Below are positions 1 to 43,401 of a stretch of DNA of 43,401 nucleotides, one piece after another. A model generated the notes under the pieces. The model saw nothing but the letters and a program-made list of their open reading frames with translations. It searched no databases and was not told where the DNA came from. The stretch is from NCBI GenBank assembly GCA_013298715.1, contig JAAFIQ010000025.1, positions 1-43,401 on the forward strand, written 5' to 3'. The translations under genes and the position numbers were made by a program. The DNA is from Bacteroidota bacterium (lineage in GTDB: Bacteria > Bacteroidota > Bacteroidia > B-17B0 > Aurantibacillaceae). Each line of letters begins with the position of its first letter. Position 1 is the first letter of the stretch.

Positions 1-300
1 AAAAGTCCGAAGTTGGAAATAATTTTACGACTGCTAATCAAAGTCAAAAAAATTAACTAATTTTAAAACTGAAAGTGTCCTAAATTTTTTATGCAAAAAA
101 GTACAGATTGGTTTGAATACATACATCTTGGGACATAGATGATTTAATAAATAAAGTGGAATATCATAGAGGAATATTTTTTAATAAGGAAATTTAAAAA
201 CTAATCTTTAACTGATTTTCTTATACTACATAGTTAATAGCCAATAAACAAAGTATTTCATGGATTAAGCCGACATCCAAAAACCATACAAACATTTTCC
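1..300. other. Left edge, no clear gene
   Basis: No convincing gene is seen here. On the + strand two frames stay open from the window edge: one stops at about base 60 and another at about base 56, so the tail of a gene entering from the left is possible, but neither end is recognisable. The rest is AT-rich with frequent stops in all frames. The stretch ends at the promoter-like element of the TSUP gene. Confidence 0.3.
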
Positions 301-308
301 TAATTTTG
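301..308 (+). promoter_or_regulatory. -7 promoter element of the TSUP gene
   Basis: TAATTTTG matches the Bacteroidota -7 consensus TAnnTTTG and lies 37 bases before the ATG at 346. No TTTG is visible at the expected -33 position, so only half of the promoter is supported. Confidence 0.4.
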
Positions 309-345
309 TTGTATTACACATATTCAATTAGCGCAATCTAAAAAC

Positions 346-1122
346 ATGATTTTTATCTTTACTGGTATAACTGCCCTACTCGCTTCCTTTCTTACCTTCT
401 TTTCTGGGTTTGGCTTGGGTACAATTCTGTTGCCAGTTTTTGCTATTTATTTTCCGTTTCCAGTGGCTGTGGCTTTAACGGCCGTTGTACATTTACTTAA
501 CAATATATTCAAACTAAGCTTGGTATTTAAAAATATTAATTATCAATTAATATTAAAATTTGGTGTGCCTTCAGCAATAGCAGCTTTTGCTGGCGCTTAT
601 TGTCTTAAAAAAATTGGTGTAAGCAGTTTGGTTTTATTTTCAGCGCAAGTATTTAATCATAATCTTAACGTCACCTTACAAGGTTTAATTATTGGCGCGC
701 TTATAATCTTTTTTTCGGTAATTGAATTATCGAAAAAATTATCAAGTTTAACCTTTAATAGCAAGTATTTAGTGTTAGGTGGTTTTATTAGCGGCTTTTT
801 TGGTGGTTTTAGCGGACACCAAGGCGCTATTAGAAGTGCATTTTTATTACGGTTAAATTTAGATAAACAAGCCTACATTGCCACTGGCGTTGTTGTTGCT
901 TGCATGATTGATGTGGTGCGTTTGTTTTTTTACAGCAATTTTTCGCTTATTCACATCAATAATGCAAACCTATGGCTTTTGCTTAATGCCGTGCTTTGCG
1001 CTTGGTGTGGTGCTTTATTGGGCAATAAACTTTTTAAGAAAACTAGTATTGCTTTTTTTAAATGGTTTGTAGCCCTTTTTATGATGGTAATGGGATTACT
1101 AATCATTGTAGGAATTGTTTAA
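346..1122 (+). CDS. TSUP (TauE/SafE) family membrane permease
   Basis: This 258-residue protein is almost entirely hydrophobic, with about eight membrane segments and glycine-rich helix starts (FSGFGLGT near residues 19-26; GGFISGFFGGFSGHQGA near 144-160). The second glycine-rich motif repeating the first is the internal duplication typical of the TSUP family, which moves small anions such as sulfite, sulfonates or thiosulfate across the inner membrane. The substrate cannot be read from sequence. The length is normal for the family. It stands alone before the heme A synthase gene, which has its own -7 element, so it is probably monocistronic. Family call is fairly sure; function is inference. 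Confidence 0.75.
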   Translation: MIFIFTGITALLASFLTFFSGFGLGTILLPVFAIYFPFPVAVALTAVVHLLNNIFKLSLVFKNINYQLILKFGVPSAIAAFAGAYCLKKIGVSSLVLFSAQVFNHNLNVTLQGLIIGALIIFFSVIELSKKLSSLTFNSKYLVLGGFISGFFGGFSGHQGAIRSAFLLRLNLDKQAYIATGVVVACMIDVVRLFFYSNFSLIHINNANLWLLLNAVLCAWCGALLGNKLFKKTSIAFFKWFVALFMMVMGLLIIVGIV

Positions 1123-1162
1123 ATTCTAGTTAAAAAATTCAACAAATTGACTAGTTATACGT

Positions 1163-1170
1163 TACTTTTG
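1163..1170 (+). promoter_or_regulatory. -7 promoter element of heme A synthase
   Basis: TACTTTTG fits TAnnTTTG and ends 11 bases before the ATG at 1182, giving a very short untranslated leader. No well-spaced -33 TTTG is seen. Confidence 0.45.
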
Positions 1171-1181
1171 TAGTCAATTTT

Positions 1182-2261
1182 ATGAACTCAATTTCTCAAT
1201 CGCCTCACAAAACTGTAATAAATTGGTTACTTGTAGGCTGTTTTATCATTTATGTAATGGTTGTTGTTGGTGGCCTTACAAGACTTACACATTCTGGTTT
1301 ATCTATTACTGATTGGAGTTTTATGGGCACAATACCACCTCTAAATGAAAACATGTGGCAAGAACGTTTTGAGAAGTACCAACAAAGTCCAGAGTTTATA
1401 AAGGTGAACTCTGAAATGACTTTACAAGAGTTTAAACCAATTTTCTTATGGGAATACATTCACCGTATGATTGGCAGAATTTTAATGTATGTGTTTAGTA
1501 TTGGCTTTATTTATTTTTTAATCAAGAAAAAAATTAAAAAACACATGTGGCCACAAATGGTATTACTATTTTTTATGGGAGCCATGCAGGCTGTAATTGG
1601 TTGGTGGATGGTTTATAGTGGTTTACAAAAACAACCAGCAGTCAGTCATTACCGCCTTGCCACGCATTTACTAAGTGCATTTACCTTGTTTGCATTTACA
1701 TTTTGGTTTGCCCTACAATTAATTAACGAAACTAAAAAAACTGAAACAGAAGCAACAGATGTAAAAAAAATAAAATGGTTTACTATTTTGTTTTTTATAG
1801 TTTTAGTAGTACAAATAATTTATGGAGCTTTTACTGCAGGTTATGTAGAAGGCGATGCAAGTAAAATACGTCCTGGCCATATTTTTAATACCTGGCCAAA
1901 AATGGGAGATGAGTGGATGCCAGAACAAGTAACAATGAAAGGAAGTTTTTTTGCCAACTTCTTTGAAAACGCTAGTGGTATACAATTTGTACACCGCATT
2001 TTGGCAGTTTTACTAGTGCTACTTACTTGTTGGTTATGGTACAAATCTAGTAAACTAAAATTAAGTAAAGGGCAGCAAACGGGTATTAACTTTATCATTT
2101 ATGGCATAACCATACAATTTTTATTAGGTGTATTCACCTTGCTTTATCAAGTTCCGGTGGTTATGGGGGCATTACATCAAAGTGGGGCGTTTTTTTTATT
2201 TGGTGCTTCTATCTTTTTAATTTTTCATACCTTTAACAAACAAAAAACAACAAGTAATTAA
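1182..2261 (+). CDS. ctaA: Heme A synthase, COX15/CtaA family
   Basis: This integral membrane enzyme oxidises the C8 methyl group of heme O to make heme A, the cofactor of aa3-type cytochrome oxidases. The 359 residues form about eight membrane helices in two halves. Family hallmarks are visible: TRLTHSGLS at 33-41, and the heme-ligand histidines in WEYIHRMIGR (H94), HYRLATHL (H156, H162), QFVHRILA (H271) and ALHQSGA (H332). The length fits the COX15-like (type 2) form found in Bacteroidota and alphaproteobacteria. The stop is one base before the TTG start of the following protease gene, so the two are probably co-transcribed and translationally coupled. No cytochrome oxidase or heme O synthase genes are in the window. 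Confidence 0.92.
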   Translation: MNSISQSPHKTVINWLLVGCFIIYVMVVVGGLTRLTHSGLSITDWSFMGTIPPLNENMWQERFEKYQQSPEFIKVNSEMTLQEFKPIFLWEYIHRMIGRILMYVFSIGFIYFLIKKKIKKHMWPQMVLLFFMGAMQAVIGWWMVYSGLQKQPAVSHYRLATHLLSAFTLFAFTFWFALQLINETKKTETEATDVKKIKWFTILFFIVLVVQIIYGAFTAGYVEGDASKIRPGHIFNTWPKMGDEWMPEQVTMKGSFFANFFENASGIQFVHRILAVLLVLLTCWLWYKSSKLKLSKGQQTGINFIIYGITIQFLLGVFTLLYQVPVVMGALHQSGAFFLFGASIFLIFHTFNKQKTTSN

Positions 2262-2262
2262 T

Positions 2263-3228
2263 TTGGAAGATTTTATAAATAACGAAACACAACCAAACTC
2301 CGAAAACTTTTCTGGTATTTACCCACCAAAGCCTGTTTTAAAAACAGAGAAGGATAAAAATCATGCAATAAAATCGCTTATAAATTTATTAATTTATGGT
2401 GTACTTTTTTACATGTTATTTACGCCAAACATTGCCTACATAGCTACCATATTAATTGTAATTATTATACATGAACTTGGGCACTTTGCTTTAATGCGTT
2501 TTTTTGATTACAAAAATGTAAAAATATTTTTTATTCCCTTAATAGGAGGTTATGCCAGTGGAACAAAACAACAAGTAAGTCAGTTTCAACTTTCATTAAT
2601 TATTTTAGCAGGGCCTGTACCAGGAATAATAATTGGTACCATTTTATATTTTGTAAATAAAAATTACAATAACGAAACAATTAGCATGATGGCAAATTGC
2701 TTTTTAGCCATAAACATATTAAACTGCTTGCCTTTTCATCCGCTAGATGGTGGTAGATTACTTGAAACGCTTTTTATAAAGGATAATTTTGTAGTACGGC
2801 TTGTTTTTGGAGCAATTTCTATTTTATGCTTAGTAGCACTTTTAATTTTAAATAACAGTTACTTTATGTTGGTAATACCCGTGTTTATTGGAATAGAATT
2901 ATACCGAGAAATTAAGCACAATAAAATAAGGACGTATTTAGAACAAGAAAAAATTAATTATAGAGTTGACTACGATAATTTAAGCGATAAAGATTATTGG
3001 TTAATAAGGGATTGTTTACTTTTTTCCTTCCCAAAAAAATATGGCAATATACCACCAGGGCAATACCAATATAGTTTTGCAGAACCTTTGCTGATGCAAC
3101 ACATTAGCGCTATTTTACAATTACACTACTTATATGATTTGAATTTAATAAAACGAATTGCATTTCTACTCTTCTATCTTTCCTTGCTATTTGTACCGCT
3201 TTGGTATATAATTAGTCATTGGAAATAA
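2263..3228 (+). CDS. Site-2 protease-like M50 family membrane metalloprotease
   Basis: This 321-residue membrane protein carries the zinc motif HELGH at 70-74 and the second M50 motif, LPFHPLDGGR at 156-165, whose aspartate (D162) is the third zinc ligand. Both motifs lie in or beside hydrophobic segments, as expected of intramembrane metalloproteases. There is no PDZ domain, so it is a short S2P-like form rather than RseP. A soluble tail of about 100 residues precedes a last membrane helix. The start is the TTG directly after the ctaA stop; the first in-frame ATG (residue 51) would cut into the first helix. The substrate is unknown. Coupling with ctaA may be only positional. Confidence 0.8.
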   Translation: MEDFINNETQPNSENFSGIYPPKPVLKTEKDKNHAIKSLINLLIYGVLFYMLFTPNIAYIATILIVIIIHELGHFALMRFFDYKNVKIFFIPLIGGYASGTKQQVSQFQLSLIILAGPVPGIIIGTILYFVNKNYNNETISMMANCFLAINILNCLPFHPLDGGRLLETLFIKDNFVVRLVFGAISILCLVALLILNNSYFMLVIPVFIGIELYREIKHNKIRTYLEQEKINYRVDYDNLSDKDYWLIRDCLLFSFPKKYGNIPPGQYQYSFAEPLLMQHISAILQLHYLYDLNLIKRIAFLLFYLSLLFVPLWYIISHWK

Positions 3229-3288
3229 TTATTAATATGCTTTTGTTTTTATAGAGGAAAAAGTTTAGGTAAAATACACTAAGAAATT

Positions 3289-3816
3289 TCAATCGTCATC
3301 ACGCATAACAATTGCTCCAATTTTATTTTCACCAACAATAATTAATGCACAACTAAAAACGTTTTCTGAAATATCTGTGTATCCATAACTATAATATCCT
3401 TTCGATTGATAATTCTTAATCGTATCGTAATCGTTTATTATCTCGTTTAAATCATCGTAATTGGTGAAGAAGTTTTTCTCATACTCAAAACAGTCTATAA
3501 ACTCATTCAAATAGGTAATAGCTTTATCAAAAGGCATAAGTTCTTTACTATAAGCTAATGAAAATGAAAGCTTAGAATACCCAAATTCTCTAAACGTATT
3601 TTCGTTTATCTCTTGTTCCTTTTCCCAATCAATTCTTTGGTCAGGATTGACATGCTTAATTTTTTTTAAATGGGTATTAATTTCCTCATTTAGAGAATGC
3701 TGTTTACAATCCCTTTCTCTATCACAAATCAACAACTGAAAATAGCTATTAGTTTTTGTCCAGCTGTTTTCAGAATTCATTCTCTCTTCAAGAGTATCAT
3801 AATTTATAATATCCAT
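3289..3816 (-). CDS. Hypothetical protein
   Basis: A 175-residue acidic soluble protein without signal peptide or membrane segment. I recognise no family. It is rich in Asp, Glu, Asn and Tyr, with a tyrosine-rich patch (YYSYGYTD) near residue 142 and an acidic end (MRDDD). It reads like a globular cytoplasmic protein and has plausible codon use. It is convergent with the M50 protease gene and followed by 60 bases to it. No conserved partner suggests a role. Confidence 0.6.
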   Translation of the reverse strand: MDIINYDTLEERMNSENSWTKTNSYFQLLICDRERDCKQHSLNEEINTHLKKIKHVNPDQRIDWEKEQEINENTFREFGYSKLSFSLAYSKELMPFDKAITYLNEFIDCFEYEKNFFTNYDDLNEIINDYDTIKNYQSKGYYSYGYTDISENVFSCALIIVGENKIGAIVMRDDD

Positions 3817-3877
3817 CTCAAAATCAGTACTGGGTTTTGTGTAGTAGTAATTCTAGGATAAGAAAACTAACTAACCC

Positions 3878-4273
3878 CTAAAAAAAATCGAAGAAAAACA
3901 TTACGGCTGCAATCTCTTTTTTTACGCCTTGCGCGCTACCAATAACACTACCGCTTTTTCTAACATCACCATTACTTTCAATTTTACCAACTACACTACC
4001 GCTGATTCTTACATCGCCGTTGCTCTCTACTTTCCCAACTACACTCCCGTTTTTACGAATGTCTCCATTGCTTTCTATTTTTCCTTTTACAGAACCATTT
4101 ACTCGGATATCGCCATTGCTTTCAAATTTTCCTTTTACACTGCCGTTAAGGCGTGCATCGCCATTACTTTCAATCTTTCCAAAAACGGAACCGCTTTTGC
4201 GCAAATCTTGTGCGTTTGTAACTAAAGTAATTATACTAAAAGCTGCGATTAATAATGTTTGTTTTGTTTTCAT
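3878..4273 (-). CDS. Exported protein of five 16-residue repeats (5-fold beta-flower-like)
   Basis: The start chosen here is the ATG at 4273, giving 131 residues that begin with a signal peptide (MKTKQTLLIAAF, ending near TNAQ at 19-22). A longer reading from 4339 would add 22 residues encoded by the 162-bp repeat element upstream and would bury the signal peptide, so it is unlikely. The mature part is five tandem copies of a 16-residue unit of the form GSVxGKxESNGDxRxx, plus a partial sixth, then a hydrophobic end (AAVMFFFDFF). Each repeat probably forms one beta-strand pair. As I recall, similar Bacteroidota proteins are named 5-fold beta-flower protein; the function is unknown. A -7 motif inside the neighbouring repeat element, 22 bases upstream of the start, may drive it. 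Confidence 0.75.
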   Translation of the reverse strand: MKTKQTLLIAAFSIITLVTNAQDLRKSGSVFGKIESNGDARLNGSVKGKFESNGDIRVNGSVKGKIESNGDIRKNGSVVGKVESNGDVRISGSVVGKIESNGDVRKSGSVIGSAQGVKKEIAAVMFFFDFF

Positions 4274-4291
4274 ATTTTTTGTTTTTAATTT

Positions 4292-4453
4292 ATACCAAAT
4301 ATATATAATATCTAGTCCAATCTCATCGAAAATTTCCAATTCTACTTCGTTGGAAATACTCGACGTAGCTTCTAGCTATGCCTGCGTTTTCCGCCTTGTA
4401 TAATTGAAAATTTTCATCAGATTTTTGGACTATATATTATATACATTTGGTAT
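4292..4453. repeat. 162-bp long-hairpin element, copy 1
   Basis: This segment reappears without a difference that I can find, in opposite orientation, at 19536-19697. It is one long imperfect palindrome: the ends (ATACCAAAT and ATTTGGTAT) are inverted repeats, about 27 of the first 29 bases pair, and pairing continues with bulges to a central AGCT-TCT-AGCT tip near 4369-4379. If the element proper begins at CCAAAT, both copies are bordered by TA, which would fit a TA target duplication as left by IS630/mariner-type MITEs. It encodes no protein. The left end contains an outward-facing TATATTTG on the minus strand directed at the 5-fold beta-flower-like gene. Confidence 0.9.
4296..4303 (-). promoter_or_regulatory. 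-7 promoter motif inside repeat copy 1
   Basis: On the minus strand this reads TATATTTG, a full match to TAnnTTTG, ending 22 bases before the ATG at 4273. A TTG lies 14 bases further upstream, closer than the usual -33 spacing. It sits inside the terminal inverted repeat of the 162-bp element, so the element may provide this gene's promoter. Confidence 0.4.
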
Positions 4454-4506
4454 TATAACAATAATAATCATTAATTTTTGAATTATAAAAACAACCAAAA
4501 GAGAAT

Positions 4507-4546
4507 AATTAAAAAAAAGCCCCAATTCTATTAAGAATCGGGGCTT
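4507..4546 (-). terminator. Rho-independent terminator of fumC
   Basis: On the minus strand AAGCCCC and GGGGCTT (4540-4546 and 4517-4523) form a strong stem extended by AAT/ATT pairs, followed by a run of eight T. It lies 15 bases after the fumC stop codon. Confidence 0.9.
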
Positions 4547-4560
4547 CTAAGCGTTTTAAT

Positions 4561-5958
4561 TTATTTTAAACTTCCAATCATGTCCTCGGGTTTTACCCAA
4601 GCATCAAATTGTTCGTTGGTTAAATAGCCAAGTTCAATAGCTGCTTCGCGCAACGTTTTATTTCCTTTATGCGCCGTTTTAGCAATCTTAGCTGCTTTTT
4701 CGTAGCCAATATGCGGGTTTAATGCTGTAACTAACATTAAACTATTTTCTAAATGTTTTTTAATTTCTGGTAAATTCGCTTCAATACCATCGCTGCATTT
4801 ATCGGTAAAGCTTACACACGCATCGCCGATTAAACGCGCGCTTTGCAATACATTTGCAGCAATTAATGGTTTAAACACGTTTAATTCAAAATGTCCCATA
4901 CTGCCACCAACACTTACTGCCACATCGTTTCCAATTACTTGCGCACAAACCATTGTTAATGCTTCGGGTTGTGTAGGATTTACTTTACCCGGCATAATTG
5001 AACTTCCGGGCTCGTTATCAGGAATAACAATTTCACCAATACCACAACGCGGCCCACTTGATAACATACGAATATCGTTTGCTATTTTCATTAGCGCCAC
5101 TGCCGTGCGTTTTAAAGCGCCACTTAATTCTACCATGGCATCGTGTGCCGCTAAGGCTTCAAATTTATTAGGGGCAGTAACAAATGGTAAACCTGTTAAC
5201 TCTGCAATTTTTTTTGCAACTAACACATCGTAACCTTTTGGTGTATTTAAACCTGTACCAACTGCTGTGCCGCCCAACGCTAATTCTTTTACTGCGTCTA
5301 AAGCATTTTTTAAAGCACGAATACTCATGTTTATTTGTTGCACGTAACCGCTAAACTCTTGTCCTAAGCTTAACGGTGTAGCATCCATAAAATGTGTTCG
5401 ACCTGTTTTAATAATTTTTTCGAATGCTTTTGATTTTTTATTTAATGAGTCGCGCAATTTTTCTAGGCCTGGAATGGTAATCTCTACAACTTGCTTGTAA
5501 GCAGCAATATGCATGGCTGTAGGGTAAGTATCGTTACTACTTTGTGACTTGTTTACATCATCATTTGGATGAAGCGCTTTGGGTTCATCGGTTAATTTAC
5601 CACCTTGCATTACGTGCGCGCGGTAGGCAATAACTTCGTTTGCATTCATGTTACTTTGTGTACCACTCCCAGTTTGCCATATTACTAAAGGAAATTGATC
5701 ATCTAACTTATGTGCAATAATTTCATCGCAAGCAGCACTGATTAAGTCACATTTTTCTTTAGTTAATACTCCTAACTCGCAATTAGCAAGTGCTGCAGCT
5801 TTTTTTAAATAACCAAAGGCATAAATTATTTCTTTAGGCATACTTGCTTCTGGCCCAATTTTAAAATTGTTTCGGCTACGTTCTGTTTGAGCACCCCAAT
5901 ATACATGAGCAGGTACTTGAACCTCGCCCATGGTGTCTTTTTCTATTCTATAATCCAT
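4561..5958 (-). CDS. fumC: Class II fumarate hydratase
   Basis: Fumarase C reversibly hydrates fumarate to malate in the TCA cycle; it is an oxygen-stable, iron-free homotetramer in the cytoplasm. All family signatures are present in 465 residues, the usual length: [10 protein letters not shown] at 98-107, [14 protein letters not shown] at 137-150, [11 protein letters not shown] at 185-195 with the catalytic-site H189, and the superfamily signature [11 protein letters not shown] at 318-328. The last contains the mobile-loop catalytic serine. It has its own terminator and about 245 non-coding bases upstream, so it is probably monocistronic, though it lies on the same strand as the 2-oxoglutarate dehydrogenase genes further on. 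Confidence 0.96.
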
Positions 5959-6204
5959 ATTAAATTGTGTAAAATTTTGAGGAGCTAAATTAAGAATTAG
6001 GCGTTGGTTTGCAACATAAATTTGTAAGGAAAATGTTAACTAAATTACAAAACAATTACTCATATATTAACCAGAGGCGGTATAAAGCCTTCTCTTACTC
6101 AACGATTTTGATTGACAAATTATTATCTCTTGTACAACATTATTTTAATCTATCGCAAGACTCTTAGTTTACTTTATATGCCTAATAGATCGAGTGAACT
6201 CTAA

Positions 6205-7158
6205 TTAAAACCAAAACACAAATGTACATTTTCCCCAGCCGTGATCTACGCCTTTTTCGAATTCTTTTGTTGCGTAAAAATAACCATGTTCCAATCCAAA
6301 ATTTTTATACAATAAAACAAAATAGGCTCCTGCATCATATACCAAGCGCCTAACCTGATTTGCATTGAGGGTATAAACATTATCCTTACTAAAAATTCCA
6401 CCTTGCAACGTAGCATTGTAAGCAACAGCTTTTGCATTCGATTTTAAAACTACAAAAGTCCTGAATATTTTCTTGACATTTTTTTCTATTCCTAAATTTT
6501 TAAAGTAATTATTAAATAATCCAAAACGTAAATTCAACCCTAAAGAAACATCGTTATAAATTGTGCCTGCTCGTAAAGTTGTTTGCGCAAATCCTTGAAA
6601 GTAGCTTGAATTTAAAATTCCTTTTTCGAAGGTTAGTTTATAATTTAAATACACATCGTTTTTTAATTGGTATTCCCAACCCATAGGCCTAGAATTGTTT
6701 GTGGCTTTGTGAATTGCAATTTGTTCATCCTTGCATTGTGCACAATTGCCAATTCTTCCTAAATCTAGTTGTGTTTTAAGTGCTATTTGCTTTTTAAAAT
6801 TTAGTGAAAGTAAGTGATGCGATAAAAATAAAGTTCCGGTATAAGGCCGTTCACCTGAATAAATTTCTTTATAAGTAATACTAATTGGGGTAAAACAATT
6901 TTGCTCAATGGTAATACCGTAATAATTATTCATGCTATTTTTTAGTTGAATGAGTGTTTTTGATAAAGGAGATTTTTTGATTAGTGAATGAATAAGCGTT
7001 AGCTGCACACCCTGTGTGTAATAGCGATCTGTTTTGGTAAACAAATCGTTTTCATAATTAAAAGAAACGCAATTGGTGGTTGAGACTAATGAATCAGATT
7101 GACCATATAATTTTAAATTTAAAATTAAAACTCTCAGAAATAAAAAAAACCTAACCAT
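6205..7158 (-). CDS. LpxR-family lipid A deacylase (DUF2219)
   Basis: The protein (317 residues) starts with a hydrophobic export signal and then shows the LpxR pattern: FNYENDLFTKTDRYYTQG at about 29-46 (the ND and TD.YYT.G motif) followed by GERPYTG near 103. LpxR enzymes are outer-membrane beta-barrels that remove the 3'-acyloxyacyl group of lipid A. The alternation of aromatic and polar residues and an aromatic C-terminus (CTFVFWF) fit a barrel. Bacteroidota have many LpxR homologues whose activity has mostly not been tested, so the enzymatic role is inferred. It begins 42 bases after the odhB stop on the same strand, so read-through from the odh operon is possible; a TATATTTA close to the -7 consensus lies just upstream. 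Confidence 0.75.
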   Translation of the reverse strand: MVRFFLFLRVLILNLKLYGQSDSLVSTTNCVSFNYENDLFTKTDRYYTQGVQLTLIHSLIKKSPLSKTLIQLKNSMNNYYGITIEQNCFTPISITYKEIYSGERPYTGTLFLSHHLLSLNFKKQIALKTQLDLGRIGNCAQCKDEQIAIHKATNNSRPMGWEYQLKNDVYLNYKLTFEKGILNSSYFQGFAQTTLRAGTIYNDVSLGLNLRFGLFNNYFKNLGIEKNVKKIFRTFVVLKSNAKAVAYNATLQGGIFSKDNVYTLNANQVRRLVYDAGAYFVLLYKNFGLEHGYFYATKEFEKGVDHGWGKCTFVFWF

Positions 7159-7199
7159 ACTTAAATATACGATTAGGTTTTATATGTGTATTAAATTAA

Positions 7200-8450
7200 T
7201 TACAAACCCAAAAGAACTTCTTCTGGCAATTTACCACCAAACAGCATACGGTTAGGATTTTCTAGCATTTCTTTTACTTTTACTAAAAAGCCAACACTCT
7301 CACGTCCATCAATAATGCGGTGATCGTAACTTAAAGCTACATACATCATTGGGCGAATAACCACTTGTCCGTTTACTGCCATTGGGCGCTCCACAACGTT
7401 ATGCATACCTAAAATGGCGCTTTGCGGCGGGTTAATAATTGGTGTACTCATCATACTTCCAAACACACCACCATTGGTAATTGTAAAGGTTCCACCCTCC
7501 ATATCTGGGATAGATAATTTACCATCGCGGGCTTTAATTGCTAAGTCTTTAATTCCTTTTTCAATTTCTGCTAAGCTCATTAACTCTGCGTTGCGCAATA
7601 CAGGCACCATTAATCCTTTTGGAGCGCTTACTGCAATTCCAATATCGCAATATTTATTGTACACAATTTCTTCTCCATCAATCATTCCGTTTACGGCAGG
7701 GAAATAATACAACGCCTCTGTTACCGCTTTGGTAAAGAAACTCATAAAGCCAACATTAGTGCCATAAACTTCTTTAAATTTATCTTTGTAGCGTGCTCTA
7801 ATATCGTAAATAGCGCTCATGTCAATTTCATTAAAGGTAGTTAACATAGCGGTTTCGTTTTTTACTGAAACCAAACGTTTTGCAACTGTTTTGCGTAACG
7901 ATGTCATTTTGCTACGATCCTTCTCACGACCACCTTTCCATGTATTGCTTAAAACTTGTTGTACATTTGGCAAACCATTTGATAAGGCGTTTAAAACATC
8001 TTGTTTAGTTATACGACCATCTTTTCCGCTACCATTTAATTGATGCGATGCAATATTATTTTCTGCCATTATTTTTGCAGCAGCAATGCTTGGTGTACCT
8101 GTGGCGTAGCTTGAAGTTTTAGTTTCAGCAACTTTGGCAACTTCTTGTTTTACCTCAGCTACTTTTTTCTCTTCTTTAGGTTTTTCAACCACAGCCTTGG
8201 CTTCGGGTTTAAACGAAGTATCAACTTTTACTACAACTTGCCCAACTTTTACAGTATCTCCTTCTGCAGCTAATATTTCTATTTTACCACTTTCTTCGGC
8301 ATTTAACGTAAGTGTAGCTTTATCAGAATCTATTTCCGCTAATACTTCATCTTTTTCTACAACGTCGCCTGTGTTTTTTACCCAGCGTGCGATTACTACT
8401 TCTGTAATTGATTCACCAGGACTTGGTACTTTTAATTCTACTATTGCCAT
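7200..8450 (-). CDS. odhB: Dihydrolipoamide succinyltransferase, E2 of 2-oxoglutarate dehydrogenase
   Basis: E2 passes the succinyl group from E1-bound thiamine diphosphate to CoA and forms the core of the complex. Domains in order: one lipoyl domain (1-77) with the lipoylated K44 in DSDKA; a charged, Ala/Lys/Glu-rich linker; the E1/E3-binding domain at about 116-155 ([13 protein letters not shown]...[12 protein letters not shown]); and the acyltransferase domain (about 180-416) with the catalytic signature [10 protein letters not shown]376 and D380. The 416 residues are normal for a SucB-type protein. It is on the same strand as odhA but separated from it by a toxin-antitoxin pair, whose toxin stop is 17 bases upstream of this ATG, so it probably depends on transcription through that pair. 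Confidence 0.95.
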
Positions 8451-8467
8451 AATTTTAAATTTATTTT

Positions 8468-8839
8468 TTAATAGGATATTGTTTTTAATGCCTTTATTTT
8501 TTTAAAGTCTTTATCATTCGTTAAAAGCTTAGCATCATTGAGAATGGCAGATGCGGCAATTATTGAGTCTGGTAACTTTAACTTATATTCTTGTCTGATT
8601 GTAATAATACTATTTATTAATTTTTTATCAGCTTCAACATAAACAACCGAAACTTTTGATTTTAAAATATTAAATGCATTAATCTCTGATTGCGATAAAT
8701 CAGTGAACGATAAAAACTCCAATTCTGAAATTACAGAAATAAATACCTCAGCATATTCAGAATAATCTGATTTAGAATTTCCATTTAAAATAGAGATTAT
8801 TGCGTTCGTATCAAAAAGTATTTTATCTCTCCCACTCAT
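8468..8839 (-). CDS. PIN-domain ribonuclease toxin (VapC-like)
   Basis: The 123 residues have the PIN fold pattern: FDTNAII at the N-terminus (D10), an acidic residue in SELEF (E39), [11 protein letters not shown] (D91), and LLTNDKDF (D109, D111). These are the Mg-binding residues of VapC-type RNases, which typically cut tRNA or rRNA. The full acidic set is present, so the enzyme looks intact. The start overlaps the 3' end of the antitoxin gene by 17 bases, the usual arrangement of a translationally coupled toxin-antitoxin pair. The pair sits between odhA and odhB, all on the minus strand. The RNA target cannot be predicted. Confidence 0.85.
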
Positions 8840-9071
8840 CTCTTATTTTTCTCTGCCATTTAACTGCATCAAAGCCTTTCGGTAATTTTAGAGTTCCTGC
8901 TAAACTAGAAAAGTCAAAATTCTTTTTATTCTTTACTAATTCTTCTTCTTTAATTTTTTTAATAATAGTTTCTAATATTGCGTCTACAAAATCTCTTTTA
9001 TTTTCAGGCACTTCATCAACCCTTTTGTATAAAGGATTAACTTTTTTTTCAGTCTTTTTTATTTTTCCCAT
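8823..9071 (-). CDS. Antitoxin of the PIN-domain toxin
   Basis: An 82-residue, highly charged protein just upstream of and overlapping the PIN toxin gene. The N-terminal half is lysine-rich with a predicted helix around DFVDAILETIIKKIKEEEL; the C-terminal part ([24 protein letters not shown] region, 59-82) resembles the tails of VapB-like antitoxins that wrap the toxin. No clear AbrB, RHH or Phd DNA-binding domain is visible, so the DNA-binding class is unknown and autoregulation is uncertain. It starts only nine bases after the odhA stop, so no separate promoter fits between them. Role is inferred mainly from position and size. Confidence 0.75.
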   Translation of the reverse strand: MGKIKKTEKKVNPLYKRVDEVPENKRDFVDAILETIIKKIKEEELVKNKKNFDFSSLAGTLKLPKGFDAVKWQRKIRDEWER

Positions 9072-9080
9072 AACAAAAAA

Positions 9081-11807
9081 TTATTTCACCAATACTTTAC
9101 TAAAAATAGTTTGCATTATTTCTTCATTTTCCTGATTATGCTTTTTAGCGTAACCTGTAGCAGGGCTCGCAGCTTCTTCTCTGCCAACATATTTAAGATT
9201 TAGTGAACGCAAATTATTATCTACAAAACGCCAAGGTCCCATGTTTTCGGGTTCTTCTTGTACAAATAAATAATCTTTTGCTTTGTTGTATTTTTTCAAA
9301 ATATCATCTACTTGTTTTTTAGGGAAAGGATATAATTGCTCTAAACGAATTACAGCAATATCATCAGCGCCTTCTTTTTCACGACGCTCAATTAAATCGT
9401 AATAAATTTTTCCGCTACAGAATGCAATGCGTGTAACTTTTTTAGTATCAACATTTACATCATCCAACACTTCTTTAAAACTAGAATCTGTAAAATCTGA
9501 AATTTTACTTACACATGTTGGGTAACGTAATAATTTTTTAGGAGTAAAACATATTAACGGTTTGCGGAATTCCCTTTTTAGCTGACGACGCAATACATGA
9601 AACTGCTGAGCCGGAGTTGTTGTATTTACAATTTGAATATTATTTTCGGCACAGGCTTGTAAAAAACGTTCCATACGTGCGCTTGAATGCTCAGGCCCTT
9701 GTCCTTCGTAACCATGTGGTAACAACATAACCAAGCCATTCATACGGCGCCATTTGTACTCAGCACTTGTTAAATATTGATCAATAATAATTTGCGCACC
9801 ATTAAAAAAGTCGCCAAATTGTGCTTCCCAAATGGTTAAATCGTTTGGTGCTGCAAAAGCATAACCATATTCAAAACCTAAAACGCCATATTCACTTAAA
9901 TGTGAATTAAATATTTGTAACGAACCTTTTGCGCCAAAACTATTTAATGGAGTGTATTCTTCTTCGCTATCTTCAATTTTTACTACTGCATGGCGATGGC
10001 TAAAAGTACCGCGCTCTACATCTTGTCCACTAAAGCGCACATCATGTCCTTCGTTCATCAAGGTAGCGTAAGCCATTAATTCGCCCATTGCCCAATCGTA
10101 ATTATCATTGGCAATCATAGCTTTTCTATCATCAAATAGTTTTTGAATTTTATTGAAAAACTTTTTGTCTTTTGGTAATTCTGTTGTTTTATTGGCAATT
10201 TCTAAAAATAATTTTTTATCAACTCCCGTAGCAGGAGAATTTTCAAAATCCTTATCAGTAGCCATTTTCAATCCTTTCCAACTTCCTTCTAAAAATGAAG
10301 TTATTTTAGCTTTTTCTGTTTTTTTAGCTTCATCCAAATTCGCATCTAGCTCTGCTTTAAAGGCTAATTCAACAGCTTTGGCTTCACTTGCTAGTTCTGA
10401 TTTTTCAGCTTCTAACTTCTTAACATAAATATCTTTAGGGCTTGGGTGAGATGCAATGGCTTTATACAATAATGGTTGGGTAAAACGTGGTTCATCTCCT
10501 TCATTATGACCGTATTTACGGTAACATAACACATCAATAAATACGTCGCGCTTAAATGTTTGGCGGAATTCCATTGCAAGTTTTGATACAAAACAAAGTG
10601 CTTCAACATCATCTCCGTTTACATGAAATACAGGACTTAACACTACTTTAGCAATGTCTGTGCAATACGTTGAAGAACGGGCGTCTAAAAAATTTGTTGT
10701 AAATCCTACTTGGTTATTGATTACGTAATGAATAGTACCTCCCGTTTTGTAACCATCTAATTGGCTCATTTGTAATACTTCATAAACAATACCTTGTCCA
10801 GCAACGGCCGCATCGCCGTGAATGGCTATAGGGCAAGCTTTTGTATTATCTCCTTTGTGGGTATTATCAATTTTTGCACGAATTATACCTTGAACAACAG
10901 GGGCAACCGTTTCTAAATGCGAAGGGTTTGGAGTTAAACTGATGTGTACTTTTTTTCCGTCATCGCTTACCAAATCGCTGCTATAACCCATGTGGTACTT
11001 TACGTCGCCATCAAACAAACTATCTTCGCTAGGGCGACCTTCAAACTCGGTAAATACGTCTTTGTATGTTTTATTCATAATGTTGGTTAGCACATTTAAC
11101 CTACCACGATGCGCCATACCAATTACATAATCTTGAATTCCTAAATTTGCGCCATGCTCCATAAGCGCATTCATTGCTGGTATTACAGACTCACCACCTT
11201 CTAAAGAGAAACGTTTTTGACCAACAAATTTTGTATGTAAATAATTTTCGAAAACAACAGCTTGTGTTAATTTTTTAAGAATCACTTTTTTTTCTGAACT
11301 CGAAAAGCTTGGTGTGTTCTTAGATTTTTCCATACGCTCCTGCAACCACTTAACAACTTTTGGTTCGCGCACGTATAAATATTCTGCGCCAATACTTTGG
11401 CAATACGTTTGCTCTAAATGGGCAACAATATCTTTTAATTTTGCATTACCTAAGCCAATTTCGTTACCTGCTTGAAAAACTATTTCTAAATCCTTATCTG
11501 AAAGTCCGAAATTTTCTAAAGCCAAACTTGGCTCATACGAACGACGTTGGCGCACTGGATTTGTTTTGGTAAATAAATGCCCGCGTTGGCGATAACCTTG
11601 AATTAAACTTATTACTTTAAATTCTTTGGCAACGTTTTCGGGTATGCCACCACCACTATTACTTTCGTAATTTGTTTGAGCAAATTCAAATCCTTTAAAA
11701 AAATCTTGCCAAGTTTTGTCAACTGAATTGTTATCTGTTTGATATTGAAGAAATAATTGCTCAATAGCATTTACATCACTTGTTCCAACGTAAGAAAATT
11801 TATCCAT
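9081..11807 (-). CDS. odhA: 2-oxoglutarate dehydrogenase E1 component
   Basis: This thiamine-diphosphate enzyme decarboxylates 2-oxoglutarate and passes the succinyl group to E2. The 908 residues match the SucA/OdhA length. Visible signatures include the N-terminal E2-contact segment (EQLFLQYQTDNNSVDKTWQDFF), GMAHRGRLNVL near 229, the ThDP/Mg region beginning IHGDAAVAGQGIVYE near 335 and followed by NNQVGFTT, YRKYGHNEGDEP, and the C-terminal pyrimidine-binding half with SRHRHA-like SHRHAV and LLPHGYEGQGPEHSSAR. It is the first gene of the odhA-antitoxin-toxin-odhB unit. Upstream, TATATTTAG is a near match to the -7 consensus at about 30 bases before the ATG. No E3 (lipoamide dehydrogenase) gene is in the window. 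Confidence 0.96.
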   Translation of the reverse strand: MDKFSYVGTSDVNAIEQLFLQYQTDNNSVDKTWQDFFKGFEFAQTNYESNSGGGIPENVAKEFKVISLIQGYRQRGHLFTKTNPVRQRRSYEPSLALENFGLSDKDLEIVFQAGNEIGLGNAKLKDIVAHLEQTYCQSIGAEYLYVREPKVVKWLQERMEKSKNTPSFSSSEKKVILKKLTQAVVFENYLHTKFVGQKRFSLEGGESVIPAMNALMEHGANLGIQDYVIGMAHRGRLNVLTNIMNKTYKDVFTEFEGRPSEDSLFDGDVKYHMGYSSDLVSDDGKKVHISLTPNPSHLETVAPVVQGIIRAKIDNTHKGDNTKACPIAIHGDAAVAGQGIVYEVLQMSQLDGYKTGGTIHYVINNQVGFTTNFLDARSSTYCTDIAKVVLSPVFHVNGDDVEALCFVSKLAMEFRQTFKRDVFIDVLCYRKYGHNEGDEPRFTQPLLYKAIASHPSPKDIYVKKLEAEKSELASEAKAVELAFKAELDANLDEAKKTEKAKITSFLEGSWKGLKMATDKDFENSPATGVDKKLFLEIANKTTELPKDKKFFNKIQKLFDDRKAMIANDNYDWAMGELMAYATLMNEGHDVRFSGQDVERGTFSHRHAVVKIEDSEEEYTPLNSFGAKGSLQIFNSHLSEYGVLGFEYGYAFAAPNDLTIWEAQFGDFFNGAQIIIDQYLTSAEYKWRRMNGLVMLLPHGYEGQGPEHSSARMERFLQACAENNIQIVNTTTPAQQFHVLRRQLKREFRKPLICFTPKKLLRYPTCVSKISDFTDSSFKEVLDDVNVDTKKVTRIAFCSGKIYYDLIERREKEGADDIAVIRLEQLYPFPKKQVDDILKKYNKAKDYLFVQEEPENMGPWRFVDNNLRSLNLKYVGREEAASPATGYAKKHNQENEEIMQTIFSKVLVK

Positions 11808-11982
11808 AATGGTAAACTAAATATAGGCTATAAATTTACTAAAATATTGTGAAATAACCATTATTCCACAGATAACAAACAAATGAAATTGAAGGAAGTT
11901 TACTAGATATTTGCCAAACACAAAAATTACTAATAACCTACCAATTAGCCCGCAGTATTAAAAAATATTAATTAATAATGTT

Positions 11983-11990
11983 TACTTTTG
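11983..11990 (+). promoter_or_regulatory. -7 promoter element of the SPOR-like gene
   Basis: TACTTTTG matches TAnnTTTG and ends only four bases before the ATG at 11995. The transcript would then start at or within a few bases of the start codon, suggesting a leaderless or nearly leaderless mRNA. Confidence 0.45.
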
Positions 11991-11994
11991 CCAA

Positions 11995-12381
11995 ATGATG
12001 CTTAAACGAATATATTTTTTAATTGGATTTATTTCTGTTGCAATAATGGGCTTTGCGCAAGAGAATCAAACTCAAACCCAGTTAAAGTTAAAACAATTAC
12101 TCGAAAAAAAAGCAGAGTACCACCGTTTAACTAATGGAGAGCAAGATGGTTACCGCATAAAAATTCATTTTGGTGCAGATAGAGAAAAAGCGAAAGCAGT
12201 TCGCTTAAAATTTCAACAAAAATATGCCGATATAAGTACTATTGAAGACTACCAACAACCAAATTTTGTTGTTTTGGTTGGAGATTTTAAAACCAAATTA
12301 GAAGCGGTAGAAATACTGAAAAAAATTCAGAGTGAATTTCCTTCGAGTTTTATTGTGAAAGGAAAGATTAGAGGGAAGTAA
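11995..12381 (+). CDS. Exported SPOR-domain-like protein
   Basis: A 128-residue protein with an N-terminal signal peptide (cleavage likely after FAQ, residue 22), a short coiled stretch rich in Lys/Leu/Gln, and a C-terminal domain of about 70 residues (GYRIKIHFGADREKAKAVRLKFQQKY...PNFVVLVGDFKTKLEAVEILKKIQ). The order beta, helix, beta with xVxVGxFxxxxxA is the SPOR (septal peptidoglycan-binding) pattern. SPOR domains bind denuded glycan strands in the periplasm. Two ATG codons are adjacent (11995 and 11998); either could be used, and the second lies nearer the predicted transcription start. It is convergent with pdxH, 12 bases away. Confidence 0.75.
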   Translation: MMLKRIYFLIGFISVAIMGFAQENQTQTQLKLKQLLEKKAEYHRLTNGEQDGYRIKIHFGADREKAKAVRLKFQQKYADISTIEDYQQPNFVVLVGDFKTKLEAVEILKKIQSEFPSSFIVKGKIRGK

Positions 12382-12393
12382 GCGTAAATCTTT

Positions 12394-13044
12394 CTAAGGC
12401 GCTAACCGCGCAATTACCCATTCATTTTTTGAGTTTAATTCGTAACAAATTCTATCGTGCAGACGGCTTTTGCGACCTTGCCAAAATTCGTAATAATTTG
12501 CAGTAACTACATAACCACCCCAAAAATGTGGACGTGTAATTTCTTGATTTTCGAAATATTTTTGATTTTGGAGAACTGAATTTTCTAATTCATTTCTGCT
12601 ATTAATTTGTTTGCTTTGTAGCGAACTCCAAGCGCCAATTTTACTCTCGGTTGGGCGAGAATTAAAATAGGCATCGCTTTTTTCTTTAGAAGCAAAATTT
12701 ATTGTTCCTTCAATTCGTATTTGCCGTTCTAATTCTGGATAAAAAAAAGTAGCACTAACATTTTTATTTGTTTCAATTTCTATTCCTTTACGCGATTGGT
12801 AATTGGTATAAAAATAAAACTGGTTGTTCTCAAACTCGCGCAGGTAAACAATACGACTGCTTGGCTTACTTTGCTTATTTACTGTACACAAATTAAAAGC
12901 TTGCACTTCCAACACTTTAGCCTCAATAGCTTGTTGCATCCATTTTGCAAATTGCGCATCCGGCGTTTTTTCAACATCTAATTCATTTAAAGTGCCTTTT
13001 GTAAAATCTTCGCGAAGTTGAAAAATATGTTGATTTGTATCCAA
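12394..13044 (-). CDS. pdxH: Pyridoxamine 5'-phosphate oxidase
   Basis: PdxH uses FMN and oxygen to oxidise pyridoxine or pyridoxamine 5'-phosphate to pyridoxal 5'-phosphate, the coenzyme needed by HisC among others. The 216 residues are the usual length. FMN- and PLP-contact motifs are visible: SSRIVYLREF near 62-71, FYTNYQSRKG near 78-87, the Q..R segment SSLQSKQINSRNEL, and the C-terminal signature EFWQGRKSRLHDR near 183-195. It lies five bases before the POT transporter stop codon on the same strand, so it is likely downstream in that operon. Confidence 0.94.
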   Translation of the reverse strand: MDTNQHIFQLREDFTKGTLNELDVEKTPDAQFAKWMQQAIEAKVLEVQAFNLCTVNKQSKPSSRIVYLREFENNQFYFYTNYQSRKGIEIETNKNVSATFFYPELERQIRIEGTINFASKEKSDAYFNSRPTESKIGAWSSLQSKQINSRNELENSVLQNQKYFENQEITRPHFWGGYVVTANYYEFWQGRKSRLHDRICYELNSKNEWVIARLAP

Positions 13045-13049
13045 TTAAT

Positions 13050-14699
13050 TTAACTTTTTGTTGATGGTTGAAATACTTTGTTTAAACGTTTCAATAAAAA
13101 TAACATTATGAAAAAAGCCAGCATGAGTAAAGCAAAATTTAACCAGAAGTAATTGGCTTTATTATCAAACTTATCCCAGTTTTTGGCTAAAACACCGCTT
13201 AACTTATTGCCGATAGAAGTAGCTAGGCTCCAGCCGCCCATCATTAGAGCAGTAAGGCGTGCAGGTGATAGTTTTGATACCATTGATAAACCCATTGGAC
13301 TTAAACATAACTCACCAATTGTGACTACACCATAGCAACCAATAAGCCACCAAGCACTTGCTTTATGAGAACCATTGTTTGTAAAATGAACTGCCGCAAC
13401 CATTACAAGTGTTGATAAGGCGCTTATTAATAGACCAAACATAATTTTAGTTGCTGTGGTTGGTTCTTTGTTTCGCTTACGCATAAATGCAAAAAAGGCA
13501 ATAATTAATGGTGTAAGCACTACAACAAAAAAAGGATTTATGGATTGAAAAATTTCAGTATTAATTAAATTCACACTTTCACCTTCTTTGGGTAATTTAC
13601 TGGCATCTATATTTTTAAAGTAAGCAGGGTAATCAACACATTTTTGAACCTTACCTTCAGCATCTTTTATTTTTCTGAATTGTTCATCGAGTTGATTTAC
13701 GCTATCGTTTTTAGCAACCAACGACTCTGATTGATAAAGTGTGCTAGTAATCTTTGTTATTGCAGCTGGGCTTTCTCTATCTGTATAGTAATTTGCATAG
13801 GTGGTAAGCGCAGTGCCGTTTTGTTTAAAAATAGCCCAAAACAAAATCACAATTAAAAAGATGGTAAACATTGTTCCTAAAGGCTTTTTTTCTTCGGTAG
13901 TAGCTTTTAAATAGATAGAAGTGAAAAAATAGATAACTGGAATACAAAATGCAAAAAAAGCATCGGTACTATTGCTACCAAAGATATTATCTGGTATAAA
14001 CCAACCAATTGCAGCAAAACCAAGTCCAATTAATAAGATTAATGCAAATCTCATTATAAAAGGCTTATCTTCAGGTGAAGGTTCTTTTCTTACATCAACA
14101 TGTTTGTAATGTTTGCTACCTACTAAAAAAGTAATTACACCAATAAACATGCCAACACCTGCTGCCATAAATGCTGCTCCCCAGCCAAATTTATTGCGCA
14201 TAAAAGCAGCAATGTAAACACAAATGAAAGCGCCAAGATTAATTCCCATGTAAAAGATATTGTATCCCATATCCTTTTTATCTTTATACTCGGGTGCATT
14301 ATATAAATTACCTAGCAGTGTGGAGATGTTTGGCTTAAAAAAACCATTACCAATTACCATTACCACAAGTGAAGTATAAAAAGCCCACATTTCATGGATT
14401 GCCAACATGCAATAACCAATACCCATTAAAACACCACCTAGTACAATAGAAAATCGATAACCCAATTTTAAATCAGCCATTAAGCCTCCCATAAATGGCG
14501 TAAGGTAAGCCGCTGCAATAAAGGTTCCGTAAATATCGGCGGCATCGCCATTATCCCAACCAAAGCCACCTTTTTCGGTATCGGTTGTCATGTATAAGGT
14601 AAAAATCCCTATCATTAAATAATAACCAAAGCGTTCCCAAAATTCGGTAAACACAAGGTAAAATAAGCCTTTTGGGTACTTTGATGCGATTGCTGACAT
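13050..14699 (-). CDS. POT-family (PTR2) proton-coupled peptide transporter
   Basis: A 549-residue MFS transporter with about 12-14 membrane helices. The POT signature ExxERFxYY is intact as EFWERFGYY (E19, E22, R23), the residues that couple proton and peptide movement. GNGFFKPNISTLLGNLY near 137-153 is the second POT motif. It takes up di- and tripeptides across the inner membrane. An extra soluble loop of about 70 residues (around 305-375, starting YTDRESPAAI) is inserted between helices, a feature seen in several Bacteroidota members. It begins directly before pdxH and three bases after a small membrane protein gene, forming a minus-strand operon. Confidence 0.9.
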   Translation of the reverse strand: MSAIASKYPKGLFYLVFTEFWERFGYYLMIGIFTLYMTTDTEKGGFGWDNGDAADIYGTFIAAAYLTPFMGGLMADLKLGYRFSIVLGGVLMGIGYCMLAIHEMWAFYTSLVVMVIGNGFFKPNISTLLGNLYNAPEYKDKKDMGYNIFYMGINLGAFICVYIAAFMRNKFGWGAAFMAAGVGMFIGVITFLVGSKHYKHVDVRKEPSPEDKPFIMRFALILLIGLGFAAIGWFIPDNIFGSNSTDAFFAFCIPVIYFFTSIYLKATTEEKKPLGTMFTIFLIVILFWAIFKQNGTALTTYANYYTDRESPAAITKITSTLYQSESLVAKNDSVNQLDEQFRKIKDAEGKVQKCVDYPAYFKNIDASKLPKEGESVNLINTEIFQSINPFFVVVLTPLIIAFFAFMRKRNKEPTTATKIMFGLLISALSTLVMVAAVHFTNNGSHKASAWWLIGCYGVVTIGELCLSPMGLSMVSKLSPARLTALMMGGWSLATSIGNKLSGVLAKNWDKFDNKANYFWLNFALLMLAFFIMLFLLKRLNKVFQPSTKS

Positions 14700-14702
14700 A
14701 AA

Positions 14703-15212
14703 TTAGTTTGTGCGTTGGGTTTTAGTAGCCTGTTTTAAAGCAATAAAGTAGAGTGCAATAAAAACACAATCTATTATAATATAAATTAATGTTCCCATGC
14801 TAAATCCTGTTGTTTTACCAGCAATTGTGAGTCCAAATCCAATAAAGTTTACCGCAATTTCGGCAACGGCATATAATACAAGCCCTGCCTTGTTTATCCG
14901 CCACATCATTATTGCACCAACTAAAGAAACAATATTGAATAGTGTATAATACAAACAAATTTTACCAACTTCTGAGAAAAACATTATTGGATCTGTTCCT
15001 TCTAGCATTGGTTGGCTTACAAGAACTTTTTCCCAAACCTCTTCAATTTTTTCAGGACTCATAGCCAAACAAACGATAGCGGCAATACCGAAACCTAAAA
15101 TAATAAGAGAAGCTAAAATAAAAGTAAGAATGCAAAGCACTTTAAGTAGCATTGGTTTTTCTTGGTTCACCTTTATTGTTTCTGAAAAATTTGAATCGAA
15201 ATTATTATCCAT
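14703..15212 (-). CDS. Small four-helix membrane protein
   Basis: A 169-residue protein with four predicted membrane helices (about 25-48, 80-102, 108-130 and 136-158) after a short polar N-terminus. I do not recognise the family. Its stop lies three bases before the POT transporter start, so it is probably co-transcribed with that gene; the upstream terminator at 15235-15267 separates it from the next gene. A start nearer the first helix is possible but the ATG at 15212 is well placed. Confidence 0.65.
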   Translation of the reverse strand: MDNNFDSNFSETIKVNQEKPMLLKVLCILTFILASLIILGFGIAAIVCLAMSPEKIEEVWEKVLVSQPMLEGTDPIMFFSEVGKICLYYTLFNIVSLVGAIMMWRINKAGLVLYAVAEIAVNFIGFGLTIAGKTTGFSMGTLIYIIIDCVFIALYFIALKQATKTQRTN

Positions 15213-15234
15213 AAAATTGATATTTGTACAAAAA

Positions 15235-15267
15235 TAAAAAAACCGTTTGGGTTACAAACGGTTTTTT
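15235..15267 (-). terminator. Rho-independent terminator after the DUF4190-like gene
   Basis: AACCGTTTG and CAAACGGTT (15241-15249, 15255-15263) form a nine-pair stem with a five-base loop, with A and T runs on both sides, so it could act in both directions. It follows the DUF4190-like gene on the minus strand. Confidence 0.85.
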
Positions 15268-15288
15268 GTAATTTAATTAAATTATTAA

Positions 15289-15726
15289 TTAGTGTGTTTC
15301 TCCTTCAGTTGTTGTTGTCATTTGTTCAATTGCATTCATCATCGACTCACGTAATTTTGCAGTATCGCTTAGGTTTTCTAACAATTCTTTACCTTTATCA
15401 CCAACAGCTTCTTTCATTTTAGAAACGCCCATAATTGTAGTAATAGAAAGGATAGTAGCGATGATACCAAGAATCATACCTGTAATTGCTAAACCTTTTT
15501 TCCCGCCAGTTTTTCCTAATTTCATCATCCCTAAAACTGAAAGTGCAGTTCCAGCAATACTTAAAATTAACCAAAACATTGCCAAGCCCATACCTCCGCC
15601 TACAGCAGCAGCGGCAATAGCAATTCCTGAAATAATAATCCATAATAATAGTGCAATTAAAGAGATAACAAATCCTGCTACTCCCATTCCCTTACCTTGA
15701 GGGGTTTGTGTTGTGTTGTTTTCCAT
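15289..15726 (-). CDS. DUF4190-like small membrane protein
   Basis: This 145-residue protein has a short polar N-terminus with GKGMGVAGFVISL, two or three Gly/Ala-rich membrane helices (about 14-60 and 66-98), then a polar tail with predicted helix. The GxGxAGFVISLIALLL start followed by a second glycine-rich hairpin resembles DUF4190 domains, which have no known function. It is flanked by its own terminator and a plausible -7 element variant (TATATTCG on the minus strand, 15752-15759), so it is probably transcribed alone. Confidence 0.6.
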   Translation of the reverse strand: MENNTTQTPQGKGMGVAGFVISLIALLLWIIISGIAIAAAAVGGGMGLAMFWLILSIAGTALSVLGMMKLGKTGGKKGLAITGMILGIIATILSITTIMGVSKMKEAVGDKGKELLENLSDTAKLRESMMNAIEQMTTTTEGETH

Positions 15727-15811
15727 TTTGTTTATTGATTTAAAATTTAGTCGAATATATATTTATTTTTGTAGAACGATTTAGATTATTCATCAAAGTT
15801 TTTAACAAATT

Positions 15812-17533
15812 TTAGAATTGTAGCCAATAATCAATATTAACTTGCTGATTGTTAGGTGTTTTAAGTTGAAGTTTGGGGTTGAAAAAGTAAGAGTTCCCTT
15901 TTGTATCTTTTTGAAGAGAAATTGTTTTTAATTGATCGTTTGCGTTAATCGTAAGTTGAATCTCTTCGTCTTTAATAAAGTGGTTGAGCCAATTATTCAA
16001 ATTATTTTTTAGCACAATATTGTTTATGGCAATAATTTCATCGCCGGCAAATAAACCACTTTTCCAACTAGGGCTATAAGGTGCAACTAAGGTAACTTTT
16101 GTGGCATTTGCAACTTCCGTTATTTTAAACCCAAAATAATTTTCGCAAGTATTATGATTTGATTGTTTTACAAAATCTATTCCCAAATAATTAAAACAGT
16201 CAATAAGTAGCAATTCAAAATCGTTGGGAGTGTAAACAAAATTGGTAAAAAATTCTGTAAAGTTTTGCCCACTTACTTCATTTACCAAATCAATAATTGT
16301 TTGTTCGCTGTAGCCTTCGTTTTGTTTCCCAAAACGTTGGTACAATAATACACATACATCCCGCAATCTTTTTTGGTTATTTGTTGCCTGCATTATTTTC
16401 ACATCTAACATAAAGGCTATTAAGTTTCCTTCGTCGTAAATATTTGTTTTACGGTAAGGAGCGCCAGGCACGTAACCATCTAACCAGGTTTCCCAACTGC
16501 TAGCTGCAACGCTTAAATTGTATCTTCCAAAATTGTGAAAGTGTTTTACCAAGCGCTCTTCCAAAGTTTTAAAATAATCATTAACAGAAAATACATTGCT
16601 GCTTAATAATAACTTATCGCCGTAATAAGTTGTAAATCCTTCGTAAACATAGCCTGTACGTGCGTAATTTTCCTTTCCGTAATCGTAAGGCAACATTTCT
16701 TGAGGGCGAATGAATTTGATATTCCAGGTATGAAATAATTCGTGGCAGCTTACTCCTAAAATATCTTCGTACGTATCTCCTCCATTAATTGCATAGCCTG
16801 GGCCAATTGCTATTACCGTATTTTTTTGATGTTCAACACCGTGATAAAATTTATGTGATAAAATTTGAAACAAAAAATGGTATTCCGTAACCGGACAATC
16901 ACCCCAAAACTCAATAGTTTTTTTTGTAAAAGCAATAAAATCTTTTTTGTACAATTCCCAGTTTGGTTTGCAAATGCCATTAAAGTGCAAATAAAAAATT
17001 GTGCCGTCCACCACATAACTTTCTGTTTGAATAGTTGAAGAACAAATAAAAGGCGAATCAACCAATTCATCATAACTGGCAGCTATTAGTATATTATTGT
17101 GTTGTGGAAGCGAAGTTGCAATTTTATAATTCTCAGGAATTTTTATTTCTACTATGTGCTTATCCTTTTCTCTACCAACCACGCGCATACAGCAATGTAC
17201 TGGGTTTATATACAGTTGATTAATATCTGCATAGCAGGCACCAGCATTTAATTCGTTTGCAAAATAAGAGTATGTAACTTTAATTTTTTGTGCGCCATTA
17301 CAATTAATTTGCCAAACATCTTTGTTCAACTTTGTAAATTCAAGTGGCTTATTGTTTTCATCAAATACATCTACACGCTTAATGTTTTTACTAAAGTTAC
17401 CAAGTTCGTAACGACCAGGGCGCCAAGCTGCAAGTGCGAGTTCAATACTAGCTTGATTATTGGTATCAAAGGTTAAATCAATGTAAACATAATGTGATGC
17501 TGGATTTTTTTGAAAAAAAGAATAGTGTACCAT
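15812..17533 (-). CDS. M61-family metallopeptidase with PDZ domain
   Basis: M61 (glycyl aminopeptidase-type) enzymes are zinc peptidases related to M1. The 573 residues show an N-terminal beta domain, the GxEH substrate motif (HGVEHQ at 231-236), the zinc motif HELFH at 264-268 with the third ligand in YEGFTTYYGD (E298), and a PDZ domain at about 470-545 (FGFKITEV...SGLFAGDEIIAINN). The catalytic set is complete. No signal peptide is visible at the start MVHYSFFQKN, whereas many M61 enzymes are exported, so this one may act in the cytoplasm or the true start may differ. It is divergent from the TPR gene. Confidence 0.87.
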   Translation of the reverse strand: MVHYSFFQKNPASHYVYIDLTFDTNNQASIELALAAWRPGRYELGNFSKNIKRVDVFDENNKPLEFTKLNKDVWQINCNGAQKIKVTYSYFANELNAGACYADINQLYINPVHCCMRVVGREKDKHIVEIKIPENYKIATSLPQHNNILIAASYDELVDSPFICSSTIQTESYVVDGTIFYLHFNGICKPNWELYKKDFIAFTKKTIEFWGDCPVTEYHFLFQILSHKFYHGVEHQKNTVIAIGPGYAINGGDTYEDILGVSCHELFHTWNIKFIRPQEMLPYDYGKENYARTGYVYEGFTTYYGDKLLLSSNVFSVNDYFKTLEERLVKHFHNFGRYNLSVAASSWETWLDGYVPGAPYRKTNIYDEGNLIAFMLDVKIMQATNNQKRLRDVCVLLYQRFGKQNEGYSEQTIIDLVNEVSGQNFTEFFTNFVYTPNDFELLLIDCFNYLGIDFVKQSNHNTCENYFGFKITEVANATKVTLVAPYSPSWKSGLFAGDEIIAINNIVLKNNLNNWLNHFIKDEEIQLTINANDQLKTISLQKDTKGNSYFFNPKLQLKTPNNQQVNIDYWLQF

Positions 17534-17553
17534 ATTTGATTTGTAAATAAGTG

Positions 17554-17561
17554 TATATTTG
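17554..17561 (+). promoter_or_regulatory. -7 promoter element of the TPR gene
   Basis: TATATTTG matches TAnnTTTG and ends seven bases before the ATG at 17569. A TTTG lies 15 bases upstream of it, shorter than the usual spacing of about 19-20. Confidence 0.4.
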
Positions 17562-17568
17562 GATGTAA

Positions 17569-18672
17569 ATGAAACAATTTTTTTTCATAATCGTTTTATT
17601 AATTCCAACTTTTTTTCTTGGTCAAAATTTTGATTCTTTACTTACTGTGGCAAACAATTTACCGCACGATAGCGACAAAGTAAATTTATTATACAAACAA
17701 GGTTTTGAAAAGCGTGTATCGGATGCTCAATACAGTTATTTATGCGCCAAACAGGCAGAGGCCATTGCACAAAAATTAAGTTTGCCTTTTTATTCGGCCA
17801 AAGTAAATAATTTGCTAGGGATTTTATTTTACCGTAAAGGCGATTATAGTAGGGCAAGCTCTTACCACCAAATAGCGTTGAACTTAAGAACGGTTATTAA
17901 CGATAAACGAGGCATAGGCTTAAGTCAAGCTAATTTAGGAAATGTATACAGCGAGTTGCACCGTTACAAGTTAGCAGAGGAATGCTATTTAAAGGCCTTA
18001 CAAATAAATAACGAGTTAGGCGATTTGAAACAAAAAAATAATACGCTTTTAAATTTAGGTGCCATGTGCATGCAACAAAAAAAATACGATGCAGCAGTTA
18101 TGTACTTTAACAATGTATTAGAATTGGCTTTAAAAAATAACGATTACGAATTACAAGCAATTGCCTACAATAATTTAGCGGTTGTAAATATGACGTATTT
18201 AAAATACGAAGAATCGATTGCAAATGCCGAGAATTCTATAAAAGCTAAATTGCTTTCTGAAAATGAAATAGAAATTGCCGATAGCTATATTAATATTGCT
18301 TTAGCAAATTTAAAACTTGGAAAAAAAGATGAGAGTTGGAAATTTATTACCAAGGCAGATAGTATTATCAAAATTCATGATTATGTTGCCGCTCGCTTAA
18401 ACGCTTACAATTTTAAAAAAGATTATTTTTATGAAACAAAAAATTATGAGCAAGCTTTTTTAAATTTAAAGGCCTACAATGCCTTAAACGATTCTATTAC
18501 AATGAGTGCAGAAAACGTGAAATATGAAAACGATTTTGTTGAAAATTTTGAGGTTAAAAAACCAGTAGAAAATGTTCCAAAAGGTAATTCAGGTATCTAT
18601 TTATTTTTTACCTTGTTCTTAGGTTTAATTATTGGTGCGTGTTTATTTGCATTAAAAAACAAACGTGAGTAA
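17569..18672 (+). CDS. Exported tetratricopeptide repeat protein
   Basis: A 367-residue protein with a signal peptide (cleavage after about GQ, 18-19), six to seven TPR-type helical hairpins (about 25-310; e.g. LGIL..RKGDYSRASSYHQIAL, LGNVYSELHRYKLAEECY, LGAMCMQQKKYDAAVMYF, NNLAVVNMTYLKYEESIA) and one membrane helix near 341-361 followed by a five-residue basic tail. TPRs bind partner proteins, here in the periplasm. In Bacteroidota this layout often precedes a histidine kinase or HTH domain; here the protein stops after the helix, so it may be a short form lacking an output domain. It overlaps the next gene by eight bases. Confidence 0.8.
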   Translation: MKQFFFIIVLLIPTFFLGQNFDSLLTVANNLPHDSDKVNLLYKQGFEKRVSDAQYSYLCAKQAEAIAQKLSLPFYSAKVNNLLGILFYRKGDYSRASSYHQIALNLRTVINDKRGIGLSQANLGNVYSELHRYKLAEECYLKALQINNELGDLKQKNNTLLNLGAMCMQQKKYDAAVMYFNNVLELALKNNDYELQAIAYNNLAVVNMTYLKYEESIANAENSIKAKLLSENEIEIADSYINIALANLKLGKKDESWKFITKADSIIKIHDYVAARLNAYNFKKDYFYETKNYEQAFLNLKAYNALNDSITMSAENVKYENDFVENFEVKKPVENVPKGNSGIYLFFTLFLGLIIGACLFALKNKRE

Positions 18673-19006
18673 AAAAGAAAAAAATAGAATTAATGTGGTT
18701 TATAGCACGAACCCTAATTTTAAATTTGAGGAAGAAGACGCCTCAGAAGAGTTAACATTGCCCAATAACCAACAACACTTAAAAGTTTATTTAGATAGAT
18801 TAGGTGGTGATAAATTTGTAAGTAGAGTTGAAGGATTTATTGGTAGTAAAGCCGATTTAGAAAAGCTTGGAAAATTATTAAAACAAAAATGTGGTGTTGG
18901 CGGTAGCGTTAAAGATGGAAGTATTTTGATACAAGGCAACCATAGAGATAAGCTAGTAGATTTATTAATTAAAGAAAAGTATCAAGCTAAAAAAGCTGGA
19001 GGTTAG
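18665..19006 (+). CDS. SUI1/eIF1-like translation initiation factor (YciH family)
   Basis: The 113 residues end in the SUI1 fold (about 40-113): VYLDRLGGDKFVSRVEGF, LEKLGKLLKQKCGVGGSV, DGSILIQGNHRDKLVDLL. The pattern xLKxxCGxGGxxKxGxIxIQGxxR is diagnostic of eIF1/YciH. In bacteria YciH has been linked to start-site fidelity and translation under stress, but its normal role is not settled. The start is GTG at 18665, inside the last codons of the TPR gene; no ATG occurs in frame. Coupling to the TPR gene is by an eight-base overlap. Confidence 0.88.
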   Translation: MSKKEKNRINVVYSTNPNFKFEEEDASEELTLPNNQQHLKVYLDRLGGDKFVSRVEGFIGSKADLEKLGKLLKQKCGVGGSVKDGSILIQGNHRDKLVDLLIKEKYQAKKAGG

Positions 19007-19045
19007 ATTTGGATGGTTGTTATGAGAATTAAATAACAAAATAAA

Positions 19046-19552
19046 ATGACGCCATTGTTTAAAAAATTAAATTTTAAAGAGCAACAACGTGTTCTGGTAA
19101 TTAATGGTCCAAGTTCATTTGAAGAGGAATTGAACGCCATTTCTGAATTCACAAAAATTGAAAGAGAAATTAAAAAAAAATCAAAAATTGAGTTTGCGAT
19201 AGTTTTTGTTTTAACGCAGGAACAAATCGATAATTCTATAAAATTAATTTTCCCTAAACTTGAAGGCGATGCAATTTTATGGTTTTGTTATCCCAAAGGA
19301 ACGTCTAAAAATTACAAATGCGCTTTTAATAGGGATAACGGCTGGGCAACACTTGGGAAGTATAATCTTGAAGGCGTTAGGCAGGTGGCAATTGATGAGG
19401 ATTGGAGCGCTTTGAGGTTTAGAAAAATTGAATACATAAAAACATTAACAAGGCACAAAAGCTTGGCTATATCGAAAGAAGGGAAATCACGTGCTAAAAA
19501 AATTAACTCACTTTGCCTGAAAAGATCTTGGTATTATACCAAATGTATATAA
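19046..19552 (+). CDS. DUF3052-like small protein with a repeat-derived end
   Basis: A 168-residue basic soluble protein. The core LWFCYPKGTSKNYKCAFNR near 93-111 and GVRQVAIDEDWSALRFR near 124-140 resembles Bacteroidota proteins annotated DUF3052, of unknown function. The last five codons (Y164 to I168) and the stop lie inside the 162-bp repeat element that starts at 19536, so the element has probably replaced the original end. The preceding stretch (KSRAKKINSLCLKRSW) also looks unlike a conserved tail. The core is intact, so the protein may still work. It follows the SUI1 gene by 39 bases on the same strand. Confidence 0.65.
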   Translation: MTPLFKKLNFKEQQRVLVINGPSSFEEELNAISEFTKIEREIKKKSKIEFAIVFVLTQEQIDNSIKLIFPKLEGDAILWFCYPKGTSKNYKCAFNRDNGWATLGKYNLEGVRQVAIDEDWSALRFRKIEYIKTLTRHKSLAISKEGKSRAKKINSLCLKRSWYYTKCI

Positions 19553-19697
19553 TATATAGTCCAAAAATCTGATGAAAATTTTCAATTATACAAGGCGGAA
19601 AACGCAGGCATAGCTAGAAGCTACGTCGAGTATTTCCAACGAAGTAGAATTGGAAATTTTCGATGAGATTGGACTAGATATTATATATATTTGGTAT
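19536..19697. repeat. 162-bp long-hairpin element, copy 2
   Basis: This is the reverse complement of 4292-4453, identical as far as I can check by eye. It lies between the DUF3052-like gene and the terminator of the convergent OmpA gene, and overlaps the 3' end of the former. Seven extra bases before it (from 19529) extend the left end into a small palindrome, TTGGTATTATACCAA. As in copy 1, the ends carry outward-facing TAnnTTTG motifs: TATATTTG reads rightward at 19687-19694, toward the OmpA terminator, and TACATTTG reads leftward on the minus strand at the other end. Confidence 0.9.
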
Positions 19698-19728
19698 TAT
19701 TAAATAACGTAAGCCCGCAAACCGTTAT

Positions 19729-19760
19729 AAAAAAACGCCCCTACATTTAGGAGCGTTTCT
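19729..19760 (-). terminator. Rho-independent terminator of the OmpA/TSP3 gene
   Basis: On the minus strand AAACGCTCCTA and TAGGGGCGTTT form a stem with one mismatch and a four-base loop, followed by a run of T. It begins about 24 bases after the stop at 19783. Confidence 0.85.
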
Positions 19761-19782
19761 TATAATCTATAAATTAAACTTA

Positions 19783-21210
19783 TTATTGCTCAAAAGTTAC
19801 TTTAAACTCAACCCTACGGTTTTTAGTTCTACCAGCAGCGGTTTTATTATCTGCTATTGGTCTTTCCATTCCGTAACCTTTTGCTGATAACTTATTAGGA
19901 ACACCTTTATCTTGTAAATATTTCATTACTGCATTAGCGCGGCGTTGCGATAAATCTTTGTTTGCTGTTGCATTACCAACATTATCTGTATGTCCATCCA
20001 CCTCAGTATCCCACGTTGGATTAGATTTTAATACAGAAACTACATTATCCAAAATTCCGTATGAAGTTTTCTTAATTACGTCTTTTCCAGTCTCAAACTG
20101 AATACCAGTCATCGCCTGTTTAAAGATTTGTTTTGCTTTATCATCTAGTTTTACTTCTGGGCAACCATCGTTACTTACAGGGCCAGCAACATTAGGGCAT
20201 CTATCTACATCATCTGCTAAACCATCACCATCTGTATCAGGACAACCTTTTGTTTCTTTTTTACCAGCTACTTTAGGGCAAGCATCTTCACTATCTTGTA
20301 TGCCATCACCATCGCTATCAGGGCAACCCATAAATTCTTTAATACCTGCAACTGTTGGGCATTTATCTTCGCTATCTTGAATACCATCGCCATCCGTATC
20401 AGGGCAACCCGCAAATGCAGAAACACCAAATACAGTTGGGCATTTATCTTCATTATCAGGAATACCATCTTTATCTTTATCTAAATTAACTTCCGTATAT
20501 TTTATGTCAGATAAATAATAATAGGCTTTTGTGCTGGCAAAACTCACACTGTATTTGCTCTGAATAGCCTCAGTTGCAAAATTTTTATTAAATACACCAA
20601 AAACCATGTATTGCTCGCCTCCTTTAGCAGCGTATACTGCACTTAATTCTGTCCAGTCTTTAATGTTGGTTACTTTTTCAGTAAAGCTTAATTGAGGCTC
20701 GGCGCTCATTCTATTGTCATTTGCTTCTTTAACTTGCGTATTGCTAAACATTACTCCCCAGCCAGACGTAGCAAAGCCCGAGTAATCTGCTAAGCTAATG
20801 TTAAAAGAAACTTTATATGTTTTACCTTGAACCAAAGGTTCTGCAAGTTTAACTTGTAAATACTCGGCGTAGTTTTCGTTTATAGTTGTACAAACTTCTT
20901 TAAAACCTTTCAATTTACATTCTTTAGCGGTATTATAAGTAATTAACCCAAAATAATTTTTAGAACCCAAAGTATCTTGCAAACCCACATAATTTCCAGG
21001 AATACCAAGAGCTTGAGCAGATTTCTTTTTGAAACTAAATAAGTCTACAGTAGCCTTATTAGCGTTTGTAAAACGATTATCGAGTCCAATTTGATGAAAC
21101 CCTTTAGGGACAAGAGAATCGCGGTACTTAATTGTAATTGTTTTGTTTTGGGCACTAACAACATTCGCTAGCGCTGTTAGGATTAAAAATGAAATCCAGA
21201 TTTTTTTCAT
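19783..21210 (-). CDS. OmpA-family outer-membrane protein with TSP3 repeats
   Basis: The 475 residues comprise a signal peptide (ending VSAQ, about 21), an N-terminal domain of about 220 residues that looks like a carbohydrate- or ligand-binding beta-sandwich, four calcium-binding thrombospondin type 3 repeats (about 242-350; DTDGDGIQDSEDKCP type), and a C-terminal OmpA peptidoglycan-binding domain (about 365-475) with VDGHTDNVG and LSQRRANAVMKYL plus NRRVEF. It should sit in the outer membrane or periplasm and tie it to peptidoglycan. The TSP3 repeats are also visible as DNA-level repeats. A full -7 element lies upstream and a strong terminator downstream, so it is monocistronic. Confidence 0.88.
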   Translation of the reverse strand: MKKIWISFLILTALANVVSAQNKTITIKYRDSLVPKGFHQIGLDNRFTNANKATVDLFSFKKKSAQALGIPGNYVGLQDTLGSKNYFGLITYNTAKECKLKGFKEVCTTINENYAEYLQVKLAEPLVQGKTYKVSFNISLADYSGFATSGWGVMFSNTQVKEANDNRMSAEPQLSFTEKVTNIKDWTELSAVYAAKGGEQYMVFGVFNKNFATEAIQSKYSVSFASTKAYYYLSDIKYTEVNLDKDKDGIPDNEDKCPTVFGVSAFAGCPDTDGDGIQDSEDKCPTVAGIKEFMGCPDSDGDGIQDSEDACPKVAGKKETKGCPDTDGDGLADDVDRCPNVAGPVSNDGCPEVKLDDKAKQIFKQAMTGIQFETGKDVIKKTSYGILDNVVSVLKSNPTWDTEVDGHTDNVGNATANKDLSQRRANAVMKYLQDKGVPNKLSAKGYGMERPIADNKTAAGRTKNRRVEFKVTFEQ

Positions 21211-21235
21211 ACTTTTTTGTTTAAAATTTAAGTGG

Positions 21236-21243
21236 CAAATATA
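21236..21243 (-). promoter_or_regulatory. -7 promoter element of the OmpA/TSP3 gene
   Basis: Minus strand TATATTTG, a full match to TAnnTTTG, ends 25 bases before the ATG at 21210. No TTTG is seen at the proper -33 spacing. Confidence 0.5.
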
Positions 21244-21423
21244 GCACTAAAGAATTAAACCTGACTGATAAATATTTTTTAAACCATTTCGACTAAAATT
21301 AACTCAACGTAGTTTACTTAAGGTAATCATGCCTGCTTCAATAACGGCAAGCAACGTTTCACAAAACAAATCCTACCTTTCACAAAGTTAGTGCTATTAA
21401 ATCGTTAATAATACCTAAACGAA

Positions 21424-21455
21424 TTTGGTTGTTCACAAACAATTAACTACTTTTG
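21424..21455 (+). promoter_or_regulatory. Bacteroidota-type promoter of the barrel/lipoprotein operon
   Basis: TTTG at 21424-21427 and TACTTTTG at 21448-21455 are separated by 20 bases, matching the -33/-7 consensus of the Bacteroidota housekeeping sigma factor. The ATG at 21484 follows 28 bases after the -7 element. Confidence 0.7.
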
Positions 21456-21483
21456 CGCTAAATTATAACAAATAAAAACAATT

Positions 21484-22488
21484 ATGAACAAAAAAATCTT
21501 AATGATGGCTTTATTGAGTTCGGCTGTTTACGCCAACGCTCAAGAGGCAACTACCGATGATGACAAGGTGGTTAAGAACAAAAAAGGTCATGAAATATTG
21601 CCAAAAGCTGGCGATATTGGCCTTGGATTTAACGCAATTCCTGTGTTAAACTTCCTACAAAACACTGCGCGTTTAAATTCAAACATTGGTAACAATGCGA
21701 ACAGCGTGAACACCTATGTGAACGATGTTAACAATCAAATTGTAGGTAAATATTTTTTATCTAATAATACTGCTTTAAGAGCAAGAATTTCAATTAACAC
21801 AACTTCTGGCGCTAACATTTACCTTGTTCAAGATGCGAAAGCGCGTTTTGATGCTTCAAAAGGAACTATTGATGATCAGTTAGCTGCTCAATTAATTCGT
21901 GTTGAAGACAAAGCTACTTACGCTAAAAGTAATATTAACTTAGCTGTTGGTTACGAAATGCGTCGTGGTTACAGAAGATTACAAGGTTTTTATGGCGGAG
22001 AATTTTTAGTTGGTGGTAGCAGTGCTCGTCAATTCAATACTTATGGTAATGAATTTAGTGCTGACATTACCACGGGTTCTGATTTCGTTAACAACTTTGA
22101 TAACGGAAACACTTCTGTTCAACAACACAATACTACGCGTATTTCCCGAAATCTTGCTATAAGAGAAAGAGGTAACTTCCGTTTAGGTTTACGTGGTTTT
22201 GTTGGCGTTGAATATTTCTTTGCCCCTAAAATCTCAGTAGGTGCTGAATTTGGTTGGGGTTATGCTTTAAACTGGAGACGTGGACAAATTGTTGACCGTG
22301 AGGTTTACCAAATTGGTCAAGATGGTCCTAAAGTATTTAACGAAGAAGTTTTTGTTGACTCAAAACAAACGCAACGTGGTTTTTCAGTTGATAACAACAG
22401 CAACAGCGGTTTCTCTATGAATAATTTATTAGGTAACCAAAACTTAAACGGTGGTTCAGGTGCAATCACTTTAATTTTCCATTTCTAA
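21484..22488 (+). CDS. Exported beta-barrel-like outer membrane protein
   Basis: A 334-residue protein with signal peptide (cleavage after NAQ at about 20). The rest alternates polar and hydrophobic residues and shows several barrel-like hairpins: GKYFLSNNTALRARISINTT, NLAVGYEMRRGYRRLQGFYGGEFLVG, LGLRGFVGVEYFFAPKISVGAEFGWGYAL, and a C-terminal strand ending in phenylalanine (AITLIFHF), the usual signal for BamA insertion. I do not recognise a specific family. It shares an apparent operon with the lipoprotein gene 37 bases downstream, which suggests a common surface role. Function unknown. Confidence 0.7.
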   Translation: MNKKILMMALLSSAVYANAQEATTDDDKVVKNKKGHEILPKAGDIGLGFNAIPVLNFLQNTARLNSNIGNNANSVNTYVNDVNNQIVGKYFLSNNTALRARISINTTSGANIYLVQDAKARFDASKGTIDDQLAAQLIRVEDKATYAKSNINLAVGYEMRRGYRRLQGFYGGEFLVGGSSARQFNTYGNEFSADITTGSDFVNNFDNGNTSVQQHNTTRISRNLAIRERGNFRLGLRGFVGVEYFFAPKISVGAEFGWGYALNWRRGQIVDREVYQIGQDGPKVFNEEVFVDSKQTQRGFSVDNNSNSGFSMNNLLGNQNLNGGSGAITLIFHF

Positions 22489-22525
22489 TCAAAAAAATAA
22501 ATAATAAATTTTAAAATTAAATAAT

Positions 22526-23494
22526 ATGAAAAAAATAGCTTTAACATTATCAGTAGTTGCTTTATTGGCATCTTGTAGAAAACCAGAAGAGAAAACCTTA
22601 TCAGTAACTGAAACAACAGGAACAGCTACAGTAAAAGGTGTGGTAACAAAAAATATTTTCACTAACAATGGTGGTACTTTTACCAGTAACGGACAAGTTG
22701 CTGCACAAGGTGCAAAAGTAATTATTCGTGTTGCAAAATCAGCTTTATACCCTAGCTCAGGCGCTTTAGGTTTTGATACTTATATGACTACAACAGATGC
22801 ACAAGGTTTATATTCACTTGATATTAAAACTTCTGGTAACGGTGGTACAAATGCTGGCATGGTAATTGAAGATTGGATGGGTACTTTAGATACATTATTA
22901 AACGGTACAATTAAAACTGGTTTAGCTGCTCGCTTCCCTGGAACTCAAGCAAATCTTATTCTAACAACTGGTGGTACTCAACAAATTAATCACAACTCTA
23001 ATGGCGTTTTAGTTAATTCAAACCCTAACAACAACAATATGATGATTGGTACTGCTAGTATTAGTGGTACAGTTGGTGCTCAAGTACCTGTATTATCAAG
23101 AGCTACTCCTACTAACGCTTATGCTCTATCACCTTCTTCACCTTCTGTTGTTCCTGTTGTTGGAAGAACTGTATATATGAGCTTTGATAAAGATCCATTT
23201 ATCTTAATGTCTAAAATGTATACTACTACAACTTCAGCAGGCGGCGCTTACACGTTCACTTTCAACACAGTTGCTATGAACACACCTGGTATGAACCAAA
23301 ATGCTTCTATTTGGGTTGCTGATTATTCAACAGTACAAGACACTGTTAAAACTACCACTGCACCAGCTAGCACAATTACCGTAACTGGTAAAACTGGTGT
23401 TTATGGTAACGTAATGCAAACTCAAAATAGCTTATTTAATAACGAAATTAGAAATGCTGTAAACTTTACTTACGGTACTTTTACTGCTAACTAA
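22526..23494 (+). CDS. Lipoprotein, unknown function
   Basis: The 322-residue product begins with a lipoprotein signal: MKKIALTLSVVALLASC with the lipidated cysteine at 17, followed by Arg-Lys, so there is no obvious inner-membrane retention signal. The mature part is rich in Thr, Ser, Asn and Gly and consists of predicted beta-strands. Phrases such as ATVKGVVTKNIF and GLYSLDIKTSG suggest carboxypeptidase-regulatory-like beta-sandwich domains, at least two of them (about 35-110 and 175-260). It ends at a strong terminator. It is the second gene of the unit driven from 21424-21455. Confidence 0.7.
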   Translation: MKKIALTLSVVALLASCRKPEEKTLSVTETTGTATVKGVVTKNIFTNNGGTFTSNGQVAAQGAKVIIRVAKSALYPSSGALGFDTYMTTTDAQGLYSLDIKTSGNGGTNAGMVIEDWMGTLDTLLNGTIKTGLAARFPGTQANLILTTGGTQQINHNSNGVLVNSNPNNNNMMIGTASISGTVGAQVPVLSRATPTNAYALSPSSPSVVPVVGRTVYMSFDKDPFILMSKMYTTTTSAGGAYTFTFNTVAMNTPGMNQNASIWVADYSTVQDTVKTTTAPASTITVTGKTGVYGNVMQTQNSLFNNEIRNAVNFTYGTFTAN

Positions 23495-23515
23495 TTTTAA
23501 ATTAAAATTTAAATT

Positions 23516-23544
23516 AAAGGCTACCAAAATTGGTAGCCTTTTTT
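23516..23544 (+). terminator. Rho-independent terminator of the lipoprotein gene
   Basis: AAGGCTACCA and TGGTAGCCTT form a perfect ten-pair stem with a four-base loop and a following T run, 22 bases after the lipoprotein stop codon. Confidence 0.92.
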
Positions 23545-23648
23545 GTTGAATAAAAGTTGCTGTTTCTAAAGCTGTGCTAAACTAAAAAATGGTTTCTATT
23601 CTATTTTCTAAGAGGCTGAAAATCTGGAAACACATGACCAAATCTTGG

Positions 23649-24242
23649 TCACTTTTGGCGCTTCTTAAGCACAGCTTCAATATCTTTTAAACTTTTTCCT
23701 TTGGCTTTTAGTAATAATAGGTAATGAAAAAGTAAATCGGAGGCTTCTTCTAAAAATAATTCATCGTTGTTTGTAACGGCTTCAATTACTGTTTCTACAG
23801 CTTCTTCACCTACTTTTTGAGCCATTTTATTTATGCCTTTATTAAACATTTTGTTTACGTAAGATCCTTCAGTAGGGAAGTTAATGCGCTGTTCAATAAT
23901 GTTCTCGAGTTCGTAAATAAATCCTGTTGCTTTATTTTTCTCCTCAAAACAAGTGTCACTTCCTGTGTGGCAAACAGGTCCAACAGGGTTTGCGTAAATT
24001 AACAACGTATCTTTATCGCAATCTAATTTTATATCAAACACATTTAAAAAATTTCCACTCTCTTCGCCTTTCGTCCAAAGTCTATTTTTACTTCTCGAAA
24101 AAAAAGTAACTTTTTTTGTCTCTAAGGTTTTTGCCAAGGCTTTGCTATTCATGTAACCCAACATTAAAACTTTTTGCGTTGTGTTATCTTGAATTATTGC
24201 TGGAATTAAACCATCTACTGATTTTGTAAAATCTGGATTCAT
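23649..24242 (-). CDS. hisI: Bifunctional phosphoribosyl-AMP cyclohydrolase / phosphoribosyl-ATP diphosphatase
   Basis: HisIE carries out steps two and three of histidine synthesis: hydrolysis of PR-ATP to PR-AMP and opening of the adenine ring. The first about 105 residues are the cyclohydrolase, with [16 protein letters not shown] and the metal-binding DCDKDTLLI and [14 protein letters not shown] cysteine segment; the rest (about 108-197) is the diphosphatase, with [10 protein letters not shown] and [12 protein letters not shown]. The 197 residues are normal for the fused form. It is the last gene of the operon and its ATG overlaps the hisF stop by four bases. A small hairpin (TGACCAA/TTGGTCA) spans the stop codon but lacks a T run. 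Confidence 0.95.
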
Positions 24243-24991
24243 CGTATTGAAATATGTTTTTGTTTTAAATAATTTTTTAGATCAAAAATTGAAATTTCGT
24301 TGAAGTGAAAAATACTTGCTGCTAATGCTGCATCTGCTTTGCCTTTTTCAAACACGTCGAAAAAATGTTCTTTTGCTCCTGCACCACCACTTGCAATAAC
24401 AGGTATATTAACGCTTTCAGAAATTGCAGCAGTAATGTCAATCGAAAAACCATTTTTTGTACCATCGCTATTCATTGAGGTTAATAAAATCTCTCCAGCA
24501 CCTTCGTTGCAAACCTGTTTTGCCCAATTCAATGCTAGTAATTCCGTCTTTACTTTTCCTCCGTTAGTAAAAACGTACCAATTGTTATTTACATAATTTG
24601 TATCAATGGCAACAACCACACACTGACTTCCAAAAGTTTGTGCTAAATCGTTCACCAAATTTTTATTGGTAACAGCTGACGTGTTTACAGAAATTTTATC
24701 AGCGCCACAATTCAATAAATGCGAAACATCTTCAACACTATTAATACCACCACCAACTGTAAACGGAATATTAATCTGTTTAGAAATTTGCATCACCAAT
24801 TCTGACAGTGTTTTTCTTTTTTCGTTAGTTGCAGAAATATCTAAAAAAACCAATTCATCTGCACCTTGCTCACTATATAATTTTGCTAATTCAATAGGAT
24901 TACCGGCATCTCTTATTGATTCAAAATTAATGCCTTTAACGGTTCTGCCGTCTTTAATATCCAAGCAAGGTATTATTCGTTTTGTTAGCAC
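24239..24991 (-). CDS. hisF: Imidazole glycerol phosphate synthase, cyclase subunit
   Basis: HisF is the TIM-barrel half of the synthase; with ammonia from HisH it turns PRFAR into imidazole glycerol phosphate and AICAR. The 250 residues start [20 protein letters not shown] with the catalytic Asp at 11; the second catalytic Asp is in VVVAIDTNY near 130. Phosphate-binding glycines are in FTVGGGI and IASGGAG. It lies four bases after hisA and overlaps hisI by four bases, so translation is coupled. Confidence 0.96.
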
Positions 24992-24995
24992 AGTA

Positions 24996-25721
24996 TTAGT
25001 TTTTTTTAATCCAGTTTTTTAATTCGTTTAATGTAATTTTATTTTCGTAAAGTGCTTTACCAACAATTGCACCTTTGCAACCTATGGTTTTTAACTCATC
25101 TAAATTTGTTAAACTATTTACACCACCACTTGCAATAAAATGCAACATAGGAAATGTAGCAATAATTTTTTTATACAATTCATTCGACGTGCCTTGCAAC
25201 ATGCCGTCTTTACTTATGTCTGTGCAAAAAGCTTGCGTAAGATTATTTTTTAAAGCTTCTTTTAAAAAATCCATAATAGAAATTGTTGTTTCTTCAATCC
25301 AACCAGAGATGGCTAATTTCTCATCTTTCACATCTGCACCTAACAAAAGTTTATCACTTCCATACTTTTTAATCCACTCATAAAACAATTGAGGTTCTTT
25401 CACCGCAATGCTTCCAAGTGTTGCTATTGCAGCGCCCGAGTTAAAAACAACTTGCAAGGCCTTCTCGTTTTTTATTCCTCCACCAAAATCAATTATCAAT
25501 TTTGTTTTTGAAGCCAGTAATTCAAGTACTTTCCAATTCACTACTTCGCCTTTTTTTGCACCATCTAAATCTACCAAATGCAAACGGGTAATACCTACAT
25601 CTTCAAATTGGAAAGCTACTTCTAACGGGTTTTCGTTGTAAATAATTTTTGCAGCGTAATTGCCTTGTATAAGACGCACACATTTTCCTTCAATTAAATC
25701 TATGGCTGGTATTATTTGCAT
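24996..25721 (-). CDS. hisA: Phosphoribosylformimino-5-aminoimidazole carboxamide ribotide isomerase
   Basis: HisA performs the Amadori rearrangement of ProFAR to PRFAR, step four. The 241-residue TIM barrel begins [17 protein letters not shown] with catalytic Asp 8; the second catalytic Asp lies in [10 protein letters not shown] near 130, and the phosphate sites are in DFGGGIK and [10 protein letters not shown]. It is homologous to HisF, and the two genes are adjacent. One base separates it from hisH. Confidence 0.95.
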
Positions 25722-25722
25722 A

Positions 25723-26304
25723 TTATAATTCTATAAAATTTTTTAATAACCTCTCCCCTACTTCACCCGATTTTTCAGGATGAAACTGCACACCATAAAA
25801 ATTATTTTTTTGTAAGGCACAGCAAAAATCAATTTCGTAATTGCAATCGGCAATGGAGTTGTTGCTGAGTGCGGCATAATAACTGTGTACAAAATAAAAA
25901 TAACTTTGTTCGGCTATACCTTTAAACAAATTACCTTTTAAATTTTTTACGTTATTCCAACCTACATGAGGCACTTTTTGTTGAATAGAAAATTTTTTAA
26001 TCTCTGTATCAAAAATAGTCAAGCATGTTGTATCTCCTTCTTGGCTTGATTTACATAGCAATTGCATTCCCAAACAAATTCCGAGTAAAGGTTTTTTTGT
26101 AGTACTAATAAATTCGTTTAAATCTGTTTGTTTTAAATAATTCATAGCAGATGCGGCTTCGCCCACGCCTGGAAAAATAATCTTATCCATCTGATTTAAT
26201 TTAGTTATATCATCACTCACCAAAGGCGTAACACCCAAACGCAAAAGTGCATTAGCAACCGAGTGCACATTGCCTGCATTGTATTTTATTATCCCAACTT
26301 TCAT
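25723..26304 (-). CDS. hisH: Imidazole glycerol phosphate synthase, glutamine amidotransferase subunit
   Basis: HisH is the class I glutaminase that feeds ammonia to HisF. The catalytic triad is visible: C77 in LLGICLGMQLL, and H175 and E177 in VQFHPEKSGE. The oxyanion-loop region PGVGEA is at 45-50. The 193 residues are the usual length. The stop is directly adjacent to the hisA start and the gene directly abuts hisB. Confidence 0.95.
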   Translation of the reverse strand: MKVGIIKYNAGNVHSVANALLRLGVTPLVSDDITKLNQMDKIIFPGVGEAASAMNYLKQTDLNEFISTTKKPLLGICLGMQLLCKSSQEGDTTCLTIFDTEIKKFSIQQKVPHVGWNNVKNLKGNLFKGIAEQSYFYFVHSYYAALSNNSIADCNYEIDFCCALQKNNFYGVQFHPEKSGEVGERLLKNFIEL

Positions 26305-27420
26305 CTATAATAACCCTTTAGTACTTGGCAAATTCATATTTTCTTTATCGCGTTTAACTGCCATTTTAATTGATTTTGCAAATGCTTTAAAAATTGCTTC
26401 AATTTTATGGTGCTCGTTTTCTCCTTCGGCTTTTATGTTGAGGTTGCATTTGGAAGCATCGCTTAGCGATTTAAAGAAGTGAAAAAACATTTCAGTTGGC
26501 ATATCTCCTATTTTTTCACGCTTAAATTCAACCTCCCATTCAATCCAATTTCTACCTCCAAAATCTAAAGCAACTTGAGCCAAACAATCATCCATCGGTA
26601 ATGAAAAGCCATATCGTTCAATGCCAAGTTTATTACTTAGTGCTTTGTTAATTGCTTCACCTAAAGCTATACCAACATCTTCTATTGTATGGTGTTCGTC
26701 AATGTGTAAATCGCCTTGGCAGGTAATTTTTAAATCGCAACCGCTGTGTTTTGCAATTTGTTCTAACATGTGATCAAAGAAACCCAAGCCTGTTTTTATG
26801 TTCGCTTTACCTTTCCCATCCAGATTTAATTCAACACTAATTTTAGTTTCGTTGGTATTTCTGATTTGCTGAACAAGGCGTGGTGGCAATTTTAAATAAT
26901 TGTAAATCTCTTGCCAATTTTTTACTTGTTGGGAACGATTATACGGTAGCTTAATTTTTTTACTTGAGAGGAATAGTGATTTTGCGTTCAAGTTCTTTGC
27001 TAACAACACATCGGTTAATCTATCGCCAATAACATAGGAGTTTTCTAAATCGTATTTATCTGAAAAATACTTTTTAAGCATACCAACTCCTGGTTTTCTG
27101 GTTGGTTTGTTTTCCTTCTCAAAACTTTTATCAATGTGTATGGCTGAAAATTTTATGCCTTCAGTTTTTAAGGTATCTACTACAAAATTTTGTACTGGCC
27201 AAAATTTTTTTTCAGGAAAACTCTTAGTACCTAGCCCATCTTGATTTGTAACCATAACCAATTCAAAATCCAACTCGTTTGCAATTTTATTAAGGTAAGT
27301 AATTACACCTGGCAAAAATTTTAATTTCTCAAAACTATCAATTTGAAAATTAATTGGCGGTTCCCAAATCAAGGTGCCGTCTCTATCAATAAATAATACT
27401 TTTTTTAACTTCTGTTTCAT
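26305..27420 (-). CDS. hisB: Bifunctional histidinol-phosphatase / imidazoleglycerol-phosphate dehydratase
   Basis: HisB catalyses steps six and eight. Residues 1 to about 165 are a HAD-type phosphatase with the nucleophile motif FIDRDGTL (D12, D14), a zinc-site region around HIDKS...KPTRKPG, and [10 protein letters not shown]. Residues about 180-371 are the dehydratase, with the manganese-binding histidine clusters [29 protein letters not shown] and [17 protein letters not shown]. The 371 residues match the fused form of enterobacteria and Bacteroidota. It overlaps hisC by four bases. Confidence 0.96.
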
Positions 27421-28472
27421 TTGAATTTTTTTAAAAGTTGAATCAATTTTAAATTTTCTACCTCCGTTCCAATGCTTATTCGCACATGATTTTTACAATT
27501 AAGTAATTTATCTCGGTTACTAATTAAAATTTTATTCTTTAATAAGTAGTTGCATAGTGCTGTTGAATCATTTACTTCAATTAAAAAAAAGTTAGCATCG
27601 CTATCACTAATATTTTTGACAAATGAAAGTGTTTTTAATGCTTTAAATAAAATTTTCTTTTCTTGCTTTACTCTTTTTATATTTTTATTGTAAACTTTTT
27701 TCTTTGCAATGGCTTTTAGTATTGTTTCTTGCGAATAGCCACTTATATTAAATGGCGGACGAATACAATTTATTAATTCAATAATTTCTGTATTTCCAAT
27801 TAGCATTCCCAACCTTAGTGATGCAAGGCCCCAAGCTTTTGAAAAGGTTTGTAACACTAATAAATTTTTATACGTGTTTGTTAACGTAATAAAACTTTCT
27901 TTTTCTGAAAAGTCAACATAAGCTTCATCAATAACTAAAATACCAGAAAAGTTAGTAATTATTTTTTTTACTTGTTGCGCATTAATGCTTGTTCCTGTTG
28001 GGTTATTAGGCGAACATAAGAACATTAATTTTGTTTGTTTAGTTATCGCCTTTATTATTTCTTTCTCATTGAATAAAAAATTAGATGCGATTAATGGTAC
28101 TGAAATTACCCCCACATTGTTTAACTGAGCATACACATTAAACATACCAAAGGTAGGTTCGGAAATTAAAATTTGATCGTGTTTAGGTTCGCAAAACGCG
28201 CGTATTAATAAATCTATTAACTCATCGCTACCGTTTCCTAAAACAATGGTTTCTGCTTTTACCTTTTTAAGTTTTGCAATTGCTTCTTTTACTTTTTGTT
28301 GAGATGACGACGGATAACGTTCTAAGCCTTTACCCAAAGGAGAACCAAAATTATTTTCGCAATTATCTAAAAAAATAAATTCCTTATCGCTTAAGTGCTT
28401 ATCACGAATTACAGCGTAAGATTTAAACTCCAACACATTTTTGCGCGCACTATTTTTTAAATTAAATTTCAT
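27417..28472 (-). CDS. hisC: Histidinol-phosphate aminotransferase
   Basis: HisC transfers an amino group from glutamate to imidazole acetol phosphate, step seven. It is a PLP enzyme of aminotransferase class I/II, 351 residues. The PLP-binding lysine is K212 in [16 protein letters not shown]; other contacts are [11 protein letters not shown] near 79-89, SPNNPTG at 154-160, and IDEAYVDF at 181-188. The phosphate-binding arginine is in the C-terminal HVRISIGT. It overlaps hisB and hisD by four bases each. Confidence 0.95.
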
Positions 28473-29746
28473 TTTAATCGAATACTTACTGCGTTTTTGT
28501 GTGCTATTAATCCTTCTGCTTCTGCCATTAATTCAATGGTTTTACCAATGTTAGTTATTCCCTCTTTACTTAGTTGCTGAAAAGTTATTTTCTTCACAAA
28601 ACTATCTACCGATACGCCGCTGTAATTTTTAGCATAACCATTTGTTGGCAAAGTATGATTGGTGCCACTTGCATAATCGCCAGCGCTTTCGCAAGAATAA
28701 TTACCTATAAAAACAGAGCCTGCATTTATAACCTTAGTTGAAAGGTTCAACGTATCGTTACAAGCCAATATCAAATGCTCTGGTGCGTATTCGTTAACTA
28801 GTTCCAAGGCTTGCTCCAAATTAGTAACCAAAATAAATTTACTGTTTTTGATTGCTTCCAAAGCAATTTCTTGTCGCGGTAATTCTTGTAATTGTTTTTC
28901 AACCTCAGTAATGATTTCTTGTATTACGCTTTCGTTAGGGCTTACCAATAAAACCTGTGAATCTTTTCCGTGCTCTGCTTGCGATAATAAATCTGCCGCA
29001 ACAAATTTCGGAACACACGTTTTATCAGCAATAACAGCAACCTCAGAAGGACCAGCAGGCATATCAATTGCGACTTGTGTATTTGCTACCAATTGTTTGG
29101 CGTAGGTAACAAATTGATTGCCGGGACCAAAAATTTTATAAACTTTTTTTATTGACTCAGTTCCATAAGCCATAGCTGCAATTGCTTGCGCGCCACCCAC
29201 TTTAAAAATGGTTTTTATTCCTAATACATTTGCAGTGTACAAAATTGCAGGATTAATTTTCCCTTCGCTATTTGCAGGTGTACAGATTGTAATTTCTTTA
29301 CATCCAGCTAATACAGCAGGTACTGCAAGCATTAATACGGTTGAAAATAAAGGCGCGCTACCACCAGGAATATAAAACCCTACTTTTTGTATGGCAACAG
29401 ATTTTCGCCAACATAGAACGCCGGGTTGCGTTTCTATAGCCTCTTCCTTAATCAATTGCGATTTGTGAAATTTTTCAATGTTCTGCTTTGCTTGTAATAT
29501 AGCTTGTTTTAAACCTTCAGTAATTTCATTTTCGCTTGCCGCAATCTCTTCCTCACTTACTTTTAAGCTTGATAAATTTGCTTTATCAAATTTAAAAGCA
29601 TATTCTAATAAAGCTTTATCGCCATTTTTAATAACGTTTTCAATTATGGTTTTTACAACTCCATCTAAATCATCAAAATTAGCTGTTGGTCGTTTTAGCA
29701 AACTTTCCCAATCTTTTTTTTCCGGATATTTTATTGGTGTAATCAT
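28469..29746 (-). CDS. hisD: Histidinol dehydrogenase
   Basis: HisD oxidises histidinol to histidine in two NAD-dependent steps, the last of the pathway. The 425 residues are the usual length. Motifs seen: GFYIPGGSAPLFSTVLM, GVGGAQAIAA-like KVGGAQAIAAMAYG, MPAGPSEVAVIAD, DLLSQAEHG, and the zinc/substrate segment APEHLIL and GTNHTLPTNG. Its ATG overlaps the hisG stop by one base, and its stop overlaps hisC by four. Confidence 0.96.
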   Translation of the reverse strand: MITPIKYPEKKDWESLLKRPTANFDDLDGVVKTIIENVIKNGDKALLEYAFKFDKANLSSLKVSEEEIAASENEITEGLKQAILQAKQNIEKFHKSQLIKEEAIETQPGVLCWRKSVAIQKVGFYIPGGSAPLFSTVLMLAVPAVLAGCKEITICTPANSEGKINPAILYTANVLGIKTIFKVGGAQAIAAMAYGTESIKKVYKIFGPGNQFVTYAKQLVANTQVAIDMPAGPSEVAVIADKTCVPKFVAADLLSQAEHGKDSQVLLVSPNESVIQEIITEVEKQLQELPRQEIALEAIKNSKFILVTNLEQALELVNEYAPEHLILACNDTLNLSTKVINAGSVFIGNYSCESAGDYASGTNHTLPTNGYAKNYSGVSVDSFVKKITFQQLSKEGITNIGKTIELMAEAEGLIAHKNAVSIRLK

Positions 29747-30606
29747 TAAATAATCATTTTTTCTATTGGCACAACTAATATTCCTTGAGCGCCTTCGTCT
29801 TTCAACTTTTCAATTATATCCCAAAACTCATCCTCATTTATAACTGAATGAATTGAACTCCAATCTTTTTTTGCTAAGGGTAAAATTGTAGGACTTTTCA
29901 TACCAGGTAAAATTGAACAAATTTTTTCTAATTTTTTATTTGGCGCATTAAGTAAAATATATTTGTTGTTTTTAGCAGTTTGCAAGGCATTTATTCTAAA
30001 AAATAATTTTTCAAGCAAAACTCTTTTCGCCTTGGTTAAATTTGCATGTTGAATAATTACTGCTTGCGATTTTAAAACGACCTCAACCTCTTTTAAACCA
30101 TTGCTCAATAAGGTGCTTCCACTGCTTACTAAATCGCAAATAGCATCAGCCAAACCAATGCTTGGGGCAATTTCAACACTTCCACTAATTTCGTGTATCT
30201 CGGCCTTTACTTTATTCTCTTTTAAAAAATTAGATAAAATAGTTGTGTACGTTGTTGCGATTTTAAGTCCTTGTAAATCTTTAATTGATTTATACTGTTT
30301 GTCTTTAGGCAGTGCTATTGATAAACGGCATTTACCAAAACCAAGGTTCAAAGCTTTCTTAACGTTTTTATTTTTTTCAAACAAAACATTTTCGCCTACT
30401 ATTCCAATATCCGCCACACCATCTTCCACGTATTTTGGAATATCATCGTCGCGCAAAAAATAAATCTCTAAAGGAAAATTTTCTGCTTCTGTTTTTAATC
30501 TATTTAAACTGGTATTTATTTTAATACCACATTTTTGCAACAGGTTAATAGAATCTTCACTTAACCTACCCGATTTTTGTATTGCTATTTTCAACATATT
30601 TTCCAT
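29746..30606 (-). CDS. hisG: ATP phosphoribosyltransferase, long form
   Basis: HisG starts histidine synthesis by joining ATP and PRPP. The 286 residues are the long (HisG-L) form: two catalytic lobes (1 to about 205), with AIQKSGRLSEDS at the start, YVEDGVADIGIVG, and the PRPP-binding loop around DAICDLVSSGSTLLSNGL, and a C-terminal PII-like domain (about 210-286) that binds histidine for feedback inhibition. HisZ is therefore not needed. A second ATG nine bases downstream (MLKIAIQ) is an alternative start. The terminator of the histidine attenuator lies 12 bases upstream, so this gene's transcription should depend on attenuation as well as enzyme feedback. Confidence 0.95.
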   Translation of the reverse strand: MENMLKIAIQKSGRLSEDSINLLQKCGIKINTSLNRLKTEAENFPLEIYFLRDDDIPKYVEDGVADIGIVGENVLFEKNKNVKKALNLGFGKCRLSIALPKDKQYKSIKDLQGLKIATTYTTILSNFLKENKVKAEIHEISGSVEIAPSIGLADAICDLVSSGSTLLSNGLKEVEVVLKSQAVIIQHANLTKAKRVLLEKLFFRINALQTAKNNKYILLNAPNKKLEKICSILPGMKSPTILPLAKKDWSSIHSVINEDEFWDIIEKLKDEGAQGILVVPIEKMII

Positions 30607-30617
30607 TATTTAAAAAT

Positions 30618-30650
30618 AAAAAAGGCTTACTAAACAGTAAGCCTTTTTTG
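30618..30650 (-). terminator. Attenuator terminator before hisG
   Basis: On the minus strand AAAAAAGGCTTACT and AGTAAGCCTTTTTT form a perfect stem with a four-base loop followed by further T. It lies between the histidine leader peptide and hisG. The 5' arm (30636-30648) can pair instead with 30680-30691, giving an antiterminator. Confidence 0.9.
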
Positions 30651-30686
30651 GTTATTAATTTATTAATTATTACATACACAAAAAGC

Positions 30687-30734
30687 TCACTTTTTTGGTG
30701 AGTTATGATGATGTATGTGATTTAATTTATTCAT
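30687..30734 (-). CDS. hisL: Histidine operon leader peptide
   Basis: A 15-codon frame reading MNKLNHIHHHNSPKK and ending in UGA. Four of its codons are histidine: CAC, then after one Ile codon CAT CAT CAT. It lies 81 bases before hisG and just ahead of competing RNA stems and a terminator, the standard arrangement of a histidine attenuation leader. An A-rich stretch (AAAAAAGA) directly precedes the ATG, a plausible initiation region for Bacteroidota. The peptide itself is not expected to have a function beyond sensing charged tRNA-His. Confidence 0.88.
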   Translation of the reverse strand: MNKLNHIHHHNSPKK

Positions 30735-30754
30735 TCTTTTTTAATTGGTTTATC

Positions 30755-30790
30755 AAAAAAGCCGCAGCAATTTAATGCAAACGGCTTTTT
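30755..30790 (-). terminator. Terminator of rpmH
   Basis: On the minus strand AAAAAGCCG and CGGCTTTTTT close a stem with an inner GCA/TGC pairing and a small loop, followed by T residues. It lies 20 bases after the rpmH stop and about 20 before the his leader start, so any transcript entering the his leader from rpmH must read through it. Confidence 0.75.
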
Positions 30791-30809
30791 CTTCACCTAT
30801 GAAAACAAA

Positions 30810-30965
30810 TTATTTATGCGTTTTTTCGCTACTTACGGTTAATTTTTTACGACCACGCGCTCTGCGGGCAGCAATAACTCTGCGACCATTTGGAGATGCC
30901 ATACGCTCTCTAAAACCATGTTTGTTTTTACGTTTGCGTTGCGAGGGTTGGAAGGTACGTTTCAT
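30810..30965 (-). CDS. rpmH: 50S ribosomal protein L34
   Basis: The 51-residue product starts [20 protein letters not shown] and continues with [20 protein letters not shown], the conserved core of L34, followed by a short Bacteroidota-type tail ([11 protein letters not shown]). It is a component of the large ribosomal subunit. The gene stands alone here; the dnaA, rnpA and yidC genes that adjoin rpmH in many bacteria are absent. It has a consensus promoter upstream and a terminator downstream, just before the his leader. Confidence 0.96.
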
Positions 30966-31016
30966 TTTATTGTTAGTTTAAATGTTATTAAAATCGTTCC
31001 AAAAAAATTTGGAGTG

Positions 31017-31047
31017 CAAATATAGAGGATTTTTTTATTTTGCCAAA
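31017..31047 (-). promoter_or_regulatory. Consensus promoter of rpmH
   Basis: On the minus strand TTTG (31047-31044), 19 bases, then TATATTTG (31024-31017): a full match to the Bacteroidota -33/-7 promoter. The ATG of rpmH follows 51 bases later. It is the only complete promoter I see upstream of the his operon. Confidence 0.8.
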
Positions 31048-31119
31048 AAATATTTGAAAATTTAGGTAAAGTTACTCCTTTTCATTACAAAAAAATGACA
31101 CATTTTGACTAAATACCGC

Positions 31120-31127
31120 TAATTTTG
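31120..31127 (+). promoter_or_regulatory. -7 promoter element of the ABC exporter
   Basis: TAATTTTG matches TAnnTTTG and ends 10 bases before the ATG at 31138. A TTTG lies 12 bases upstream, too close to be a normal -33 element. Confidence 0.4.
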
Positions 31128-31137
31128 CTCTTTTTTT

Positions 31138-32967
31138 ATGGCCAAACGTAATAGAGGGGGTTCAAATACAGATACCGATGAGCTTCCTAAAGCAAAATTA
31201 AGCTTAACAAATTTAAAAAAGTCGTTTCGTTTATTTAATTACCTAAACAAGCAAAAGTGGAAATTTATTTTGGGTATGCTTTTTTTGTTTGGCTCTGCGG
31301 GCGTTGGGCTATTATTCCCTATAAAATCAGGTTCTCTTTTAGGGATGTTTGGCGATACTAACGCAAATCCTAGCGAACAACTCGATAAATTAGGGAGTAT
31401 AGGCCTTTTACTATTGGTTTTACTGGTAGCACAAGGTTTAATGAGTTTTTTTAGAGTTTTCTTTTTTGCACAAGTAACCGAGAGTATTTTACAAGGCGTT
31501 AGAAACGACACTTTTGCAAGTTTAATTAAAATGCCGATGAGTTTTTTTAATAAAAACCAAACAGCTGAGTTAAGCAGCAGAATTGCAACCGATGTAAACG
31601 TAATTTCTGAAGCCTTTACTGTGAATATTGCTGAAATTATTCGACAAACAATTGTTGGTGTTGGTGGATTAATTTTAATGATTGTAGGTGTGGATTGGTT
31701 TATTGCTAAATGGTTTATAATTATTATTCCGCCAATAACAATTATTGCAATTGTTTTTGCAAAAAGAATTAGAAAATTTTCTAAAAACTTACAAGATAAA
31801 ATAGCCGAGGCAAACGTAGTTGTATCAGAAGCTTTAACAGGTATAACAAGTGTAAAAACTTATACCAACGAAAAACACGAGATAACAAAATTTGAAAACA
31901 AAACCAACGACATTAAAAATATTGGTTTAAAGTATGGCTTATTCCGCGGTACTTTTTTTGCGTTTGTTGTAACATTTATTTTTGGTACAATTTTTTTCAT
32001 TTTGTTTAAAATGATTGAAGCCAAAATTAATGGCATAATTACGGCCGAACAGTTTGGCGAATTTTTAATGCTATCCTTGTTCGTAAGTGCATCGTTAGGA
32101 GGATTACCAGAACAAATAGCAAGTTTACAACGTGCTTTAGGAGCTACCGATAGAATTTTTGAAATTATTGAAGGTGATTCTGAAAAATTAAATTTACAAT
32201 TACAAGCCACAAAAAACAACCAACGTGCCTCTGAAATAGAATTTAAAAATGTAAACTTTAATTACCCATCGCGTCCGGATTTTAATGTTTTGCAAGACAT
32301 TAGTTTTAAAGCAGAGGCAGGGCAAACAGTGGCCTTAGTTGGAAGCAGTGGTTCCGGTAAAAGTACCATTGCATCTTTATTACTACGATTTTATGACCCA
32401 ATAAGCGGGAGCATTTCAATTAATAACAAAGAAACTAAAACCTTTGATTTAACGGAGTTACGACAATACATTGCCCTTGTGCCACAAGATGTAATTTTGT
32501 TTGCAGGTACAATTAAAGAAAACATTGGTTACGGTATGCCAGGTGCAACAGACGAAGAAATTTACGAAGCCGCAAAACAAGCCAATGCTTATGATTTTAT
32601 AAATACTTTTCCTGATAAATTTAATACATTGGTTGGTGAGCGTGGCATTCAGCTATCGGGCGGGCAGCGCCAAAGGGTTGCCATTGCACGTGCGGTTTTA
32701 AAAAATCCAAGCATTTTAATTTTAGATGAAGCCACTAGCAGCTTGGATAGCGAGAGCGAACACCTTGTGCAAGAAGCCTTAGACAAATTAATGATTGGGC
32801 GTACAAGCATTGTAATTGCGCACCGTTTAGCAACTATAAGAAAAGCTGATAAAATTGTAGTGCTTAAAAAAGGGGTTGTTATCGAAGAAGGAAGCCACCA
32901 AGAACTTATATTAAACGAAAGCGGTTTTTACAATAAGTTAAGTAAAATGCAATTTGAGTTGGGGTAA
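31138..32967 (+). CDS. ABC exporter (MsbA/MDR-like half-transporter)
   Basis: The 609 residues fuse a six-helix membrane domain (about 35-340) to an ATPase domain (about 365-605). Walker A is GSSGSGKST, the signature LSGGQRQRVAIARA, Walker B ILILDEATSSLD, and the H-loop is IVIAHRLATI. It is a homodimeric exporter of the B-subfamily; substrates of such proteins include lipid A, other lipids and drugs, and none can be assigned here. A polar, Asn/Asp-rich stretch of 20 residues precedes the first helix. It is convergent with the rRNA methyltransferase gene, 34 bases away. Confidence 0.92.
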   Translation: MAKRNRGGSNTDTDELPKAKLSLTNLKKSFRLFNYLNKQKWKFILGMLFLFGSAGVGLLFPIKSGSLLGMFGDTNANPSEQLDKLGSIGLLLLVLLVAQGLMSFFRVFFFAQVTESILQGVRNDTFASLIKMPMSFFNKNQTAELSSRIATDVNVISEAFTVNIAEIIRQTIVGVGGLILMIVGVDWFIAKWFIIIIPPITIIAIVFAKRIRKFSKNLQDKIAEANVVVSEALTGITSVKTYTNEKHEITKFENKTNDIKNIGLKYGLFRGTFFAFVVTFIFGTIFFILFKMIEAKINGIITAEQFGEFLMLSLFVSASLGGLPEQIASLQRALGATDRIFEIIEGDSEKLNLQLQATKNNQRASEIEFKNVNFNYPSRPDFNVLQDISFKAEAGQTVALVGSSGSGKSTIASLLLRFYDPISGSISINNKETKTFDLTELRQYIALVPQDVILFAGTIKENIGYGMPGATDEEIYEAAKQANAYDFINTFPDKFNTLVGERGIQLSGGQRQRVAIARAVLKNPSILILDEATSSLDSESEHLVQEALDKLMIGRTSIVIAHRLATIRKADKIVVLKKGVVIEEGSHQELILNESGFYNKLSKMQFELG

Positions 32968-33001
32968 CTTCAATGCTTTGTAAGCATATACTTCCCAAAA
33001 A

Positions 33002-34408
33002 TCAAATCCTACTTAACAACACCACATTTTCCACATGCGCGGTTTGCGGAAACATATCAACTGGTTGAATTTTTTCTATTTTATAAAATTCTCGCATTAA
33101 ATCTAAATCGCGGGCCTGTGTGGCGGGGTTGCAACTTACGTACACAATTTTAGGTGCGTTTGCTTTTATAATTACATCCACCACTTCCGGCGCCATTCCT
33201 GCCCTTGGCGGATCTGTTATTATAACATCTGGTGTGCCATGTTCCAAAATAAACTCTTGCGTTAAAATTGCTTTCATATCACCCGCAAAAAAGAGTGTAT
33301 TATTGATGTTGTTATTTTTAGAATTTTGTTTTGCATCAATTATCGCATCTTCAACATATTCTATACCAACAACTTTTTTAGCTTGTTTTGCCACAAAGTT
33401 AGCAATGGTGCCAGTACCTGTATACAAATCATACACCAATTCGTTGCCCGTTAAACCCGCAAACTCACGTGTAATTTTATAAAGATTATACGCTTGTATT
33501 GAATTTGTTTGATAAAAAGATTTTGCACTAATGTTAAACTTTAAATCTTCCATAACCTCTGTAATATAAGATTTGCCGTGGTAGGTAACAATTTCCAAAT
33601 CTGTAAACGAATCGTTCCCTTTAGGGTTGTGTGTGTATTGTAAACTTGTAATTTGCGGAAATTTATTTTTCAGAAAATCAAGTAATTCAAATAACTCTTT
33701 TTCTAATAACTCAAATACGCTTAACACAACCATTACTTCACCAGTGCTTGTTGTGCGTATCATTAAGGTTCTTAAAAAATTAGCTTTGTTTCTAATTTCA
33801 AAAAAACTTAACTTGTTTTCGATAGCGTAATTATAAATGGCGTTTCTTATGCTATTACTTGGTTCTGCTTGAAGGTGGCAGTGTTCAATCTGCAACACTT
33901 TATCAAACAAACCTGGTATGTGAAAGCCCAAGCCGTTTTTATTTTCAACAGTTTCAAGCGTTTTCATTTCTTCATTGATCATCCATTTTTTATTAGAGAA
34001 CGAAAACTCTAGTTTATTTCTATAAAAAAATTCCTCAGCATTTTTTAAAATCGGCGTCAAACCTTCAATGCTTAATTTTCCTATTCTCGTAAAAGCATCA
34101 GTAACATATTTTTGTTTAAAAAACAGTTGTTGCTCATAATTAAAATTTTGCCATTTGCAGCCACCACAAGTCCCAAAATGCTTACAAACAGGCTCAGTAC
34201 GATGAACAGATGGTTGAATAAGTTTATGAACTCTTCCTTCGGCAAAGCTATTTTTTTTGCGATGAACCATAACATCCACTACATCGCCTGGCACCGCACC
34301 TTCAATAAAAACAACCAATCCATCGTGTTTGGCTATGGCTTTTCCTTCGGTACTAATATCAACAACCGTTAAGTTCTCTAACAAAAAATTCTTTTTAATT
34401 TTTGACAT
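33002..34408 (-). CDS. rlmD: 23S rRNA (uracil-5-)-methyltransferase, RlmD/RumA family
   Basis: The 468-residue protein has an N-terminal TRAM RNA-binding domain (about 1-62), an iron-sulfur cluster site CKHFGTCGGCKWQ (C75, C81, C84, with a fourth Cys in QIEHCHLQ near 167), and a SAM-dependent methyltransferase domain with DLYTGTGTIANFVA and the catalytic cysteine in YVSCNPATQARDL near the C-terminus. It forms 5-methyluridine in 23S rRNA; whether it targets U1939, U747 or both is not clear from sequence. Minus-strand TAAGTTTG at 34413-34420 fits the -7 consensus and ends four bases before the ATG. Confidence 0.92.
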   Translation of the reverse strand: MSKIKKNFLLENLTVVDISTEGKAIAKHDGLVVFIEGAVPGDVVDVMVHRKKNSFAEGRVHKLIQPSVHRTEPVCKHFGTCGGCKWQNFNYEQQLFFKQKYVTDAFTRIGKLSIEGLTPILKNAEEFFYRNKLEFSFSNKKWMINEEMKTLETVENKNGLGFHIPGLFDKVLQIEHCHLQAEPSNSIRNAIYNYAIENKLSFFEIRNKANFLRTLMIRTTSTGEVMVVLSVFELLEKELFELLDFLKNKFPQITSLQYTHNPKGNDSFTDLEIVTYHGKSYITEVMEDLKFNISAKSFYQTNSIQAYNLYKITREFAGLTGNELVYDLYTGTGTIANFVAKQAKKVVGIEYVEDAIIDAKQNSKNNNINNTLFFAGDMKAILTQEFILEHGTPDVIITDPPRAGMAPEVVDVIIKANAPKIVYVSCNPATQARDLDLMREFYKIEKIQPVDMFPQTAHVENVVLLSRI

Positions 34409-34412
34409 GGTG

Positions 34413-34420
34413 CAAACTTA
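34413..34420 (-). promoter_or_regulatory. -7 promoter element of rlmD
   Basis: Minus-strand TAAGTTTG, a match to TAnnTTTG, ends four bases before the ATG at 34408, which implies a very short or absent leader. Confidence 0.4.
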
Positions 34421-34457
34421 CAAAATATAAAACAAAGAAAATTCCTTAACTTCACGC

Positions 34458-34955
34458 ATCAAAAAAATTCTTCTTATATCTGATACACATGGGGTTTTAG
34501 ACCCTAAACTTTTAAAGCACATTAAAGAAGCGGATGAAATTTGGCACGCTGGAGATATTGGTACCACTGAACTTACAGATCAACTTAAAGAAGTAAAACC
34601 GTTAAAAGCTGTTTACGGTAATATTGATGGCGGCGGACTAAGAGTTGAATTTCAAGAAAATTTATTTTTTATGTGCGAAGAGGTAAAAGTTTTCATTACC
34701 CATATTGGCGGCTATCCTGGTAAATATCCTGCGCGTATTAAACAACTTTTAAAACAACATAGGCCAAATCTTTTTATTTGTGGACACTCGCACATTTTAA
34801 AAATAATTTATGATAAGGAGTTAAGCCTGTTGCACATAAACCCAGGCGCATGCGGTGTACACGGGTTTCACGCAGTAAAAACATGCGTTCGATTCGAAAT
34901 TGAAGGCAAAGACATAAAAAATTTGGCAATAATTGAATTAGGAAAAAGAGCTTAA
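34458..34955 (+). CDS. YfcE/MJ0936-family metallophosphoesterase with ATC start
   Basis: The frame encodes a complete small phosphoesterase of 165 residues: IKKILLISDTHG at the N-terminus (metal-binding D and H), WHAGDIG, GNIDG near 56-60, THIGGYPGKYP, CGHSHILKI, and NPGACG. These are all the metal-ligand blocks of the family, which hydrolyses phosphodiesters in the cytoplasm. The first ATG in frame (34671) would delete half of them, and no ATG, GTG or TTG occurs between the upstream stop (34428-34430) and that point. The ATC at 34458 lies exactly where homologues have Met, so it is taken as start. TAACTTCA just upstream is a weak -7 match. Confidence 0.8.
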   Translation: MKKILLISDTHGVLDPKLLKHIKEADEIWHAGDIGTTELTDQLKEVKPLKAVYGNIDGGGLRVEFQENLFFMCEEVKVFITHIGGYPGKYPARIKQLLKQHRPNLFICGHSHILKIIYDKELSLLHINPGACGVHGFHAVKTCVRFEIEGKDIKNLAIIELGKRA

Positions 34956-34975
34956 TTTATTTAACTTCGCTCATT

Positions 34976-35449
34976 ATGTCATCCGAAAAAAATCCTGCTT
35001 ATTTTAGTAACGAGGCCCTTGCCAGATTCGTTAGCGCTCAAAATAAAACTGTAGAAAAAGTAATATGCCATTTATGGCAAAATTTACATAATGCCAATGA
35101 GGCAGTAGAAATAATTGACAATGTTGAGTTGCATTTTACAGATAAACAAAAACTCACTATTTCGTGTAACCCCGATGGAGATGGACTAGACGCTATAGAC
35201 TATAATTATAAAGAAGCTGCCATTCAAGTACAGCAGGAGTTTGGCAACAAAATAAAACTATTTGCCATTGATGCAAGTAGCACAAAAATGTGGGAAGATG
35301 TAATAGGAAAAACATTAGAAAAAGTACAACTTACCAAAGACAAGGATTATTACAAAGCCGATGCCTTAATGCTTAACTTTGGCGAAGAAAGAAGAGAGAT
35401 TGCTATTTCTCCTTTAGATGGGCTGGTGATAGATTATTATGAAGATTAA
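34976..35449 (+). CDS. Hypothetical protein
   Basis: A 157-residue acidic soluble protein, without signal peptide or membrane helix, of no family I recognise. It opens with a helical part (about 15-50) and continues with alternating strands (ELHFTDKQKLTISCN, IKLFAIDASSTKMWEDVIGK, LMLNFGEERREIAISPLDGLVIDYYED). It starts 21 bases after the phosphoesterase stop; a variant -7 element TAACTTCG ends six bases before its ATG. It lies between enzymes of nucleotide metabolism but nothing in it shows a link. Confidence 0.65.
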   Translation: MSSEKNPAYFSNEALARFVSAQNKTVEKVICHLWQNLHNANEAVEIIDNVELHFTDKQKLTISCNPDGDGLDAIDYNYKEAAIQVQQEFGNKIKLFAIDASSTKMWEDVIGKTLEKVQLTKDKDYYKADALMLNFGEERREIAISPLDGLVIDYYED

Positions 35450-35476
35450 TCCATTCTTTAGTTTAATAAAAACCAT

Positions 35477-35484
35477 TATATTTG
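35477..35484 (+). promoter_or_regulatory. -7 promoter element of hpt
   Basis: TATATTTG matches TAnnTTTG and ends six bases before the ATG at 35491. It overlaps an in-frame TTG at 35482, so that TTG would be at or upstream of the transcription start. Confidence 0.45.
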
Positions 35485-35490
35485 CTTTGC

Positions 35491-36027
35491 ATGAGCCAAA
35501 CTGTTACCCTAAAAGATAAAACATTTAAACCTTACATCCCTCAACAAAAAATTGCAGAGGCTGTAAACACGCTTGCGCAAAAAATTAATGAAGACTTAAA
35601 AAATGATTTCCCATTATTTTTGGTTGTGCTTAATGGCTCTTTTATGTTTGCATCTGATTTACTTAAAGAGGTAACAATTCCCTGCCAAATTTCATTTATT
35701 AAAGTGGCTAGTTACCATGGCACATCAAGCTCGGGCAATGTTACAGAATTAATTGGTTTAACTGAAGAATTGGAAAACAGAACTGTTGTAATTATTGAAG
35801 ACATTGTAGATACCGGCACCACCATTGAACGCCTTTACGAAGTATTAACCAGAAAACACGTTAAAAAAATTGTAACCGCCACAGCTCTTTTAAAACCCGA
35901 GGCTTATAAAAAATCATACAAAATTGATTATATAGGTTTAGAAATACCAAATGCGTTTGTGGTTGGCTACGGCTTAGATTACGATGGCCTTGGAAGAAAT
36001 TTAAAAGAAATTTACGTATTAGCTTAA
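35491..36027 (+). CDS. hpt: Hypoxanthine phosphoribosyltransferase
   Basis: This purine-salvage enzyme joins hypoxanthine (and often guanine) to PRPP. The 178 residues carry the PRPP signature VVIIEDIVDTGTTI near 112-125, the catalytic loop region ASYHGTSSSGNV near 75-86, and the C-terminal purine-contact segment FVVGYGLDYDGLGRNL. The ATG at 35491 is preferred over the TTG at 35482 because the TTG lies within the -7 promoter element. It is followed after 13 bases by adenylate kinase, so salvage and nucleotide phosphorylation genes are likely co-transcribed. Confidence 0.93.
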   Translation: MSQTVTLKDKTFKPYIPQQKIAEAVNTLAQKINEDLKNDFPLFLVVLNGSFMFASDLLKEVTIPCQISFIKVASYHGTSSSGNVTELIGLTEELENRTVVIIEDIVDTGTTIERLYEVLTRKHVKKIVTATALLKPEAYKKSYKIDYIGLEIPNAFVVGYGLDYDGLGRNLKEIYVLA

Positions 36028-36040
36028 AACAAAATAAAAA

Positions 36041-37234
36041 ATGAATAGCATGTTAAATCTAGTTTTATTCGGTCCTCCAGGCGCTGGCAAGGGCACACAA
36101 TCAGAAAATTTAATAAACAAATACAACTTGGTGCATTTAAGCACGGGTGATATTTTAAGAAGCGAAATTGCACGCGGAACCGCATTGGGTGCGCAAGCTA
36201 AATCAATAATGGATAGAGGCGAATTGGTAAGCGATGAAATTGTAATTGGAATGATTGAAAGTAAATTGGATGAAAACCCAAACGTTAAAGGATTTATTTT
36301 TGATGGATTTCCAAGAACGGTGGTGCAAGCAGAAGCATTGGATGATTTGTTGCAAAAAAAAGGAACAGGCATTAGTGCTATGATGGCTTTAGAAGTTGAG
36401 AACGAAGAGCTCGTAAAACGTTTATTAAAACGTGGGCAGGCCAGTGGCAGAGCAGATGATAGTAATGAAACCATTATAAGAACACGTATCCAAGAATACA
36501 ACAATAAAACGTTGCCATTAAAAAATTATTACAACGAACAAGGTAAATTTCACAGCATTAATGGTATTGGTAGCGTTGACCATATTTTCTCGTTACTGGT
36601 AAACCGCATCGTATTTTTAAATGCCGAAATGGATTTAACAGGATTAGAAACAGATATTGAACATTTGGATTTAACTATAAAAGATTTTGAAGTAGCAGAT
36701 GAAATTGCACCCGAATTGTTATTAGAAATTGATGCCATTAAACGTGTAGAAGCTGAAGAAGCGCAAGAAGCAAGACAAAACAAAAAGGAAGCAAAAAAAC
36801 TTGTTCCTGTTAAAGTTGCAAAAAAAGTTTCTCCCGCAAAGAAAGCTGTGGCTCCTAAGCCAGTTAAAAAAGAAAAACAAAAAGTTGCTAAAGCTACTAA
36901 GAAAAAAAGTGTGGCTAAACCAGTCAATAAAAAAGCAACTGCCAAAACACTGGTAAAAAAAGCAGCGCCTAAAAAAATCAAAAAGGTAATTGCAAAAACT
37001 AAAGCAGTAGCTAAGAAAAAAGTTGCAAAACCAATCGCTAAAAAGAAAGTTTCAAAAACTGTTTCTAAAAAAGTAGTAACGAAAAAAGCAATTAAGAAAG
37101 TTGCTAAAAAAAATACAGTTAGCAAAGCAAAAAATAGCTCTAAAAAAGTTGCAAAACCAGTTAAAAAGAAAATTACTCCTAAAAAAGTAACTTCGAAAGC
37201 CACTGCCAACAAGGGCAAGAAGAAAATGAAATAA
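36041..37234 (+). CDS. adk: Adenylate kinase with long lysine-rich C-terminal tail
   Basis: Residues 1-192 form a short-LID adenylate kinase: P-loop GPPGAGKGTQ at 11-20 (K17), HLSTGDILR at 32-40, DGFPRT at 88-93, and RGQASGRADD at 131-140 in place of a long zinc LID. It interconverts ATP + AMP and 2 ADP. It is followed by an acidic linker (about 193-246) and a tail (247-397) built of Lys, Ala, Val, Pro, Thr and Ser in KKxxKK and AKKP patterns, with about 62 lysines in 151 residues. Such a tail resembles histone H1 and bacterial H1-like proteins and should bind DNA or RNA. Normal Adk is about 190 residues. There is no stop or frameshift at the junction. An alternative start is the ATG three codons later. 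Confidence 0.92.
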   Translation: MNSMLNLVLFGPPGAGKGTQSENLINKYNLVHLSTGDILRSEIARGTALGAQAKSIMDRGELVSDEIVIGMIESKLDENPNVKGFIFDGFPRTVVQAEALDDLLQKKGTGISAMMALEVENEELVKRLLKRGQASGRADDSNETIIRTRIQEYNNKTLPLKNYYNEQGKFHSINGIGSVDHIFSLLVNRIVFLNAEMDLTGLETDIEHLDLTIKDFEVADEIAPELLLEIDAIKRVEAEEAQEARQNKKEAKKLVPVKVAKKVSPAKKAVAPKPVKKEKQKVAKATKKKSVAKPVNKKATAKTLVKKAAPKKIKKVIAKTKAVAKKKVAKPIAKKKVSKTVSKKVVTKKAIKKVAKKNTVSKAKNSSKKVAKPVKKKITPKKVTSKATANKGKKKMK

Positions 37235-37314
37235 TAACAAAACGAACATCATTCAGTAAAATTCTTAATACGTAATTTAGAATGAGTACTAAAGAATTTT
37301 AAAAAAAAATAATT

Positions 37315-38325
37315 GTGGATACCAACTTTGTAGATTATGTAAAAATTTGTTGCCGAAGCGGAAAAGGCGGTGCTGGCTCTATGCACTTCCACCGCGATAA
37401 ATTTACTGCCATGGGTGGCCCCGATGGTGGAAACGGCGGGCGCGGCGGACACATCATCATAAGAGGTAATAAACAATTATGGACACTCATTCACCTAAAA
37501 TACCGAAAACATATTATTGCTACCGAAGGCGAAAATGGCTCAAGTGGCAATAGCAGTGGCAAACAAGGCAAAGACGAAATTTTAGATGTTCCGCTTGGTA
37601 CAATTGCACGCGATGTTGAAACCGGTGAATTTATTTGTGAAATTACTGAAGATGGCCAAGAAGTTATAATTGCAAAAGGCGGACGAGGTGGCCTTGGTAA
37701 TGCTAATTTTAAAACAAGTACCTTACAGAGCCCTAAATTTGCGCAGCCTGGCGAGGAAGGTTTAAAGGAATGGAAAATTTTAGAATTAAAAGTGTTAGCA
37801 GATGTTGGTTTGGTAGGATTTCCCAATGCAGGTAAATCAACCCTATTATCCGTTGTAAGTGCTGCTAAACCCGAAATTGCAAATTATCCATTTACCACTT
37901 TAGTTCCTAATTTAGGAATTGTAGAATACAGAAATTACAAAAGTTTCATCATGGCTGATATCCCTGGAATTATTGAAGGAGCTAGCGAAGGAAAGGGATT
38001 AGGTTTACGATTTTTAAAACATATTGAACGCAACAGTATGCTAATGTTTATTGTTAGTTGCGACACCAAAGACATAGTTGAAGAATATAAAATTTTACTA
38101 AACGAATTAAAGCAATACAACCCCGATTTATTGGAGAAAAAAAGATTACTCGCAATAAGTAAAACAGATTTGTTAGATGAAGAGTTAGAACTTGAATTAA
38201 CCAAAGATTTGAACAAACGATTAAAAGGAAAAAACAAAGTGCCTTATATTTTCTTCTCATCAGCAAGTCAAAAAAATATTATTCAATTAAAAGATACACT
38301 TTGGGAAATGATGAATAGTAATTGA
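37315..38325 (+). CDS. obg: Obg/CgtA GTPase
   Basis: Obg is a ribosome-associated GTPase acting in 50S assembly and stress response. The 336 residues consist of the glycine-rich Obg fold (1 to about 158, [17 protein letters not shown] and [12 protein letters not shown]), and the G domain with G1 GFPNAGKS at 168-175, the switch II motif DIPGIIEGA near 212-220, and G4 as SKTD rather than NKxD near 282. There is no C-terminal OCT domain, as in many Bacteroidota. The start is GTG at 37315; homologues begin M-D-x-N-F-V-D-Y in agreement. It follows adk by 80 bases. Confidence 0.94.
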
Positions 38326-38425
38326 GGTTGGATGTTGAAAATACGTTTCACTTTATTTAATATCAACAAAAGTCCATTTATTATTTTAAATTAGTAATTC
38401 CTAACCAATCAAATTTCTATTAAAA

Positions 38426-39265
38426 ATGAAACTTTACACAATTAACACAGGGCATTTTAAATTAGATGGTGGCGCAATGTTTGGCGTAGTCCCAAAAAGC
38501 ATTTGGAATAAATTAAATCCGGCAGATGAAAATAATATGTGCAGCTGGGCTTTGCGCTGTTTGCTTATTGAAGAAGGCAATCGTTTAATTTTGGTAGATA
38601 CTGGCATGGGCAATAAACAAGATGATAAATTTTTTAGTTACTATTATTTGCACGGTAATGATAGCCTAGAAAAATCATTGAATACTTATGGCTTTACAAA
38701 AGACGATATTACAGATGTTGTTTTGACACATTTACATTTTGATCATTGTGGAGGCGCTATTCAAAAAAACGAAAACGGAACCTTAGTACCAACATTTAAA
38801 AACGCTACTTACTACAGTAATAGCAAGCATTGGCAATGGGCTACAAATCCTAATCCGCGAGAGAAAGCAAGTTTTTTAAAGGAAAACATTTTACCAATTC
38901 AAGAAAGTGGCCAATTAAAATTTATTAATGAATTGCAAGCACCACTTTTACCCAACCTAAGTTTTATTGAAGTAAACGGACACACAGAGGCCATGCAACT
39001 CCCGTTAATAAACTATAAAAACAATAACATTGCCTATATGGCAGATTTAATTCCGAGTGTTGGGCATTTACCAGTACCTTATGTAATGGGTTACGATATG
39101 CGACCACTTACAACCTTAGATGAAAAAAAATCACTCCTCGAAAAAGCGGTTACTGAAAATTGGCTATTGTATTTTGAACACGACCCAAGTATTGAATGTA
39201 TAAGTTTGCAACGCACCGAAAAAGGAATAAGGATGAAAGAAGAAGTAAAAATTTCTTATTTTTAG
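38426..39265 (+). CDS. Metallo-beta-lactamase-fold hydrolase
   Basis: A 279-residue cytoplasmic protein of the MBL superfamily. The dinuclear-metal motif is THLHFDHCGG at 101-110 (H102, H104, D106, H107), followed by the later ligands in GHTEAMQ near 190, MADLIP near 207 and FEHDPS near 250. The N-terminal LYTINTGHFKLDGGAMFG is typical of the AHL-lactonase/PhnP-like branch that includes many general esterases and lactonases. The substrate cannot be told. It stands alone after obg. Confidence 0.85.
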   Translation: MKLYTINTGHFKLDGGAMFGVVPKSIWNKLNPADENNMCSWALRCLLIEEGNRLILVDTGMGNKQDDKFFSYYYLHGNDSLEKSLNTYGFTKDDITDVVLTHLHFDHCGGAIQKNENGTLVPTFKNATYYSNSKHWQWATNPNPREKASFLKENILPIQESGQLKFINELQAPLLPNLSFIEVNGHTEAMQLPLINYKNNNIAYMADLIPSVGHLPVPYVMGYDMRPLTTLDEKKSLLEKAVTENWLLYFEHDPSIECISLQRTEKGIRMKEEVKISYF

Positions 39266-39366
39266 TAATTTTTATTATTATTAATTTTTGAATCTTTTTT
39301 AACAAGCGGAAATGCTGCATTACCTATTGTTACTATAAATACAGTTAAAATTGTTTTAGAAATCAT
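39262..39366 (-). CDS. Possible 34-residue small membrane peptide
   Basis: A short minus-strand frame (MISKTILTVFIVTIGNAAFP, then 14 polar residues) in the 271-base gap between the hydrolase and the first T9SS gene. It has a hydrophobic segment at about 4-20 and a polar Lys/Asn-rich tail. Its stop overlaps the end of the hydrolase gene by four bases. No clear promoter. It could be a small secreted or membrane peptide or chance; codon composition is plausible but the sequence is short. Confidence 0.25.
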   Translation of the reverse strand: MISKTILTVFIVTIGNAAFPLVKKDSKINNNKNY

Positions 39367-39536
39367 TGTAGTAGTTTTATGGAGATTTAACAAACTAATC
39401 AAAGTTATAAAAATCAACAAAAGGAAAAAAGTTTCTTAGTATTCGGCCATTTTAATACGTTTACTAAAAATGTGCAGTAACTAAAGTAAATATTATTTAA
39501 ATTTATACAGCTATTAATAAGTAAAAATAAATACAT

Positions 39537-40997
39537 ATGACTATAAAATTAACTAAAATTTCTTTTCTTATTGCAGTTGCTTTATCTGTTAGTGCTATTG
39601 CACAAAATAATTGCATTGAAAAAATTGATCCGGTTGAAAATTTTTCTTTAAACACACAGTTAAAATCTACCAGTATAGCTACAACATGTATTGATCAAAA
39701 TAAATACGTTGGAACATCGGCATCATACCTAGTAAAACTTGGTGGTAAATTACCAAATAGAACAACTGTTACAGCTCAAATATTCTCAGGATATTATGGT
39801 GCAGTTAACTCAGTTGCTTTTGCAGCTGCTAAAGGGTCTACTAATAGCCCTAACTATACCTGTTCGGTTCGTATTCATGGTTTGAATGGTAGTGGTGGCG
39901 TAGGTAATCCAATTGGAACAGTTGCGAATGTTGCAATAACAAGCGGCTCTATATCAACTTATACCGTAAATTTTCCTTCACCAGTAAATGTACCACAAAG
40001 TTCAAACGGTTTTGCCGTTGTGATTAACTACAACAGTACGAATACAGATTCCATGAGAATTGCAGCTTCTGCATCACTTACAACGCCAATTTATAGAAGT
40101 GAATATTCTTCACTTCTTAGTATAGGGTACTTGACGGTTTACAACTCTTTAGTTCCATTTGATTTCCATTTTTTAATTTGGCCTACCTATACAATTGATA
40201 ACAATTCCGGAAACTATGCAATTTCTCGCACAACACCTTCGTGTGTAATTCCTGCTAATTATCAATTTGCTTTATCCGGTAAAGTGACGCCTAGTTACTA
40301 TTTTAATCAGGATATTATTCAAAGCCCAACTCTTGAATCGCTTAATTTCGGAGATAATACTTTTTTTTCGTTAAACAATGCAAGCAAAACCTATTCCGCA
40401 AATGGTCAATATTTGGCAGTTGCTAGTAGAACATTTTTTGGATGGACTAACAATTGTATTGACACCCATACTTATAATGTGATTGTTGGTTCAGGGAACA
40501 CAAATCCGGCATTTACTTTCAACGCAAATGGGTTCAATTTGGTTTTCAACAACACTTCCACTAATGCTGTAAGCTACAATTGGAATTTTGGCGATTTAAC
40601 AACATCAACCCAAACTAATCCAAGTAAAACCTATTCCAGTCCGGGTACATATGTTGTAGAATTAACCGCTTTTAATGCTAATGGCTGCTCGAAGAAATAT
40701 ATTGAATCAATCATTGTAAGTTCGACAACAGATATAAATGACAAAGCTTCACTATCTTCTCAGATAAAACTTTATCCTAATCCAGCCCACGAAAAAATAA
40801 CTTTTTATGGCAATTCATATTTGAAAGGAAAGTTCGCAATCTATGACTTAATTGGCAAAAAAATAATTAGTGAAAAAGAATTCTCCTTCATCGGCAATGA
40901 GTTTGCTATTGATATAAGTGATTTAGAAAAAGGTTCATATATTATGAAAGGTGAAACAAGTGATGGAAATTTTAATAAAATTTTTATTAAAGAGTAA
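39537..40997 (+). CDS. T9SS-sorted protein with PKD domain
   Basis: The 486-residue precursor has a signal peptide (ending IAQ, about 23), a beta-rich N-terminal region of about 200 residues without recognisable family, a PKD domain (about 325-402; NNTSTNAVSYNWNFGDLTTST...YSSPGTYVVELTAFNANGC), and a type A sorting domain (about 410-486; IKLYPNPAHEKITF...YDLIGKK...LEKGSYIMK). The sorting domain targets it through the type IX system to the cell surface or medium, with removal of the tail. Its role is unknown; PKD domains often bind carbohydrate or protein. The next T9SS gene begins 18 bases later. Confidence 0.85.
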   Translation: MTIKLTKISFLIAVALSVSAIAQNNCIEKIDPVENFSLNTQLKSTSIATTCIDQNKYVGTSASYLVKLGGKLPNRTTVTAQIFSGYYGAVNSVAFAAAKGSTNSPNYTCSVRIHGLNGSGGVGNPIGTVANVAITSGSISTYTVNFPSPVNVPQSSNGFAVVINYNSTNTDSMRIAASASLTTPIYRSEYSSLLSIGYLTVYNSLVPFDFHFLIWPTYTIDNNSGNYAISRTTPSCVIPANYQFALSGKVTPSYYFNQDIIQSPTLESLNFGDNTFFSLNNASKTYSANGQYLAVASRTFFGWTNNCIDTHTYNVIVGSGNTNPAFTFNANGFNLVFNNTSTNAVSYNWNFGDLTTSTQTNPSKTYSSPGTYVVELTAFNANGCSKKYIESIIVSSTTDINDKASLSSQIKLYPNPAHEKITFYGNSYLKGKFAIYDLIGKKIISEKEFSFIGNEFAIDISDLEKGSYIMKGETSDGNFNKIFIKE

Positions 40998-41015
40998 ATA
41001 ACACGTATTTTCAAA

Positions 41016-42881
41016 ATGAGAAATTTTTTTATTGTAATTAGTTTAGTTTCCACCTTAGCATTAAAAGCGCAAGGATTCGGGAGCACAGCCATAAATTGGG
41101 CATTACCAAATGGTGGCAAAATCAATTCAGCTTCAACTCAATTTGGTTTTAACAACCAATTTGGTTCAGCAATCACTACTGAAGGTGCAGGCTCTCAAAC
41201 CTGGGGATCGATTGATATGAATGGTGATGGGCTAATAGATTTAGTTGTAACAGCACAACTACAAGGAGGTAATGTAACATCATTTTCTCCAAATACCAAT
41301 CAATATTGGAATGTATATTTAAACAATGGAAGCAATTACTCTTCGTCACCACAACAATGGAACTTACCAAATGGTGGCAAAATTAATGCTAATATAAATC
41401 TTGGTTTTAATGCATTAACGGGTGTCGCCACAACAGCTGAATCCACAGGCTCTCAATCTTGGTCGTTGGCTGATATAGATGGCGATAATAAGCCAGACTT
41501 AATAATTACAGCACAATTGCAAGGAGGGAATGTGACTTCGTTCTCTCCAAACTCTAATCAGTACTGGAAAGTTTATTTGAATACCGGAACTGGATTTTCA
41601 ACCTCTCCTGTTAACTGGAATTTACCAAATGGTGGTAAAACAACTAATTCGGGAACATTAGGTTTTAACTCCATTTCTGGTGTTGCTCTAAATACTGAAT
41701 CTACCGGTTCTCAAAGCTGGTCATTATTAGATATTAACGGAGATGGCAAACTCGAACTTATAGTTACCGCTCAATTACAAGGAGGAAACGTAACCTCATT
41801 CTCGCCATCTAGTAATCAGTATTGGAAAGTATATTCAAACACAACTACTGGTTTTAACCTTACAGAATCCAATTGGAGTTTGCCGAATGGGGGGAAACTT
41901 CTAACCTCAGCCAATTTGGGGTACAATAATCTTAATGGAACCGCACTTATTACTGATGTAACAGGCTCTCAAACTTGGTTTTTACAAGACGTTAATAATG
42001 ATAAATCACCAGATTTATTTATAGCGGCGCAGTTGCAAGGAGGAAACGTAACTTCATTTTCTCCAACATCTGGTCAGTATTGGAAAATATATCTTAATAC
42101 TGGTAATTCATTTGCACTTTCGAACTCCAACTTTGTTTTGCCGAATGGAGGTAAGATAACAACTTCAGGTAATCTTGGATTCAATAGTCAGGCTGGATTC
42201 GCTTTGATTTCTGAAAGCGTGGGTTCGCAAACATGGTTTTTTACTGATTTAAACGGCGATGGATTTAGTGAGTTGATTGTAACAGCTCAACTGCAAGGAG
42301 GGAATCTGACGTCGTTCTCTCCAACGAATAATCAGTATTGGAATGTATATCCTGGAACATCTTCTGGCGTTTCACTTAGTCCGGTACAATGGAGCTTACC
42401 TTTAGGAGGCAAACAAAACACAACGACTAATTTTGGATTTAATTCTCTAAATGGCACGGCAATTCCTACTGAAGGTGCTGGTTCACAAACATGGAATGTC
42501 TTTGACATTAATGGGGATAATTTACTAGATTTAGTTGTTAGTGCGCAATTACAAGGGGGTAATGTAACCTCGTTTTCGCCAACTACAAACCAATACTGGA
42601 AAGTTTACGGCAATTCACTTGTTGGCATTAAAAAAGTTAACAGCTCAGATTATTTTAAGATTTTTCCAAATCCGGCTAAAAATAATTTAACAATTAAAGT
42701 TACAAATAGTAATTTTTTGGCGTCTTTATCAATAATAGATCAGTTTGGCAAATCATATTTAGAAAAGAAATTTGAAGAAGATGAAAAAGTTTCTGAAACA
42801 AATCTTGACATTGCAAATTTAAAATCTGGTCTTTATTTTTTAAGAATTAATAATATTGTTTATAAACTGATAAAAGAATAG
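41016..42881 (+). CDS. T9SS-sorted protein of six FG-GAP/VCBS-like repeats
   Basis: After a signal peptide (ending KAQ, 19) come six tandem repeats of about 87 residues (about 25-548). Each has LPNGGK (LPLGGK in the sixth), a GSQTW or GSQSW step, an acidic loop of the DxNGDG type (DMNGDGLIDLV, DIDGDNKPDLI, DINGDGKLELI, DVNNDKSPDLF, DLNGDGFSELI, DINGDNLLDLV) expected to bind calcium, and a nearly invariant AQLQGGNVTSFSP followed by QYW. A type A sorting domain ends the protein (about 558-621). Six or seven such blades suggest a beta-propeller. It is exported to the surface, and by position it is co-transcribed with the PKD protein. Confidence 0.88.
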   Translation: MRNFFIVISLVSTLALKAQGFGSTAINWALPNGGKINSASTQFGFNNQFGSAITTEGAGSQTWGSIDMNGDGLIDLVVTAQLQGGNVTSFSPNTNQYWNVYLNNGSNYSSSPQQWNLPNGGKINANINLGFNALTGVATTAESTGSQSWSLADIDGDNKPDLIITAQLQGGNVTSFSPNSNQYWKVYLNTGTGFSTSPVNWNLPNGGKTTNSGTLGFNSISGVALNTESTGSQSWSLLDINGDGKLELIVTAQLQGGNVTSFSPSSNQYWKVYSNTTTGFNLTESNWSLPNGGKLLTSANLGYNNLNGTALITDVTGSQTWFLQDVNNDKSPDLFIAAQLQGGNVTSFSPTSGQYWKIYLNTGNSFALSNSNFVLPNGGKITTSGNLGFNSQAGFALISESVGSQTWFFTDLNGDGFSELIVTAQLQGGNLTSFSPTNNQYWNVYPGTSSGVSLSPVQWSLPLGGKQNTTTNFGFNSLNGTAIPTEGAGSQTWNVFDINGDNLLDLVVSAQLQGGNVTSFSPTTNQYWKVYGNSLVGIKKVNSSDYFKIFPNPAKNNLTIKVTNSNFLASLSIIDQFGKSYLEKKFEEDEKVSETNLDIANLKSGLYFLRINNIVYKLIKE

Positions 42882-42988
42882 TTCTAATCAATTAATTAAA
42901 TATTAAGCATTTAAAGAAAACATATCTAAAATAATTAATATTCTAATTTAAAAAATAAAGACAATATCCAATGAATTAAAATTTGTGG

Positions 42989-43282
42989 TTAAGGGTCAAT
43001 GATTAACACAAGATTTGGATCATGGTTTTTAATATCAAAACTTAAAATATTGTTTTTTATTACCCATTTAGCAGGCAGTTGTTTGCCGTTTTGGTAAACT
43101 ATTGGTGCGCCCTCTTGCACTTTGCCTAATGGCGTATTCAGTAATAATGTGCCATCTCTATTTATAATTACATTAGCTCCTTCTACTTGCAATTGTATTT
43201 GTTTGTAATTGGCGCCTGGGGCAACAATGTAATCGTGTTTTAGCTCCGTGTCTTTTTCGTAATAATGTAAATTAATCCCAGA
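42989..43282 (-). pseudogene. Remnant of a DUF7948/SBBP-type T9SS protein
   Basis: The translated frame from 43282 to 42989, open between two stops, contains HYYEKDTELKHDYIVAPGAN, then RDGTLLLNTPLGKVQEGAPI, VYQNGKQLPAKWVIKNN and ends at LVLIIDP. This is the segment found in the N-terminal half of the large Bacteroidota DUF7948 proteins, normally followed by SBBP beta-propeller repeats. Here an in-frame stop precedes it, no start codon is suitable, and a stop follows where the propeller should begin. It looks like a leftover fragment. The name of the family is from memory. Confidence 0.65.
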
Positions 43283-43289
43283 TTACTCA

Positions 43290-43401
43290 TTAGGAATATT
43301 TCATTGATAAATCTATAGGATAATCCCAAAGTGAATCAAACCACTTCCTTCTTTTTTTAATCAGTGCAATTTTGAGAGTGAGCTTATCATTCGTTTTTAC
43401 A
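43290..43401 (-). CDS. Unidentified gene, 3' end only
   Basis: An open minus-strand frame enters from the right edge and ends in TAA at 43290 after about 37 codons (VKTNDKLTLKIALIKKRRKW, FDSLWDYPIDLSMKYS). The basic and aromatic composition looks like a real protein end, but I do not recognise it. It is eight bases from the DUF7948 remnant. Confidence 0.4.
   Translation of the reverse strand, partial: VKTNDKLTLKIALIKKRRKWFDSLWDYPIDLSMKYS

Follow-up and report, generated by a model that had tools for sequence, protein, structure and literature searches.

A candidate ribosome-mediated histidine attenuator upstream of hisG in a Bacteroidota genome and His-rich leaders in its relatives

Introduction

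The his operon attenuator of enterobacteria combines a leader ORF bearing His codons with mutually exclusive hairpins and a terminator before hisG, and is represented in Rfam by the family His_leader (RF00514). In mycobacteria, transcripts can open directly with a short sensing ORF, the leaderless polycysteine leader ORF. In literature searches that covered few subscription journals and in several cases the top 20 or 25 matches, we found no phylum-wide account of his leaders in Bacteroidota; Lopatovskaya 2010, or a survey that Vitreschak and co-workers reportedly carried out earlier, may cover them.

A 2010 survey (PMC2965389) places all leader-peptide systems known before the Firmicutes cases that it added in Proteobacteria and Actinobacteria, and the excerpts consulted from a paper on his genes in this superphylum mention attenuation once, for enterobacteria (PMC8305728). 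For Flavobacterium psychrophilum, a transcriptome study reports hints that leader peptides attenuate amino-acid operons, together with a hisG 5´ element that is conserved in other Flavobacteriaceae and has no Rfam hits (PMC9723704). Given this element and the trp leader already in Rfam, attenuation is not new in Bacteroidota.

Like the enterobacterial attenuator, the locus described here has a leader ORF with His codons, mutually exclusive hairpins and a terminator before hisG; it differs in that there are four His codons, and the sequences are not recognisably related. The mycobacterial polycysteine ORFs are comparable to the near-leaderless leaders of some relatives rather than to this leader, and differ in amino acid, in phylum and in the downstream step. 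Bacteroid-trp (RF01692) is likewise a leader-peptide RNA of this phylum ahead of an amino-acid operon, but senses Trp. The Flavobacterium element shares gene and phylum with our locus, whereas the consulted parts of its description neither give its anatomy nor name it as a leader-peptide case (PMC9723704).

Results

The his operon and its leader ORF

By the window we mean the whole 43,401-nt stretch of DNA analysed, on which all features discussed below lie on the minus strand. It carries a complete hisGDCBHAFIE operon of eight co-directional genes, the product of each scoring above an NCBIfam cut-off, with hisG first (29746..30606; TIGR00070, TIGR03455), followed by hisD, hisC, hisB, hisH, hisA, hisF and hisIE (23649..29746; NCBIfam matches). 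The leader ORF, MNKLNHIHHHNSPKK (30687..30734), begins 128 nt upstream of hisG, and the order is ORF, strong terminator, hisG. A preliminary description of the locus had noted a 15-codon leader with four His codons, and a direct reading of the sequence agrees: an ATG at 30734-30732 opens 15 sense codons that end at a TGA (30689-30687), and the His codons (30705..30719) comprise CAC at 30719-30717 and CAT CAT CAT at 30713-30705, with ATA between them.

Upstream of the leader ORF, a terminator-like hairpin seen by eye (30755..30790) separates it from the preceding gene, which lies at 30810-30900 and appears by eye to be rpmH, encoding ribosomal protein L34. TTTG motifs in the loop and U tract of this hairpin might be a candidate promoter. 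The window's genome (G000) gave a single HMGL-family match, a 290-aa frame, and no match to the TrpE N-domain. In its genus (g1), hisG is present in just 9 of 25 genomes, at ten loci, and amino-acid pathways look patchy. A HisG search of viral contigs gave no relative.

Predicted pairings in the window RNA

An intrinsic terminator (30618..30649) follows the leader ORF, with arms at 30649-30636 and 30631-30618, a GTTT loop and a U tract that closes the 3´ arm. The antiterminator strand, GTGAGCTTTTT (30680..30690), includes the leader stop codon UGA and has a predicted pairing energy of -13.8 kcal/mol with the 5´ arm of the terminator. In the minimum free energy fold the same strand instead lies in a protector hairpin (30672..30718), where 30718-30709 pairs with 30680-30672 around a CTCAC (30702-30698):GTGAG (30690-30686) helix. 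Both mutually exclusive pairings of this strand, termed segment 2 in the preliminary description, and the position of the UGA within it are as described there. The coordinates given for the segments and terminator were right to within one base, segment 2 starting at 30690 instead of 30691 and the terminator arm at 30649 instead of 30648. The outer helix of the protector, absent from that description, engages the His codons themselves (30718-30712 and 30710-30709 with 30680-30672). The fold of 30750-30610, terminator included, has a free energy of -29.2 kcal/mol (z -5.44), equalled by none of 200 shuffled sequences.

The element is very probably a ribosome-mediated transcription attenuator that ties transcription of the his operon to the supply of charged tRNA-His. 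From the sequence we infer translation of the leader ORF, stalling of ribosomes within it and a response of read-through to histidine. Under a shortage of charged tRNA-His, the ribosome would stall at the leader His codons, leaving strand 30690-30680 free to pair with the terminator 5´ arm, and polymerase would continue into hisG. With histidine in good supply, the ribosome would get to the UGA within the strand and cover it, such that the terminator would fold and the transcript would end near 30610.

The predicted fold changes with ribosome position. In the fold computed with a ribosome at the first His codon, sequestration of the terminator arm is 0.87, a value reached in none of 30 shuffles; when it is placed at the stop codon, the value is 0.19, versus 0.18 in length-matched shuffled RNA. 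The suggestion that stalling acts by covering segment 1 (the CTCAC strand) did not hold, since a ribosome positioned at the first His codon leaves segment 1 uncovered; the antiterminator out-competes the 5-bp segment 1 hairpin in the fold even so. In ribosome-free RNA the protector helix is present in the fold, and the terminator arm is sequestered at 0.44, compared with 0.23 in shuffles. A ribosome-free RNA locked in the terminating state, which we also considered, is not supported by these values. The predicted ribosome-free fold of the window is leaky, and tight shut-off without translation is thus unsupported for this copy.

His-rich leaders before hisG in sampled Bacteroidota

We scanned 146 hisG upstream regions, made up of 17 of the 18 loci in a first set, 21 of another 27, 28 new loci and 80 regions chosen from listed matches. 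Left out were L016, a C-terminal HisG fragment, and L040-L045, from other phyla or with identity of at most 38%; many of the listed matches outside the 146 come from one large genus (g22). The strand and start of each locus were scripted and verified by the HisG N-terminus, and the group labels (f1, f18, f19, f21, f40) were assigned by program. As matches were ranked best first, the sample is biased to HisG proteins near that of the window.

An ORF with at least three His in seven codons precedes hisG in 127 of these 146 regions (5.4 in mononucleotide shuffles), and one with at least four in 107 (0.2 in shuffles). Leu and Ser also score in many regions at the lower threshold (90/146 and 73/146), which makes threshold 4 the cleaner test, the runner-up to His there being Ser, with 22 of 146. 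The preliminary description called such systems best known from Gammaproteobacteria; with leaders at 127 of 146 sampled hisG loci, the switch is common, not rare, in Bacteroidota. The preliminary description had looked to close relatives for conservation of the His codons, and His-run leaders were found at nine of the ten hisG loci of the genus; at the tenth, L002, a scan of 450 nt found none.

An extra sample of 33 genomes, mostly from families not sampled before, gave 30 loci, of which 11 score. These divide into 10 of the 12 loci with a window-type HisG (L225-L236) and 1 of the 18 with a divergent HisG (L237-L254), indicating that the His leader goes with one HisG type; the sole scoring locus among the latter, L239, with three His, is probably due to chance. 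At another locus, L137, a leader ORF with its antiterminator and terminator can still be made out by eye upstream of hisG, but the His run in it has decayed to NYHRFYN, perhaps reflecting loss or change of sensing.

In another reading, the choice of fold would fall not to a translating ribosome but to an RNA-binding protein or to a ligand-binding RNA of the T-box or riboswitch kind. Parts of one study describe T-boxes that control his genes in Firmicutes and Actinobacteria (PMC9413887). However, the conserved element here is the run of His codons, and the window contains no Rfam family at cut-off, RF00514 and RF01692 included. Up to an E value of 10, the search of the window returned no T-box, riboswitch or RF00514, and the top matches were sub-threshold leader-peptide families, for example Phe_leader at 28.4 bits against a cut-off of 55. 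We regard selection by a ligand or protein as highly improbable. Searched across loci, RF01692 matched one of five trp loci (the trpE locus L195) and none of 15 his loci.

Matched alternative pairing across loci

By a strict rule, a terminator follows 88 of the 127 leaders; L078, among the 88, is doubtful, and L086, L100 and L149 have terminators that are plain by eye though missed by the rule. Over 87 loci, pairing between the leader strand that a stalled ribosome would leave free and its own terminator arm averages -10.1 kcal/mol, versus -7.46 with permuted partners (sd 0.25; best of 2000 permutations, -8.26), in a test affected by kinship, as loci of the same family have shared arms. When other loci's arms were swapped in, the own arm ranked in the top 10% in 29 of the 87 loci and worse than half in seven, with a median rank of 0.20; the window ranked at 0.01. 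Plainly distinct matched pairs nonetheless occur, among them GGTAAGC/GCTTACC, TCAAGCG/CGTTTGA, CAGGTAG/CTACCTG and GAGAATGG/CCGTTCTC. The alternative pairing, for which conservation had also been anticipated in relatives, is thus kept as an antiterminator strand matched to its own terminator.

The dependence of the predicted fold on ribosome position recurs across these 87 loci, the median sequestration of the terminator arm being 0.70 when the ribosome sits at the first His codon and 0.18 when it sits at the stop. The stalled value exceeds the shuffled mean in 79 loci, and at most 10% of shuffles are as high in only 56. The mean for the stop-codon state, 0.19 versus 0.22 in shuffled RNA of the same length, reflects the covering of the strand and nothing finer. 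Without a ribosome the mean is 0.32, versus 0.39 in shuffles, and lies below shuffles in 62 loci. With the stop codon in the A site, half or more of the antiterminator strand would lie under the ribosome at 77 of 87 loci, against a fraction of 0.61 expected from random placement, in line with the earlier proposal that full translation blocks the antiterminator. The stop codon itself overlaps the strand in 34 of 87 loci, the window included (expected fraction, 0.21).

These results bear on an alternative role for the leader ORF, in which it would serve only to reload ribosomes on hisG and the hairpin would be an unregulated terminator. One study (PMC4833913) proposes that leader genes close to structural genes boost translation through reinitiation, with Bacteroidetes showing a peak at 11-14 bp. 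In the present case some 80 nt separate the leader stop from hisG and a terminator lies between them, His stands out among amino acids at threshold 4 (107 loci, the next being Ser with 22), and leader strand and terminator arm are a matched pair. These points argue against reinitiation as the sole function and leave it, in our judgement, very unlikely.

Pairing of the terminator helix reaches 98.6% in an alignment of 24 relatives, and the helix covaries, with seven two-sided changes, a number equalled in none of 500 shuffles; the count of pair types in this helix is not above shuffles. The antiterminator helix is 90.5% paired in the same alignment, which is not above its own shuffles, with slid registers reaching 64% at best, and it has no covariation above shuffles.

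Variant leaders

A distinct arrangement characterizes leaders that we label Cytophagales-type, from records such as those of Roseivirga, Mangrovivirga and Cyclobacteriaceae and their look-alikes. In Roseivirga and look-alikes, Leu-Ser or Ser-Ser comes after a terminal His cluster, and a hairpin loop holds the stop codon. Fourteen his leaders show this form (L021, L023, L026, L029, L030, L032, L033, L034, L039, L074, L078, L081, L088 and L091), and no terminator was found in them save a doubtful one in L078. In its 7-bp version, the stop-loop hairpin is 91.8% paired over 14 sequences, with six two-sided changes, a count that none of 500 shuffles reached; one slid register equals it in two-sided changes and has a higher covariation score at 75.5% paired, and the codons involved are also under peptide constraint. 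Six sequences folded singly each give a helix of 7-9 bp whose loop contains the stop (z -1.8 to -4.0). A second, GC-rich hairpin lies downstream, and its consensus lacks a U tract.

Other families vary in different ways. Family f18 has a compact form in which, by eye, a weak hairpin directly follows the leader. The long His-rich leaders of family f40 (L230-L233, L235) carry Gly between His clusters, as in HHGVHHLHQGHHHA, and no terminator is visible in the stretch inspected at these loci.

Promoter spacing and near-leaderless starts

Transcription starts were predicted from a -7 box with the spacing found in Flavobacterium johnsoniae, for which parts of one study place the G of the box TAHHTTTG at -5 (PMC6847099); where boxes were equal, the one giving the shortest 5´ UTR was taken, for leaders and ordinary genes alike. 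In three species of the phylum, short 5´ UTRs are reported to be uncommon: leaders exceed 10 nt on 87% of predicted F. johnsoniae transcripts (PMC6847099), 5´ UTRs under 10 nt are rare in B. thetaiotaomicron, at about 3.7% (PMC7366714), and leaderless mRNAs are rare in F. psychrophilum, at 5.5% (PMC9723704).

The predicted 5´ UTR is 0-6 nt for 7 of 9 his leaders in the window's genus, 11 of 12 in family f19 and 14 of 16 of the Cytophagales-type, together 32 of 37, compared with 15 of 156 ordinary genes in 20 stretches of related genomes under the same rule; the Fisher value of 6e-20 overstates this difference, as the three groups were chosen after the sequences had been seen and the leaders are related. 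The corresponding counts are 8 of 28 for family f21, 0 of 8 for f18 and 13 of 54 for the rest, giving 53 of 127 his leaders over all groups. By raw count, 26 of 30 trpE loci (L195-L224) are preceded by a Trp-rich leader ORF (WWW, WRW, WW), in a set where L200 is doubtful and L209 has too little sequence; 14 of the 26 have a predicted 5´ UTR of 0-6 nt.

The window's own leader has no acceptable -7 box, and a start within 6 nt of it was accordingly rejected; the nearest TTTG, by eye, would put its 5´ UTR at about 15 nt. Lack of a box is what might be seen in a relic, a copy that had lost its promoter or its response while hisG came to be transcribed otherwise. The leaky protector of the window would fit such a history, as would the decayed His run, noted by eye, in the leader of another species (L137). 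Against decay, the terminator, the antiterminator and all four His codons of the window are intact, and its pairing is among the best matched of the 87 (rank 0.01). We therefore think it most improbable that the window copy is a relic.

Discussion

Our data favor ribosome-mediated transcription attenuation for the hisG leader of the window, and the interest of the finding lies mostly in the wider pattern, less in this copy. The pattern is less familiar in one respect: three of the six groups compared mostly have leader ORFs that open 0-6 nt after the predicted transcription start. This promoter spacing, present in many relatives and not in the window copy, points to leaderless loading of ribosomes. 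We tentatively suggest, as a possibility that we hold to be somewhat doubtful, that in large parts of Bacteroidota the first codon of His and Trp attenuators, AUG or GUG, lies 0 to ~6 nt from the transcript 5´ end, so that the sensing ribosomes load leaderless as the RNA exits polymerase, and that the Cytophagales-type His sensor has dropped the U-tract terminator for a hairpin looped at the leader stop.

The survey indicates that histidine sensing through a translated leader is usual before hisG in the sampled Bacteroidota with a window-type HisG, and is not a proteobacterial speciality. Leaderless loading, if true, would give this phylum, which does not use Shine-Dalgarno initiation, a solution to the coupling problem, and these leaders make testable the question of how a ribosome in such bacteria loads fast enough to match polymerase.
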